Assembly: GCF_000003815.2 (NCBI RefSeq)
Contig: NC_049997.1
Location: 7,350,707-7,414,706 of the forward strand
DNA: 64,000 nucleotides
Direction of reading: 5' to 3'
From: Branchiostoma floridae
Taxonomy: Eukaryota; Chordata; Leptocardii; Amphioxiformes; Branchiostomatidae
In this document: positions 1-64,000 of the stretch, in pieces
How the letters are laid out: each line of letters begins with the position of its first letter
How positions within the stretch are numbered: position 1 is the stretch's first letter
Program-made: the position numbers and the translations under genes
The notes under the pieces: model-generated
Told to the model about the DNA's origin: nothing
The model's database searches: none
The model's input: only the letters and a program-made list of their open reading frames with translations

Positions 1-785
1 TATTTGCCAATGATACAACTCATTACACGGATCTGGCTAGGCAGCTTGGGGCTGGTAGCGGCAGTTCCACAGAGATACAGACGTCATTATATCATCGGTC
101 GACGTGATCGCACATGTTAGCACATGTTTACACACGACAGGGTTATACCGCCCCTTACGGGGTGACATACCCTTTCATATGCGCCAGGTCTCCCGTCCGG
201 GTGAATGATGTGAATCACCGCGACGGGAAGCTACCGATAGGTAGTCAGTATCTCTTGAGTATAGGTAGGAAAGCCATAGAAACGTAAGCTATGTAAGTAC
301 CCACTGGTTGTGTAACAAGAATTCTCCATCCTATCAACATTAGTTACCTCCATGGCTGGTGGTCTTTTTCGTTATATTTCTACCGCTTTAGTTTTCACGA
401 AACCAACACATATCTAAAAGAACAGCCGTTCAAACACTTCCAACTCCTTTATTTCATTTTGAAAGAGTTTCTTACAAGCTGGCACAGTTTTAATTGCATA
501 TTAGACATTTTGTACATCAACATTCACTCTTAGGAAAATATTAAAGGTATGATTCTCGTTTAGATTATAAGCTAGTTACGCATACACCTTCAACTCCTGA
601 ACTATCCTGTAAACGGTATTTTCTAAAGTAACATCCTTGCAAAATATACACTTCGTATAAACTAGATTCTGTCGTGCTACTCGTGATTAGCGCTATCCTA
701 CATTTTTCAATGTAATATTATTCTTAAGATCAATACTAAAATCGAGTTTCATGGAAACTGCAATGATAAATTTTAGATACTAGCG
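1..785. other. No gene recognised at left edge
   Basis: I see no coding exon, RNA gene or clear repeat here. It lies downstream of the left BBOX1-like gene (which reads leftwards), so part may be its 3' untranslated region. A short GC-rich inverted motif around 197-228 (cccgtc ... gacggg) is the only structure noticed. Confidence 0.4.
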
Positions 786-856
786 TTACGTTTCCTTCTG
801 AACTTCCTTTGCAAGTTTAGTAGGCGTTAAGAATGCTGGCGTCCTATTCGTTGATT

Positions 857-1203
857 GGTTTGGTTTGGTTATAGTTATACAGATCTCCATTAGTGACTGA
901 TATGACACTATTCTTCCTGGAGTCCGGGTGATTTGTAGAGAATCACCAATTCTAGAACGATTTCGCACCATCGCACGTGTGGGGGTTCTTTAACGTGCCT
1001 GGGGTATGGGACCTCCATTTTACGTCCTATCCGAGGGACGGCCTTATGCCTAGCCGAAGCTAAGTACTCATTTTCACCTGAGGAAAGTGAGGAAAGTCGT
1101 GTAAAGTGCCTTTCCCAAGGTCGGTAAGATCGGTAGCACGGCAGCTGGATTCGAACCCGCAACCTCTCGGTCACGGGCCGAACACGGTCCCGCTGCGCTA
1201 CGC
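857..1203 (-). mobile_element. tRNA-derived SINE inserted in the last BBOX1-like exon
   Basis: On the minus strand the head is tRNA-like. An A-box-type stretch (GTAGCGCAGCGGG) begins near 1202, and a B-box (GGGTTCGAATCC) lies at 1147-1158. A conserved-looking body follows, then a tail of AACCA repeats near 857-875. The tandem paralogue at 7420-7440 lacks the element, which fixes the borders. The host bases gatt occur on both sides (853-856 and 1204-1207), so they are probably the target duplication. I do not name the SINE family. The insertion gives the host gene its last codon and stop. Confidence 0.8.
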
Positions 1204-4200
1204 GATTCCAAGTTCCATCTCGAGGACGCACATACGTGAGTAGACGTCGTCCCAGTCCATGTAGCCGCCCTGCAGATGGCGGGTGCCGCTGTCGGGGCTG
1301 TACGCTGACCGGCCATGTAGAACACGAGTGTTATCGAAAACCATCATTTCACCTAGACAGACAACAAACGGATGAGTACGACGCTTAGAGAGAGTTTTAT
1401 TATCGGTTTCATGACTCCTATGTCAGCACATATACAGTAAATTGTACAACGAATTACAGCCAACTTCTTTTAACTGCACAAACCCCCAAATCCCGTTGGG
1501 GTGCGGTGCGGCTGGATAACTTCGCTTTGTTGCACCGCCCGGATAATTGCACGGAATATGCTGGAAAACTGTGGGTTACGTTGTTCAATTAAACCGTTTC
1601 TATCGTACATGATTAAACAGGAATCAACATGATAAGGATGCTCCCGATTGTCTTGTCTGAGAGGTGTTGGCCACCAGGCTTTTAGGGACCTGACCACGTT
1701 GAAGGGCTGCTAGAGGAGTTATTTAGTCAGACTAACCTGCCGCCATTTTCAGGCGTACGCAGTTCCTGGGCAGGTACATGATGGTGTTAAAGGCCTTCAG
1801 TGCGTCATAGAACGGCTGGACCTGGTCAGCAGGCATGTCCAAGATAGAGGCTCGGGTAGGATCGCTGTAGCTGATGGACTGGATCTCGCCATGATCATTT
1901 AGCCTGGACGAAATACCAAAGGAAAGTTTAAGTCAATACCAATGACAATGAAGTTTATTGCATATTCATGCCCCATTGGGGCTAAATGCAGTCCGTTTGG
2001 TACAAAAGGTAGTAAACGCAGAGTTATACATATACTATAGTTTACATGCATCTTCTCTCTTCCTAAAATATTTGTAGATGAACTTACAGAGATCTTCCAG
2101 TATATTGTGGTCAGATGATGACATGAGATATTTGAACATATCTTCCTTCGTTATGTGCGCATATTTCTGAACTACATACCAGTACTACTAGTAGTACTAA
2201 GTAGTACTGGTATTGATTAAGTTTTTCATTGCAACTCCGTGCTTGAATGCCATGGTTACTTTGGACGTTAGTTCTTCATGAAAACATTATTAAATCTGCT
2301 TCACATACTTCAAGGAGTATTAGATCTGATTTAATACTTTTTGTCGGATGTATTTCTAGTCTGTATGTTTGTCTTTGCCCGTCCGTATTCATTTGAATAT
2401 TGTAGATAGAAAGAATGTGAGGAGTTAAATCTTGAAACCGGAGACTGATAGGAAGATCAGTTTGGCCCGGATCCAATGTTGGTCCAGCAGGCTGGTTATA
2501 AAATGTATGAAACATCTTAGGCAGAATTCGCGAGAACTTCCTAATAATGAATAAAACACGAAAATCACAAAGCACTAAATACTTCACGGAGGTATAAGAT
2601 GTTGTAGTCTGATTAACACCAACTCAGCTGTCCTGGGCTGTATATGTAATTGGCCCCTCCCCTAGGAGGTCGGTAGATGTTTGGCGGGCTGCTATAAGCA
2701 AGATTTAATCAGGCTAAAGATGTTCTATTTCCGGTATTATTGGGGCAAAGTGTAACTGTTAACAAAGTCACCTTATAATGTTTTGTCTTTGCTTGTGAAT
2801 GTACTTTTGGTAGTCTATTCCGAAGTGACAAAAGGCGACTTTGAGCGTGGTAAGAAGTCGGAAGGCGTCCGGATTTTCTTCCTTTAGTTGATGAGCGGCG
2901 TTGAAGCCATCCACCAGGCTGTTGTCGCCCCCCTCCCCCTTGGTTTGCTCGATACAGTGTAGCATTTGAACCTGTATAAAACAGTTTTCTAATGAGAAAT
3001 GCGTTTTTTTACCTTCACCAAGGAGTGAATGTTTACGGTAATCCGGTAATTTGTTTGAACAGTATTTTATAATGAATGAAGATCTTTATAGCACATTTTG
3101 CCCAACTGGGCAAAGCACAGGTCACATGGCAACACTTATAAACATGTAACAATGTAAACAATCATATACATTTATATGTCAGTATAAACGTAAAATCTAC
3201 TCTAGCACATTCGACTTCATCTCGTTTCTTGGTAATTGTATAAATGTAGCTTGCTTTTTTGATTGGTTAAAGTTGGTTGTCGAACATAAAATTCTCTTTA
3301 CTATTCAAGTATCTGAAGTGGAGTATAATGTGGCTTAACAACATAACGTTAATTCAAGAAGCAATGGATGGGATGTCATGAAATTTGGTACGTGGCTTGG
3401 TCTGTTCCTATCAAAAAGTAGATATTGATATTATGTATGATAAAATTAGAACAATATAGAAATATCCGTGACCAGTTTCATCAGGTTGGTACGTCACTGA
3501 CTGAAGAGACTCTTTTTACACAACCAATGCTTTATTCTCACCGACGTTTCGTTTTGTGACCGCATCTGAACTGTGAGCAGCGACACCTGTCCTGCAGTAC
3601 AATGTGAACCAGTCAGAATTGCCCTGAAGAAGGTGACAGACGGTCACCGAAACGTCGGTGAGAATAAAGTATTGGTTGTGTAAAAAGAGTCTCTTTATTC
3701 AATATAGAAATATGTTTATAAATGCATTTGAAATCAATAACATAAAGCTGAACTGACCCCTGGTTTATAGTTGTAATAGTTTAGGTCCGTATGTAGTCCT
3801 AGTTTCGCGCTGGTGTACGCCATATCACTGCCGGGTTTCGATTTGTTGACCACTGCGAACTCCTTTCTGTGTGAGTATGAAAATCAGGAACTCTAAATCT
3901 CTACATCTGAATTTGTCAACTAGTATGACTTCCCCCTCGTGCTAACACGCTAGCTTTAAGAAACAGATACATACACAAAAGCGGCAACGTAACGGCGATA
4001 CCTCCCGTTATACACCTATAAAGACTTGTCGCCTATCAGATCTTACTCAAAGTGCTTCCTTGCAAGAGATTTTCTTAATCTCAGAATTGTTGAAGGAGAG
4101 GGTAAAACCTACGTCAATCTTTCTCGATCTTTTTTTTTTCAAATAAATGACCGACGGTGTTCGTCTTAAAAACTTGTCTGGTATAGTTTACATAATTATA

Positions 4201-6291
4201 TCAGGGCAATATATTTACGAGTAGTTTGAACATCCGGGATCTTTTTTTTTTCAAAATAAAAACACCAACCCGAAGCCTGCAGTTTGTTTGAGAAACGCCA
4301 CCCGATTGGCTAGTCTTTCCACCTGCCCGACGTCACAGGGGACGTTCTGCACCAGAACGAGGCCAACAGAATCCAGGATGACCAAGAAGTCGTACAACGC
4401 TCGGTCGTCTGTCAGAAGGACGGGGAAGTCGGCTTTGGGCAAGTCGTGCTTTATTTCAGCGCCCCATAACTGGGTCTGCAGAAAAAAAGAGTTAACGAAG
4501 GAAATACAGTCATCCTCAACTAATTATAAACATGATATTTTACGTCCCTCTGGTTGTTGTACAATGATGCTTCGCTACAATGAATGAAGACATTTTTGTC
4601 TCACTGGACGAAACACAGGTCACATGTCAACAAAGACAATCAAATACAATGTACATGAAAAGGTATGAACCCATAATCTACGTTAGCTAGAAAAATGTAC
4701 TTTCGACTTCCCCTCGCTTCCCCTTGTATGGTTCGTTATGGTTGGTTTATCGAGCCGGCAGCAAGTGTAAGGAATATAACTCCTTACTACTCAGGTACTG
4801 TAAATGAATTTAAGTTCTCGGGGATTTAATTTCGCGGTAGCGGGAAAAGGGACTTTTCGTGGTGGATTTAAGTTCGCCATAACACCATAGACTGCAGTCT
4901 AATACCATGATAAAAAAAATGTTACCGCGAGCATTTCTGCATTTACATTATCTAAAGCCAGCCTAACCTACCTGGTCCATCGACTTCTCGATGAGTGTGT
5001 TGGGTTCTTAAACATACAGAGGCTCGTGAACACACAAATTTGAGTTTTATGTTGAGACATTCGAACGTTTACCTTTCTCTGCCAGCTTCTTTCCCTCTCT
5101 GACATGGCGTATGCTGAGAAACAGCGCTCCTTCAACCATTGCCATTCGTACTGACTCTGGTGTCCGTCCGACCATTCTACCCACAGCAACCCTCCTCTAG
5201 CTGGGAAGGGACAAAGATTTTCATACGAGATTTCTTTCCTTTACCAACACAAGACTTTGATTATCGGGATGTCAATGACCTAACAACGATTTCCGTCACA
5301 CTCAGCTGCTGGAGGATACAGGTTTGCAGGTCAACGAGCTCCGTTCAATCATGCTGGACAGGAACATGTGGAGACGCTGGTGTCACCTCTCCGAGGATGA
5401 ACTAAACTGAATTATATGAAACTTCATATTCACCTTGTGACTCTGCCCTGACTGGGGAAACGTTCACATCCAGATCCGACATCAGGACAAGCCGAGAGCA
5501 GGAATCTGGTTTGAAACACTGCGGGCACTGTGATACACAAAAAAAAATAAGTAACATAAGAGTCGACATTTCATTTCTACTTATCTCTATAACCTCAGTT
5601 TCTGATGGTTCCATGGCGGCCTTAGCTATTTTTGCAATTACCAAGGCTGAATTTTTGACAGGCTTCACGAGCTATAATTACAGTACATAGACATAGTGGC
5701 TTTAACCTTTGACCTGCAGATTCCAAGAATGGATAAATCGTCACTGAAACAATGGCAGTTGAAACGAGACTGTCTACACTACACTTAGTCGAGTTATCTG
5801 TAAAACTAGTTTGAAATTTGGCAGATGATTCATGTGTTTAATTATTTGATTATGTGTAACACCGAGCGACTGCCTTACCCTTTGATTTGACTCACCTGAC
5901 AATTGTCCCTTAGCCAGACGTAAGGAAAACTGCTAACACCCCCGTCCGACCATTCCACTTCCACCATTCTAGCAGCTCTGTTTAGCCCAACTTTCTCCAT
6001 TGAACTTTCCTGAACCTTACCGCTTCCAATTAAGGCGGAGAGGCGTCTCGTAGCAGCAACGAGCGGAGGGAGTATAGCGCGTGAGACAGGAGCGATCTGT
6101 TGTTGCTGTTGAAGAGCACGTACACCATGAGACGCTCGTGTCCCAGGGGCGGTCAAGTTGAACCGATTTCCAACCTTCCTTACACTTCGAATTCGCACTG
6201 ACATAACTAAACTATATCGTGACCATTTGCTGGTTATTGTTGCTACTAGAAGTCTTTGGTATGGACGCAGCAGAAGCACAGGGAGCGCCAT
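1198..6291 (-). CDS. BBOX1: Gamma-butyrobetaine dioxygenase-like enzyme, copy A (8 exons)
   Basis: Exons in transcript order: 5896-6291, 5434-5527, 5073-5200, 4270-4475, 3758-3866, 2772-2971, 1737-1903, 1198-1352. They join in frame to 484 aa. The family hydroxylates gamma-butyrobetaine to carnitine using Fe(II) and 2-oxoglutarate. The N-terminal zinc domain has the motif WLRDNCQCPQC plus the His of SDGHQS, matching the zinc ligands of human BBOX1. The Fe ligands are visible as HTD (about H300, D302) and the His of VLHGR (about H446). Human BBOX1 is 387 aa; this product carries roughly 90 extra N-terminal residues, arginine-rich like a mitochondrial presequence, although a later Met just before the zinc domain is an alternative start. 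The close relative TMLHE is mitochondrial, so the distinction needs a tree. The final Ala codon and TAG stop come from a SINE. Confidence 0.9.
1457..1602. repeat. Decayed MITE shared by both BBOX1-like genes (intron 7, copy A)
   Basis: The segment contains a block (aacttcgctttgttgcacc) also present at 7699-7844 in the matching intron of copy B, and in a better-preserved element at 59200-59375. The ends resemble that element's inverted termini but are eroded. Its presence at the same place in both genes indicates insertion before the gene duplication. Confidence 0.6.
3504..3695. repeat. Inverted-repeat element with hammerhead-like core (intron 5, copy A)
   Basis: Arms of about 48 bases are near-perfect inverted copies: the left arm starts aagagactctttttacac at 3504, and the right arm ends at 3695. 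The middle carries CTGAAGA (3624-3630), a six-pair stem (3632-3637 with 3643-3648), GAAAC (3649-3653) and GTC, the order seen in hammerhead ribozymes. The matching intron of copy B lacks it. The source element is not certain. Confidence 0.6.
4796..4949. mobile_element. TA-flanked MITE, family ACTGTAAATGCA (copy 1)
   Basis: It starts tactgtaaatg and ends with the decayed complement near 4938-4949. The interior has the family's hallmark GC-rich runs (ttcgcggtagcggg). Other copies lie at 16364, 18305 and 56434. It sits in intron 3 of the left BBOX1-like gene. Confidence 0.75.
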
Positions 6292-7421
6292 GTTTGTTTT
6301 GTGTCGGTTGTTCTACTGGTTTTCAGCATCATTGAACTTTGTTCACTTTGTAACCTTTCGAACCGTCACGCAATATGTCCTTCGTTATCGCACACTCTTG
6401 CTCTATCTAATCTGTATTCAGATATGTCCTGTGCGCGAGTGTTCTAATTCTATTAACTTGACGGCAAGAATTAAAACAGTCATTTCTTACGCATGCGCAC
6501 TAATGCGAATCATTTTTCTTTCACACTACAGAGGCAGAGCCCCTCTTGTCAGATATATTCTGTATATATATAGAAGAGTTATGTCTACTATTATAATCAT
6601 AGATTTCTCTGTAAGTAACACAGACTGGAGCGGGTTCTGGTTAACGTTGTACGTAGATCATGCTAAACTTACAACCTCAGTGTCAGTAGCACATGGTCTA
6701 GGTTACAACAAGAGATACAATGATACACAATACAAGTTACCAATAACCTTTAGCCAGAGTTTCTTGACGCTGGGAACAAGTTCTCTAGCAACTACAACGA
6801 AACTAGACATAACTAACAAGCGACCTTACTGCAACCCAGACGATATCTAACTGCTTATTAATTTCAAGTGACGCGTCAAGCAACGTCATCTACATGCAGA
6901 TCTCTGTAGCCAATCAGGCTGCTCTCACCAGTCATTGGTCACTTACATTCCAAATATGGTCATACTTAATCTATAAATCACAAGTCATGGCCATTTCAGC
7001 ACTTCGAGTACACTAGTGGATCACTGCTCTTCTTTTGTTATGGTTCTTATGATGTGTAAATAAAAATGACTAAGAAATCGACTACATTTCAAACAGTTGT
7101 TGTGCTGACTCAAACATACTTTATAATAGTAGATGAAACCACGACCTGATCGACCCGACTGTAAAATCTAACATGGAATATATACATGTAACCTCTGGAC
7201 GAGCCCCATACTATATTAGGTTTATAGACTGGTTTACTGAAAACGGCCTATGCCAAACAGCTTTTTTCGGACTCCAGACTTAAATCATACGTAATGTAAC
7301 ATTGCAGACTGGATTTCACGTGCTACTTTCATTACACCATGAAACTCTGATCAGCATTTATCCAACTGTAGCATTATTCATTCCCTTATGACTATTTCTG
7401 CAAGTTTAGTAAACCGGTGTC
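6292..7421. other. Spacer between the two BBOX1-like genes
   Basis: About 1.1 kb separate the start codon of copy A from the stop of copy B. It should hold copy A's promoter and copy B's 3' end, but I see no convincing TATA box or other named element. The open frame on the plus strand here runs antisense into exon 1 and has no recognisable protein. Confidence 0.5.
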
Positions 7422-10400
7422 CTATTCTTTGATTCCATGGTCCATCTCGAGGACGCGCATGCGTGAGTAGACGTCGTCCCAGTCCATGTACCCGCCCTGC
7501 AGATGCCGGGTGCCGCTGTCGGGACTGTACGCTGACCGGCCATGTAGAACACGGGTGTTATCGAAAACCATCATTTCACCTAGACAGACAACAAACGGCT
7601 GAGTACGACGCTTATACTATAGAGAATCTTATTATCGGTTTGATCACGTCTATGTCAGCACATATACAGTAAAGGCCTGTTAATTGTACAACGAATTACA
7701 GCCAACTTCTTTTAACTGCACGAAATCCCCAAATCCCCTGGGGGTGCGGTGCAGCTGGATAACTTCGCTTTGTTGCACCACCCGGATAATTGCACGGAAT
7801 ATGCTGGCAAACTGTGGGTTACGTTGTTCAATTAAACGGCTTCTATCGTACATGATTAAACAGGTATCAACGCGATATGCATATGGATGCTCCCAATTGT
7901 CTTGACTGAGAGGTGATGGCCATCAAGTTTTTAGGGATCTGACAATGTGAAAGGACTGCTAGAGGCATGATTTAGTCAGACCAACCTGCCGCCATTTTCA
8001 GTCGTACGCAGTTCCCGGGCAGGTACATGATTGTGTTGAAGGACTTCAGTGCGTCATAGAACGGCTGGACCTGGTCAGCAGGCATGTCCAACATGGAGGT
8101 ACGGGACTGGTCACTGTAGCTGATGGACTGGATATCGTCCTGATCGTTTAGCCTGGACGAAATATCAGAAGGAAGTAGTTTTGACTGATCATGAAGCTTT
8201 TCATTGCAACTTTATACTTAAATGTCGTGGCAACTTTGAACTGGTTCTTCATGAAAACACGAAAGTATTAAATCTGAAACAGCCGAAGATTCGTTTACTT
8301 TTTGTGGGATGTATTGTTTGTCTGTGTGTTTGTCTTTGCCTGTCCGTATGTGCGTGCATAGACAAGATGTTAGGAAAAATGTTGTAACAAGAAGGAAGAT
8401 TAGGTTGACTCGGGCCCAAAGTTGGTTCATCAGGCTGGCATAAAACATCTTGAGCAGAATTAGCTAGAACTTTGTTATGATGAATGAAATTTGAAATCAA
8501 CAAAATACTGAATACCTCACGGAGGTATGAGGTGCCTTCTTGTATTTAGTAGTTAGCTTGTCTGGCTACATTCATAAAGTTACCTTATGACGTTTTGTCT
8601 TTGCAGGAGAAAGTACTTGTTATAGTCTACTCCGACGTGACGAAATGTGACTTTGAGCGTGGTGAGAAGTCGGAAGGCGTCCGGATTTTCTTCCTTTAGT
8701 TGATGAGCGGCGTTGAAGCCGTCTACAAGGCTGTTGTCGCCCCCATCCCCTTCGATTTGCTCGATACAGTGTAGCATTTGGACCTGTATAAAACACAGTT
8801 TTATGAGGTGCCTTCTTGTATTTTGTAGATAGCTTGTCTGGCTATTGTTTTATACACAGTTTTAAACACAGTTTTATAACTGGAGTTTTACCTTCGACAA
8901 GAAAAAATTGTTTTCGGTAACGTTTGTTTGTACTTTCGAATGTTTGTGGTTGAAAAAAGAATAAGCTACGATTGGATTTTCATAAAATCTGGTATGTGGC
9001 TAGGCCTGGTCCTATCAAATACAATATGTAGAAATTATTACAAGAAAATTTAGAATATATATATACAGTCAAACCTGTATTAGGGGCCACCTCTACAGAG
9101 GGGCCACCTGTCCATAGTGGCCACTTTTTGTCGGTCCCTTGGGTATTTTATCTACAAATTACCACCTCTATACAGAGACCACCTGTCTATGGTGGCCAAA
9201 TTTGTCCGGTCCCTTGAGTGGCCGCTATAGACAGGTTTGACTGTACATGTATTCATACATTTGAAAGAAAGAACGCAAAGCTAAACTGACCCCTGGTTTA
9301 CTACTGTAGGAGTTCAGGTCCGTATGTAGTCCCAGTTTCGCGGGGGTGTAGGCCACGTCACTACCGGGGTTCGGTTTGTTCACCACTACGAACTCCTTCC
9401 TGTGTTAGTATGAAAATCAGTCTATTATCAACTCTCTACATCGAATCTGTCAACTAGTGTACCCCAGCCCCCTTCGTTGTATCACACACATTCATGCCCA
9501 GAAGCGGCGATGACATCCCGTTATACAGATATGAAGGCTTGTCGCCTTTCAGATCTTAATCAAATTGCTATGCAAATCTCTTCATATCATAGCTAATATG
9601 CTTGCAAGAGATTTTCTTAATTCCAGAATTGTTCAAGGAAGGGCAAAATTTACGTCACTCTTTCTTGATCTTTTTCAAATGAATGACGTGTTCGTCTGAC
9701 ACAATTGTTATATAATTATACCAGGGCAAAACATTCACGGACAAACTGAGGGGTTTGCACTTTCGGGATTTTCTTTTGCAAAAATAAAAAACACCAACCC
9801 GAAGCCTGACGTTTGTCTGAGAAACGCCACCCGATTGGCCAGTCTTTCCACCTGCCCAACGTCGCAGGGGACGTTCTGCGCCAGAACGAGGCCGACAGAA
9901 TCCAGGATGACCAAGAAGTCGTACAACGCGCGGTCGTCTGTCAGTAGGACGGGGAAATCGGCTTTGGGCAAGTCGTGCGTTAACTCAGCCCCCCATAACC
10001 GGGTCTACAGGTCCGGAAAAAAAAGGGTTGATAAATGACGGGCAATTCAGTAATCCTCTACCCATGTATTCAAACCTATTATAGCTCCAGAGTCTCTGCT
10101 TTCCTCTCCGCAAATATTTGTTGCCCTAGGGGACAGAATACACTTGAGACCTATGATAGGTTTGGATATCAGGCTGGTAATCCTCAGTTGATATGAATCA
10201 TAATGTTCTTATAAGTCTAGCTGGTAGTACTATTACAGCGCGGCCTCGCTCGCACCGGGTCACCCTTTCCAACTCGATGAGTTTATTGGCCTGTTGGGTT
10301 CTTTTACTTACAGAGGCTCTACACCCGATAGACACATAAATTTGAGTTTCATGTTGAGAAATTCGAACGTTTACCTTTCTCTGCCAGCCTTTCCCCCTCT

Positions 10401-12480
10401 CTGACATGACCTGTGGTGAGAAACAGCGCTCCTTCAGCCATTGCCAGTCGTACCGACTCTGGTGTCCGTCCGACCATTCTACTGACAGCAACCCTCCTCT
10501 GGCTAGGAAGGAACAAAGTTTTTTTTATTGATCTTGCAAAGGGAATAGCAAACATTATCACGAACCATCCAACGGGAAATAATAGACAATGAAGAAATTA
10601 TATAGAAATGATATGACCATTACCTACATTTGATATCAACGGAAGTATATTTCAAATATAACTAGAGTTCGGGGACCTCATACCTCCATGAAATATTTAT
10701 TGCTTTTTTGTGGATGGTATGTATGTTTATAGTCGGTTGTATTTGAGAGTAATGGTTATATAATATAAATGTTATGGGAAAGTAGTGATGTATTTATTTA
10801 ATGACACAGAGGATGTCCATCTGATTAGTAATTATCAAAATGTGACACTTAATTGTGTAATGTGCGTTTAAGAGATCGACGGCATATGGTAGCGTGGTGT
10901 TCCTTAAGCTTGATGTTTGGCATTTAAAATGTCTAAGGTTGTCACCATTATTGAGGTTCGACTATGTGCCTCAGAGCTGTGTGGTGGGAGGAAGTTGGGA
11001 AACTCAGAAAGAAGAAGGGATGTGGCCAACTTTAGTCAGATGGTGATTTGATTTTCCACCAATATGTCATAACATCAGCTGTTCACACGGTACAAAAACG
11101 AGATGCACACTTTCCTCTGACAGCCCTACACCAACTGTAAGATGAATACTTGGCGCCAACCCCGTCTGCTGTCAACAGCTGTCACCTCACCATCTGCTTG
11201 GAGCTAAGCAAACACATAAAGCACGATGCCTGTACCAATATATCTCAAATATAGGGGTGATTTCTGATATTATTACATCGATTATAACGACAGATACGGC
11301 TACCAAAATCTCATCGATTCGAGCTTTCATCACACCCCACCAACACAACAAGTATGAAAGCAATCCATCCAGCCGTTCTTGAGTAATCATCTACACAGAC
11401 AGAGACACATAACAGAAAATATAACCTCCATTCCATGACATTTCATGGAGGTAATAACTAGCACAACAGAAGTTCAAATAAGTTCACAAGAATTGAATGA
11501 AAATTCAGGCAAACTCAAACGGTGAGGTATTGTTCAGCATTATATCACCTTGGGACTCTACCCTGACTGGGGAAACGTTGACATCCAGATCCGACATTAG
11601 AATAAGCCGACAGCGTGAGTCGCGTTTGAAACACTGTGGGCACTGTCGACAAACATACAAACCGTTTATTCCACACAAACAATAATCAACATAAGAGTAA
11701 ATGAATAATAAGTGAATAAATAAGAGTCGAAGTTTCATTTCTACTTACTTTTTCAAGCTCGGTTTCTGATATCGATACGTGGCTTTCGAATTCCATGGTG
11801 ATCTTAACTATTTTCAACAGTACCAAACCTGCACAGGGTATAATTACAGTACCTAGCTATACTGTGGCCTTGAGGCTTAACCCTTGACCTACAAATTCCA
11901 ATAAGCCCAACAATGGGTCACGTCAATCGTCACTGAAGCAAAGAGATAGAATGGTACAGGCTGCATATTTTAACTACACCAGTGGCATCTGTATAACTAG
12001 TTTGAAATTCGTCAGCTTGATTAGAATGGTGCGATTATCTACTTAATGTTACGTTAAGGAAATGCTTAACTATCGACTTACCTGACAATTGTCCCTTAGC
12101 CAGATGTAAGGAAACCTGCTAACGCCCCCGTCCGACCATTCCACTTCCACCATTCTATCAGCTCCGTTTAGCCCAACGTTCTCCATTGAACTTTCCTGAA
12201 CCCCACAGGTTCCACTTAAGGCGGAGAGGCGTCTCGTAGTCGCAACAAGCGGAGGGTACCCAGCTCGTAAGACAGGAGCGATCTGTTGTAGTTGCCGCTG
12301 AAGAGTATGCAGACCATGCATATGGGACGTAAGTGTCTCGGGGGCGCCAGCGGTCGAGATTGGCTTGTTCTCAATCCTTCCCAGACTGTGCCCTGACAGA
12401 ACTGAACTCAGTCGTGACCACTTGCTAGCTCCTACTAGCAGTCGTTGGTATGGCCGAAGTAGTAGCACAGAGAGCGCCAT
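7422..12480 (-). CDS. BBOX1: Gamma-butyrobetaine dioxygenase-like enzyme, copy B (8 exons)
   Basis: Exons in transcript order: 12082-12480, 11549-11642, 10375-10502, 9799-10004, 9291-9399, 8584-8783, 7986-8152, 7422-7579. They join to 486 aa. Exons 2-7 have exactly the lengths and phases of copy A, which shows a tandem duplication of the whole gene. Zinc ligands (DNCQCPQC), the HTD pair (about H301, D303) and the distal His in VLHGR (about H447) are all present, so the enzyme looks active. The end is GIKE then stop, probably the ancestral ending that copy A lost to a SINE. An arginine-rich N-terminal extension like that of copy A precedes the zinc domain. Role by family: conversion of gamma-butyrobetaine to carnitine. 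Confidence 0.9.
7699..7844. repeat. Decayed MITE shared by both BBOX1-like genes (intron 7, copy B)
   Basis: Counterpart of 1457-1602, in the same intron and with the same orientation. The right end reads attaaacggcttct, closer to the terminal repeat of the intact element at 59200-59375 than copy A's is. Confidence 0.6.
9064..9245. mobile_element. TA-flanked MITE with CAGTCAAACCTGT ends
   Basis: It begins tacagtcaaacctgt and ends with the inverted form acaggtttgactgta. The interior has repeated ggccacct motifs. TA dinucleotides at both borders suggest mobilisation by a Tc1/mariner- or pogo-type transposase. It lies in intron 5 of copy B and is absent from copy A. Confidence 0.8.
10682..11452. 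repeat. Interspersed repeat filling intron 2 of copy B
   Basis: It is bounded by an inverted pair: acctccatgaaat at 10682 and atttcatggaggt ending at 11452. Intron 2 is 1046 bases in copy B but only 233 in copy A, so this roughly 770-base block accounts for the difference. I cannot name the family. Confidence 0.5.
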
Positions 12481-13323
12481 GTTTACCTTCGTCTCGTGAC
12501 TGGGTTTTCAGTATCCTTGAACCAATGAACCTTGTAACTCGTTGAACCGCCAAACAATGCAGAATTCGTCACTGAACTTTCCTATGCTTGAAAGACCTTG
12601 AAATATTGACACACAGCTGTGACTGTGTAATATCAAAAATTAGCTGTTTTAGCTTAGGATCAAATCCCTACTATATCGACAGGGCAACAATATATTACCA
12701 ATTTCTTACCCACTCAAGACATTTTTTCTTTCACACTGCAGAGCTCGAGCCCCTCTGGCAAGATAATACTAGTACATGCACTTCCAGAAGTTCCAATTTT
12801 CGCGACCTGGTGGCCGCCATGCTATAGACAAAGACGCCTGGAGCAACATTATTCGTGGCACCTCGTACTACGAGGATGAACTGAAAGTTTCAATGAATCA
12901 CCGCTGTCCTTTCGTTAGGGTATTCTGACGTGAAAATAAGCATCACTAAGAAATCAACCATGCCTCTGTTATAAAACCATATCTAGAGATCAGGCTGACA
13001 AACTCCTACCTATAAGAACTGAACCAACGTTAACCCCACATTTTCCCATTTAGATGGGGTGGGGTGCACAATAGTATGATGACATTTGTGATGCTGGATT
13101 CTTTCACATTCCTGAGGTGTGGCTATTTTCAAACACGGAAACAATAAATGCCCCCTATAGAGTACTGCAATTCCTTTCTGTAAATTGAAAATCTTCGCCC
13201 TAAACCCTGAGGACTAGGAAAAACCTTTGACCTTTTTGCAAACTGCTATTCTGCATAATAGGTGAAACATCTCAAAAAGCAATAAAATGCATACTCGATG
13301 AGTTTACACCTACACTTTTAAGT
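12481..13323. other. Spacer between BBOX1-like copy B and zinc-finger gene 1
   Basis: It should carry copy B's promoter just right of 12480. I see no coding exon, no RNA gene and no clear repeat. Confidence 0.4.
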
Positions 13324-13329
13324 TTTATT
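13324..13329 (-). terminator. Poly(A) signal AATAAA, zinc-finger gene 1
   Basis: An AATAAA hexamer on the minus strand, about 300 bases past the stop of the gene at 13631-16312. Confidence 0.5.
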
Positions 13330-13630
13330 GTGTTGGGTAGAAAGTTAAAATACTAACAGTGCTACGTATATACTAACACATTGTTTTTGCAAAAGTAAGG
13401 AATCACAACAAAACCTTATAAGCTGATACTACAATGTAGAATGCAGACTTAGTAGAGCTTTCCTACTACTCAATTCCAGTACATACACGTCTTGTCATGT
13501 CCCTTAAAATACAGTTTTGTATCTTGTTTGTATCTTTATACTACAGGAACATAAGTCACAAAACATTTTTCCACATGTGGTATATGGCCTCTGTCATCAG
13601 CCCTATTGTATTGGCTATTACTAAAACGTT

Positions 13631-16312
13631 CTATTCGAGAATGACATTCTCTGCCACATACGGCATGGCTGTGAGCTGAACCATTTCTGAAGCAAAGTTA
13701 CTTTCTTCACTTTTCCTCTGCTCTGTGTCTGCATGCTTTGCCATATGCCTTCTCAAAATATGTTTCTGGTAAGTTTTATATGAACACAGGTCACAGGGAA
13801 ATATCTGCTTCCCCTCGTGTTCTGCTTGATGTACTTTTAACTCATGCTTGGTGTGAGCAGAGAAAGCGCAGAGCGTACAGCTGTGGTTTTTCTCCTTGTT
13901 ATGTGTCTTTAGGTGCTGTCTTAGGTCACTCTGTTCTTGTGCACTGTAGGGACACTGATCGCAAGTGAAGGGCTTGCTTCTGTTTTCTGTATGTTTGGAC
14001 GTGATGTGCCTTGTGAGAGTCTTCTTCTCATTTGCCGCATATTCACAGTGGGGACATTTGAAAGGTCTCACACCGGAGTGCGTAGCCATGTGCCTGTTAA
14101 AGTTACTAATCATCGCTGCCCTGAAACCACAAATCTCACACACAAAGGAGTAGATGCCATGTTTGGAGCCCATGTGACACAGCAGGCTGTTTTTGGAGGC
14201 AGCTGCATAATCGCACTCTTCACACTTGTATGGTTTTTCTTCCAAGTGACGATATCGATGCTTTATCAACGTACTGCTGCTTGTTGCCGCGTACGGGCAG
14301 TAAGAACACTTGTAAGGTTTCTCGCCAGTGTGTTTTCTCAAGTGGATAACGTGTTCTTTCTTTGACGATGTAACATAGTCACACACTTTACACTCAAATC
14401 GTTTCTGTTTTTCTTTTTGTACTTTGCGTTTCTTTTCATTACTGGGTGGCTTGCATCTGTTCTCCGTATGTTTGGACGTAATGTGCTTTGTGAGAGTGCT
14501 CTTCTCAATTGCCGCATAATCACAGTGGGGACATTTGAATGGTCTTACACTGGAGTGCGTAGCCATGTGCCTGTTAAAGTTACTAATCATAGCTGCCCTG
14601 AAGCCACAAATCTCACAAACAAAGGAGTAGACGCCATGTTTGGAGCCCAAGTGGCATAGCAAACTGTTCTTGGAGGCAGCTGAATAATCACACTGTGAAC
14701 ACTTGTGCGGTTTTTCTTCCAAGTGTCGATATCGATGCTTTATCAACGTGCTGCTGCTTGTTGCCACGTATGAACAGTACGAACACTTGTAAGGTTTCTC
14801 ACCGGTGTGTTTTCTCAAGTGGATAACATGGTCTTTCTTTGACGATGTAACATAATCACACTCTTTACACTGAAATTGCTGCTGTTTCTCCTTTTGTACC
14901 TTGACCTTCTTTTCATTGTTGGATGACTTGTTTCCATTCTTAGTATGTTTGGACGTAATGTGCCTCGTGAGAGTCTTCTTCTCATTTGCCGCATAATCAC
15001 AGTGAGGACATTTGAATGGTCTCACATCAGAGTGTGTAGCCATGTGCCTGTTGAAGTTACCAATCATTGCTGCCCTGAAGCCACAAATGTCACATACATG
15101 GGAGAAGATGCCATGTTTGGAACCCATGTGGCACAACAAACTGTTCTTGGAGGCAGCTGAATAATCACACTGTGAACACTTGTGCGGTTTCTCTTCCAAG
15201 TGACAATATCGATGCTTTCTCAATGTGCTGCTGCTCGATGCTGTATACGGGCAGTCCAGACATTTGTAAGGTTTCTCGCCAGTGTGTTTTCTTAAGTGGA
15301 CAACAAGGCGTTGTTTTGACAATCCCACGTAGTCACACTCTTTACACTCAAATCGCTTCGGCTTTTCTTTTTGTACCTTGCCTTTCGTTTCATTGCTGGA
15401 TGCTGTACAAGTGTTTCCTTTGTGCTTTTGATCCAGATGATTTTGAAGTGTGACTTTTTGTGATGCAATGTACCTACAATGTGGACACTTATACTGCCTC
15501 AGTGCCTCTTCACCGAGGGTTTTCATCTGAAAAGTTACATTAAAAGATGCCACCTTTTCCGAATGTTCAGATTTCTTTCCAGTACATGTCTCCTTTTTAA
15601 CTTCTGTTTTCAACTCCTTTGACATTTCCAGCTGCTCTGTAACATCATCTGTAGTTTCTGCACCATCAGAAGTTCCTAAGAAGGTAATTTCTGTTGAGAC
15701 GGCATCCATTTCTTCATCACAGTCTTCATCATCATGTTTTGCTTGTAGATCAGCATCTTGCACCTCTGGTAGGACCATGGCCACATCTTGTTCCAAACTG
15801 CCACCTGCACAGATAGAAAACTGACTACTGTCTAAATCCATTCCATTATCTGAGATGTTGGAGTCAGACATATCCTGTTTATCAGTACTGACTTTGGGAC
15901 TGTGGATACTTCCTGTATTGTAATCTTCTGGAGTGAATGGATCATATTCGTCGTCACTTTGGCACTCTCCTGTCAGACTTTCAACAGGTGGTGGTTCGTT
16001 CTGCTCTTGGATTTCTGACTCTACATCCCCACTAACCATTCCTTCCTGAGTGCAGTATTCACCATCTTTTCTCTTCGTGTCTTGTGAGGAGTCTGTTTCT
16101 GGTGTTTCCATGGTTGCCTTGACAACAGCCCCCTGGTACTCGGCCATCATCACAGCCCCCAGTTCCCTGACCAGGCCGTCCATGTTGTCTGTCCGTCCGT
16201 CCATCTGGATGTTCCTCCTGCTCAGCTCCAGGATTAGTTCCTCCAGATGCAGTCTGGGCAGCACGGCTAGTGTCACCTTCTGACTCAGTCCACAGACGCG
16301 ACTCACCTCCAT
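13631..16312 (-). CDS. C2H2 zinc-finger protein 1, 19 fingers, single coding exon (893 aa)
   Basis: A probable sequence-specific nuclear DNA-binding protein. The N-terminal module (residues 1-60) has CGLSQ, VTLAVLPRLHLEEL and AEYQG motifs and recurs in four other genes here. An acidic, Ser/Thr-rich linker runs to about residue 265, followed by 19 C2H2 fingers. Fingers 2-6, 7-11 and 12-16 are three tandem copies of one five-finger block of about 170 residues, each block opening with an HLRKH finger followed by a TGEKPYKC linker. Unlike its neighbours, the coding part has no introns. A splice acceptor just upstream (AG at 16330-16331) implies a non-coding first exon. The start at 16312 is chosen because the module aligns with the starts of the other family members. 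Targets are unknown. Confidence 0.93.
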   Translation of the reverse strand: MEVSRVCGLSQKVTLAVLPRLHLEELILELSRRNIQMDGRTDNMDGLVRELGAVMMAEYQGAVVKATMETPETDSSQDTKRKDGEYCTQEGMVSGDVESEIQEQNEPPPVESLTGECQSDDEYDPFTPEDYNTGSIHSPKVSTDKQDMSDSNISDNGMDLDSSQFSICAGGSLEQDVAMVLPEVQDADLQAKHDDEDCDEEMDAVSTEITFLGTSDGAETTDDVTEQLEMSKELKTEVKKETCTGKKSEHSEKVASFNVTFQMKTLGEEALRQYKCPHCRYIASQKVTLQNHLDQKHKGNTCTASSNETKGKVQKEKPKRFECKECDYVGLSKQRLVVHLRKHTGEKPYKCLDCPYTASSSSTLRKHRYCHLEEKPHKCSQCDYSAASKNSLLCHMGSKHGIFSHVCDICGFRAAMIGNFNRHMATHSDVRPFKCPHCDYAANEKKTLTRHITSKHTKNGNKSSNNEKKVKVQKEKQQQFQCKECDYVTSSKKDHVIHLRKHTGEKPYKCSYCSYVATSSSTLIKHRYRHLEEKPHKCSQCDYSAASKNSLLCHLGSKHGVYSFVCEICGFRAAMISNFNRHMATHSSVRPFKCPHCDYAAIEKSTLTKHITSKHTENRCKPPSNEKKRKVQKEKQKRFECKVCDYVTSSKKEHVIHLRKHTGEKPYKCSYCPYAATSSSTLIKHRYRHLEEKPYKCEECDYAAASKNSLLCHMGSKHGIYSFVCEICGFRAAMISNFNRHMATHSGVRPFKCPHCEYAANEKKTLTRHITSKHTENRSKPFTCDQCPYSAQEQSDLRQHLKTHNKEKNHSCTLCAFSAHTKHELKVHQAEHEGKQIFPCDLCSYKTYQKHILRRHMAKHADTEQRKSEESNFASEMVQLTAMPYVAENVILE

Positions 16313-16363
16313 GGTTTGTTAGTTCCACTCTAAATAACAAAAAAAAATGATCTTAAATTGAGA

Positions 16364-16545
16364 TACTGTAAATGCATTTAAGTTCGCGGGGATTTAATTT
16401 CGCAGTATCGGGAAAAGGACTCGTGGTGGATTTAATTTCGCAGTAACACCATAGACTGCAGTCTGATACCATAACAGTAAAATGGTCGCGGTGGTTTTAA
16501 GACCGCGAACAGTAATCCACCGCGAACATTTCTGCATTTACAGTA
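16364..16545. mobile_element. TA-flanked MITE, family ACTGTAAATGCA (copy 2)
   Basis: It starts tactgtaaatgcattta and ends tgcatttacagta. It lies in the 5' untranslated intron of zinc-finger gene 1. The neighbouring duplicate of this segment has the unoccupied site (gagataacatatt, near 16700), which shows directly that the element went into a TA dinucleotide and duplicated it. Confidence 0.88.
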
Positions 16546-16575
16546 ACATATTTTGAACTAGAGTTCAGGGACCTG

Positions 16576-16740
16576 GTCTGGGAAGCACGGCTAGCATCAC
16601 CTCCTGACTTAGACCACAGACGCGACTCTCCGCCATGGTTTGTTAGTTCCACTCTAAATGATAAAAAAAATGAAGACCTTGTCATGATCTTAATTGAGAT
16701 AACATATTTTGAACTAGAAATAGTAGAATTCAGGTCGATG
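16576..16740 (-). pseudogene. Duplicated fragment of the start of zinc-finger gene 1
   Basis: On the minus strand a splice acceptor and an ATG (about 16636) are followed by codons for MAESRVCGLSQEVMLAVLPR, then the similarity stops and a stop codon follows shortly. It matches the start and the 5' flank of the gene at 13631-16312 and lies inside that gene's 5' intron. It looks like a local tandem duplication of about 140 bases. It could be used as an alternative first coding exon, but no GT donor follows the homologous part. Confidence 0.7.
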
Positions 16741-16779
16741 CTGCAGTGCTTCAGGGGTGCCTACTGTAAGCATTTGCAC

Positions 16780-16960
16780 GAACCCTATTAAATTCGTACG
16801 AATATTATGTGATACACATGAATCACTATGCGAAAACGCACTAATAATATGAAATTCGCACGAATCACTATGCACAAACGCACGAATATTATGAAATTCG
16901 CACGAATCACTATGTGATTCACACGGACCTTATGAGATTTGCACGATCCTTATGCAAAAA
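16780..16960. repeat. Short AT-rich tandem repeat
   Basis: Degenerate units of about 40 bases built on cacgaatattatg and attcgcacgaatcac repeat roughly four times in the 5' intron of zinc-finger gene 1. Confidence 0.6.
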
Positions 16961-16964
16961 CGTG

Positions 16965-17027
16965 CTTGATGTGCTTGACTTTAGCAAAGCATTCGATACT
17001 GTGCTTCAAGAACGTCTGCTGAGCAAG
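16965..17027 (+). mobile_element. Tiny LINE reverse-transcriptase fragment
   Basis: Twenty-one codons translate to LDVLDFSKAFDTVLQ followed by ERLLSK, the conserved DFSKAFDTV motif of CR1/jockey-type reverse transcriptases. Nothing else of the element is visible on either side. Confidence 0.6.
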
Positions 17028-17422
17028 CCCTATCCCAGGACCTTTACATGATTCAAGCCATCCTCTGTTACTGAGCACTGTTCCTATTGTGCATTAGGGA
17101 CAATGTAGGGATTACGGATACTATTTGCCATTATACACACCAAAAATACTCAGCACACCACTCTACAACAAAAAGTGAGGAAGACTACAAGCACAATAAA
17201 GTTAAGCTTTACAAAAGTCGCCGCAGTTACACCCTACCTACACTACGTGGTTATCTTAGCTTTATCCAGCCACACAAAAATTACTTCCTCAAAGCACCAA
17301 AATGTGGGGAGGGGGGCGACTCGAGCTAGTAGCCGAGTAAAGTTTCTGGCTTTGTGGTAACGCCGCTTAATTCTGTAAATCAAACTCTCACCAATGTCAC
17401 AAACTACACATGTAACACTTAC

Positions 17423-17530
17423 CTGTTCCCGTATTTCTGATCAGCAGCCAGATATATTTACGGGAGCAGAGAACTAATTGTGTCTGCAAGTTACTGATCT
17501 ATTTCTCGAGACGAAAGGTCAAAGGTTACC
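17423..17530 (-). other. Possible non-coding first exon of zinc-finger gene 1
   Basis: On the minus strand a strong donor (GGAACAG followed by GTAAGTGTT) sits at 17422/17423. The gene's coding exon needs an upstream donor because it is preceded by an acceptor. The upper boundary is a guess. Confidence 0.3.
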
Positions 17531-17877
17531 TGAACCCGATGACCTAAATCTATGCAAATATGCTTACACTCGAACGTCTTTCTCCATTTCTCTACCTGAA
17601 TTTTTGGGAGGTATTATTTTCATAAACAGTCACAATAAAACAACAATAAGGCTAGATCATTCAATTATTCAACAAATATATATGTTGAGTGGTAAACAGC
17701 TTACTCAAGCTGTATTAAATCCCTTACTTCTGTATGTCAAAACTTTTCAGGAAAACTTTGAGACCTAAATATTCTTGAGGTAAAAGATAAGGAATGAAGA
17801 CACAGCTGGACCGCTAACCTGTGACTCTTGAGGAGCACAAAGGAGAAAGCAAGACCGACAAAGACAGGCAAAGTCTT

Positions 17878-17883
17878 TTTATT
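17878..17883 (-). terminator. Poly(A) signal AATAAA, zinc-finger gene 2
   Basis: A minus-strand AATAAA about 1.07 kb past the stop at 18956. The implied 3' untranslated region contains a MITE. Confidence 0.4.
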
Positions 17884-18304
17884 TCACATGTGTATAATTT
17901 CCACAGCAAATTCATCGACACATGTTCAGCCTTTTTCTTACACTGAGTTAGTGCAAAACAGCATACAAGTAAGTCCTCTGAATGTGTAAATTATGGTATT
18001 GTACTTTTCTACAAACTAATTTTTTTAAACAAAAAAATGCAGCTGTACAACTGAAAGGGCAAAATACTGTAAACCAATTAGAATAAAGTACTAGTAACAC
18101 GTTTGTATCATCACATTGTGGGGCAACGCACTTAAACTTTGGTTAAAGAATTCTTAATTACTAGCCTATGATCACTTTGACAAATATGACTGGTCAACAG
18201 CAAATTCAAGCTGTGATCTCCATGATAATATCATTATGCTTCCCTCATTCAGTGGTTTATCTGTTCTAGGAACCAACCAGGCCTTATGTTCCTGGTTCAT
18301 CATA

Positions 18305-18519
18305 TACTGTAAATGCATTAATACTGTATTTATGTTCACGGGGATTTAATTTCGCGGTAGCAGGAAAAGGGACTTTTCGCGGTGGTTTTGAGTTCACGGT
18401 AGCACCATGCACTGTAGTCTCTTACTGCTATGGAAAAATATTCGCGGTGGATTTAAGTTCGCGGTGAAGCAGCCACCGCAAAAAATTAAACCACCGAGAA
18501 AGTTTCTGCATTTACAGTA
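18305..18519. mobile_element. TA-flanked MITE, family ACTGTAAATGCA (copy 3)
   Basis: It starts tactgtaaatgcatt and ends tgcatttacagta, with repeated ttcgcggtgg blocks inside. It lies within the probable 3' untranslated region of zinc-finger gene 2. Confidence 0.85.
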
Positions 18520-18955
18520 TATGCTGGGACTTTAAACCTTTGTTTAGAAAATGTCTCCAGCTTTTGAATTATCAATTGTCAAACACGGTGGAAAACAAAA
18601 CACACTGTCGCTTTTTAGGTCAGAAAAGAAAGAAGTAATCTTTAAGGTGGCCATGGCCATCAAATTACAGTTTCTCCATGTAGATAGACAACAACATTTA
18701 AGGACCCAACATTACAGAAAAAGTGGAACCCTTCATCTTTCACTGTCCCAGAAAAAGAAGTCAAACTCAAATAAGCTATAATATAGAGTCAGCATTTAGT
18801 TCAGAGTAGTCACATACAGTATTGTTTTCCATTGTATGTTACTTTGGGACAAGACTTATTTGAATTAACTACAACAATCATGGATCTGACAGCTATTTAC
18901 TAGTAATTTCCTATGTACTTTGACTCCTTTTAGAGAACAGGACAAATTCTATGAA

Positions 18956-21900
18956 TCAGATTAAGCCTTGCTCATGCCTAGCTTCATGTTTACGCAGCAT
19001 GTGCCCCAGAGATGTGGAATAAGAACACTTGGTACATTTCAGGGGCTTTTCTCCGGTGTGAAGACGCATGTGTACAGCAAGGACTTCCTTCTTCTTTGCC
19101 CTGTAGTCGCAATGCTCACACGGAAACGGGCGGCCCAGTTCGTGCGACGTCAGGTGACGAACTAAACATTGTTGATCAGGTGTCAAAAAATTACACCCAT
19201 GAGTGGTGCACCCAAACAGTTTGTTTGCTGTGGAATGTTCCTCTATATGCTGTTCCAGTCTCTCTTTAGTCTTGGCGATATATCCGCACATGTCGCAAGT
19301 AATTCTATTAGAGTGCTTTCCGAGATGGATACTCAAATCGTCCTGAGTGTCTGCATTGAATTCACAGTGTGGGCATTGGAATGCGTTATCTCCATGGACT
19401 TTGTTGGTGTGATTGAGGACGACTGCTTTAAAGGCGGAACTAAAGCCGCACTTGTCACATTTGTACTTCTTGTTTGCGTTGTGTCCGCGCCTGTGGCTTC
19501 TCAAGCTGGGATAAGTCTTGGCTGAGAACTCGCACTTGTCACATTTATAGGTCTTCTCATGGCCGAAAGTTTTCATGTGTTCTTTTAGCTCACGAAGTAG
19601 GTAAGTTTTGTGGTCACACTCAGGGCAAGAGTACTGCTGACTCTTCTTGTGTGATCTGGCTAGGTGAGCAATCAACTCATTCCTGTCATTGCTTGAAATT
19701 GGACAGGACCGCACCGGACACTTATGTACATGTTCTGTTTTATGCGCATCCTCGTGCTTGCGTAAAAGACTTTTGGTTTCAGCAAAGTGGCTGCAGTAGG
19801 CACATTTGTAAGAGTTTTTCCCTGGGTGAGAGATCGTTACGTGTCTCTTGACGATTGATGGTTTCCTGGCTGAAAAGGCACAAAGCGTACACTTGTAAGG
19901 TCTCTCACCAGTGTGCTTATATATGTGCAACTTCAACGCGTGCTGTGTTGGGGCTTTGTACCCGCATTGCTCACAGAGAGCGCCACTTGAGCCAGGGGGA
20001 CTATGTACCTGCTTCATGTGCGTGGAACGTTGGCTGCTATACTTGAAGGAAACGTCACACTCCTTGCACTTGTAGTAGCCTTGTTCTGGACTATGTAGCT
20101 TCATGGGCTCCTGAGGGTGTGCCTTCTTTTGCCCGTGGGAGTCTGTGACCACCTCTTCAGATGGTCCTGCAAGACCTGAACTACTGTCTTTACCACTAAC
20201 ATTGGCCTCTGCAAAACAAAGTATACACTTGTGTAAGAAAATGAAATGAAAATGTGCACAGATGTGAGATGACAAAAAATAAGAGTTCTATTTTACATTT
20301 AGCTGCTTTGTTTAAGTTAATTGCAATACATTTTGGCAGTTTAAGCATGCACAAAGATAATCCAGGCTTTATGTGACAGCAGAAAGGGATAGACAATACA
20401 AAGAGTGAATAAAAGTTTAAACAAAGCCCATTCACCCTTCACATCATTTGAGGAAAAAACATACAAATTAGAGTTCCACAACTTCATACCTTTGCCAAAT
20501 TGAATAAACCTTTTCAATTGATGTATTTACAATTTCTAAAATGTTTCCAAAAGTGCTTTGCCAATATCCCTATTTTCTGACAGTTGCAGAACAGTTGAAT
20601 GAACCTATCTCACACACTGAGTAGGAACTTGGCCTGCAGGCAACTGTTCATCTACATCATAGTACATGGTAAGATTTTGTTACAGAATTTCCCAGAGCCT
20701 CTAGCACTCTATCACTGATACTATGTGGCTGTCAACAAAGAGAGAGCACACATATGCAGAGCCACCTACCTACAGGTATGTCACCGCTGTGTGGCTGTCT
20801 GTCCTCCACTGGTGAATCTGGCTGCCAATCTGGATCATCGTCATCTTCCAATGGAGCATCATCTTCATCTGATGATACCCCATCTTCCTCCTCATCTTCT
20901 TCTGCATTGGGGTCATCCCCATCTTCATCCACAAGCTCCCTCATGGCTCCTAGCTCTGTCACTACACTACAGGACTGCCTGGTGACTGTGACAGCTCGAA
21001 GCTCCCTCTTCAGGTACCCTTTTCCCAGTCCCTCCTTTGTTGCAGTGCTCTCTTCTAAAGTCTCAACTGCCTCATTATCGATGTTCTGCAGGTTTCTCAC
21101 ACTTGAAGATGATGCTTGTGTCTCCAAGGTGTGCAGCCTTGCACTTTTCCTTGGTGAGGTTACTGTCGTTGTCTCCACAATAACTTCCTGGGCAAGTATA
21201 GGGAGTCTCTGTGGACTTGACATTGTCACTGATGTTGATGGTTGTGTTGCAGTGAGGTTGGTGCTTCTGGTTGGACTAGTGACAGGTGTACTGTAGCTAC
21301 CATTTGATTGAGTCAGACTTACGTGTAAGTCTGCATTGTTATTACTGGTTCCTTTAACTGGAACAATGTTGGTGGCACAGTTTGTCAAAGTCACTGTCTC
21401 CATCAGGTCTTGAAGGTCGTTTGACAAGGTCACCCGCATGTTCCTCTGCTCTGTGGCAGAACTGCAGGATGTACCACTAACAGCCATAGGAGGGTCTGGG
21501 ATCACGCAGCGATCGGTACCTTGGAACTCCTTGATGGAAGAAAAGAATGCATACTATTTTACACATTATACAATAAAGTACCTAATAGTCCCACATAAAA
21601 AAGCATTCAGTATTCTATCTAGCTCCCAAAGTACTCTTTAATTGAATTATTGGCCCCAGTAATCTTAAACAGTGTTGGCATCACTACATATATGTATGAT
21701 TTTGTTCCAAAAAAGAGTAGTGAGCACATAATGTTTTTACAACTACATGTATAACGTACTCAGATGCATACCGTACTTAGTTAGACGCATACCTTGATCA
21801 TGAGGAACCACAGCTTGCTGACTAAACTCTCCTTCTTGTAAGTTTCTCCCACAAGGATGTTCCTTCTGCCAAGTTCAAGCAGAAGTTCCTCCTGGTGCAG

Positions 21901-21969
21901 TCTGGGAAGGATGGCCAAGGTCACCTCCTTACACAGACCACAGATCTTAGCAGCCTCTGTGGTTGCCAT
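18956..21969 (-). CDS. C2H2 zinc-finger protein 2, 13 fingers (729 aa)
   Basis: Three coding exons: 21793-21969, 20770-21529, 18956-20208; phases agree and total 2190 bases. Exon 1 is entirely the shared N-terminal module (starts MATTEAAKICGLCKEVTLAI, 59 residues). Exon 2 encodes a Ser/Thr-rich stretch ending in a strongly acidic block before PDWQPDSPVEDRQPHS. Exon 3 encodes 13 C2H2 fingers, one of them the variant CPVRSC finger with four residues between the cysteines. Probable DNA-binding regulator with unknown targets. The start was set at the Met of MATTEA, because the related genes begin there. It is a tandem relative of the genes at 25034 and 30738 but lacks their first two and last three fingers. 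Confidence 0.9.
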
Positions 21970-22914
21970 GGTAACTGAAAGCAATCGGAAGCTTCCTTAC
22001 TCAAAGACCACAAAAAATGCCAGTGTTTACTTTATTTGTCAATACCCTGCAAAATAAATTTTTTTCAGCCTAGTTTTACTTCAAGTTCTCTTATGATTAT
22101 GCAAGTGGTTGCTTAAACTGAAGCTATTTTTCATTATCATATAACGAGGGGACGTTGACCAATCAGAATACCCCATTTCATGTTGGTCATGGCCATAACA
22201 CATGGAAAATCATTAACAGCCATGCATTACATTCATCAACAAACGTGCGTTAATGACTTTTGAAAGCTTGAACCAATCAGAAGGACAAACACACAGGACT
22301 CTAACTAATCAGAATGTGAGATACATCAATCAGAATAGCACAGAGCAAGGAGGAAAGATCAGACCCCAGAGGGAGGAATGATCATGAAATGATGAATACA
22401 GTTTGAAAACTGGCTTAATATGCCAAGACGGCAATGTTTCGATTATTTTCTGTGGAAATGTTGGCTTCAAAATGCAATATGTAATCTCCTTATGTACCAG
22501 AGAACAAATGTGAATTTTCAGAAATTCTACAAAGGAATTCACACGCATAGTACCAAGGGATCTATGCGTCATACAGGAGTTTGCAAGTTTGGGTAGGCTA
22601 TATCATATATATGATACATATACTATAATAACCATATCACACCATATGCACCTCGGGGCAGGTCATTAACCCTTAATTATGCAATGGAAGGTGCCATAAC
22701 TTTGGCATACCCGATTGTGATCTGTCCTCAGAATGAGTCAGATTGTCCTGAATTTATCACAAATATCTCTACTGTGACAGACATAACTGTGTTATAAACA
22801 AATTATTTACTTTTGTTCTCAGGGATTTCTCATGTGGAAACTCTACGTACCAACCATGCAGTGTCTACCACCTTCTTGTTATCATGCCTATGTTTAGATA
22901 GCTGAAATGTTTCT

Positions 22915-23648
22915 ACTATGTAGCCACCCATACCTAGGTGTTACGTTAACAACTGGGCTGAAGTGGGGTGTCCATGTTAACAAAATAACAACCAAGGCTA
23001 AACAGACATTGGGAGTGATCAAACGCAACTTGTGGGCATGCCCAGCCAGGGTAAAATCACTTGCAAACACATCACTGGTAAGACCTAACCTTGAATATGC
23101 TGCAACAGTATGGGATCCGTATACAAAGAAAGACAAAGATAAACTTGAAAGGGTACAGAACCAAGCTGCCAGATTCTGTACAAACAACTATAACAGGGAT
23201 GCTAGTGTTACCAAAATGAAAACAGATCTGCAGTGGACATCACTTGAAGACAGAAGGAAAAGGTCTAGACTAAATGCATGATGTACAAAATGACCAATAA
23301 ACTGGTGGACGTACCGACTGATAAGTATCTAATACCAGCTCAAAAACGAACAAGAAACAGCCATGACTTCAAATACAAGAGTTACCAACCTAGGATTGAT
23401 GTGTTCAAAAATTCGTATTTTCCCAGAACTATCGTAGAGTGGAACTTGTTATCACCAAGCACAGTAGGGGCATCTTCTCTGGATAGTTTTAAAGAACGCT
23501 TGCAGATAGATGTGCAAAAGTTAGGTATGACGGATCGTCCAGTGTAATATAACCAGCTGCTGCTGCACCGCGTGCCTGCGAAGCTGGTGTGTTACGCCGA
23601 AGGGCGGTTATACCGGCTATATAGATACAGATACAGATACAGATACTA
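22915..23648 (+). mobile_element. 5'-truncated CR1-like LINE, C-terminal part of ORF2
   Basis: The plus strand encodes HPYLGVTLTTGLKW, LVRPNLEYAATVWDP and, after a one-base frame change near 23278, MMYKMTNKLVDVP through to a stop at 23547. These are typical of the end of CR1/L2-type reverse-transcriptase proteins. The 3' end finishes in repeated gataca units (23618-23648), a usual CR1-type tail. The matching place upstream of zinc-finger gene 3 (about 29471) is empty, so the insertion followed the gene duplication. Confidence 0.85.
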
Positions 23649-23679
23649 TTAAAACTTATTTCCACTCGCGGCGCACGGT

Positions 23680-24140
23680 GGGGAGGGGGGCGAGGAACTG
23701 ACTATAGTTTTCGGGGTAATTATGTTACCGTTCCTCGTTGATAATGTAGACAAAACCACGGTTGTCGTCACAAAATATACATAAATACTAACCTGGTGTA
23801 GAAAGTTTCGCAATAAGCCCACTTTACTGGCGAAAGAAGTCGTTTTACCTCTACCGACTTTCGGTATACCCAGACGGCGACCTTACGGAAAGGTCAAAGG
23901 TTGCGGATATCACCGCATACCTGGTTATCCAACATTGTCTACAATTTTTCCGCTTACACTCCAATGCCCTGTCCGATGTCCAGTTGTTCGAAATTTGAAT
24001 TACAATATCTTAGTTTCTGTCCATTTGGCTGCAATTTTGGATGAAAATATCAGTATAACCAATATCTCAGTTGTGCTTTTTGAAGGAATTATTTCTTATC
24101 GTACAGCTGATTGGACAATATTAACAATGAACAAATTTTG
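23680..24140 (-). other. Duplicated 5' flank and probable non-coding exon of zinc-finger gene 2
   Basis: This block is similar along its length to 29540-29990, upstream of zinc-finger gene 3. A donor of the form CACCAG/GTTAGT lies at 23793/23792 in this copy and CACCAG/GTTGGT at 29651/29650 in the other. Conservation of the donor suggests a shared non-coding first exon and promoter copied together with the gene. Confidence 0.5.
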
Positions 24141-24297
24141 ACAATGGCTGACTCTGAGATTACGAACTTTCGCTATATCCTTTCCAAGGAGGTTAAAGAA
24201 TAAGCTCCTTGATCCTTTCCGTGATAACAACTGAATATCTTTGTCTGAAACTCCTGCAGAAAAACTTAGTCAAACCTGTAAATGTCACTAACTAGTG

Positions 24298-24545
24298 TCA
24301 GAACCTCTGCTTAAGGACCGCCAGGCTATTATGGTCTTTTTGGTGGTCCCATAGATTAGCCAAAAAGCAGTTACTCAAGCAACTGGTTATGGTTTTATGT
24401 GGGTAGTGCCATATCCCAAGTACTAAGTACGTTTCAATTGTTGGATAGCAGCTGAAACGTCTGACCGTTTCCAAAACCATATCCAGTTGCTTGAGTAACT
24501 ACTTTTTGGCGTATCTTATTACCTGAATGTCTAACCTACGTCAAC
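24298..24545. repeat. Inverted repeat related to the 61966 repeat
   Basis: Two arms (about 24358-24396 and 24473-24511) are inverted copies around gccaaaaagcagttactcaa. The right part (ctgaaacgtctgaccgtttc onwards) matches the repeat at 61990-62060. It is missing at the corresponding place downstream of 30100, so it entered after the zinc-finger gene 2/3 duplication. Confidence 0.65.
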
Positions 24546-24732
24546 CTCCTTGCCTACATCGACGTCCTATAGATTATTTTCCCCATTGACCCCAGTATCA
24601 AGAATCCTGTATAGAGTGATCTTATGTACTTTGATCTACTGTCACCTTTTACCATTGCACACTTCTCTGGGACTTATGAATGAGAGTTTTACTAAATAAA
24701 AGACTGATGACAGTTTCACAATGTTAAATTCT

Positions 24733-24738
24733 TTTATT
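24733..24738 (-). terminator. Poly(A) signal AATAAA, zinc-finger gene 3
   Basis: About 300 bases past the stop at 25034, in a 3' flank that is also duplicated beyond zinc-finger gene 4 (signal at 30267-30272). The conserved position supports it. Confidence 0.65.
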
Positions 24739-25033
24739 CTCCAAGGTTCCAAAGCATAGATCAAACACACCTGCAAACCTGTTTCTTTCCTAGTAATAAA
24801 TAATAAATTATCATCCTCATTGCAAACATGTATACGCAACTAAATGAAATGGTACTACATTTCATTTTGATAACAGAAAAACAACCTCATATATTATTAA
24901 AATTATAAGGAGGAAACAGACCATGGAAAAATGCTTTTAAGGCCTTGGCCTTTTAAATATTCAAATATTAATGATCATAGAATTGTTCATAGAACATTGA
25001 TTAATTTTGGAAACAATAGTCTTTGACGGAATC

Positions 25034-28000
25034 CTAGGAATTTTCATCATCCTTGTCATTACTTTCCTCCTGTTCAACATCACCATCACCATCATCCTCT
25101 TGGTCCTCATCATTAATGTGTTTCATTGCATGTAAATACAGTTCATGTCCATCTGATGCTTTGAAGTCGCAGTGCAAACACCGATGTGCTTCGACCCCTT
25201 CTTTACCGATGCTTGGGTGCTCCATCAGTGCCTCCCCCTTGTGCAGTTTCTTGTGTTCGGCTAAACTGTTTTTGCTTCTTGCAGTGAACTGGCAAATATC
25301 ACACATGTTTGGGAAGTTGCGTCCGTGCCCTGCTTCATGTCGCTTCAGTTCCGGTGGCAGAGATGTAGCAAAGGGACACTTGGAACACTTCAATGGTTTC
25401 TCTCCGGTGTGAGTCCGCATGTGAGTTGCAAGGTCTATCTTCCTCTTTGCTCTGTAGTCACAAAGCTTGCATGGATACTGGCGGCTTGGATCATGCGAAG
25501 TCACATGACGAACAAAACACTGACGATCTGGACTTGAGAAATCACAGCCATGAAAATCACACTTGTACATTTTCAGTCCAGCGTCGTGTTCTGCTATGTG
25601 CTGTTCCAGCCTATCCTCAGTCTTTGCAACATATCCGCACAAGCCACAAATGATTGCATTAGATGGATCAAAGTGCTCTCCTAGATGGATACTCAAATCA
25701 TCCTGAGTGTTTGCGTTAAATTCACAGTGTTGGCATTGGAATGGGTTGTCTCCGTGGTCTTTGGTGTGTCTGAGGAGAACGAACTTTGTTTTGGAAGTAA
25801 AGTCACACTTGTCGCATTTGTACTTCTCAGTTTTCTTGTGGTTTGCAATGTGTTGTCTTAAGCTGGCATAAGTATTGGCAGAGAACTCGCACCTGTCACA
25901 CTTATAGACCTTGCCATGGGTTTTCATGTGTTCCTTCATGTTGCAAAGTAAGTCGGTTTTGTGGTTACAGACAGGGCAAGAGTATTGCTGACTTGTCTGT
26001 CTCTTATTGTTCGATCTGGCTCGTTGGGCAACCAATTTATTCCTGTCATTGCTTGAAACTGGACACGGTCTTGTAGGAGATTTATGCACATGTTCTGCCT
26101 TATGCGTTCTTTCGTGCTTGCGTAAAAGACTTCTGGTTTTAGCAAAGTGGCTGCAGTGGGCACATTTGTAACAGTTTTCCCCTGGGTGGGAGACCTTGGA
26201 ATGTCTGACAAGGGTTGGCATATCTCTGGCTGTAAAGGCACACAGTAAGCACTTGTAAGGTTTCTCACCTGTGTGCTTATACCGGTGCAACTTCAACATG
26301 TACAGTCTTTCGGCTTTGTACCCACATAGCTCACAGAGAGCACCACTTGCACCCGGGGCACCATGTTCTTTCTTCATGTGCAGGGAAAGTTGGCTGGAGA
26401 GCCTGGAGGAAAAGTCACACTCTCTGCACTTGTAGGCTTGCTCTCCACTGTGGACCTTCATGTGATCCTGAAGGTGTGCCTTCTTCCGCCCTCGGTACTC
26501 GCATTTTTTGCAGGCGTAGATACGGGTCTTGTCGTGACAGGTCTTGTGCTGTCTGAGGCGGTGTCCAGATGCTGTGGTAAAGTCGCACTCTGGGCATTTG
26601 ACTATTGGACTGCGACCTTGTTGCTGAGATTTGGTTGGTCCGTCATGACGAGGGGGTGTCAAGATTTCACCTTGTGAGACAGTGATCACTTCTTCAGAGG
26701 TTCCTGCATGACTGTTTTTATCACTTACACTGGCCTCTGCAACACAAAGACTGTAAGAAAATGAACCAAAAATGTGCACAGACTTAAAAAAATATTTTCT
26801 ACATGTATGTACATGTGAATAATGTATTTTATTTTTTGAGAGTCCAACTGTAATTACATGCTGACAATGCAAGCACACTTATCATCTCACAAGGTGCCCG
26901 TTAACACAAGAAACAAGTAACTTTACACTGTTTACATATGCATTTAAATCATTCTTCCCACTACTTCAGAAGAAAACATACAATCATATGTCAATGTGTG
27001 TAATGTTTCACTGTCTCAAAACTAAAACAAACATTTGTAATTTTTGGACAAATGTATATTTCCAAAAGGGTTGTGGTGTTTCAGGGATAATCTGAAGCTG
27101 TTGTTACTTAAAACAGTAGTAGTACTCAGTACATGTGCACAGGGAGAGCACACATATGCAGAGCTACCTACCTATGTCACTGCTACTGTGTGGCTGTCTG
27201 TCTTCCACTGGTGAATCTGGCTGCCAATCCGGATCATCATCATCCAATGGAGCATCATCTTCATCTGATGATACTCCATCTTCATCATCATCTTCTTCTT
27301 CTGCATTGGGATCATTCCCATCTTCATCCACAAGCTCCCTCATGGCCCCTAGGTCTGTCACTACAGTGTTAGAGCCCACACTACAGGACTGCCTGGTTAC
27401 TGTGACAGCTCGAAGCTCCCTCTTCAGGTATCCTTTCCCCAGTCCTTCCTTTGTTGCAGTGTTCTCTTCTAAAGTCTCACCTATGTTCCTCAGGTTTCTT
27501 ACACTTGAAGACGATGCTTGTGTCTCTAAGGTGTGTAGCCTTGCGCTTCTCCTTGGTGAGGTGACTGTTGTTGTCTCCACGACGACCTCTTGTGCGAGTA
27601 TGGGGAGTCTCTGCGGACTTGACATTGTGACCGATGTGGATGGTTGTGTTAGGGTGGGGTTGGTACTTCTGGTTGGACTAGTGACTGGGACGATGTTCGT
27701 GGCGGTGTTTGTTGATGTTACTGTCTCCATCAGCTCTTGAAGGTCGTTTGACAAGGTCACCCACATGTTCCTCTGTTCTGTGGCAGAACTGCAGGACGTA
27801 CCACTAGCAGCCGTAGGGGGGTCTGGGATCACACAGCGATCTGTACCTTGGAACTCCTTTATGGAAGAAAAGACATAAGAATATAGCTTCTTCCATCGCG
27901 TTTTCACTCACTCACTCACTCACTCACTCACTCACTCACTCACTCACTCACTCACTCACTCACTCACTCACTCACTCACTCAGTCCCATAGTTTGTTTTA

Positions 28001-28657
28001 CTATGTTACAACATTTCTAAAACATGGTATTTCCAAATCTTTTAAAAAACAACAAGGATTTGATTAAGGCTAATTATCAAAATTTCTGAATTTTCTCATC
28101 AGCATTACTGGAATGTATAATTTCATCAGATTTTGTTCTATTAAAAAAGCAGAGTAGACCTATTTCAAAGACCATAATGCCACATCAATTGATTTACGGT
28201 GTTCTCAGATTTAAAAAAATAAAGATACTAGTATAACAAGAGGATATCATGAAAGAACACAGTACGGCATGGAGGAAAACTCCATAAAACTGAGTGCACC
28301 AAGGCATAAACCTGGTCCTCTGAGTCATTCAAAAATATGCTTGACAAAACATAAAATGCTTGGAAAACAATGTTTTTCCAAGCATTTTATGTTTTGTCAA
28401 GCATATTTTTTAAATCTGAGAACCATGCAACAAATTAGATTGATGTGGCCTAATTTGAAAGTTTCCTGCACTGCCCTTACCTTGATCATGATGAACCACA
28501 GCTTGCTGACTAAACTCTCCTTCTTGAAAGTTTCTCCCACAAGGATGTTCCTTCTGCCAAGTTCAAGCAGAAGTTCTTCCTGGTGCAGTCTGGGAAGGAT
28601 GGCCAAGGTCACCTCCTTACACAGTCCACAGATCTTAGCAGCCTCTGTGGTTGCCAT
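25034..28657 (-). CDS. C2H2 zinc-finger protein 3, 16 intact fingers plus one degenerate (854 aa)
   Basis: Three coding exons: 28481-28657, 27172-27856, 25034-26736, with phases 0 and 1 as in zinc-finger gene 2. Exon 1 is the shared N-terminal module; exon 2 is Ser/Thr-rich and ends in an acidic run before DPDWQPDSPVEDRQPHS; exon 3 has the fingers and a very acidic C-terminus. One finger, which reads HKCPVRSCPISS in gene 2, here reads HKSPTRPCPVSS. Its first cysteine and both histidines are replaced, so it cannot bind zinc normally. The last three fingers are nearly identical to those of the gene at 30738. Probable nuclear regulator; targets unknown. Confidence 0.9.
27905..27981. repeat. (CACT)n microsatellite
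   Basis: About 19 nearly perfect tetranucleotide units in intron 1 of zinc-finger gene 3, roughly 50 bases upstream of the exon 2 acceptor. Confidence 0.97.
28170..28450. repeat. Large hairpin in intron 1 of zinc-finger gene 3
   Basis: A central perfect inverted repeat of about 36 bases with a five-base loop (about 28330-28411; arms contain atgcttgacaaaacataaaa) is flanked by weaker outer arms (ccacatcaat near 28181, attgatgtgg near 28439; ttctcagatttaaaaa near 28203 and its complement near 28409). It looks like a palindromic MITE. Confidence 0.75.
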
Positions 28658-28846
28658 GGTAACTGAAAGTATTGGAAGTGATTTCCTTAGATTTATAGAT
28701 AAGGCATAAACCACATTAAAAAGATCAGAGTTTCCTTCAATGTTATACATCAATATTCTGCAAATTCTAGTGTGAGGGAGTTAATTTCGAATGCCCCTGG
28801 TATGAAATGGGCAGCCAAAACCTCCTTCGGGCTTAATAGTAAATAA

Positions 28847-29083
28847 TAGCCTGGGTACCATCTTATTTCTACCAGGACTCCTTACACTCGCTGCCCCCCA
28901 AAACAACTAAGGATCATACAATCAAAAGAGGCTCTGGTCTGCTTGCTCTGTATGGTCTAGCTCATAACCAGAATGACCAGACGGAACTGTTACTAAGTGT
29001 TAGGCCTAACTATTCTCAAGACTATTTTTTTCAGGGTAGCGAGTGTAAGGAGCCCAGGTAGAAATCGGATGGTACCCAAGAGT
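28847..29083. mobile_element. MITE with TAGCCTGGGTACCATC ends
   Basis: The left arm (tagcctgggtaccatctt) and the right arm (ending near gatggtaccca) are imperfect inverted copies of about 45 bases, both containing an actcgct/agcgagt block. The termini resemble those of the element at 35912, so the two may belong to one superfamily. Confidence 0.65.
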
Positions 29084-29539
29084 GATAAATTTTTTTTTAT
29101 TGGCGTGCAGACTGTCATGGGCCACTGAAGAAACCAGCCAGTGGCTCGATCGTTGGTCTGGCAGCCAGGGTTAGCAGCATATTAGTACAGATGAGTTGGA
29201 TGGTAAAGAGGATGCCGGTCGTTGGGAGGGCATACAGGGTCTGACTACCAGGGTAGCTAAAATTCAAATTAATCAGACTGCTTCGATTATGCACAACAAC
29301 CCACATATCAATTTATGAACCTTAATTTGTGGCCTTTGTTCCCTGGGGTTTCGCCTACCACCACCCCCCCCCTCCATCTATTAAGTAAACTACACGTCCC
29401 CACCACAAAGTGCCTACCACCTTCTTGTTATCATGCACCTTACCCATGTCTAGATAGCTGAAATGTTTCTGCTACGTTGATCCAAGGAGGTTAAAAATTT
29501 GGTTGATCCAAAGAACTGCTTTCCCTGGAGACTCTAGGT

Positions 29540-29990
29540 GGGGAGGGGGACCAGGAACTGACTTCCGCTTTCAGGGTATTTTGGTACCTTTCCTCATTGC
29601 TAATGTACATAAAATCATATCATTGGCACAGGATGAACATAAATACCAACCTGGTGTCGTAAAAAGCCCACTTAAGTGACGAAAATAAGTCGTTTTATAC
29701 TTGTTTTCTTGAAATTGGTGTTCACAAGATGCAAGATGGCCACCTGACCTAAAGGTCAAAGGTTGCAAAAGTGACCGCTATCCTGATTATCCGAACTTGT
29801 CTACAACTTTCCCGCTTACACACCAATGCCCTATTCCGTGCCCAGTTGTATGAATTTTGTATTATAACAGGAAAGGTTAAACCTTTAACGATGGCGGTCT
29901 TGAAAAGGCGTCTTCTGACAAGAAACACCTGTTCCACCACACCTTTCACTGTATTCTGGAGAATATTAATAAATAAGTAAATGGCTAACT
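29540..29990 (-). other. Duplicated 5' flank and probable non-coding exon of zinc-finger gene 3
   Basis: Counterpart of 23680-24140. Shared blocks include ccaggaactgac, the CACCAG donor at 29650/29651 and the aagcccactt region. No coding potential is recognisable. Confidence 0.5.
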
Positions 29991-30266
29991 CTGGGATTAC
30001 CTATACATGTATTTCTCCCCATCCTTTCTGTGATAGCACCTCAATACCTTAGTCTGAAACTCCGTTGACAAACTTAAAGTCAAACATGTACTCTTACTCA
30101 CTAATGGCACATGACCACCTTAGATATTCATCCAATTGACCCCATCATTAAAAATTTCTACTTTGACCTTCTGTCACATTTTACCTTTGGAAACGTATCT
30201 GGGACTTACGTCCGAGAGTCTTACTAGATAAAGAAACAGAGATTTGGACAATGTAACATTCTTTCT

Positions 30267-30272
30267 TTTATT
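30267..30272 (-). terminator. Poly(A) signal AATAAA, zinc-finger gene 4
   Basis: It lies about 470 bases past the stop at 30738, within the duplicated 3' flank shared with 24660-24840. Confidence 0.6.
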
Positions 30273-30737
30273 CTACAAGGTTCTGAGCATAGTCCAAACA
30301 AACCTGCACATCAGTTTCTTTTCTAATACTTTATAATAAAGTTAATTGGAAACAATTCAATAAATCGAACAATATCATTCTAGTTGACTTGTAATAATCT
30401 ACTCAATGTTCAAGCAAAGGTACTTTAATAATATAAGCAATTTCTTTGTTTATTTGTAACCCAACCTCTAAGTCTAAGATAGAGAAGGCAAAACCCTGCA
30501 AACCAATGTTCAAGATACAGGTAATTCAGATGAGCAACAATGGTTGTTTCATGGTTTTTGTACCTGAGTGTTATCTTGAAATCTATTCAATAAATCATAC
30601 AATCAAAAAAATCATATATTTACTAGTAGTCATAAGAATGAAACAGTCAATAATTTCAAGGCCTGAGTCTTTTGAATATCAATGATCATACAATTATTCA
30701 TAAATTCATTTTGAAAACAAAATTGTTTGAACAAATT

Positions 30738-33700
30738 CTAAGAATTCGAATCATCCTTGTCAGTTTTTTTCTCCTCTTCATCATTCCCATCACCCTCATC
30801 CTCTTGTTCCTCATTAATGTGTTTCATGGCATGTAAATACAGTTCATGTCCATCTGATGCTTTAAAGTCGCAGTGCAAACACTGGTGTGTTTCGGCCCCT
30901 TCTTTACCAATGCTTGGGTGCTCCATCAGTGCCTCTCCACTGTGCAGTTTCTTGTGTTCGGCTAAACTGTTTTTGCTTCTTGCAGTGAATCCGCACATAT
31001 TACACATGTTCGGGTAGTTGCTTCCATGCCCTGCTTCGTGACGCTTCAATTCGTTAAGTAGAGACGCAGCGAAAGGACACTTGGAACACTTCAAAGGTTT
31101 TTCTCCGGTGTGAAGGCGCATGTGAGTTGCAAGGTCTGACCTCTTCCTTGCCCTGTAGTCACAAACCTTGCATGGATACTTGCGGCTTGGATCGTGCGAA
31201 GTCACATGACGAACAAAACACTTATGATCTGGAGTTGAGAAATCGCAGCCACGAAAATCACACTTGTACATTTTTAGTCCAGCGTCATGTTCTGCTATAT
31301 GCTGTTCCAGCCTTTCCTCAGTTTTTGCAATATATCCACACAAGCCGCAAGTGATGGCCTTAAACACATTAGCGTGCTTTCCGAGATGGATACTCAAATC
31401 ATCCTGTGTGTCTGCTTTGTATTCACAGTGCGGACATTGGAATGGGATATCTCCATGGTCTTTGGTGTGCCTGAGGACAACAGACTTTGAATTGGAAGTA
31501 AAGTCGCACTTATCACATTTGTACTTCTCAGTTTTCTTGTGGTTTGCGATGTGATGCCTAAAGGTAGCATAGGTATTGGCAGAGAACTCGCACTTGTCAC
31601 ACTTAAAGACGTCACCATGGGTTTTCATGTGTTCCTTTAGCTCACGCATTAAGTAGGTTTTGTGGTTACAAATGTTGCAGAAGTACTGTTGACTCTTGCC
31701 ATGTGTTTGGGAAAGGTGATCGAAGAATTTGTCCCTGTCGTCAGATGAAAATGTGCATGACCTCACCGGACATTTGTGTTCGTGTGCGGCCTTGTGTATC
31801 TTTTTGTGCTCACGTAAAAGAGTCAGGCTTTCAGTAAGGTGGGGGCAGTAGTCACACTTGTAACAGTTTTTGCCTGGGTGGGAGGCCTTCACGTGTCGTT
31901 CAAGGCCTTTTGATGCCCTGTATGCAGCAGAGCATTCTGAGCACTTATAAGGTTTTTCGCCGGTGTGTTTACGCATGTGGACTTTTAGCGCATACCCTCC
32001 AGTGGTTCTGAAACCACACTGCTCACAGAGCAGGCACTGGGTGCCGTGTTTCATTGCCATGTGCTGGGTAAGTGTGCCACGGAACTTGCAGGTAAAGTTG
32101 CATTCCCTACACTTGTGGGATTGCTCTCCTGTGTGGACCCTCATGTGATCTTGAAGGTGTCCCTTCTTCCGCCCTCGGTAGTCACACAACTTGCAGGCGA
32201 AGAGGCGGGTCTTGTCGTGTGTGGTCATGTGCTGATTCATCCTCTTCGTGGACTCTGTGGTGAACTCGCACTCTGGGCATTTGACCTTATGACCGTGACC
32301 TTGAATGTGACGTTTCATGACCTTGGGATATCTGGTATTGTAGCCACACGTAGGGCACTCCAATTCTTTTTCTAATTGGAAGCCCCTTTCTGTGTGAAAC
32401 AAAACAAAAAAATGTTATGCAAGTTAGCACTAACCATATTGTTGACAGTCAATTTTCTTAAAACTTTCTATTGTTCAGTTGTCAGAGACAATGCCATTAG
32501 TGAAAAGTTGTCAAGATGGTGAGACTTTTCCAGGGCTTGAAATACCTAGCTGTGGTTTTCAGGAAAATTGCATCAACAGTGTGATAAAACAAAACATATG
32601 AACTTTGTGAGGCTTACCTCTTGTTTTCTTGGATGAAGTTTTCTGCAACTTGTGTGGGGGCTGCTGAGGATATGTTGGTGAAGTGGTAGCCTCTTCAGGT
32701 GTAATCCCTGAACTGCCATCTTTGGCATTGGATTCTGAAGAAGGAAGGAAAAGTTCTGTAAATATGTACTAAAATGCATGAAAGACCATCCATTCCATTT
32801 TCTATCAATATAAGAGTTTAAAATGTGTACAAAAAGGACACCAATTTTGCAAAGAGCAAATCAAAAAGCTTCCTCATTCTACCTTTCTAATTCTATTATG
32901 TTCCATAGTTTTCTATTTAATTCAATATGGGTTATTATGTAACAAAGACAGCCAAAACATGTACATATATCTCATGACCTGCCAACAAAATTGCAAAGTG
33001 ACAGATAACAATATCATAACATGTTAAGTTTTTAACTTTTAACACATCAACAAACACATATAAGTATGCAGTATAATGAAATTGTGAAATGTCATTTGGC
33101 TTGAGGTGCAAAAGATTTGTCCTAGGACAACCTAACTGTCTCTAAGATGAATAGATAATTATAGATAAACAACAATAAAACACACTACAAATCATGGAAA
33201 AGACAAAGCGTCACCTACTTCTCTTACTGCTACCGGGTGGCTGTCTGTCCTCCACTGGTGAATCAGGTTGCCAGTCTGAATCATCATCATCATCCAATGG
33301 ATCATCATCTTCATCCGATGATACTTCATCTTCATCATCATCCGATGATACTTCATATTCATCATCATCATCATCTTCTGCTTCATTGGAATCCTCTCCA
33401 TCTTCATCCACAAGCTCCCTCATGGCTCCTAGGTCTGTCACTACAGTGTTGGAGCCCACACTACAGGACGTTGACCTTGTTACTGCCATGGCACAAAGCT
33501 TTCTCTTCCCTTTTCCTAGTCCGTCCTTGGTTGCAGGGTTTTCTTCTGAGGGCTGGTATGTCTCAACCACCTCACCAATATGCCCCAGGTTGTTTAGACT
33601 CGAAGACGATGCTTTATCTTGTGTCTCTGAGGTGTGCAGCCTTGGACTTCTCCTTGGTGAGGTGATTCTGTTCTTAGACAATCCTTCCTCTGTCGCTGTC

Positions 33701-35253
33701 TCGACTACAACTTCTTGTGCGAATATCGACATAGGGAGCTGCTGGGGACTTGCTATTGTCACTGATGTCAAAGGTTGTGTCTGAGTTGGGTAGGAGCTTT
33801 GCGCTGCAGTAGTGAGAAGTGTACTCGTGCTAACACCATTGGCTGAAGTGGCGGTAAATGTGCCATTTGTTTGTGTTGGACAGTTTGCGGTACCTGTAAT
33901 GGGAACGGTGTTGGTTTCACCGTTTGCCGACGTCACTGTCTCCATCAGCTCTTGTGTTGTGTTGGGGTTGGTGCTTCTGGTTGGACTTGTCACTGGGACG
34001 ACGTTTGCGGCGGTGTTTGTTGACGTTACTGTCTCCATCAGCTCCTGAAGGTCGTTTGACAAGGTCACCCACATGTTCCTCTGCTCTGAGGCAGAACTCC
34101 GGGATGTACCAGTAGTAGGAGGATTGCTTGGAGTCACTGAGTGGACCATTCCTTGGTACTCCTTGAATTGATCAAAGAGAAAAATGTATAAATGTTACAT
34201 GTTTCACTATTCAGTTGCAACAGTTCATAAGGTGGTAATTTGAATAATCTAAAAAATCTAGAGAAGTCAAGAATTCTTTAAAACTCTCCTTCAAAAGGGG
34301 ACCTTCAATTATTTTCCTGTGTTTGTTACGTTGAGTGAAAAAAACATGGCATAAATTACCTTTCCCGAAGGGACCACAATACCTCATGATTTTGAATCAA
34401 CAGTCTAAACCATAAGGTCATCATGCCACCATGTCTTGTCTTCTAAATTCAATGTAGAAGTCCCTGTCATAAAGTATGTAGACCCAAACAGGGTTGGACA
34501 AGTTTTCTAAAATTCACTTGTCCTATCGGGCAAGCACATAAAAACTTTGCTTGTCCAAACCAACTTTTTACTTGCCCAAAATTCAAATGACTGTCGGTGT
34601 CACTTATTATATGCATTGTCACTTCCAGCAATGGAATTCTTACTATTGCCTCTATTTTTCAATGTTGACCATTGCTTGATGTCATGACTGTAGAAGGTAA
34701 CAAATAAATCAAAATCTCACTCAATAGAAAAATCTTACTTGCCCGATCAGACAAGTGGGGTAGGTCTAGTCTCCAAGCAGACCCTGAACGGTGCCTTAGA
34801 GATAGTATCAAAGCTGGCAAAGGAGAATAGCCAGCCAAAGGAGAATAGCCAGCCAAAGGGAGATAGCCGGCTAAGGGAGTAAAACGGGCACCGGAGCCGC
34901 TATACTAAGTCCCTGGCCAGCTTTGATACTATTTCTAAGGCACCGTAGGGTCTGCTTGGAGACTAGGGTAGGTCATGCACTTGCCCAAACAGCACTTTCA
35001 CTTGCCCGGGACAATCGGGCTAGTGGACTTGTCCAACCCTGCAGAAAATTGTAACTCAAGGCACCCTTGATATTACCTTAATCATGAGGAACCACAGCTT
35101 GCTGACTAAACTCTCCTTCTTGTAAGTTTCTCCCACAAGGATGTTCCTTCTGCCAAGTTCAAGCAGAAGTTCTTCCTGGTGCAGTCTGGGAAGGACTGCC
35201 AAGGTCACGTCCTTACTCAGGCCACATACCTTTCCACCCTGTACAGTTGCCAT
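30738..35253 (-). CDS. C2H2 zinc-finger protein 4, 18 fingers (962 aa)
   Basis: Four coding exons: 35077-35253, 33219-34161, 32618-32734, 30738-32389; the 2889 bases join in frame. Exon 1 is the shared N-terminal module (starts MATVQGGKVCGLSKDVTLAV). Exon 2 contains an internal duplication around the words QELMETVTS, and near its end an acidic run encoded by a CAT-rich imperfect microsatellite (33283-33390). Exon 3, 39 codons, is absent from genes 2 and 3. The last exon holds 18 C2H2 fingers, including the CPVRSC variant, and an acidic tail. Probable nuclear regulator with unknown targets. Intron 1 holds two nested transposons. Confidence 0.9.
34489..35041. mobile_element. Outer MITE with CAGGGTTGGACAAG ends, interrupted
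   Basis: The left end cagggttggacaagt and the right end cttgtccaaccctg are inverted copies. Subterminal cttgcccg/cttgtcc words repeat on both sides. The element at 34767-34965 is inserted inside it. The CAGGG start resembles hAT-type ends, but I see no clear target duplication. Intron 1 of zinc-finger gene 4. Confidence 0.75.
34767..34965. mobile_element. Inner MITE with TAGTCTCCAAGCAGACCCT ends and 9-bp target duplication
   Basis: Inverted arms of more than 40 bases begin tagtctccaagcagaccct. The nine bases gggtaggtc flank it exactly at 34758-34766 and 34966-34974. The interior carries about three tandem agccagccaaagg units. A 9-bp duplication suits a Mutator-type transposase, although no transposase is present. 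Confidence 0.88.
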
Positions 35254-35911
35254 GGTAACTGAAGGAATAAAAAAGTGCTTATTTTAGTTTGATTAAATTA
35301 TTGGGTTACATAATACCCTGATTACAAACAGGCCCATGACTAGCATTGACTAGTATTAGTAATGCTTCGAATGGTGGTATGATCCTCTAGCAGGGAGACT
35401 ATTCAGAGTGCTACTGCGAAACTAAGATGTTGCAACACAGTTCACATTATGTTGTCCCAAAAGTCTGGTATTTCATTTTCAAAGGAAATCTCAAGAAGGC
35501 CATCTCCCAAGAATTTTCAAGAAATGAACCTTCTGTCATAATTATGTAGAACATGTGGCAACATCTTGTTTGCTATATGATATCATCATTTTTTTTTTAC
35601 AAGTCTCTCTCCTATCAAAGTAATAAGTTTTGCAATTTACCAATGTAATAAATTGAATGTTCGTATTTAAATATGTATTGTTGGTCATAGATTTAACAAT
35701 CTACATTTGTCACAGCTAACATTGATATAGTGATAGAAGTCATAACCTCACATACGCCTAAAATTTTAGTGGGAGAAATAGGGGTGGCTCGGTCCACGGG
35801 GGTCAAACCAATTAATTAGCTGACCTCCGACCCTCCCCAATAGAAGAGCTGTCGCCCCAGCTTCTCTAGCGAGAAGACACGTTTCTTCTTCTGGAGAGTG
35901 CAGATAATTCT
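35254..35911. other. 5' flank of zinc-finger gene 4
   Basis: No coding exon and no similarity to the 5' flanks of genes 2 and 3 was seen, so the promoter of gene 4 may differ. Nothing else recognised. Confidence 0.35.
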
Positions 35912-36020
35912 TAGCCTGAGTATCATCCTCCGTAGTAACCGCTGGCTCACAACTTACTAACGTGGTTAGCCAGCGAAAGTCGTGAGCCAGCGGTTACTAC
36001 GGAGGATGATACTCAGGCTA
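35912..36020. mobile_element. Young MITE, 39-bp inverted ends, perfect 9-bp target duplication
   Basis: The arms 35912-35950 and 35982-36020 are perfect inverted copies beginning tagcctgagtatcatcctcc. The nine bases gataattct occur immediately outside both ends (35903-35911 and 36021-36029). The perfect arms and duplication indicate a recent insertion of Mutator-like type. Confidence 0.92.
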
Positions 36021-36074
36021 GATAATTCTTGGAACAATTTTCGGGCAAAACTACGAAAGCTTCACCCTCCTTTT

Positions 36075-36244
36075 TCAGCACTGGAAACCAGTGCTGAAGA
36101 TGGCTTCAGCACTGGAAACCGAGTGCTGAATGTTCGTCAGCACTGGAAAACCAGTGCTGACGCGCTCTCAGCACTGGAGACGTCGGCTTCAGCACTGGAA
36201 ACCGAGTGCTGACGAACATTCAGCACTGGAAACCGAGTGCTGAG
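36075..36244. repeat. Palindromic TCAGCACTGG array, cluster 1
   Basis: Six CAGCACTGG words alternate with five AGTGCTGA words, which together make repeated imperfect palindromes of the form TCAGCACTGG, a few bases, then AGTGCTGA. Spacing is 15-30 bases and unit order is irregular, so it is not a simple tandem repeat. Confidence 0.85.
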
Positions 36245-36607
36245 AGAGCGAGAGACTAGACTCTGACATACTAGTATACAGTATTTTAAATTTGGAGTTA
36301 CGACACGTCCTTTGCTCGACTCAAGGACGTCATATAATGTCCTTGCTCGACTAAAACGTAAGATTGCTGGATTATAAACGTCACCTATCGTTACATTCTG
36401 CTCTATAACACCTCTATAACTCTATAACAGTGTGCACAGTGTTCATTTGTCGATTACCTTCGGGGATAATGGAAAATACTCGCGATCGCCGTGACGCTTT
36501 CTTTACGTGGGCGGTAATAATAATAAAGTTGTTTGCAATCCCGTTTTAATGATATCCATTCCTTATACATTTCAATTACACAAAACAACACAAATTCAGG
36601 CTTTTTT

Positions 36608-36672
36608 TGCATCTGTATCTATCTTACGTTATATAGCCGGTATAACCGCCGTTCGGCGTAACACACCAGCTA
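36608..36672 (-). mobile_element. 3' tail of the CR1-like LINE
   Basis: The reverse complement matches the last 65 or so bases of the LINE at 22915-23648 (gctggtgtgttacgccgaa through the gataca tail). It is an extremely 5'-truncated insertion lying between the two palindromic arrays. Confidence 0.75.
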
Positions 36673-36835
36673 AAACTGCATAAACTTGAAAAATCATCTT
36701 TATTAGTATCGTATATAGTACCGCTTTCAGTACTTTGTATCTACACTCTATACATACACCAAGTTACACATTAAATTGAATAGCACAACCAAAAGTTTAA
36801 CTTTATTTTTAATCAGTATACGTCAAGTATCGCTC

Positions 36836-37368
36836 TCAGCACTAGGACACTCCAGTGCTCGAAAGACTTCGGCACTGGTTTGAAGAACGTTCCAGTGCTG
36901 AAAAGATGTCAGCACTCGTTTTCCTGTGCTGAAGATTTCTCAGCACTGGTGATCCAGTGCTGAAGTGCCCCTGAGCACTGGAAAATCGAGTGCGGAAGGC
37001 GAAGCTTTTGTATATCAGCACTCGGTTCCAGTGCTGACGGCGGTTTCAGCACTGGGTAACCAGTGCTGAGTGACCTTTGACCTGACCCGTCGCCACCCGG
37101 GCCGCGAGTTCAGCACTGGAGCCGAGTGCTGACGAACATTCAGCACTGGAAAACGTCTTTTCAGCACTGGAAAACGAGTGCTGACGTCTTTTCAGCACTG
37201 GAAAACGAGTGCTGAGGGAGCTTCAGCACTGGAGAAAGGCCGATCAGCACTGGAAAACGAGTGCTGAACATTCTTCAGCACTGGGCGCCGAGTGCTGAGG
37301 CCGATTCGACCATTGTTTTCAGCACTCGGTTCCAGCAAGGAGGTTAACCTCCTTGGTTCCAGTGCGGA
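36836..37368. repeat. Palindromic TCAGCACTGG array, cluster 2
   Basis: The longer cluster has well over a dozen CAGCACTGG/CCAGTGCTGA words, many paired as palindromes (for example tcagcactggaaaacgagtg followed by ctga). Variant words (CAGCACTCGG) also occur. It ends near a small aaggaggttaacctcctt palindrome. No coding frame explains it. Confidence 0.85.
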
Positions 37369-37526
37369 AGGTGAAGCTTTCGTAGACTTGCAATTTTCGG
37401 TTCTGTTTGCTGATCTATGTTTTGGGGCTTGGTGCCGACAAAATCCTTAGCTTGGTGCCGACTTGTCCCGAGTGGCTTGGGCTGAATTGTCTTGGGTGTC
37501 GAGTTGACCAAGCAAGTCCAAATTGG

Positions 37527-39291
37527 GGACTTGACGATATTTACTGGGGGGGGAGGGCTGGTGCATAGGTGGGGGGGGGCATTGAAAAATTTTTTGGCCT
37601 GGGGGGAGGGCCATTGAAAAATTTTTTGAGCCAGGGGGGGGGCCATTGAAAAAAAATTGCCTTAGGGGCCTTGATAAATACAAGCAAAATGTGCCCCTGA
37701 AATGCAGGAAATGAAGTTTCAGATGGTCAAGATTTCAATTTTTCTCTGGACGTCCCTTGCGACGGCTTGCGCATCCGGCGCACACAACACTTTGGCACTC
37801 GTCGCCATAAAAAATCTCTTCCTCTGACAGAAAATTGTCATTACATTTAGCATAGTCTACCAGCGAAGTTTATCCCTTAAAATGCAGAAAATCGTGTCTC
37901 AGAGGGTTCAAACTTCATCATTTGAATGACATTTCTCCAGACCTACCTTGCGACGGCTCGTGCCATGCCCGGCGCTCGAAATCCTGGAAATACGTTGGGG
38001 GCGTCGTCGCCCTCAAAACCATGTGAAGTTCTAATAGAAAGGCCATTAAACTTAGCTTAGTCTGCCAGCAAATTTTGCCCATCAAAATTTAGGAAAGATC
38101 GTTTCAGAATGTCAAGATTTCCAAATTTTCCTGGGGGAGCATGCCTCCGGACCCCCAAGGATTACATTGATATAGTTCGCCCTCCCCATACTGAGAAATT
38201 TTCTGCAGCCGCCTCTGTCGTGTGATTCCATGTTCGCACGAAGTTTAAGAAAACTATAGAAACTAAAATTGGTATAAATATCAATCCTGCGTGCATCTGT
38301 TCTTTGTATACGGAATGGTTCACGGACGGCAACGGGATAAAACATTATGATGTTTACTTTCGTGACAGCGGGCTCTCTGCTGCATATGACGTAATCATGG
38401 TGGCGCGAAATTTTTTTGGCAAGTTTGTAGGTTGCAATTGGCCGAAATAACTCCCGTTTTGGAAAAATTGAAGCAGTCTTAAAGCGGTTTTCGTAACGAT
38501 ATCGCTAAAATGTACCCAAGTCTCTTCCAACTACAACATTAATTTGTTTTCTTTTGTGTACATTTCGTACATGTGTAGTGGAAAAGATCGCCTTGGATTA
38601 CCGTCCCTCCCCGCCCGCTTTTCTCTTCGTTGATGTGGACGCATAAAATCCACATTTTTTTGCCTCACAGAATGCGGGAAATTTCGTTTTAGAGGGTCAA
38701 AAATATCAAAATTTCCCGGGTAGCATGCCCCTAACCCCCGAGACCGGTCGGGCCTTCGGCCCTCCGATCCCTGGACGGCCTTTAACAGCTAGCCGTCGGT
38801 CTGGCGGAAACGCTCAGTTTCGTGATCTTGCGCATTAAACGTTACCAGAGACTTTTTTCACGTAGATCGGAGAAGTGATATCAGACAAGGTAAGTCTTAT
38901 AACCGTTGCAGCGCGAGTGTACATCAAGTGCTACATGTTTGTATATATGTCATCAAAATGAAAACTCGGCTGTTGTAAAACTTTGGGAGATAACATATGC
39001 CCCAGCAGGACTCCAACGTGCGTAATTTGTTGACGCGCGGGTCTTGACACCCCGATCGTCGTCACGTTCAAACAACGCTACCGCTATTGTTATTGCTATA
39101 TCATTTAATGACAGACTGTGTGTAATGGAAAAAGCAAGGAAAAATTTGAGGGGGGGGGCCATTGAAAAATTTTTTGGGGTGGGGGGAGGGCCATAGAAAA
39201 ATTTTGGGGGGCATGGGGGGGGCCATTGAAAAATTTTTTACCAGACCTATTTTGCACCAGCCCTCCCCCCCCAGTAAATAACGTCAGGTCC
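37527..39291. mobile_element. 1.8-kb G-rich element with inverted ends
   Basis: The left end (ggacttgacgatatttactg, then a G run) and the right end (C run, then agtaaataacgtcaggtcc) are inverted copies of about 38 bases. Just inside each end are three direct copies of a G-run followed by ccattgaaaaattttt. The interior has at least four degenerate repeats with aaatgcaggaaat and gtcaagatttc words spaced irregularly (about 37690, 37874, 38080, 38660). No transposase frame is visible, so it is a non-autonomous DNA element of unknown family. Confidence 0.7.
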
Positions 39292-40469
39292 CTTAGTTAC
39301 CACCGTTTCGCCCCCCTCCCCCCAACCTCCGAAACATGTACGAGTATCTTTAAACTCGTTCAACGTGATTTGTGTGGAAAAGTAGAAAACAAAATGTACA
39401 TCTTAATATTTCTACATGTTGAAGGCATCCTAAACTTTCCAACATATGGCTAAAATGTCGTCTAAACGAGCTAAAACTCAACAAAACTCAAGTTGTGTAC
39501 CAACCTGCTTGGCTTGGCATATGCCCTTTGACATGGAATGTTCCATTAGAGCCCAAAGGTGGGTAGCTTTGTATACATATACCTGTATATTCTTGTAAAC
39601 CATCAAATGCCATCTTAATCACCCCTTTCCTATTAATGATAATATTATAGTTATAAGAAAATGTTCTTGATTTTTATCATAAAGTGGTTCTTTTGTGAAC
39701 TACAAACAATTCATATCTTACCTATGATTTTAGTAGACTCACCCATATTAGGACATCTCGTACGCAGGGCAGTCTAGTCAATTCCTTTTGAATTGTCACT
39801 TTAAAAGATTTATGATGAAACTTATGAACAGTTTGTAGTGAAATGATTAACGTTTTTAGCTAAAGTCAGTCTAATTGTGACTTTTGAGTCGGGAATGAAC
39901 ATATTGACCATCTTCTGTGCTGAGTACGAGAGTAGCCTGGATCTATGTGATGTTTACATTTACTTTTCTTTCTTTTCCTGAGAGTTTTCTTTGGGGTTTC
40001 TGAATGAACAGAGAGGATTTTTCAGCAGCTAGCTTTCAGGATTTTCATTATTTCTGCCATTGTCACACATCTGTACAATATTACCTCCATGAAAATGCAG
40101 GTCATCATCTTCGACACCCCCAAATAGCCCAATTTAGGGGAGAGGGGGTATCGTTTTTGGTGCCCTTACCTGTGTGTCTGTTTGTGAAAAGTAGTCGGCA
40201 ATTAACCTTTGAACCTATGAATGGATTGCAACTGACATTTGGTATGTGGGTAGGGGCTGAGAAGACAAAGGTCAAGGTCAACTTTAGCCCCCCCTGGTGT
40301 ATGACGATGCTACAATAGCACTTGTTTTTAAATCTTTTGACCTGAACATGCTATGGTCTTGTTTTTTCTTTGGTGGCAGATGAGACAGCTTGTGATTATA
40401 ACGAAGGAGTGGTGCAGGTTTGGGCCTCTTAGCAGTTTGCTGTGGAACTGCAGGGACATTTTCTAAAGA
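39292..40469. other. No gene recognised
   Basis: AT-rich, with no recognised exon. The LINE that follows may extend a little way into the right end, but nothing there aligns in my reading. Confidence 0.4.
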
Positions 40470-41585
40470 CGTTTCAAGAGGAATAACTTATTAAAGAATT
40501 TTGACAAAGAGCTTGTTGTAGTATTTATCGACTTTCGCAAAGCATTCGATTGTATTAACCGTAGTAAAATGTTTAAGATCTTAGAGGCATATGGGGTTCC
40601 AAAAGACATTGTTAATGCTATAGCAGTTATGTACAGAGATACATCCGCAGTTGTTATCACTCCAGATGGAGAAACTGACATGTTTAGCATTGATACTGGT
40701 GTACTGCAGGGGGACCCTCTTGCTCCATTTTTGTTCATTATATGTCTAGACTATGCCTTAAGGTGCTCGATTTCAGACACTGATGGTTTTACACTCCGTC
40801 GTCGGCGTAGTAGTCGCTACCCTGCAGAAGTCCTCGCCGATATCGATTTTGCAGATGACATTGCCCTTTTGGAAAACTCATTACTTTTTGCACAAATCCT
40901 GTTAGACAAAGTAGAAGTGGCATGTCAGGCCATCGGCTTATATTTGAACCCGTCAAAAACAAAATACATGCATATAAACCCATCATCTTCCCAGCAACTA
41001 ACTACTTCCGACGGTTCTGAAATCGAGCGTGTAGTAGACTTTAAGTACTTAGGTGGCTATACCAATTCTGAGAAGGATATGGAATGTAGGATTGCTCAAG
41101 CCTGGAGTTCTCTCCATTCCTTACAAAAGATATGGAAAGCACCCATCAGTAAGCACACAAAAACCAAAGTGTTTAAAGCATGTACTGAGTCCATTCTACT
41201 GTATAGTTGTGAGTCATGGACTATGACAGCAGCACAGAGCAAAAAATTGGATGGTACTTATACGAAAATGTTGAGAAAGGTGTATAATGTTTCATGGAGA
41301 GACTGTTTAACCAACAAGCAACTATACGGCCCACTCCCAGCCATTTCATCTGTGGTGAGGCAGCGCCGACTCGCCCTGGCAGGGCACGTGGTTCGTGGGA
41401 ACGAGCCTGCAGGGAGACTAATGGACTGGCTACCAGAAGGAAGGCGCAGAGTTGGCCGACCGTACATTACCTTAAAGACAATGATAGAAAGAGACATTGG
41501 ACTGTCAGGGCAAAGTTTACTGTCAGCAATGAAGGACAGATCATTCTGGAAATCTTGTGCTTCAGACTGTACCTCACCGGTGTAA
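40470..41585 (+). mobile_element. LINE reverse transcriptase, C-terminal part in one open frame
   Basis: The frame is open from about 40470 through the Met at 40569 to the stop at 41583-41585. It contains FIDFRKAFDCIN, LQGDPLAPFLF, the catalytic motif as FADDIALLE, GLYLNPSKTKYM, and a tail with RRRVGRPYITLK. These are the palm and thumb of a non-LTR retrotransposon polymerase of a type unlike the 22915 element; RTE-like is my guess. The N-terminal endonuclease and first polymerase motifs are missing, so it is 5' truncated. The 3' end is near 41600-41640. Confidence 0.88.
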
Positions 41586-41639
41586 AACCGGATGAATTAT
41601 GTATTATGTATGTAACTTATTAAAACATAAAACTAACGA

Positions 41640-43748
41640 ATTTTCAAGATATTTGGTATGGACGTAGTTTAAACAGAGTTGTACACAATGACATGCAAAT
41701 TAAGCAAATTTGGACAAGTTGCATAATTAATTAGGAAAATCTGTGTCACAAAATTACGCTACACACATATTTCTAGCCGAAATGATCCATTCTCAACCTT
41801 CTCCCCCTATGTAGATCTACTGCTATCACGAAAAAACAGCTTGCAAGTAAACATAAACTCTCCTTTATTGTCGACGACAATATGAAATTACACAAGTGGC
41901 CTACTGGCGTCATTTGTTTGGTCAAACAAATGCATATGTATGAGACTGTAACATGTCAACTCTTAACTATACTGACCTTAATGCAGCATTGAATATTTTT
42001 CCTTGTTGTAAGATGCTTACAACACTTCTGCTTATGTGTTATCAGAATAAATGCTATGATACAAGTCATGAGAATACCTGCCTTAACTGTCATCAAATCA
42101 CTGACCTCCGTTGGCAGCATATGGGATAAACCAGACAAGAACAGACAAGAGAGAAGACGAGTACCAAGAATGTACAGTCCATAAACAATACCTTACAAAT
42201 ACTATACATATCCTATTCCCAACCCTAAGCATTTGCTGTATCATTAAAAAAAGATACTCTCCAAACGTAACAATGGTAAAAATTGGAGTAATACTCAAAA
42301 TTGTAAATAAAAAAAAATAGTAATAAGATGTCAGCTTGGATAAGATTTATAGGTAAAATACCAGACATCTCTGTAACTGGCCTATATAGTATGCAGCATT
42401 TCACAAACGTTATATAAATACCAAATATATATAAATATGTGAGGGTATAACAAGTTATTCTTAAAATCATCGATCACCAATGCTAGCTATTTTCAATAGC
42501 AGGTACAGGGCACCTCTGGCTGTGCATGTACAATCTACAATAAAATTTGTCCCCTCGGTGTTAACCATTATACAAGTATCTATCTATGTGCAGTATGTAT
42601 ATATTCAGTAAACTGCAGTAAAGTATATATCTCCTATATTACACCAATAACCCTTAGAGGAAGACATTACAGAGAATACAGACGTACATTGTACAATAGA
42701 TAAAAAAGCGTGGCAATTAAAACTATTGCCATGGCGACGGTTTTCTTGTTTATAAGTATCAATGATTGTTGTTGTAGGTGTGTTCTAGTCTTCGTTTTCT
42801 GGCTGCAACGTCATGTATGAAAATTGTTTTGCACTATGGATTTTTGTATGGCATTGCTGTCAACAAAGAAGACTCTCTTGTGGGTGACAAGTGGCCTTTT
42901 CATTGATTATACATTTTTCACATAATTCATATCAGTTATCTTTTCTACTTTAACTTGGCGACAATTTGGCGAATTCTAACTGCACCCACGATCTAGTAAC
43001 ACTAAACAGAACCAGAACAGCAAAGGGGAAAACAGCCAAGCATTGTGCACAAGAATAAAATCCTCATTCAAAATCATGTTATTATATCAATTTCTCATTG
43101 ATTATGTAAATTAGGTAATGATTGGCATTGGCATACTTGATATTTCTGTTTTTTTCAGTTACATGTCATATGTTTGGGTGTCCTATTATCGTGGATTTAT
43201 AAAATGTGATCTCAAGTTTGCGAGTGAGCGGGCTTGTAAAAAAGTTGTACATTCTTGCAAATTAGCCCATTATCTGAATGATTAGCATTTAATTATGTAA
43301 GGCATCTCTGAAGCCATCTATATTCCAAATACCATGAAGATCCGTCAATCCATTTCCGAGTTATTCCCCTCTAAAGGGATGATGCAACTGTGCATGCGTG
43401 TAAAAATTCCTGACATGCCTGCGAAATTCTGGGAATTTTTGTCAAACGGTCGCACACTATAATTAGGCGAAGCCCCTGAGGCGTCGCCAAAAAAAACTCC
43501 ATCTTCCAATACTATGTCCTTCTTTTACAATAGTAACAACCTGAAAAAAAATTCACCAGCACAAACGATATAGAAATTTAGCTACAATTTACACAATGGA
43601 GTCCCACCGACGTAAATAAACACTCGATCTTTGTCGCTTCCTGGCATCAAGCTTTCAGAGAAAAGGCCATCAGGTACGTATAGAGATATTAGGCTGTACT
43701 ACTTTCTCTCGACTAAAATATATATACATTCACAGAAGTGCCATGTCC
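41640..43748. other. No gene recognised
   Basis: AT-rich spacer of about 2.1 kb. No exon of a known family seen. The stretch 43280-43400 contains a phrase (gaagatccgtcaatccattt) of a type common in dispersed repeats. Confidence 0.4.
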
Positions 43749-43754
43749 TTTATT
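43749..43754 (-). terminator. Poly(A) signal AATAAA, five-finger gene
   Basis: A minus-strand AATAAA 116 bases past the stop at 43870. Confidence 0.65.
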
Positions 43755-43869
43755 TTTGCCATCTACATTTTGTGTGTTTTGTATTTTTATTTATCAAAAT
43801 ACCATCATGATACTACTCAGGAAGACCAGGCAGTCGTACTTTCAGAAAAAGAGTTTTTGTAAAGGAGCA

Positions 43870-45366
43870 TTATTTATCGTCTGCCGTATTGTCACTACTA
43901 CTCAGATGATAGTAGTACTGTTCAACCGCCTGACATCTCTCATCTTCACTATGTTTCTCCATATGTTTAGACAGGTCCCTTTTTCTTGCCGTGCAGTAAT
44001 TACAAAAAGGACACTTGTAGGGTTTCTCCCCGGTGTGAGTTCTGAGATGGTTGACCAGAGCAGACTGGACGGCAGCTCGGTACGCACACTTCGGGCACGC
44101 GTACGGACGGTCTCCGGAATGCGTGCGGAGATGTTTGACCAGATCGGGCTTCCGACTGGTCCTGTAGTCGCAGTGGTCGCACTTGAAGGGTCTCTCACCG
44201 GTGTGTCGCTTCATGTGGACCTGGACGTGCTCCTTCCTGGCGCCCGTGTACTCGCACAAGGGGCACTTGAAGGGTCTCTCACGGGTGTGCACGCGCACGT
44301 GTTGTTTGATGTTGCCCCGGTGACGGGTGAAGTACGAACACAGCGGGCAGTAGTACAGCTTCGTCAACTTCCGGCTGCCGTCCGATTTCTCAGAGGACGA
44401 GCCTTCATCAGCGCCTAGTAACGGAAGCAAGAATCAATCAATCAATCAATCCATCGATCAATCAATCAATCAATCCATCGATCGATCGATCGATCAATCA
44501 TTCATTCGTTCAATCAGTCAATGAATCAATCAATCCTATACGAGTGTGATAGATACCGGTATACCTGAGGCTAAGTCTAGATTTATTTGAAAAAGGAATG
44601 TCCTTCTACATACTTAGGTTAGATACTCTCAATGATTTACACATGCATGTAAATCAATGGTAAAAATCGGTGGCCAAAAATCAGGGCGCAAATGATTTTT
44701 CATCCTATGTATTTTGACTTCTGATTGACACCTTGCAACTCTGTCGCTCCTAGAAGCGAGCAAATATCCAATCAAATATCATAACGGAATGCATGCAAAG
44801 TACAGATATAGCGCTAGTTCACCTTTATCTGTGGGGCAACCTTTATCCGTTGTCTTTAAAAACAGCACATTAAGGAGTATTAAGTCTGCGAACAGTGATT
44901 TCAAATTTACATTTTTTTCAAAATGTTCCGATTTGAAACTACCGTCCATCGACGTCATATCCCTAAATAGGTTTTTTTTTTTACAAACAATGAATATAGG
45001 TTACCCTCGGATAAAGGTGAACCAGCGTTAGCTACAAACAGAGCATTAACCTGTTTCTTGCAGATCTTGCCAATCCATTTCCCTTGGTGGTGCGTCCCCG
45101 CTTTCCAGCATCTGTTGCTCGAGACTCTCCGCCAGAGACGCTCCACTGAGGACGCCTTGGATCAACTCCCTTTCCTCCTCATTCACAGTGTCACTCAGGG
45201 GGGACAGTGGCTCCTGTTTTATTACAAAGTTGATGTCATTCTGCGTCAGAAATGTCGCCGGTTGATCATTGTACGCGTTCTGCTCTTCTGATGTTTGATT
45301 TTCACGAGAGTTCGCTCCATCTTTGTCCACTTGGTGGTGGTTTGGCATGGCTTCTTGAGACTCCAT
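43870..45366 (-). CDS. C2H2 zinc-finger protein 5, five fingers, with a SUMO motif (286 aa)
   Basis: Two coding exons: 45051-45366 and 43870-44414, phase 1 junction, 861 bases in total. Exon 1 (about 105 residues) is polar and contains VIKQEPLSP, which fits both the SUMO consensus and the phosphorylation-dependent form (hydrophobic-K-x-E-x-x-S-P). Exon 2 encodes five consecutive C2H2 fingers with standard TGEKP-type linkers (one is TRERP), starting about residue 120. It lacks the N-terminal module shared by the other genes, and its finger sequences are closer to general vertebrate-type fingers. Probable SUMO-regulated DNA-binding repressor; targets unknown. Confidence 0.9.
44431..44535. repeat. 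(ATCA)n/(ATCG)n microsatellite
   Basis: Tetranucleotide units atca and atcg, slightly interrupted, begin about 15 bases upstream of the exon 2 acceptor of the five-finger gene, in its intron. Confidence 0.95.
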
Positions 45367-45693
45367 TGGTATAGGCTCTCTCTGTGGACGCGTCTCGATA
45401 TTCTCTATTTGCGAAGATGGCGATGCATATGATTCGTCACGCCAAGATCGCAGCAGCAGCTCAGTGTGCGCCTGCGCGAGCTTTGAGATGATGTAATGTA
45501 TATATAATGAGGCACAGTTCCCTGCGCCACCATGCGGCCGCGTGGGTGCACTGCACCTGAAAAACTGGCACTACCGGTTTCAACCAATCATAGACGTCGA
45601 TTTCGGTCACGAGGTGCGTTGTTTCTAGATGGGTCCGGTCGCCATCTTTGTTGGCTAGTGTTTTGACTTGGGTTCTCGAGTTTTCGCCGAAAT

Positions 45694-45895
45694 TTGACTG
45701 AAATTGACTCATTCGAAGTCCAACGTCGGTGGAGATCTATGCCGCAAGTTCAGAAGAGGCTTTTGACGGTTTCTTCGGTTACTACATCGGTAAAAACCCT
45801 AAAAATACCCGGTTGGATCGATTGTACTACCTTCCGTGGGTCAGATATCACCATCGTATTTTTTTGTGTCGGCCAGGAGGTCGATAAAAAAAGGT
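45694..45895 (+). other. Possible divergent first exon on the plus strand
   Basis: An open frame from ATG 45694 runs to a near-perfect splice donor (AAAAAAG/GTAAGT at 45893-45900), divergent from the five-finger gene. No downstream plus-strand exon was recognised, so it may be a non-coding promoter transcript or chance. Confidence 0.2.
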
Positions 45896-45899
45896 AAGT

Positions 45900-46685
45900 T
45901 TCACGAGTTTTCCGCCATGTTACCTAATTTGCATATTCTAAATCGCAATTACCATTGAATATAATCGAAAATAATTGATGCATATACGTATATTTTAGTT
46001 AATTTTCGCCTAGACATCTGTTTTTGTCGATTGAAAGTCTGAAATCGTTTCATGTTGCGTCGTAAACACCGATTGTGTTTGCTGCCCCCCTCCCCCTTCA
46101 AGCATCATGCCACATAAAATCATTCTATTAAAACGATAACTTTACAGACGTCTTGCTTTATTTTACTGACGTGCAAACCAGCATGTTTAGTTTGTTACTT
46201 TGTATTTCAACAGCACAGAATCATATTTATTATTTGTTTAATGGACACAGATTATGATAGCATATTTTACAGCTTTCTTTATTACAACATAAGATTTTAT
46301 ACAATTGCATAGCATGATAGAAATTTTTTTATACCAGTATACTGGGCATTTCCATAGCTACAAAGAGGGCTTGAAATCAGATTAAAAAGTAACTTAATCA
46401 AGTGATTTGATGATAGACCAATACTATCAGGAAGAACTTATAGATGTACATAGTTTGATAGAGGACAATATTTACAAAAATCTAAAAGTGACGTTACCTG
46501 TAATAAACCTGATCTAGTAGCGCTGACATACAAGCACTAGCCTAGTGATCAGGTGTGAGAGGAAGAAGGGTAAGCCCTACAAGATTCCTTATCATAACTT
46601 CTGTACATGGGATTGATACTTATGCACTACAATGCTAGTTCTTTTATGGTATCATTGCAGTGAATGTTTACAGTCAGGAGTAATT
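45900..46685. other. Spacer left of the RAG1-related gene
   Basis: AT-rich. I looked for terminal inverted repeats or a CACAGTG-type heptamer that could mark a transposon end here and found none. Presumed 3' flank of the RAG1-related gene. Confidence 0.4.
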
Positions 46686-49600
46686 CTATTTGTTCTTTTT
46701 TCTCGGCACAGGGTTGGGGACACCTCCAGTACGGTCTGGGCTTACACCGATGAGATGGTTGGTCAGGGTGGAGCGAAGCCTCTTCACAGGATCTGCTATG
46801 CCACATGTTGTCCTGGAGATGTTGTTGAACTGAGCATGAACTTGCTCTAAACCCTGTTCTCCCAGGAACCCCAAACCAAACTTCCACTTCCGGACACAAG
46901 GCACAACGTGGTACTCCAACATGTGCATCTTCACAGGTACAGAGCCATGTGGCACACCCTCTCTATAATATTCCATGAATGATCTGATGGCTCTGTCTGG
47001 AATGGGATACAGGGAAAAAATCAAAATAAAGAAAGTATCAACACATCAAATCATCACTGACACAACAGTTACACAGCAATTTGATAAAAGAATTAAGGGT
47101 GTCCTTGCCTAGTTCATCAATTGCCTCGTCATCCATGTGCCCACCATGTGAGTACTTCTTGTGGCATGAAGCAAACAGATCAAAAAGTCTCTTGTACTTG
47201 TGAGCTGCTGCTCTTGCACTGGGGACTATGGTGAGCGGCAGATCATCATATTTCTCCCAGATGGCAGTCACAACTTTCACAATGACAGACGTCAAGTCTT
47301 CAATGGCTTTGTCCTGTGTATTGTAATGAAATGTCATCAGAGTAGGTTCAAAACATGTAAAGCATGCATTGCCTTAGTTTTCAAATCATTATTCAAACTG
47401 AAATAAAAGAACAAGTACTAGTACTTGCCTGAAAGCATAGTGTTGACATGGTTGCCAATGAAGGATTCGCCGTGAAAGGGTTGCCGACAAACCCGGTACT
47501 CCTGAAGTATCGGGTCGATCTGGGATCCCAGTGGGCCCTCTCCCTTCTTCACTGACGCCTTTTCCCTGACTTTGACTGCACTGTCCCTCTGCACGAGTAA
47601 TAGAATAACTTGTTGGAAAAATTGAGGACACTGATACTTTATAGTTGCATGCAAATAGAACTCTATATACACATGTACTTGAATACCTGACTTCTAGTCA
47701 TAATATGCTTACCAGCTTTTCCTTCTCCTGGTACAGGTGCTGGACTGTGCTGCAGCCAGCCTGGAACACGGCCTCTGCCCTCTCATCATCATCATCACCA
47801 TCGCTGTACGCCAGCCACGCCAGCTTGTTCTCCTCCTCCTCCAGTTCCTCCTCGAGAGCGTCGGCTTTCACATCCAGCTCCCGGGCTTCATCGATGGCAG
47901 CCACATATGCCTTGAACTTCCCAAGGTGCTCATCGTTCAGCAGTTCCTCCTTAGTGATGTCACCTTCCTCCAGGACTGCTGCCAGGTAGGACTGTAGCTT
48001 ATAATCAATGTCATGGAGCTCGTTCTCCATGAGCTTAAAAAGCTTTAGGTAGATACCCAGACTGATGTGTAGACCAGGTACAATAACCTGTAAACACAGT
48101 AAGGTGGCTTAGACTATTTCTATTTGAGGTATGACCAGGGGAAAAAAATAGAGAAAATCTTATTGTGTGTGTACAAACTTACCTGGTCTATCGGCACATC
48201 AAACATAACGGGTTTGATGGCATTGTGGTATAGCTTGGCCACCTTGAGCTTCCCTCCCCCCTCAACCAGGAACCTCTGGTGGTCTCTGGCCAAGCTCTCC
48301 AGGGTTCTGGCGGGGATTTGTAGCCTACAGCTGTCCTTGTCCTTGATTTCTTCTTGTGTGACATAGCACCACAGACATGGGCTAGTTCCTGTGGTAGAAA
48401 GGTAGCACAGTGTCAGAGAGACTGTCCAGTACAGAAAACTGGTTACAGCTTACATAAGAAAATATATAAGTCAAGGAGGTCATTGATCAACACTTTCAAT
48501 AGTTTCTTACCACAAGCACCAGATAGGCCATACCACAGGCAGAGGTATGCATAGTCCCCTGACACAAAAAGACGAATAGAGTGTTCCTTCCCCTCTTTGC
48601 ACCTGCAACACAAATTTGATTTTTCAGTATCATTATCATTGGGAGATGGTAACATGTACTTATAGTTATACACAGAATGGAAGATGTAAATTATGAGCTA
48701 TGAAAAGTTTGAAAGCTTTTAAGTTCATACCATGCTTCTAATTCATACATTGTGTAGCAGATGTTAACTTACTTCCATTTGGATTGTTGGATATCCTGAA
48801 TGTCCGCCGAATACCTGCTTGTAGCAAGGTTCAGGTTTTCCCTACTGTCTTTAGCATTAAAAATGCAAAAGACAGTAGTGTTGAACTTGGAGTTAGGGTG
48901 CTCTTTGTTCAGGATTTGGAAGGCCATTTTAAATGATGGTCCTCCATGGTCTCCTCCAATTTTGACCCAGATTTCCTCTGGGATGTTTCCATCATGCCAG
49001 GTTAGGGTGCTGAAAAAAAAATCCCATTAGTTTCACCATCAAATGTTGAATTCAAACATGGACGTAAACACACATTTGAAGATAAAAGGTAGTTCCTTAC
49101 TTTGCTTTCTCCTTTCTTTGTAGGTTGTCAAAGATGGCGTCCTTGAGTGATTCAACGTAGGCGCAAGGCAGAAGCTGTACTGTGCTGTCTGTTTTCCCCT
49201 TCACAGAAAATGGTAAGTTTTCTGCCTTTATGGAAATGTTGGAAAGGAGCTCTGCTGCAACAGCCCTAGACGATTTCTCACTTTCCATGCTTACATTGTA
49301 TCCTTTCAGCCACCTGTAACATATCAGAACACTGTGCTTAAACTAAGACACATACATAAACTACATTTAAGACAGCTATAAAGAATCTTTTGTGAAAGAC
49401 ATCTGTGATTTTCATGTACCTTCGAAGTTTCGCACACTGACTCCAGTTCATCCCAATGTCCCCTTTTGCTGCCAGCAGGTGCCCTGTAGGGATGCGGACC
49501 CTGTCCAGCTTCAGCTCTTGCAGCATCCTCTGCAGCTCATCCCGAGGATGGATTCGCAGTTCCTCCTTCATCAGTGCTGCGGAGTCCCCACCACTGACCT

Positions 49601-51142
49601 CGGCCCTCACATCCTGCATCAGTTTTGCCCGTTTCCTGTTGGTGGCTGCCGTTGCTTCACCAGCAGTTTTCCGGGGCTTTGGTACATGTACCAGTGTGAA
49701 GGACTAGACAATTCAAAGAAAAGTAACAACACCATGACTATGTAAACTGCAATGGGCTAGAAGCCAGTCTCTATTGTGGTCACATATGGCAACTAAGCTT
49801 GTTATATTCAAGTGATAATTTGAGCTGATGAAGTGTATATTTTTATATTTAGCACAACTTTATGTTCAGTATCATTAAGGTCACAGTAGAAAGTGAGTAA
49901 TGTACATAGAATAATAGTCCATCTTTTTTCCACTAGTCAAGTCATGTAGTATAAAAAAAAGTTCCATACCTGTGCTGCAGTTTTAACCTCAACACTGCGC
50001 TTGTCTTTGCTTGCTTCAAGCTTACGGTAGGCATATGAGGTGAAAACAAAGTCTTGCTCTGGTGTTAGTGGACCTTCTTCATTTATGTCAAACGGAATTT
50101 TGTAACCTGTGTTGGAGGGCGGGGCAGCTCCAGGCACAGTTTGACTGGAAGAAGATGAAGATGTAGAAGGAGCAGATGATGTACAATTAGATGTGTTACT
50201 TTGTGTAGGGTTAGCAGCTGTCAGAACATTACTAGTTGTTATAGTAGGAGGATTAGATGGTACTGGAGGCACTATAAGAAATGGCAGAATGACTGGAACA
50301 GGTTGCATGGAAGTACTTAATGTAGGAGTGCAAGAGGGACCCCCTTGCCCTGTGATCATGGCTTCTGTTTTTGCAGTGCAGTCAAGGTGGTGCTTGAGTT
50401 GCTCCAACCTTAACTGAGATGAACATTTTTTGCAACTAAATGTCAACTGCGTGTAGCAACACCCCCATGTTCTGTGGACAGGTTTCAGATTTGTTTGCAT
50501 CATTTGTGTTTTGCAGACAGGACAGCCAATAGTGTTTGTTTTACCTACCTCAAATGACTTTTGTATGCACTCAAAACAGAAGATATGAGCACAGGGGGTT
50601 TCAACAGGGAGATACAGGAAAGACTGACAGATGCCACATTTGTAAGCATCAAGGTTACAAATGGGCTGAAATCGAGCTTCATCAAATGGATAATCATCCA
50701 ACTTGTCAAGCAATGTATCAAATATTTCCTCCGACAATTTAGCAGTACTTGTACTCTGTTCTTGTTCAACCTTGTTCTTAGGTACTTGAATCTTTGGTCT
50801 TCCCGGGGACTTCTTTTTGGGGGGTCTTCCACCTCGGGCAAGTGCCACAACTTTGTCACAATGGGCACACCCATCACCGTACCAGTGCGGGTACCAGGAT
50901 ACACGCTTTGGTGCATGTTCTGTTGGTGGCCTGTGTATTTTTAGCATGCACCGATGGCAGAAGTAGGGGGGGTGTTTGTAACTCTTGTCATTTTCTACAT
51001 TGACATTCCACACCTCCTGAATTTGCTTCACATAGTCAATGCAAGGATGTGGCTTTATGAAATTTGATTTGTCTCTTTTGGTGAGAACAGATTCGCCACA
51101 AAATCGGCAGAGTTTTAATAAGTTTTGGACATGATCAGACAT
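46686..51142 (-). CDS. RAG1 N-terminus/RING protein with transposase-like core (N-RAG-TP-like)
   Basis: Exons: 49970-51142, 49420-49703, 49101-49313, 48773-49009, 48511-48602, 48183-48388, 47713-48087, about 47429-47588, about 47058-47313, 46686-46996; about 1100 aa. Residues 1-100 have RAG1-like zinc pairs: C12/C15, C62/C65 with H70, and a YPH stretch before C92/C95, as in the RAG1 N-terminal region. Two GRP (AT-hook-like) motifs follow, then a C3HC4 RING (C169, C172, C184, H186, C189, C192, C207, C210) and a CKKC...HHLDC finger. Later exons give KIGGDHGGPSFKM (D577), FVSGDYAYLC with WYGLSG (D652), a CLWC pair, and GLGFLGEQGLEQVHAQFN (E about 1046), candidate catalytic acids of an RNase H-fold transposase. 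Published N-RAG-TP elements pair a RAG1-like N-terminus with such a core. The exon 8/9 junction does not close in frame. No transposon ends were found, so it may be a host gene. Confidence 0.82.
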
Positions 51143-51878
51143 GATGAGAGGTTGAAAAAGAACAGTCTAAAGATTTCAATGCTTCTAATACAGCAAAACT
51201 TGCCCTGAAATTTGTAAGCTCTCTGCATGCTATGCTCGATTGCAACCCATATATGTGGGGTAGGGTGGGGGTCACTTCCTGTACACTTTGACCAGAATAT
51301 ATGACAATATATATATATTACAACAAAGAAATGTTCGTCTGTTAGTGTTTATATGTCTCCTAACACATACTAATTGTTCCAAAATGCAGTTTTACCTAAT
51401 TTGAGGAGTTAAGGAACAAAAAATAGCATGTGACCTAGATGCAGGACAGAAAAGTCATGTCCACCCACGTGTCTGGAGTGACATTTTCATCAACACATAG
51501 AAGAAAAGGAAGAAATACACAGTTACTAGAAATTATGTCAGAAAGTAGATATAAGTATGAATTTGATAAAGAGAAGAAGTATTACCGTGTTGTAACCGTT
51601 AGAAAGGGTGAAAAGAGCACTTGAAATGAAGCAAAATCGGGTCTGTGCCTGACAGGCATGGACAAATGTGTCTGGAGTTGAAACAGTGATATCCCTAAGG
51701 TGACCCTTGGGGTCAGTTGCATTCCAGAGGGCAGGGCTTAGATTTTTGTAAGACAGCTACTTGAGGGTTGATTAATGGTTTAATCCTCCCAAAAGGCCAT
51801 AGTTACAAGGAGTAATCAGCCGTTGCTATGGCCCAGGTAACAAGATCTCGCAGTATCACGCAGGGAACTCTCGCGTGG
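51143..51878. other. Spacer between the RAG1-related gene and the finger-less family member
   Basis: It contains the probable promoter of the RAG1-related gene near 51150-51300 and a short AT run at 51307-51320. I see no terminal inverted repeat and no exon. Confidence 0.4.
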
Positions 51879-54800
51879 CTAATCTCGCGCAGGCGCACAC
51901 TGAGAAACGCGTTTCCCCATCTGGGAAGGAGACGTGTCGTGTGCGTGACCCGTGATTCCAGGATTGACATGTAAAGGACGAAATGACAGTGGTGAAATGG
52001 CGGCAAACGAGCGTGGGACCCAGACAGTGGAGCCATTGACTTGGACCAGCTTTTGGTAGCTAGGCAGGGCTTCCCGTATCACTGAAGAAGGAGAGCCACT
52101 GTGAGATTGTGTTCCAGGACTTTCATCACTTGTTCGGCGGTAAGGAAACACTAAGGACGACTCTTTAACCAGTGTCGTCTCATGGTTGAGTCGTCTTTCT
52201 CTTTCATAAGATGTAGTTGGTTCGGATGGCCTGTGTTCCATATGAGTTTCTGTTGCAGATTGTCCATCTTGTCCGTGGTAAGAGGAAACGGACGGCTGTG
52301 GAACTGCGGGCGTGTCGTTTGCCTGTACTTGTCTTTCTGAGTAAGCAATTGGTTCTGGTGCCATCGCAGAGGAATGTAAGTTCATTGAAGATCTGTCGCT
52401 ATGTCCTTCCTGTCTCTTGTATATGGTTGCTTCGTGTAGAACTGACGACAACACGCTGCTGTGAGAATTCGTGTCCACAGTTTCAGGCTCTTTTGGAGTG
52501 CAGTTGGCGATGTCTGATGTCATTCCCGACACTGTCGTCGTCCTCTCTACATGATTTTCGTCGTCCTTTTCTGCATTTCTTTGGCAAGGTTGGTCGCCGT
52601 AAACTCTCGTCTCTGCTAACCCATGCAGTCGCGTTCCTGGCATTGGAAACGACGAAACAACTTCTTTTGATAGTGTGAAATGTTTTCGTGCACTCTCTCC
52701 GTCTCTTTGATAAGAATCTACCATTTCGCGTGGCATTTTAGATGCAGTACTTGTAGACTCTTCTGTATTTCTTGAGCAAAGTTGGTCGCTGTGAACTCTA
52801 GTCCAACCCAAAACATGTAGTCGCGTATCTAGCATTGGTAACCACTTAACAGCTTGTTTTGATAGTGTGGGATGATTTTGTTCACTCTCTCCGTCTCCTT
52901 GATAAGAATCTACCGTTTCGCGTGGCATTTTAGATGTAGTACTTGTAGCCACATGGTACTGTGACGTGTCCCCATCGTTTCGTCGCCCCATGCCAGGTAA
53001 GGCGAACTGTCGTAATTTTACGGGTAGAGAAAAGTCCCGCGTGTGTGACATCCCTTCTCTTCCCTGTGGAGAGACACCTGGTTCCTGCAGTGACGTAGGT
53101 AACGATGACTGATTCGTCTTTGCGTCGTCGTTATCTGTCTTCCTTGACGTCGGCACAGCCTCCTCCTCTGCTATCGTGGGCTTAGCTTGTTCAGTCGGAT
53201 CTCTGATATTTTCCTGTTGTCTGGGCTCAGCCGTGATTACTTTTTTCCGTTTTTTCCGTGTCTTTGAAGGTCTGGACTGCTGTGTTGCTGGGATCGCACC
53301 ACTTTCCAATTGCAGAGTTTGCCGATGAGTGTCAGCTTTGTTTTGCATTACAGATGACGAGGGTTTAGATAAGTCATTTGCAGCCGCTGCACTATCTTCT
53401 GAGGTCTCGGGAGAGTTACTCGGCTTCCTGTCTGACGGATTCTTTTCGCTTTGCTCTTTGCCCTCGACGTCTTTCTTCCAAGACTCAACCGAGCCCTTCG
53501 AAATTGAAGATACCCATTCAATGTGTAAGGCTGGACTTTTGGGTTGTGTCCAATATGGACGGATCTGTTCTTCTGATGGTGCGTCTACGGACAGGTCACG
53601 ATATGGTACGATCTCGTTTTCTGACGGTGTCTGGTAGGGTGACATGTCTTTCTCTGATGACACCGGAGGTTCAGTTGGGCCATTAGCGTGATGTACCGTG
53701 ACGTCACCGCTTTCATGACGTTTTGATCGTTTAGAAGACGTCGCCTCGTCTGCGGCTGCTGTAGTAGGGGGCATGCAGGCGTCTTCTTTGTCTGTTTTTC
53801 TCTTACCCGTGGGCACCTTTTGTGCTGATGCAGTGGAGATATGCAAAGGACTCAGGCTAGATGGCATATACGGTTGTGACACGGGCAGTGTTGGCAGGTC
53901 GTGAGTGATTTTTCTCCTGCTATAGCCTTTCCAATAGTTAATTCTTCTTGCACCAAGTGGTAGCGATCGGTTGGTACTGTCGGATGCGTCCATCTCCACC
54001 TTTTTCTGGTATTGAGACGTCGACGTTTCCTGTGGACCAGTGCTCGTAGAGGATGTAGTAGTGGTGCTGCTTTGCGAGTGTTGGTCATGTGGTTCTGTGT
54101 CTGGTGACGCTCCTGACGTGTTCGACGTAAGAGCGGCGTTACTCNNNNNNNNNNNNNNNNNNNNNNNNNNNNNNNNNNNNNNNNNNNNNNNNNNNNNNNN
54201 NNNNNNNNNNNNNNNNNNNNNNNNNNNNNNNNNNNNNNNNNNNNNNNNNNNNNNNNNNNNNNNNNNNNNNNNNNNNNNNNNNNNNNNNNNNNNTGTCATG
54301 TCGTCGTGCGACGTCTCTTGCGTGGTGTTGTATTCAGTGTACGCATGTGTGTGGCTCCACTGCCCCTGGTCTATGCGCGGTTCTGTGACGATGTGGAAAC
54401 TTTCTTTCGTATCTCTTCGCTCTGGTTCTTTAACCTCTCCACTATCTGCCGGTCGCATGCTTAAGTCTGTGGGCGCGTCCATGTGTGTCTCTCTCAAATA
54501 CGTCTCTCTAAATCTTTCTACCGGCGGCCCGCGTCGCCCGACTAGCTCGCCTGCCCACAGCGATGGGTCATAGTAGCTGTACCCTACTCTCCGGGTCACG
54601 TGGCGCATAACGTCAGGGGCGGTCGGCTCGGATTGGATGTCGAGTTGCTGGTACTCCCGTACCATGACGTCATGAAGCGTCGAGATCAGGACCTGTCGAA
54701 AGTCAATGTCTCTCCGACCCAGCTCTATCAGGACCTCCTGCATATACAGTCTGAGAAATGGAACATTCAACACTCATTTAATGTCAATTATGCGACCCTA

Positions 54801-55097
54801 TTTGCCCATAGTTATCATGCCCGAGTGCCCATGTTCTAACTGTTTTAGAACATGGGCAATGGCCCGATGATTTTCTTCTTCTTTTTCTTTTTTCATTCTG
54901 GTTTTCTACTCGAGAATATTTTCAATTTCGGGGCCAAAGCATAACGTTAATGGGCCTTAAAAATTCTTCTCAACACAACAAACAGCACCTTAAGTTTTAC
55001 GATGAACAAACAAATAAACAAAAAATACGAACCTGGGTAGGACGGCCAGGGTGACATCCCTGCTCAGACCGAACACTTGAGGTCGGCTGGAAGGCAT
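51879..55097 (-). CDS. Finger-less member of the zinc-finger family with PxDLS motif (about 978 aa)
   Basis: Two exons: 55033-55097 and 51879-54750, phase 2 junction. The N-terminal 60 residues are the module shared with zinc-finger genes 1-4 (FGLSRDVTLAVLPRLYMQEV, then LIELGRRDI and VREYQQLD), here split by an intron after the LPR codons. The rest is Ser/Thr/Pro/His-rich, low in hydrophobics and without any zinc finger, so it is probably disordered. Around residue 110 the sequence PTDLSM matches the PxDLS motif that recruits the CtBP corepressor. A 149-base run of N interrupts the coding exon. The length between the flanks keeps the frame open, but the true length is unknown. A further finger exon could lie downstream if the stop is spliced out; I saw none. 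Suggested role: regulatory partner of the zinc-finger proteins (inference). Confidence 0.75.
54145..54293. other. Assembly gap (149 N)
   Basis: A run of undetermined bases inside the large exon of the finger-less gene; the real length may differ. Confidence 1.
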
Positions 55098-56433
55098 CTT
55101 GATTGGCAACCTGTTAAATACAACACAAAAAGTAAAACAATTGTCGAACTTGACAATTTAGAGTACCAATGCACAAATTGCTGCCATTTTCTATGTTGAC
55201 AAATATACATAATTTGCATATCTTTGCATAAAGGCCTCTAGAACCGTGAAGCACCACCTGAATCATACTACATCAAAGAACGACGAAAAACGATGAAGAG
55301 CCATCAAGCTATTGTGTAGTGAAGTTATGCATAGATTGGGCCTATCCCGGAGCCCCGCCCCCTGTTCGATCATGTTCCATTTAGAACGGAGGTGTTCGAA
55401 ATAGAATGGGGGTTCCACCTTGTTCTATTTGTTCGATATGACGTTCGATCGGGATCGGTCCATTCGACAGACACATTTCCGAAACGCGTGTTTGTTTCTG
55501 TATTCTTGTCATTACAACGATCTCTAGGCTTCCTTGTTTCTCTGTGCACTATTTGTCCGTTTCGTTAGTGTCTCAAAGACTACATTTCTTCACTGTATTA
55601 AGAATAGACGAGACGTAGACAGCGCCATGTGAAAATGAAAGCTATTCTAAAGACGTGCAAAACGATATCACAAATGGAGAGACCCTTACATCTGCTTGGA
55701 GATTAGCCTTAGGTCCCTCATTATAAAAACCTGTTTTGCGATGTCTTATCGAGTGGACAGAATGAGAGAAAGTTGGTCGATTCGGGTATACGCTGTTAGC
55801 CAAAATCTCCTAGCAGATGTATTGGTGGAAATTGCTCTGTGTGTATTCCGTGTTTTTCCTGCGTTCCTACGTTCCGCACCATATAGAAGAAGGACTTTAT
55901 TGCACGACAATTGTACATGATACGATGTATGGCAACAACTATTACACAAAGTACAAAACAGAGGTATAGGATAAAGCTTAGCAACCTAGTTAACATAACA
56001 ATAAGGGCTGACATAATTCTTTGGTATAGTATTACAGTAGAGTAGGCTAATCATTAGTTACAGTATTCTTTTGGTACGTGGACTGAAAATTCTTGACCAC
56101 CAGCATTTGTCCCCGTGCCCCAACCCCTTCACAAAAGTACAAGCATAATTCGATATGTGATGACATCATCTCTACGTTTGGGAGGTGAAGTAGAAGAAGG
56201 TGAGCGGAAGAAAGAAATCGAAGATCCCTTATCTTCCGTCAAATATCTAGAGATTCTTTTTAGTGAATTTCGTGTTTTATTAATTTTCTTTGTGAATTTC
56301 TAGCCAATACTATGTATGTGATACATTTGCTTGGAGATCAGTCAAACGTTACAAAACCCGCCTGGGGTGCCATAATAATATACACAGAAAAATAGATCAG
56401 GTGGCCTAAAAAGTGCAGTCCACGAGACGAACT
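55098..56433. other. 5' flank of the finger-less gene
   Basis: It contains a GC-rich patch at about 55350-55380 (ggagccccgccccctgttcg) with a GC-box-like core and repeated ttcgat words up to 55460, a plausible promoter. No exon recognised. The phrase ccttacatctgcttggagat occurs at 55685 and again at 56995, suggesting a small dispersed repeat. Confidence 0.4.
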
Positions 56434-56654
56434 TACTGTAAATGCAGACAATTTCGCGGTGGTTTCACGGTTTGCGCGCAGTGGCCTCTTCACCGCGAAT
56501 TTAAAACCACCGCGAACATTTTTCCATAACAGTGAGAGACTACAGAGAGACTACAACTTGCATGGTGCTACCGCGAAATTAAAACCACCGCAAGAAGTCC
56601 AGTTTCCCACTACCGCGAAATTCAAACTCCGCGAACGTAAATGCATTTACAGTA
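56434..56654. mobile_element. TA-flanked MITE, family ACTGTAAATGCA (copy 4)
   Basis: It starts tactgtaaatgcag and ends tgcatttacagta, in reverse orientation relative to copies 1-3 judging by the order of the accaccgcg blocks. Confidence 0.85.
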
Positions 56655-57149
56655 CAATGTATTTTCAAACACATAAAGGTTAATCCACTCCAAGAATGTA
56701 CTTGATTTCCTCCCAATGGGATTGTTTTTGTGTATGAAGATGGCTCCGCCCACGTACATGTATCAATACACCTGTTGGGACAGAGTCAGGGCGGTTGGAA
56801 AAGTCGGCGATGCATCAGAGCGTAGAATGCGGGAAATACTTATGAGACCCATCAGGACTTGCAAAATTCACATAGGTTCAAACAAATACATTTTAGATGC
56901 AAATGAACGTGACGACTCGAGCACTAGTCTACAATCAGACGTACATGTACGGGAGGACGGAAAATTGTAGCGTTTTCTCCGACGGACAACCATCCTTACA
57001 TCTGCTTGGAGATTTCCGCACAACCTACGAGATCGGTAGCGAGGCCAGTCTATCTGCATGCCCCACAGCAGTAAATATGTTTCCTACTAACATATATAAT
57101 ACTCCTACACATTCTTAAGTTTGTGTAGTTTCGTGAAAGTCTGTGCTTC

Positions 57150-57690
57150 TAGGCTATAATTATGGCCCTTCCAACTGCGAACACGCTTTACCAATCGGTA
57201 CCGAGACTATAGTTACTAAGTAGTTGTCTGTCTTACAACAGTGACAAGGTTTCGTAACATACATGTCATACGTTACATACATACATTATATAGGACCCTG
57301 TGAACTAAGCTTGCGGTTCGAGGCTATGATTTATGATGGCCCTTTCAACTGTGAACATGATTTACTAATCGGTACCGAGACTAGTTAGTTGTCTTACAAC
57401 AGGGACAAGGTTTCGTACCATACATTATACATTCCTAAATCTGTATAGTACCCTGTGAACTAAGCTTGCGGTTCGAGGCTATGATTTATAATGGCCCTTC
57501 CAACTGTGAACATGATTTACTAATCGGTGCCGAGGCTAGTTAGTTGTCTGTCTTATAACAGGGACAAGGTTCGTAACATACATGTCATACGTAACATACA
57601 TACATGCCTAAATCTGTATGGGACTCTGTGAACTAAGCCTGCGGTTCGAGGCTATGATTATCGCCCTTCAAATTGAACATGGTTGTGTTA
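57150..57690. repeat. Tandem repeat, unit about 155-175 bp, 3.3 copies
   Basis: Each unit runs from ggctatgatttat, through tttactaatcggtaccgag and cagggacaaggtttcgta, to gaactaagcttgcggttcga. Copies begin near 57153, 57330, 57477 and 57649, the last one partial. No coding frame persists across units. Confidence 0.85.
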
Positions 57691-59199
57691 TATGTTATAT
57701 ATTCTTACAACGGATGTTGATGTTACCCTGGTACCAGAAAAAATGACGGTATACAACAAAATATCCCTACCGCCCCAAGGTATACAATGATACGTCGACC
57801 GTTTCCAATGGTTTAACCAGGAGTCCAGATGACTTCACTTTCTCTTCCTAACCGTACACTGCGCTACATTGAAAGGTACTTGATACATGAGGGATTGTGT
57901 GAAGCTAAATACAAACCAGTGACTCATACTTGCGTGGGAAGAACATCCGGCCATACCGACAATCACTTCTAAATGTCGGTAGCTGTAACGTTACAAACTA
58001 TAAACACTGAACAATTCCTAGAAAACATTTCCCGAAATCACTACACCGTGCCCCACTGCTACTGGAATCGGGCGTGTTCCTTACCTTTCTTAAGTCCCTG
58101 CCAAGGCGGTCTTATAAATGTTGTGACTTGCTCAATAGCCTGGAAATGTCTTAAGACGTCCTCTCGTCACATTCTGGCCGATCGGAGCTCGCCCGGAAGG
58201 AACATGGAGGTTGTCTAAGAATTTCGGTCAAAGGTTAGCTGCGGACACTTGATACTCCTAGTGTCGCAGTACGTCAGCTGGCAGACTTCAGGAAGGCGTT
58301 TGCATTTGACCACGTTAGTACGACGATTCTAAGCGTGTAGGATAAGTGAGAAGTAGAAGTTCTGTGTAACCAACACCCTAGAAACGCCGCGGTGCACTGA
58401 TTAATTACCATGCCTAGTAAGACCTGGTGGCTAGTGGGCAATGGTAAAACCGGTTCGGCAGTCCGTTATGTAGTGTATCGCCTGGGGCTAGGTTACAAAA
58501 AGAGCCAGTTTAGGAGTACTCGTTCTCTTAGCTTTCCATTGATATAATTACTGCTCGACGCATTTGAAAAATGAAATCTTGAAAATATTGACAATCTTGA
58601 CCGCGAAGATCAATCTAGTCCATTATAACCAAACGCCATGTACCCAAAGTCGCCCTTCGGTTGTTTTGTTTTCCCAGCTGCATCTGTTCCTTTGTATGGC
58701 ACCTGAGTTATCCTTATTATGTAGGTCATCCCTGCTTTTTCTTTGTTTACCTACCCGCCCACCCATCTTCACCCTTCCCATTCAGCTCCGTTCACAACCT
58801 GATTTCACTGTTCTCGTGACGAGTTTTCAAACTTTGTACTAGATGGGATATCATGAATAGTAGTATGTTGGTGTATACTTTATACAGTAGGACTCATATC
58901 TAGAAATTGCTAAAATGTTCCAACTATCTAGATGAAATATTACACAGACTCACATGGCTGGAGAAAGTGATCTCGAAATGATTATCTCACTGCAGAGCTA
59001 ATCGTCCTCTGGTGGTGACAGAAAAGACAGACGGTACCGTATTTACATTTTCATTCTATCGGGAAAATTACCATAGCTCTCTTCAATAAGGAATGCTACC
59101 TTTTCAGAAGCGTGCACCCGTCATCCAACTACAGCCATGAAACGTACGTAACTCTTAATTGTTGTGTTTCAGTTGCTATAACTTGAATGTTAAATACTG
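57691..59199. other. No gene recognised
   Basis: About 1.5 kb without an exon, RNA gene or repeat that I can identify. Confidence 0.4.
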
Positions 59200-59375
59200 T
59201 ACAGTAGAAGCCGCTTAATTGCACACCCAATTTCCTGTGCATGTCGTGCTATTATCCGAATGGTGCAACAAAGCGAAGTTATTAAGCTGGACCGCACCAC
59301 CATGGGATTTTGGGATTTCGTGCAAATAACAGAAGTGTGCGATTATCCGTTGTGCAATTAACTGGCTTCTACTGT
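59200..59375. mobile_element. TA-flanked MITE with CAGTAGAAGCC ends
   Basis: It starts tacagtagaagccgcttaat and ends with the complement (cttctactgta). The interior block with aacttcgctttgttgcacca-type sequence (inverted here) is what links it to the relics at 1457-1602 and 7699-7844. Confidence 0.85.
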
Positions 59376-60934
59376 ATTGACAACCTCGGCATTTTTTGAC
59401 GTTTCTAAGTAAAGCGAGAGGCGTTCATCATCAGCAAGTGACCATATGTCTACATATATCGTCGACAAATATACAATGTATGTAGAAAGCTTTATATTGT
59501 ATGTGTTCGTATGTAAATCAAAACGCCAGTAATGATACACCGATAAAATATTTTATTCCAGTCACATGTGAAGCAATCTTTCCTGCCAATCAAATATTCC
59601 CAACTTTGTACAAACTTGTTCGAAACATATACCACTGTGTAACCCATATTAGATGTACAGCAAGTCGATTTATGTTATATTAGTTACTTCTATGAAATCT
59701 CAAGTCATTCAGTAGTTTATAAAATTTCATCATTTACGTTATAAGTTACACTTTCACCGTTGTTCATGAATAAAGTATTGCAGCAAAAGAATCACTATAT
59801 AGACGCTACTATTACTATTAATATACAATGTAGTCCCTCTATGAGCATTGCACTTTAGCTGACATTCAACATCTTGGACCGATTTCAAGAATTTGTCATA
59901 ACTCGTACAGCAGCGACTCCTATGATGTCAAACCTGTATTGCACTATAGGGAAACTTAATGCTGTTAATGCGTATTTGCCCTTCTATTTATAGCATTATC
60001 ACTTATGATTCTTGAAAGCGGAAATATAATTTTCGGTCTGTTTGTCTGTCTTGGTGTGTGCCCGCATTTATTTTCTTCTCTACATAGTAATTGCTTGATG
60101 TATGTTTACTATATTTTCTGTATGTTTCATGTTGCAATTAGTCCTCGGACAAGAACTTGCAAATAAACTTCTTTATTATATTGTAGGGTTCGGGAAAAAC
60201 TAGGGGAAAGATGGAGAAATGTTGGTAGTGCATATGTTTGTTATGTCAACAGTTCTTATGATTCTTGTGTTGTCTTCAACGTTTTATATAAACTTTTTCA
60301 GTCAATTTTGTACATGTACATGTGTACTTCATCCCCTTATGAAAAATAATTTTGCTACCTACAAACAACCCTTCCTGGTATGTGCTTTTAAGAATCATTC
60401 AATTAGAAATATTCCAAAAAAACAGCAACATGAAAATAAGCAATGAATGTAATAATTTACATTTCTTGCAAACATAAATGCCTGTATCCACCTTTATATA
60501 TTTTAACCTTACACAACTATTCTTTTGGCTGCATTGAAACTGGCCTATATATATATAATGATAATCAGCAAATTGATTGCTATATAACTTAGATACTGAC
60601 TTTTACTGGTACAGGAAGTTGTGCATCTCTGTCTGTCTATATGTATTAGACATGATAGACGTAATACTGTATATGTACACAGAAAATAGATATGGTATGC
60701 AGCATCTTATGCCGTATCTTTATACCTTTTCTTATTCATAAAGGCTTAATGCCATGAGAAACATGGCTGCTTACGAAAAAATTCAAAATATATTGTAGGT
60801 TTTTATCTGAGCCCTTAGTAAAGGATATCATCTCAATGTTAGGTGAAATATTTCTATGTATGCTCCAAATACCATAATTACGCAATTAACCTAATGATTT
60901 CTGTTGTAATCCTTAGCAACTGAAACCTTACAAA
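59376..60934. other. No gene recognised; 3' flank of the right-edge gene
   Basis: AT-rich. The right part is the presumed 3' untranslated region of the gene ending at 60935. I did not find a convincing poly(A) site or other structure. Confidence 0.4.
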
Positions 60935-63885
60935 TTAGCTATCTGTGCTCATTTGATTTTCAGAATGATTTTCAGAATGTTTTTCAGAATCTTGGCTCGT
61001 CTCTAGCACTGGGGTAGGTACGTCTACGCAGGCGTCTACCTCTGGTGCGACCGTGTCATTGGTGTTTGTCTCTGATGACGTCGGTGCGTCGCTGTCGCTT
61101 GTCGTCTGTTGTTTTGCCTTCCTCCTCTGCTCGTCCTTCCTGTCGTGTTGTTTCAGGTGATTGTCCAGCCTCTGCTTACAGATGGTCGTGTAGCTGCACT
61201 TTGTGCACCTGAACTTGTCCACGACTTTGTGCACCTTCTTCATGTGCTGAGCCAGGTTGGACCTGAAGGCGGCTCTGTAGTCGCACATCCTGCACGAGAA
61301 CGGCTTCTCGCCCGTGTGGGTGCGGATGTGGTCGTTGAGATGGTGTTTCATGGACGCGCTGTACGGACAGAACGGGCACTTGTGCGGGCGGAACCCCGCG
61401 TGGATCCGCAGGTGCCGTACGTAGTTGGGCCTCTCGGCGGTCCGGTAGCCGCAGAACCGACACACGTGGACGAACGGCTTGTCGTGTAGAAACATGTGCA
61501 TGTCCATCTCGAGTTGTCTCGACGCCGTGAACGCGCAGTGCTGGCAGTGTAAGCGTTTGAGAGAGGGACGAGGTACAGGGCTGATAGCTTCCCCTGTCCC
61601 TCGCCCTTCTCTCCCGACACCGTCGTCCAACACCGTCATCTCCCAGTGGTAGTTCACTATGTGGTTCTCGACTGCCGTGCTGGATCGCGAGACGTAGCGA
61701 CAGAACGGGCACCTGACCTGCCTGTGGATGTGGGCGCTGTACACGTGCCTACTGAGGAACTCGTCGGTGACGGTTTTGAAGGTGCAGTAGGAGCAGACGT
61801 AAGGGCAGTCGGCCGTGGCGTGGGTCCGCAGGTGGCTGGCTATGGCACCCCCGTGCACGGTCATGTAGCCGCAGTGTGGGCACTTCCACCACTTGTCCGG
61901 TGTGTTGTCTTGGTTCTGGAGTACAATACGTGAAGACGAAGAAAAAGAGTTCAGAATTAGTGTCACTGACGAAAGATAGTGGATACTATCTGAAACGTCT
62001 GACCGTTTCCAAAATCATACCCAGCTCCTTGAGTATATGTTTTTGGCATATCTTATTACCTGGATGTCTAATCTTTATCGACGTAGTTCAGAATCAATAA
62101 GAAAACATTTGTCAACAAAGGCAAAATATTTTCTCCCGTCCTTTTAAGCTCAAGAATATACCTTGGTCCTGAAGTAGAACACACAGTTGATGTTTGGAAA
62201 GACGAAGAACAATACTTCGATAAACTTTTAGTGTTCACTTGCTTAAGCAAAGTACTTCCTCGCGAAAAAATATTTCCTGAATGTTTGACATCCATCTTGC
62301 AGAGATGTCTAAATGCTGATTATTATTACTTGTTACAAACAGGAAGACTGATATAAAAACTCAAAGCACAATTTTTGTAAAAAAAAAACGTTATGAAAAC
62401 CTACCAACGTAGTGGTATCTCCTCCTGTCGGTGACATCATGGATGAGGTGGTACAGTCAGGTCCTTGGTTGGCTGACGGGGATGCTGTTGCCTGGCAACC
62501 GCCGTCCGTCTGTCCTGACAAATGCTGCATGTTCACTTGTCCGAACTCTTCGGAAAATTCGTCTACCGGCTCCACCTTGATACGAACATTCTCGAAAGGG
62601 TTGCGGGTGGTAAGATTTAACGCGACGTTGTCATAGTTATCGTCGCCATATCTACCACAGTGTTGGCCACCTGTTTCACTGAGAGGCATCTCTGCGTTAG
62701 TCCGAACGTCTTCGCTGCCCGTTTGGTGCAAATCACGATTGACCTGCGAAATGTAACCGGTATTTACGTGGTTTCCATACCGTTCTATGATCGCACTATT
62801 TACAGGAGCTTGTCTTTCACCATGCATTTCCGTGATTGCGCCGGCATTGACAGGAGTGTGGTAAGGGGTCGTCCCATTTTTCAACTGATGCTGGAAGCCA
62901 CCGTTCCTCGCACTGTCGTGTGTGTCGTCTGCATGTTGATAGCGGTCGCCATTGGTTGAGTCATCACGGCGCGTTGTGCCGTTATTGCTTGTTCTAACAC
63001 CGCTCCTCAGGTCACCGTCGTCACACCTGTTCTCTCCGTTACTACTGTCCATTGTCTGAGCCATCCCAGTTTTGCTGCACGGACGGCCAACGTGTTCTCT
63101 CCCGCTTCCCTCTGAAAATGCTGCGCTGTTCTGTCGTGTGTAGTTCTGTCTGCTGACCAAGTCCAAACCGTTGTCAAGGTAACCATCGGTTTCCATGGAG
63201 CTTCCATCCAAGCTGGCCCTGTAGTCAGCCCCTGGTTCTTCACTTTTCGTGACTCTTAATCCGTTGGCTGACCCATCAGGTGAAACAGTACAGTTTTCGT
63301 CAGGGTGCGTCGTTTCATAAACACCAGAATCGGTAGACAGGAGCACGTTAGATGACGAAAACGACCCTTGTCCACCTTTTTGCACTTCTCCTGTGTAACA
63401 GCTAGAGGCTTGTTCCTTGGTATATGGATGACATGCTGGTTGATCCAGACCCCGTGACGGTTCGTGGTTGTTCGGTACTGCAGTCGTGTACAATTCTGGA
63501 ATCCCGCCAACCGTTGGTGTGTCCGTGGTGAAACCTTGTTGGGACAGACCCTTTCCAGAAGACGTGGTTGAAGAGATCACAATGCCGTAGCAGTTCGAGT
63601 CATCTTCTCTTTGGTTCTCTTCGCCTCTAAACCCTCTTTCATGGCTGTTCTGACCAGGTAGCGTCTGTTTCCCGTCCGCTTGACCAGTTTCTTGCGCTTC
63701 AAGCGCTGCTACATCAGGGGAGTAGGCATCACTGTGCCCCACAAAGTCGGGCTGCGTCATTTCCGGTTTCGGTGACGTGTCCATCTCCATGGAGACGTAC
63801 CCCTGCTCCGGGGAGGAGGTGCAGAGAGAGAATCGCCGGTCGCTGTGACTGGCATCGCCGTCGTCCAGCGCAAAATCGTCTGTAC
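60935..63885 (-). CDS. C2H2 zinc-finger protein 8, eight fingers, cut by the right edge
   Basis: Two exons are visible: 62405-63885 (493 codons plus) and 60935-61915 (327 codons including the stop), joined in phase 0. The first is long, polar and low in complexity, rich in Asn, Gly, Asp and Ser, and ends with RIKVEPVDEF, a SUMO consensus (IKVE), then a Ser/Thr-rich stretch. The second encodes eight C2H2 fingers: three spread, then five close together, followed by an acidic Ser/Thr tail. A splice acceptor at 63886-63887 suggests that an upstream exon lies beyond the window, although the frame stays open to a Met at 63973, which is an alternative start. Whether the missing part includes the shared N-terminal module cannot be seen. 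Probable nuclear regulator. Confidence 0.88.
61966..62060 (+). repeat. Dispersed repeat with hammerhead-like core
   Basis: It contains CTGACGA (61966-61972), a perfect seven-pair stem AGATAGT/ACTATCT with loop ggat (61974-61991), GAAAC and GTC, then tgaccgtttccaaaatcat and further sequence shared with 24448-24540. It lies in the intron of the right-edge zinc-finger gene. The order of motifs is that of hammerhead ribozymes such as those reported from Penelope-like retroelements; the element type is inferred. Confidence 0.6.
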
Positions 63886-64000
63886 CTGTAGGTAAACACA
63901 CAAACTGTAGAAAACGACCCAGAACAGGACAATGTGAGAGATATCGTAGTGTTCCATCGTTGAAGAGGTTCATCAGTCACGTACGCATACAGTTACAACA

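Follow-up and report, generated by a model that had tools for sequence, protein, structure and literature searches.

The 64,000-nucleotide stretch of the Branchiostoma floridae genome analysed here (the window) almost certainly holds a Chapaev-type DNA transposon of the lancelet, with one recognised gene, lying within a coding exon of what is probably a C2H2 zinc-finger gene. The whole element spans 6499 bp (45438..51936, minus strand; 5'-CACGCC...GACGTG-3' on the plus strand) and was delimited by means of related elements and equal 4-bp flanks. Chapaev is a known kind of transposon with a known host group, to which the window copy adds another member; this copy may be identical with a Branchiostoma Chapaev entry in Repbase. 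A RAG1-like head on a lancelet transposase has been known since 2015 (PMC4411706). The placed ends of the window element go beyond the preliminary description, and their unequal bipartite layout may be new for Chapaev.

The transposase gene lies on the minus strand from 51142 to 46686, where GT/GC-AG sites allow ten exons to be spliced into a model of 1,082 residues. The preliminary description had proposed a ten-exon gene at 46686..51142, and this stands: the exons join, and ten matching exons were modelled in three diverged relatives as well. Exon 1 (49970..51142; open reading frame, Pfam and phmmer) encodes a Chapa zinc domain, a RING, a C2H2-like finger and a low-complexity linker, and exons 2 (49420..49703) and 3 (49101..49313) were defined by the joined exon model and the relatives. 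Exon 4 (48773..49009; Pfam and alignment) carries GGDHGG (D577) and the DUF1280 region. By alignment, SGDYAYL (D652) falls in exon 5 (48511..48602), CLWC, the C(2)C motif (C671, C674), in exon 6 (48183..48388), the LH motif (GLHISLG, H742) in exon 7 (47713..48087), and both H(4)H (H1004, H1009) and GEQGLEQ (E1026, E1030) in exon 10 (46686..46996). According to the exon models, exon 8 (47429..47588) is 160 bases long in the window copy vs 159 in all three modelled relatives. With the ACACAG acceptor that two of the relatives use, exon 9 would start at 47313 and exons 8 and 9 are out of frame in the window copy; the gene model requires an unusual AAAG acceptor for exon 9 (47109..47306). With this one-base difference from its relatives in exon 8, the window copy may be inactive.

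Exon 1 had been claimed to reproduce the non-core half of RAG1, and the profile comparisons bear this out. Three features lie in order on the minus strand: the Chapa or RAG1 non-core zinc domain (about residues 1-116; 50795..51142), a C3HC4 RING finger recognised by Pfam RING models (residues 168-214; 50501..50641), and a post-RING zinc finger with an HHLDC end that aligns with the RAG1 finger (residues 237-255; 50378..50434). When the model was compared by phmmer with solved structures, residues 152-380 of mouse RAG1 (6oem_A) matched model residues 39-260 with an E-value of 4.8e-10, tying for first place with a second full-length RAG1 sequence. Among the best 60 of the 129 matches, RAG1 alone reaches back from the RING across the upstream zinc region, and matches to UHRF1 extend partway into the linker. 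The similarity holds when the RING is left out: residues 1-135 match Pfam RAG1_imp_bd with 31.8 bits and pass the curated cut-off of 23.3, and the zinc region without the RING matches this profile at E up to 1 in 4 of 4 families (best E 1.8e-08). Longer scans fall below the same cut-off, with 20.4 bits for the whole protein and 19.9 bits for exon 1. With a profile built from the zinc region alone, a RAG1 N-terminal structure came up at E 0.0018, and full-length RAG1 scored no better than E 9.8. The window gene thus has the Chapa zinc domain of Chapaev together with the RING that some Chapaev subgroups carry. The RING is absent from the exon 1 model of one relative (C9b), and it may have some role in the transposase.

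The head is fused to a transposase core, as had been suggested. The core matches Pfam DUF1280 (PF06918; E 4.9e-11, 43.1 bits, cut-off 25), as do all four of the family members scanned. DUF1280 corresponds to Chapaev transposases, which are placed in one clade with RAG1 (PMC3985635, 2014, in the text available). An alignment of four families over 702 columns leaves D577, D652, C671/C674, the LH at 741-742, H1004/H1009 and E1026/E1030 invariant. The candidate acids that the preliminary description had pointed out in GGDHGG, SGDYAYL and GEQGLEQ are among these invariant residues, with E1026 and E1030 as two candidate catalytic glutamates. In the window core the two cysteines follow D652 by 19 and 22 residues. 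Vertebrate RAG1 has the same second-acid-to-cysteine spacing (19, 22) and an HxxxxH pair, if its counterparts are, as we take them to be, D708, C727/C730 and H937/H942. It is plausible, and already proposed in print, that the window core would work like the RAG1 core.

At the level of profiles the core has no significant RAG1 match, so the head and the core part ways in the profile search that had been proposed for the protein. A core profile gave 0 matches to solved structures in the PDB at E up to 10, and hhalign of the window core against the RAG1 core was not significant (E 0.075, probability 0.75%). In this non-significant alignment CLWC falls on RAG1 CTLC, and GLHISLG opposite ALHCDIG. 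PF12940, the profile of the RAG1 core, has no match in the window gene and eight elsewhere in the genome. Translations of two of these eight loci gave matches to mouse RAG1 at E 1.9e-8 and 6.8e-12; against the transposase models, four in number, neither reached a meaningful level, the best E being 0.17. These results bear on the reading of the element as a relic of ProtoRAG or Transib, with a RAG1L core, in place of a Chapaev. The RAG1-like head, the CAC ends and the RAG1-type order of motifs would all suit such a relic, but its core would not be expected to be DUF1280, nor would PF12940 be expected to match eight other places and pass over the window gene. The duplication is moreover 4 bp, vs 5 bp in ProtoRAG (PMC8289069) and likewise in Transib (PMC8355894), as far as the available text of these sources goes. 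We consider a ProtoRAG or Transib origin extremely improbable and treat the element as a Chapaev.

The preliminary description had noted a lack of visible transposon ends. They are present: CAC...GTG termini flank the gene, and outside them lies an identical TCGT duplication (45434..45437 and 51937..51940). The ends were placed by carrying over the CACG boundary from the pairs C6/C9a and C9b/C10, both made up of recently separated relatives, in which identity ends, within one base, at CACG outside the equivalent motif. In these four relatives the ends were fixed, within one base, by the stop of the pairwise match before the flanks were compared. All seven elements with both ends placed have 5'-CAC/GTG-3' ends; CAC itself helped to place the ends of the window element, of C15 and of C10b, as well as one base in both C6 and C9a. 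Equal 4-bp flanks also occur in 7/7, of which 6/7 are informative, the 3' end of C10b having been picked by its duplication and GTG and hence being less informative. The duplications are ACGA (TCGT on the plus strand), GGGG, AGCT, AAAA, TAAC, GTTA and TAAT, the last picked partly as a duplication. When 240 CAC/GTG pairs near both ends of the window element were compared, two had equal 4-bp flanks, namely the chosen pair and one that shares its left end. Inside the termini lies a perfect inverted repeat of 21-bp subterminal arms, one at the transposase-3' end (45460..45480, plus strand) and one at the transposase-5' end (51884..51904, minus strand); each arm contains the TYAGT motif described below. 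Its inner 19 bases, allowing up to 3 mismatches, have two matches in the window vs 0.01 expected. The 21-bp repeat was also considered as the element termini and rejected; on inspection it has no matching duplication, and the comparison of recent pairs puts the CAC ends outside it. Two of six printed cuts at the 21-bp repeat nevertheless joined the host frame.

The element interrupts open frames on the minus strand, with 964 amino acids upstream and 174 downstream, followed by a C2H2 zinc-finger exon. The upstream part of what would be one large coding exon covers 51937..54773 (with an N run at 54145-54293 inside it) and the downstream part 45046..45433; the frame is restored at the empty site. 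When the element and one TCGT are removed in silico, the 964-aa and 174-aa frames fuse in frame (...ITGHAH/ESYASPSSQ...). Pfam recognised no family in the 174-aa frame, nor in the upstream frame as scanned from 54143 to 51879, so the zinc-finger exon (43870..44414, minus strand; Pfam zf-C2H2) is tied to them by its position and by an available in-frame join. On these grounds the C2H2 exon probably belongs to the interrupted host gene. Several further zinc-finger open frames occur within the window. The right flank has a single place in the genome, and no empty allele was seen. Because removal of the element restores the frame of the probable C2H2 zinc-finger gene, we read the window copy as an insertion, with no sign of domestication.

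Six further elements in the genome have CAC/GTG-type ends and 4-bp duplications. Two pairs among them, each on different contigs, are nearly identical over aligned, unmasked columns (C6/C9a 99.04%, C9b/C10 99.68%), and since these pairs (99.0% and 99.7%) have ends and duplications, relatives of the window element moved recently. Searched against the genome, exon 1 has 25 matches (E up to 0.001), of which four, the window copy among them, are close to full length, and the core has 79 exon-level matches. Searching with the terminal DNA returned, besides the window element, a relic on C2 and C15; as for the other searches for copies, these counts are lower bounds. For the relative at C9:5973509, 2.2 and 3.9 kb were searched for ends and none was found. 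The genome search for copies and ends that the preliminary description called for therefore succeeded in part: ends and near-identical relatives were found, and no near-identical second copy of the window subfamily was (its best other match in exon 1 stands at 59%). The seven-element counts exclude a place on C17 (gap 36), the C2 relic and a copy on C3. At the C3 copy, a 2,713-aa open frame was considered as a giant fusion and rejected; the part examined is a further C9b-like copy that continues into an assembly gap, translated as X.

The nearest relative of the window element is C15, and between the two transposases dN is 0.29 and dS 2.04 (saturated), values that point to purifying selection. 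It had been claimed that the gene may be domesticated; on this reading it would be a RAG1-like gene serving the host and derived from N-RAG-TP or Chapaev. Open coding exons, the low dN/dS against C15 and the failure to find a second close copy of the window subfamily are what such a gene would lead one to expect, but low dN/dS is equally expected of a transposase selected for mobility. The many introns had been taken as a sign of taming, which they are not, because ten exons are common to the three modelled relatives. The ends are intact and flanked by a target duplication, so the mobile ends have not been lost; the element splits another gene, exon 8 is out of step, and relatives moved recently. 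Domestication is accordingly very unlikely, and the reading of the window copy as an inserted transposon is kept.

The termini of these elements are bipartite and unequal. Counted from the transposase-5' end, a TYAGT motif begins at base 34; counted from the 3' end, it begins at base 24, an offset of 10 bp. At the 3' end it is exact in 7/7 elements, and at the 5' end it is exact in 4/7 and present in 7/7 when one mismatch is allowed. When the seven elements were reduced to five lineages, grouped by similarity without a tree, the motif columns scored 25 and 23 of 25, and the maximum in 2,000 shuffles, a control built from 3' ends alone, was 17. When the gap in the pattern was allowed to vary between 15 and 45, seven places in the genome matched: five with a gap of 32, one with 22 and one with 36. 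Six of the seven are ends already in use; the reversed control gave zero matches. The offset of +10 was the best of 41 within the window element, C6 and C9a, and was not the best within C15, C9b and C10 (the test covered these six elements, with C10b outside it).

Tentatively, and with rather less than even confidence, we propose that RAG1-headed Chapaev transposases follow a pairing rule like the 12/23 rule, in which a long end (35 bp from CAC to the motif) is paired with a short one (25 bp), one helical turn apart. There is also a real chance, though short of an even one, that the 35/25 asymmetry is accidental, or reflects mere shared descent of a few copies, and has no functional pairing rule behind it. 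The lineages are related. TYAGT was defined after inspection of all ends, having first been noticed in the window copy and C6 and scored in all afterwards, and the 5' motif is weaker in just those elements, C15, C9b and C10, in which +10 is not the best offset. Accident fits less well with the exact 3' motif in every element and the 5' motif within one mismatch, with column scores above the shuffle maximum, or with the concentration of free-gap matches at 32 and their absence from the reversed control. If the pairing rule is true, unequal signal pairs predate the RAG/ProtoRAG lineage, or arose twice in transposases with a RAG1-type head. The conserved unequal ends tie these elements, in a way that can be tested, to the origin of the 12/23 rule, since the ends of ProtoRAG (27/31) and the RSSs are unequal as well and most Transib ends are reported to be symmetric (PMC8289069, in its available text). 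A search of the Chapaev literature, partly through titles and the starts of abstracts, returned no report of unequal ends, which is weak evidence of novelty.

The transposase would thus combine an N-terminal Chapa zinc domain and RING with an RNase-H-like DDE core into which a C(2)C/H(4)H zinc site is inserted. The predicted enzyme would bind two bipartite ends, each with a terminal CAC and a subterminal AGTGTGCGCC-like site, and would cut at CAC/GTG. A 4-bp staggered cut at insertion would give the target duplication; the insertion hit the coding exon of the probable C2H2 zinc-finger gene. Judged by exon 8, the window copy may since have lost full transposase production.

Compared with known systems, the element bears the marks of Chapaev. 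The hallmarks given for Chapaev are generally a 3-4 bp duplication, 5'-CAC/GTG-3' ends, C(2)C, LH and H(4)H (PMC4079192, 2014, in the available text), and the window element has all of them (4-bp duplication, CAC/GTG, C(2)C, LH and H(4)H with DDE). Chapaev transposases of lancelet and sea anemone have been described with a Chapa domain followed in two subgroups by a RING (PMC4411706, 2015), and the RING-bearing subgroups of Chapaev (CMC/CMCT group) join Chapa and RING to a DUF1280 core, as the window gene does (PMC4411706, PMC3985635). The published descriptions, in the portions available, make no mention of unequal bipartite ends such as those of the window element. N-RAG-TP of Aplysia, which the preliminary description had brought to mind, likewise has a RAG1 N-terminal-like sequence within a transposon, but by the available account it consists entirely of N-terminal-like sequence, whereas the window gene also carries a core (PMC8355894). 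By its DUF1280 core, its ends, its duplication and its motifs, the window element has Chapaev as its nearest well-defined family.

Exon 1 is homologous with vertebrate RAG1 in the zinc domain of the non-core half, in the RING and in the finger behind it. The cores are not significantly alignable, the duplication is 5 bp in the RAG1 system vs 4 bp here, and no RAG2-like partner was recognised by eye in the window element. The lancelet protein with the RAG1 non-core half is a transposase, within an element that has intact ends and recently moved relatives. As had been anticipated, this has a bearing on where the N-terminal half of RAG1 came from: a RAG1-like half is fused to a transposase core. 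In the available text of PMC4411706 such a head-core fusion is inferred to precede RAG1, and our finding fits this 2015 proposal that Chapa and RING were joined to a DDE core before RAG1. The 10-bp offset between the two ends is reminiscent of the unequal 12/23 spacing in V(D)J signals and of the 27/31 ends of ProtoRAG. ProtoRAG of lancelets resembles the window element in its CAC start and its bipartite unequal ends (27/31 spacers; PMC8289069) and in the RAG1-like N-terminus of its protein (PMC7204232), according to the parts of these reports available. The window element differs from ProtoRAG in having a Chapaev-type core, other end sequences, and a difference of 10 bp, not 4 bp, between its two ends.

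The Chapaev transposon interrupts what is probably a C2H2 zinc-finger gene on the minus strand (43870-45433 and 51937-54773). Since the reading frame of this host gene is open on either side of the element, the insertion looks young, or the host gene looks to be dispensable by now. Several further C2H2 zinc-finger open frames are found in the window, between 13631 and 34194 and between 60935 and 62014, and one of these (13631-16318) has an N-terminal stretch that by eye is like that of the split host gene. A 372-aa open frame at 40467-41585 resembles, on inspection by eye, a fragment of a LINE-type reverse transcriptase.

Elsewhere in the genome, the RAG1 core profile PF12940 is matched at eight places, on contigs C11 (1543383-1544420), C6 and C165, and stop codons are present in seven of them. 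Contig C165 carries five of the eight places together with Chapaev fragments. At the two C6 places, the frames that match mouse RAG1 are broken.

The C9b/C10 family of Chapaev relatives has no RING, and its exon 1 has a tandem repeat with 51-bp steps instead. The C3 relative has a similar exon 1 that continues into an assembly gap; a 2,713-aa open frame at this locus was rejected as false, being produced by the gap. The Chapa region, the RAG1-like non-core zinc domain that begins transposase exon 1 (50738-51142 in the window), gave a weak zf-AD match in three of the four aligned transposase families (best E 4.8e-05), hinting that the Chapa and zf-AD zinc domains are related.
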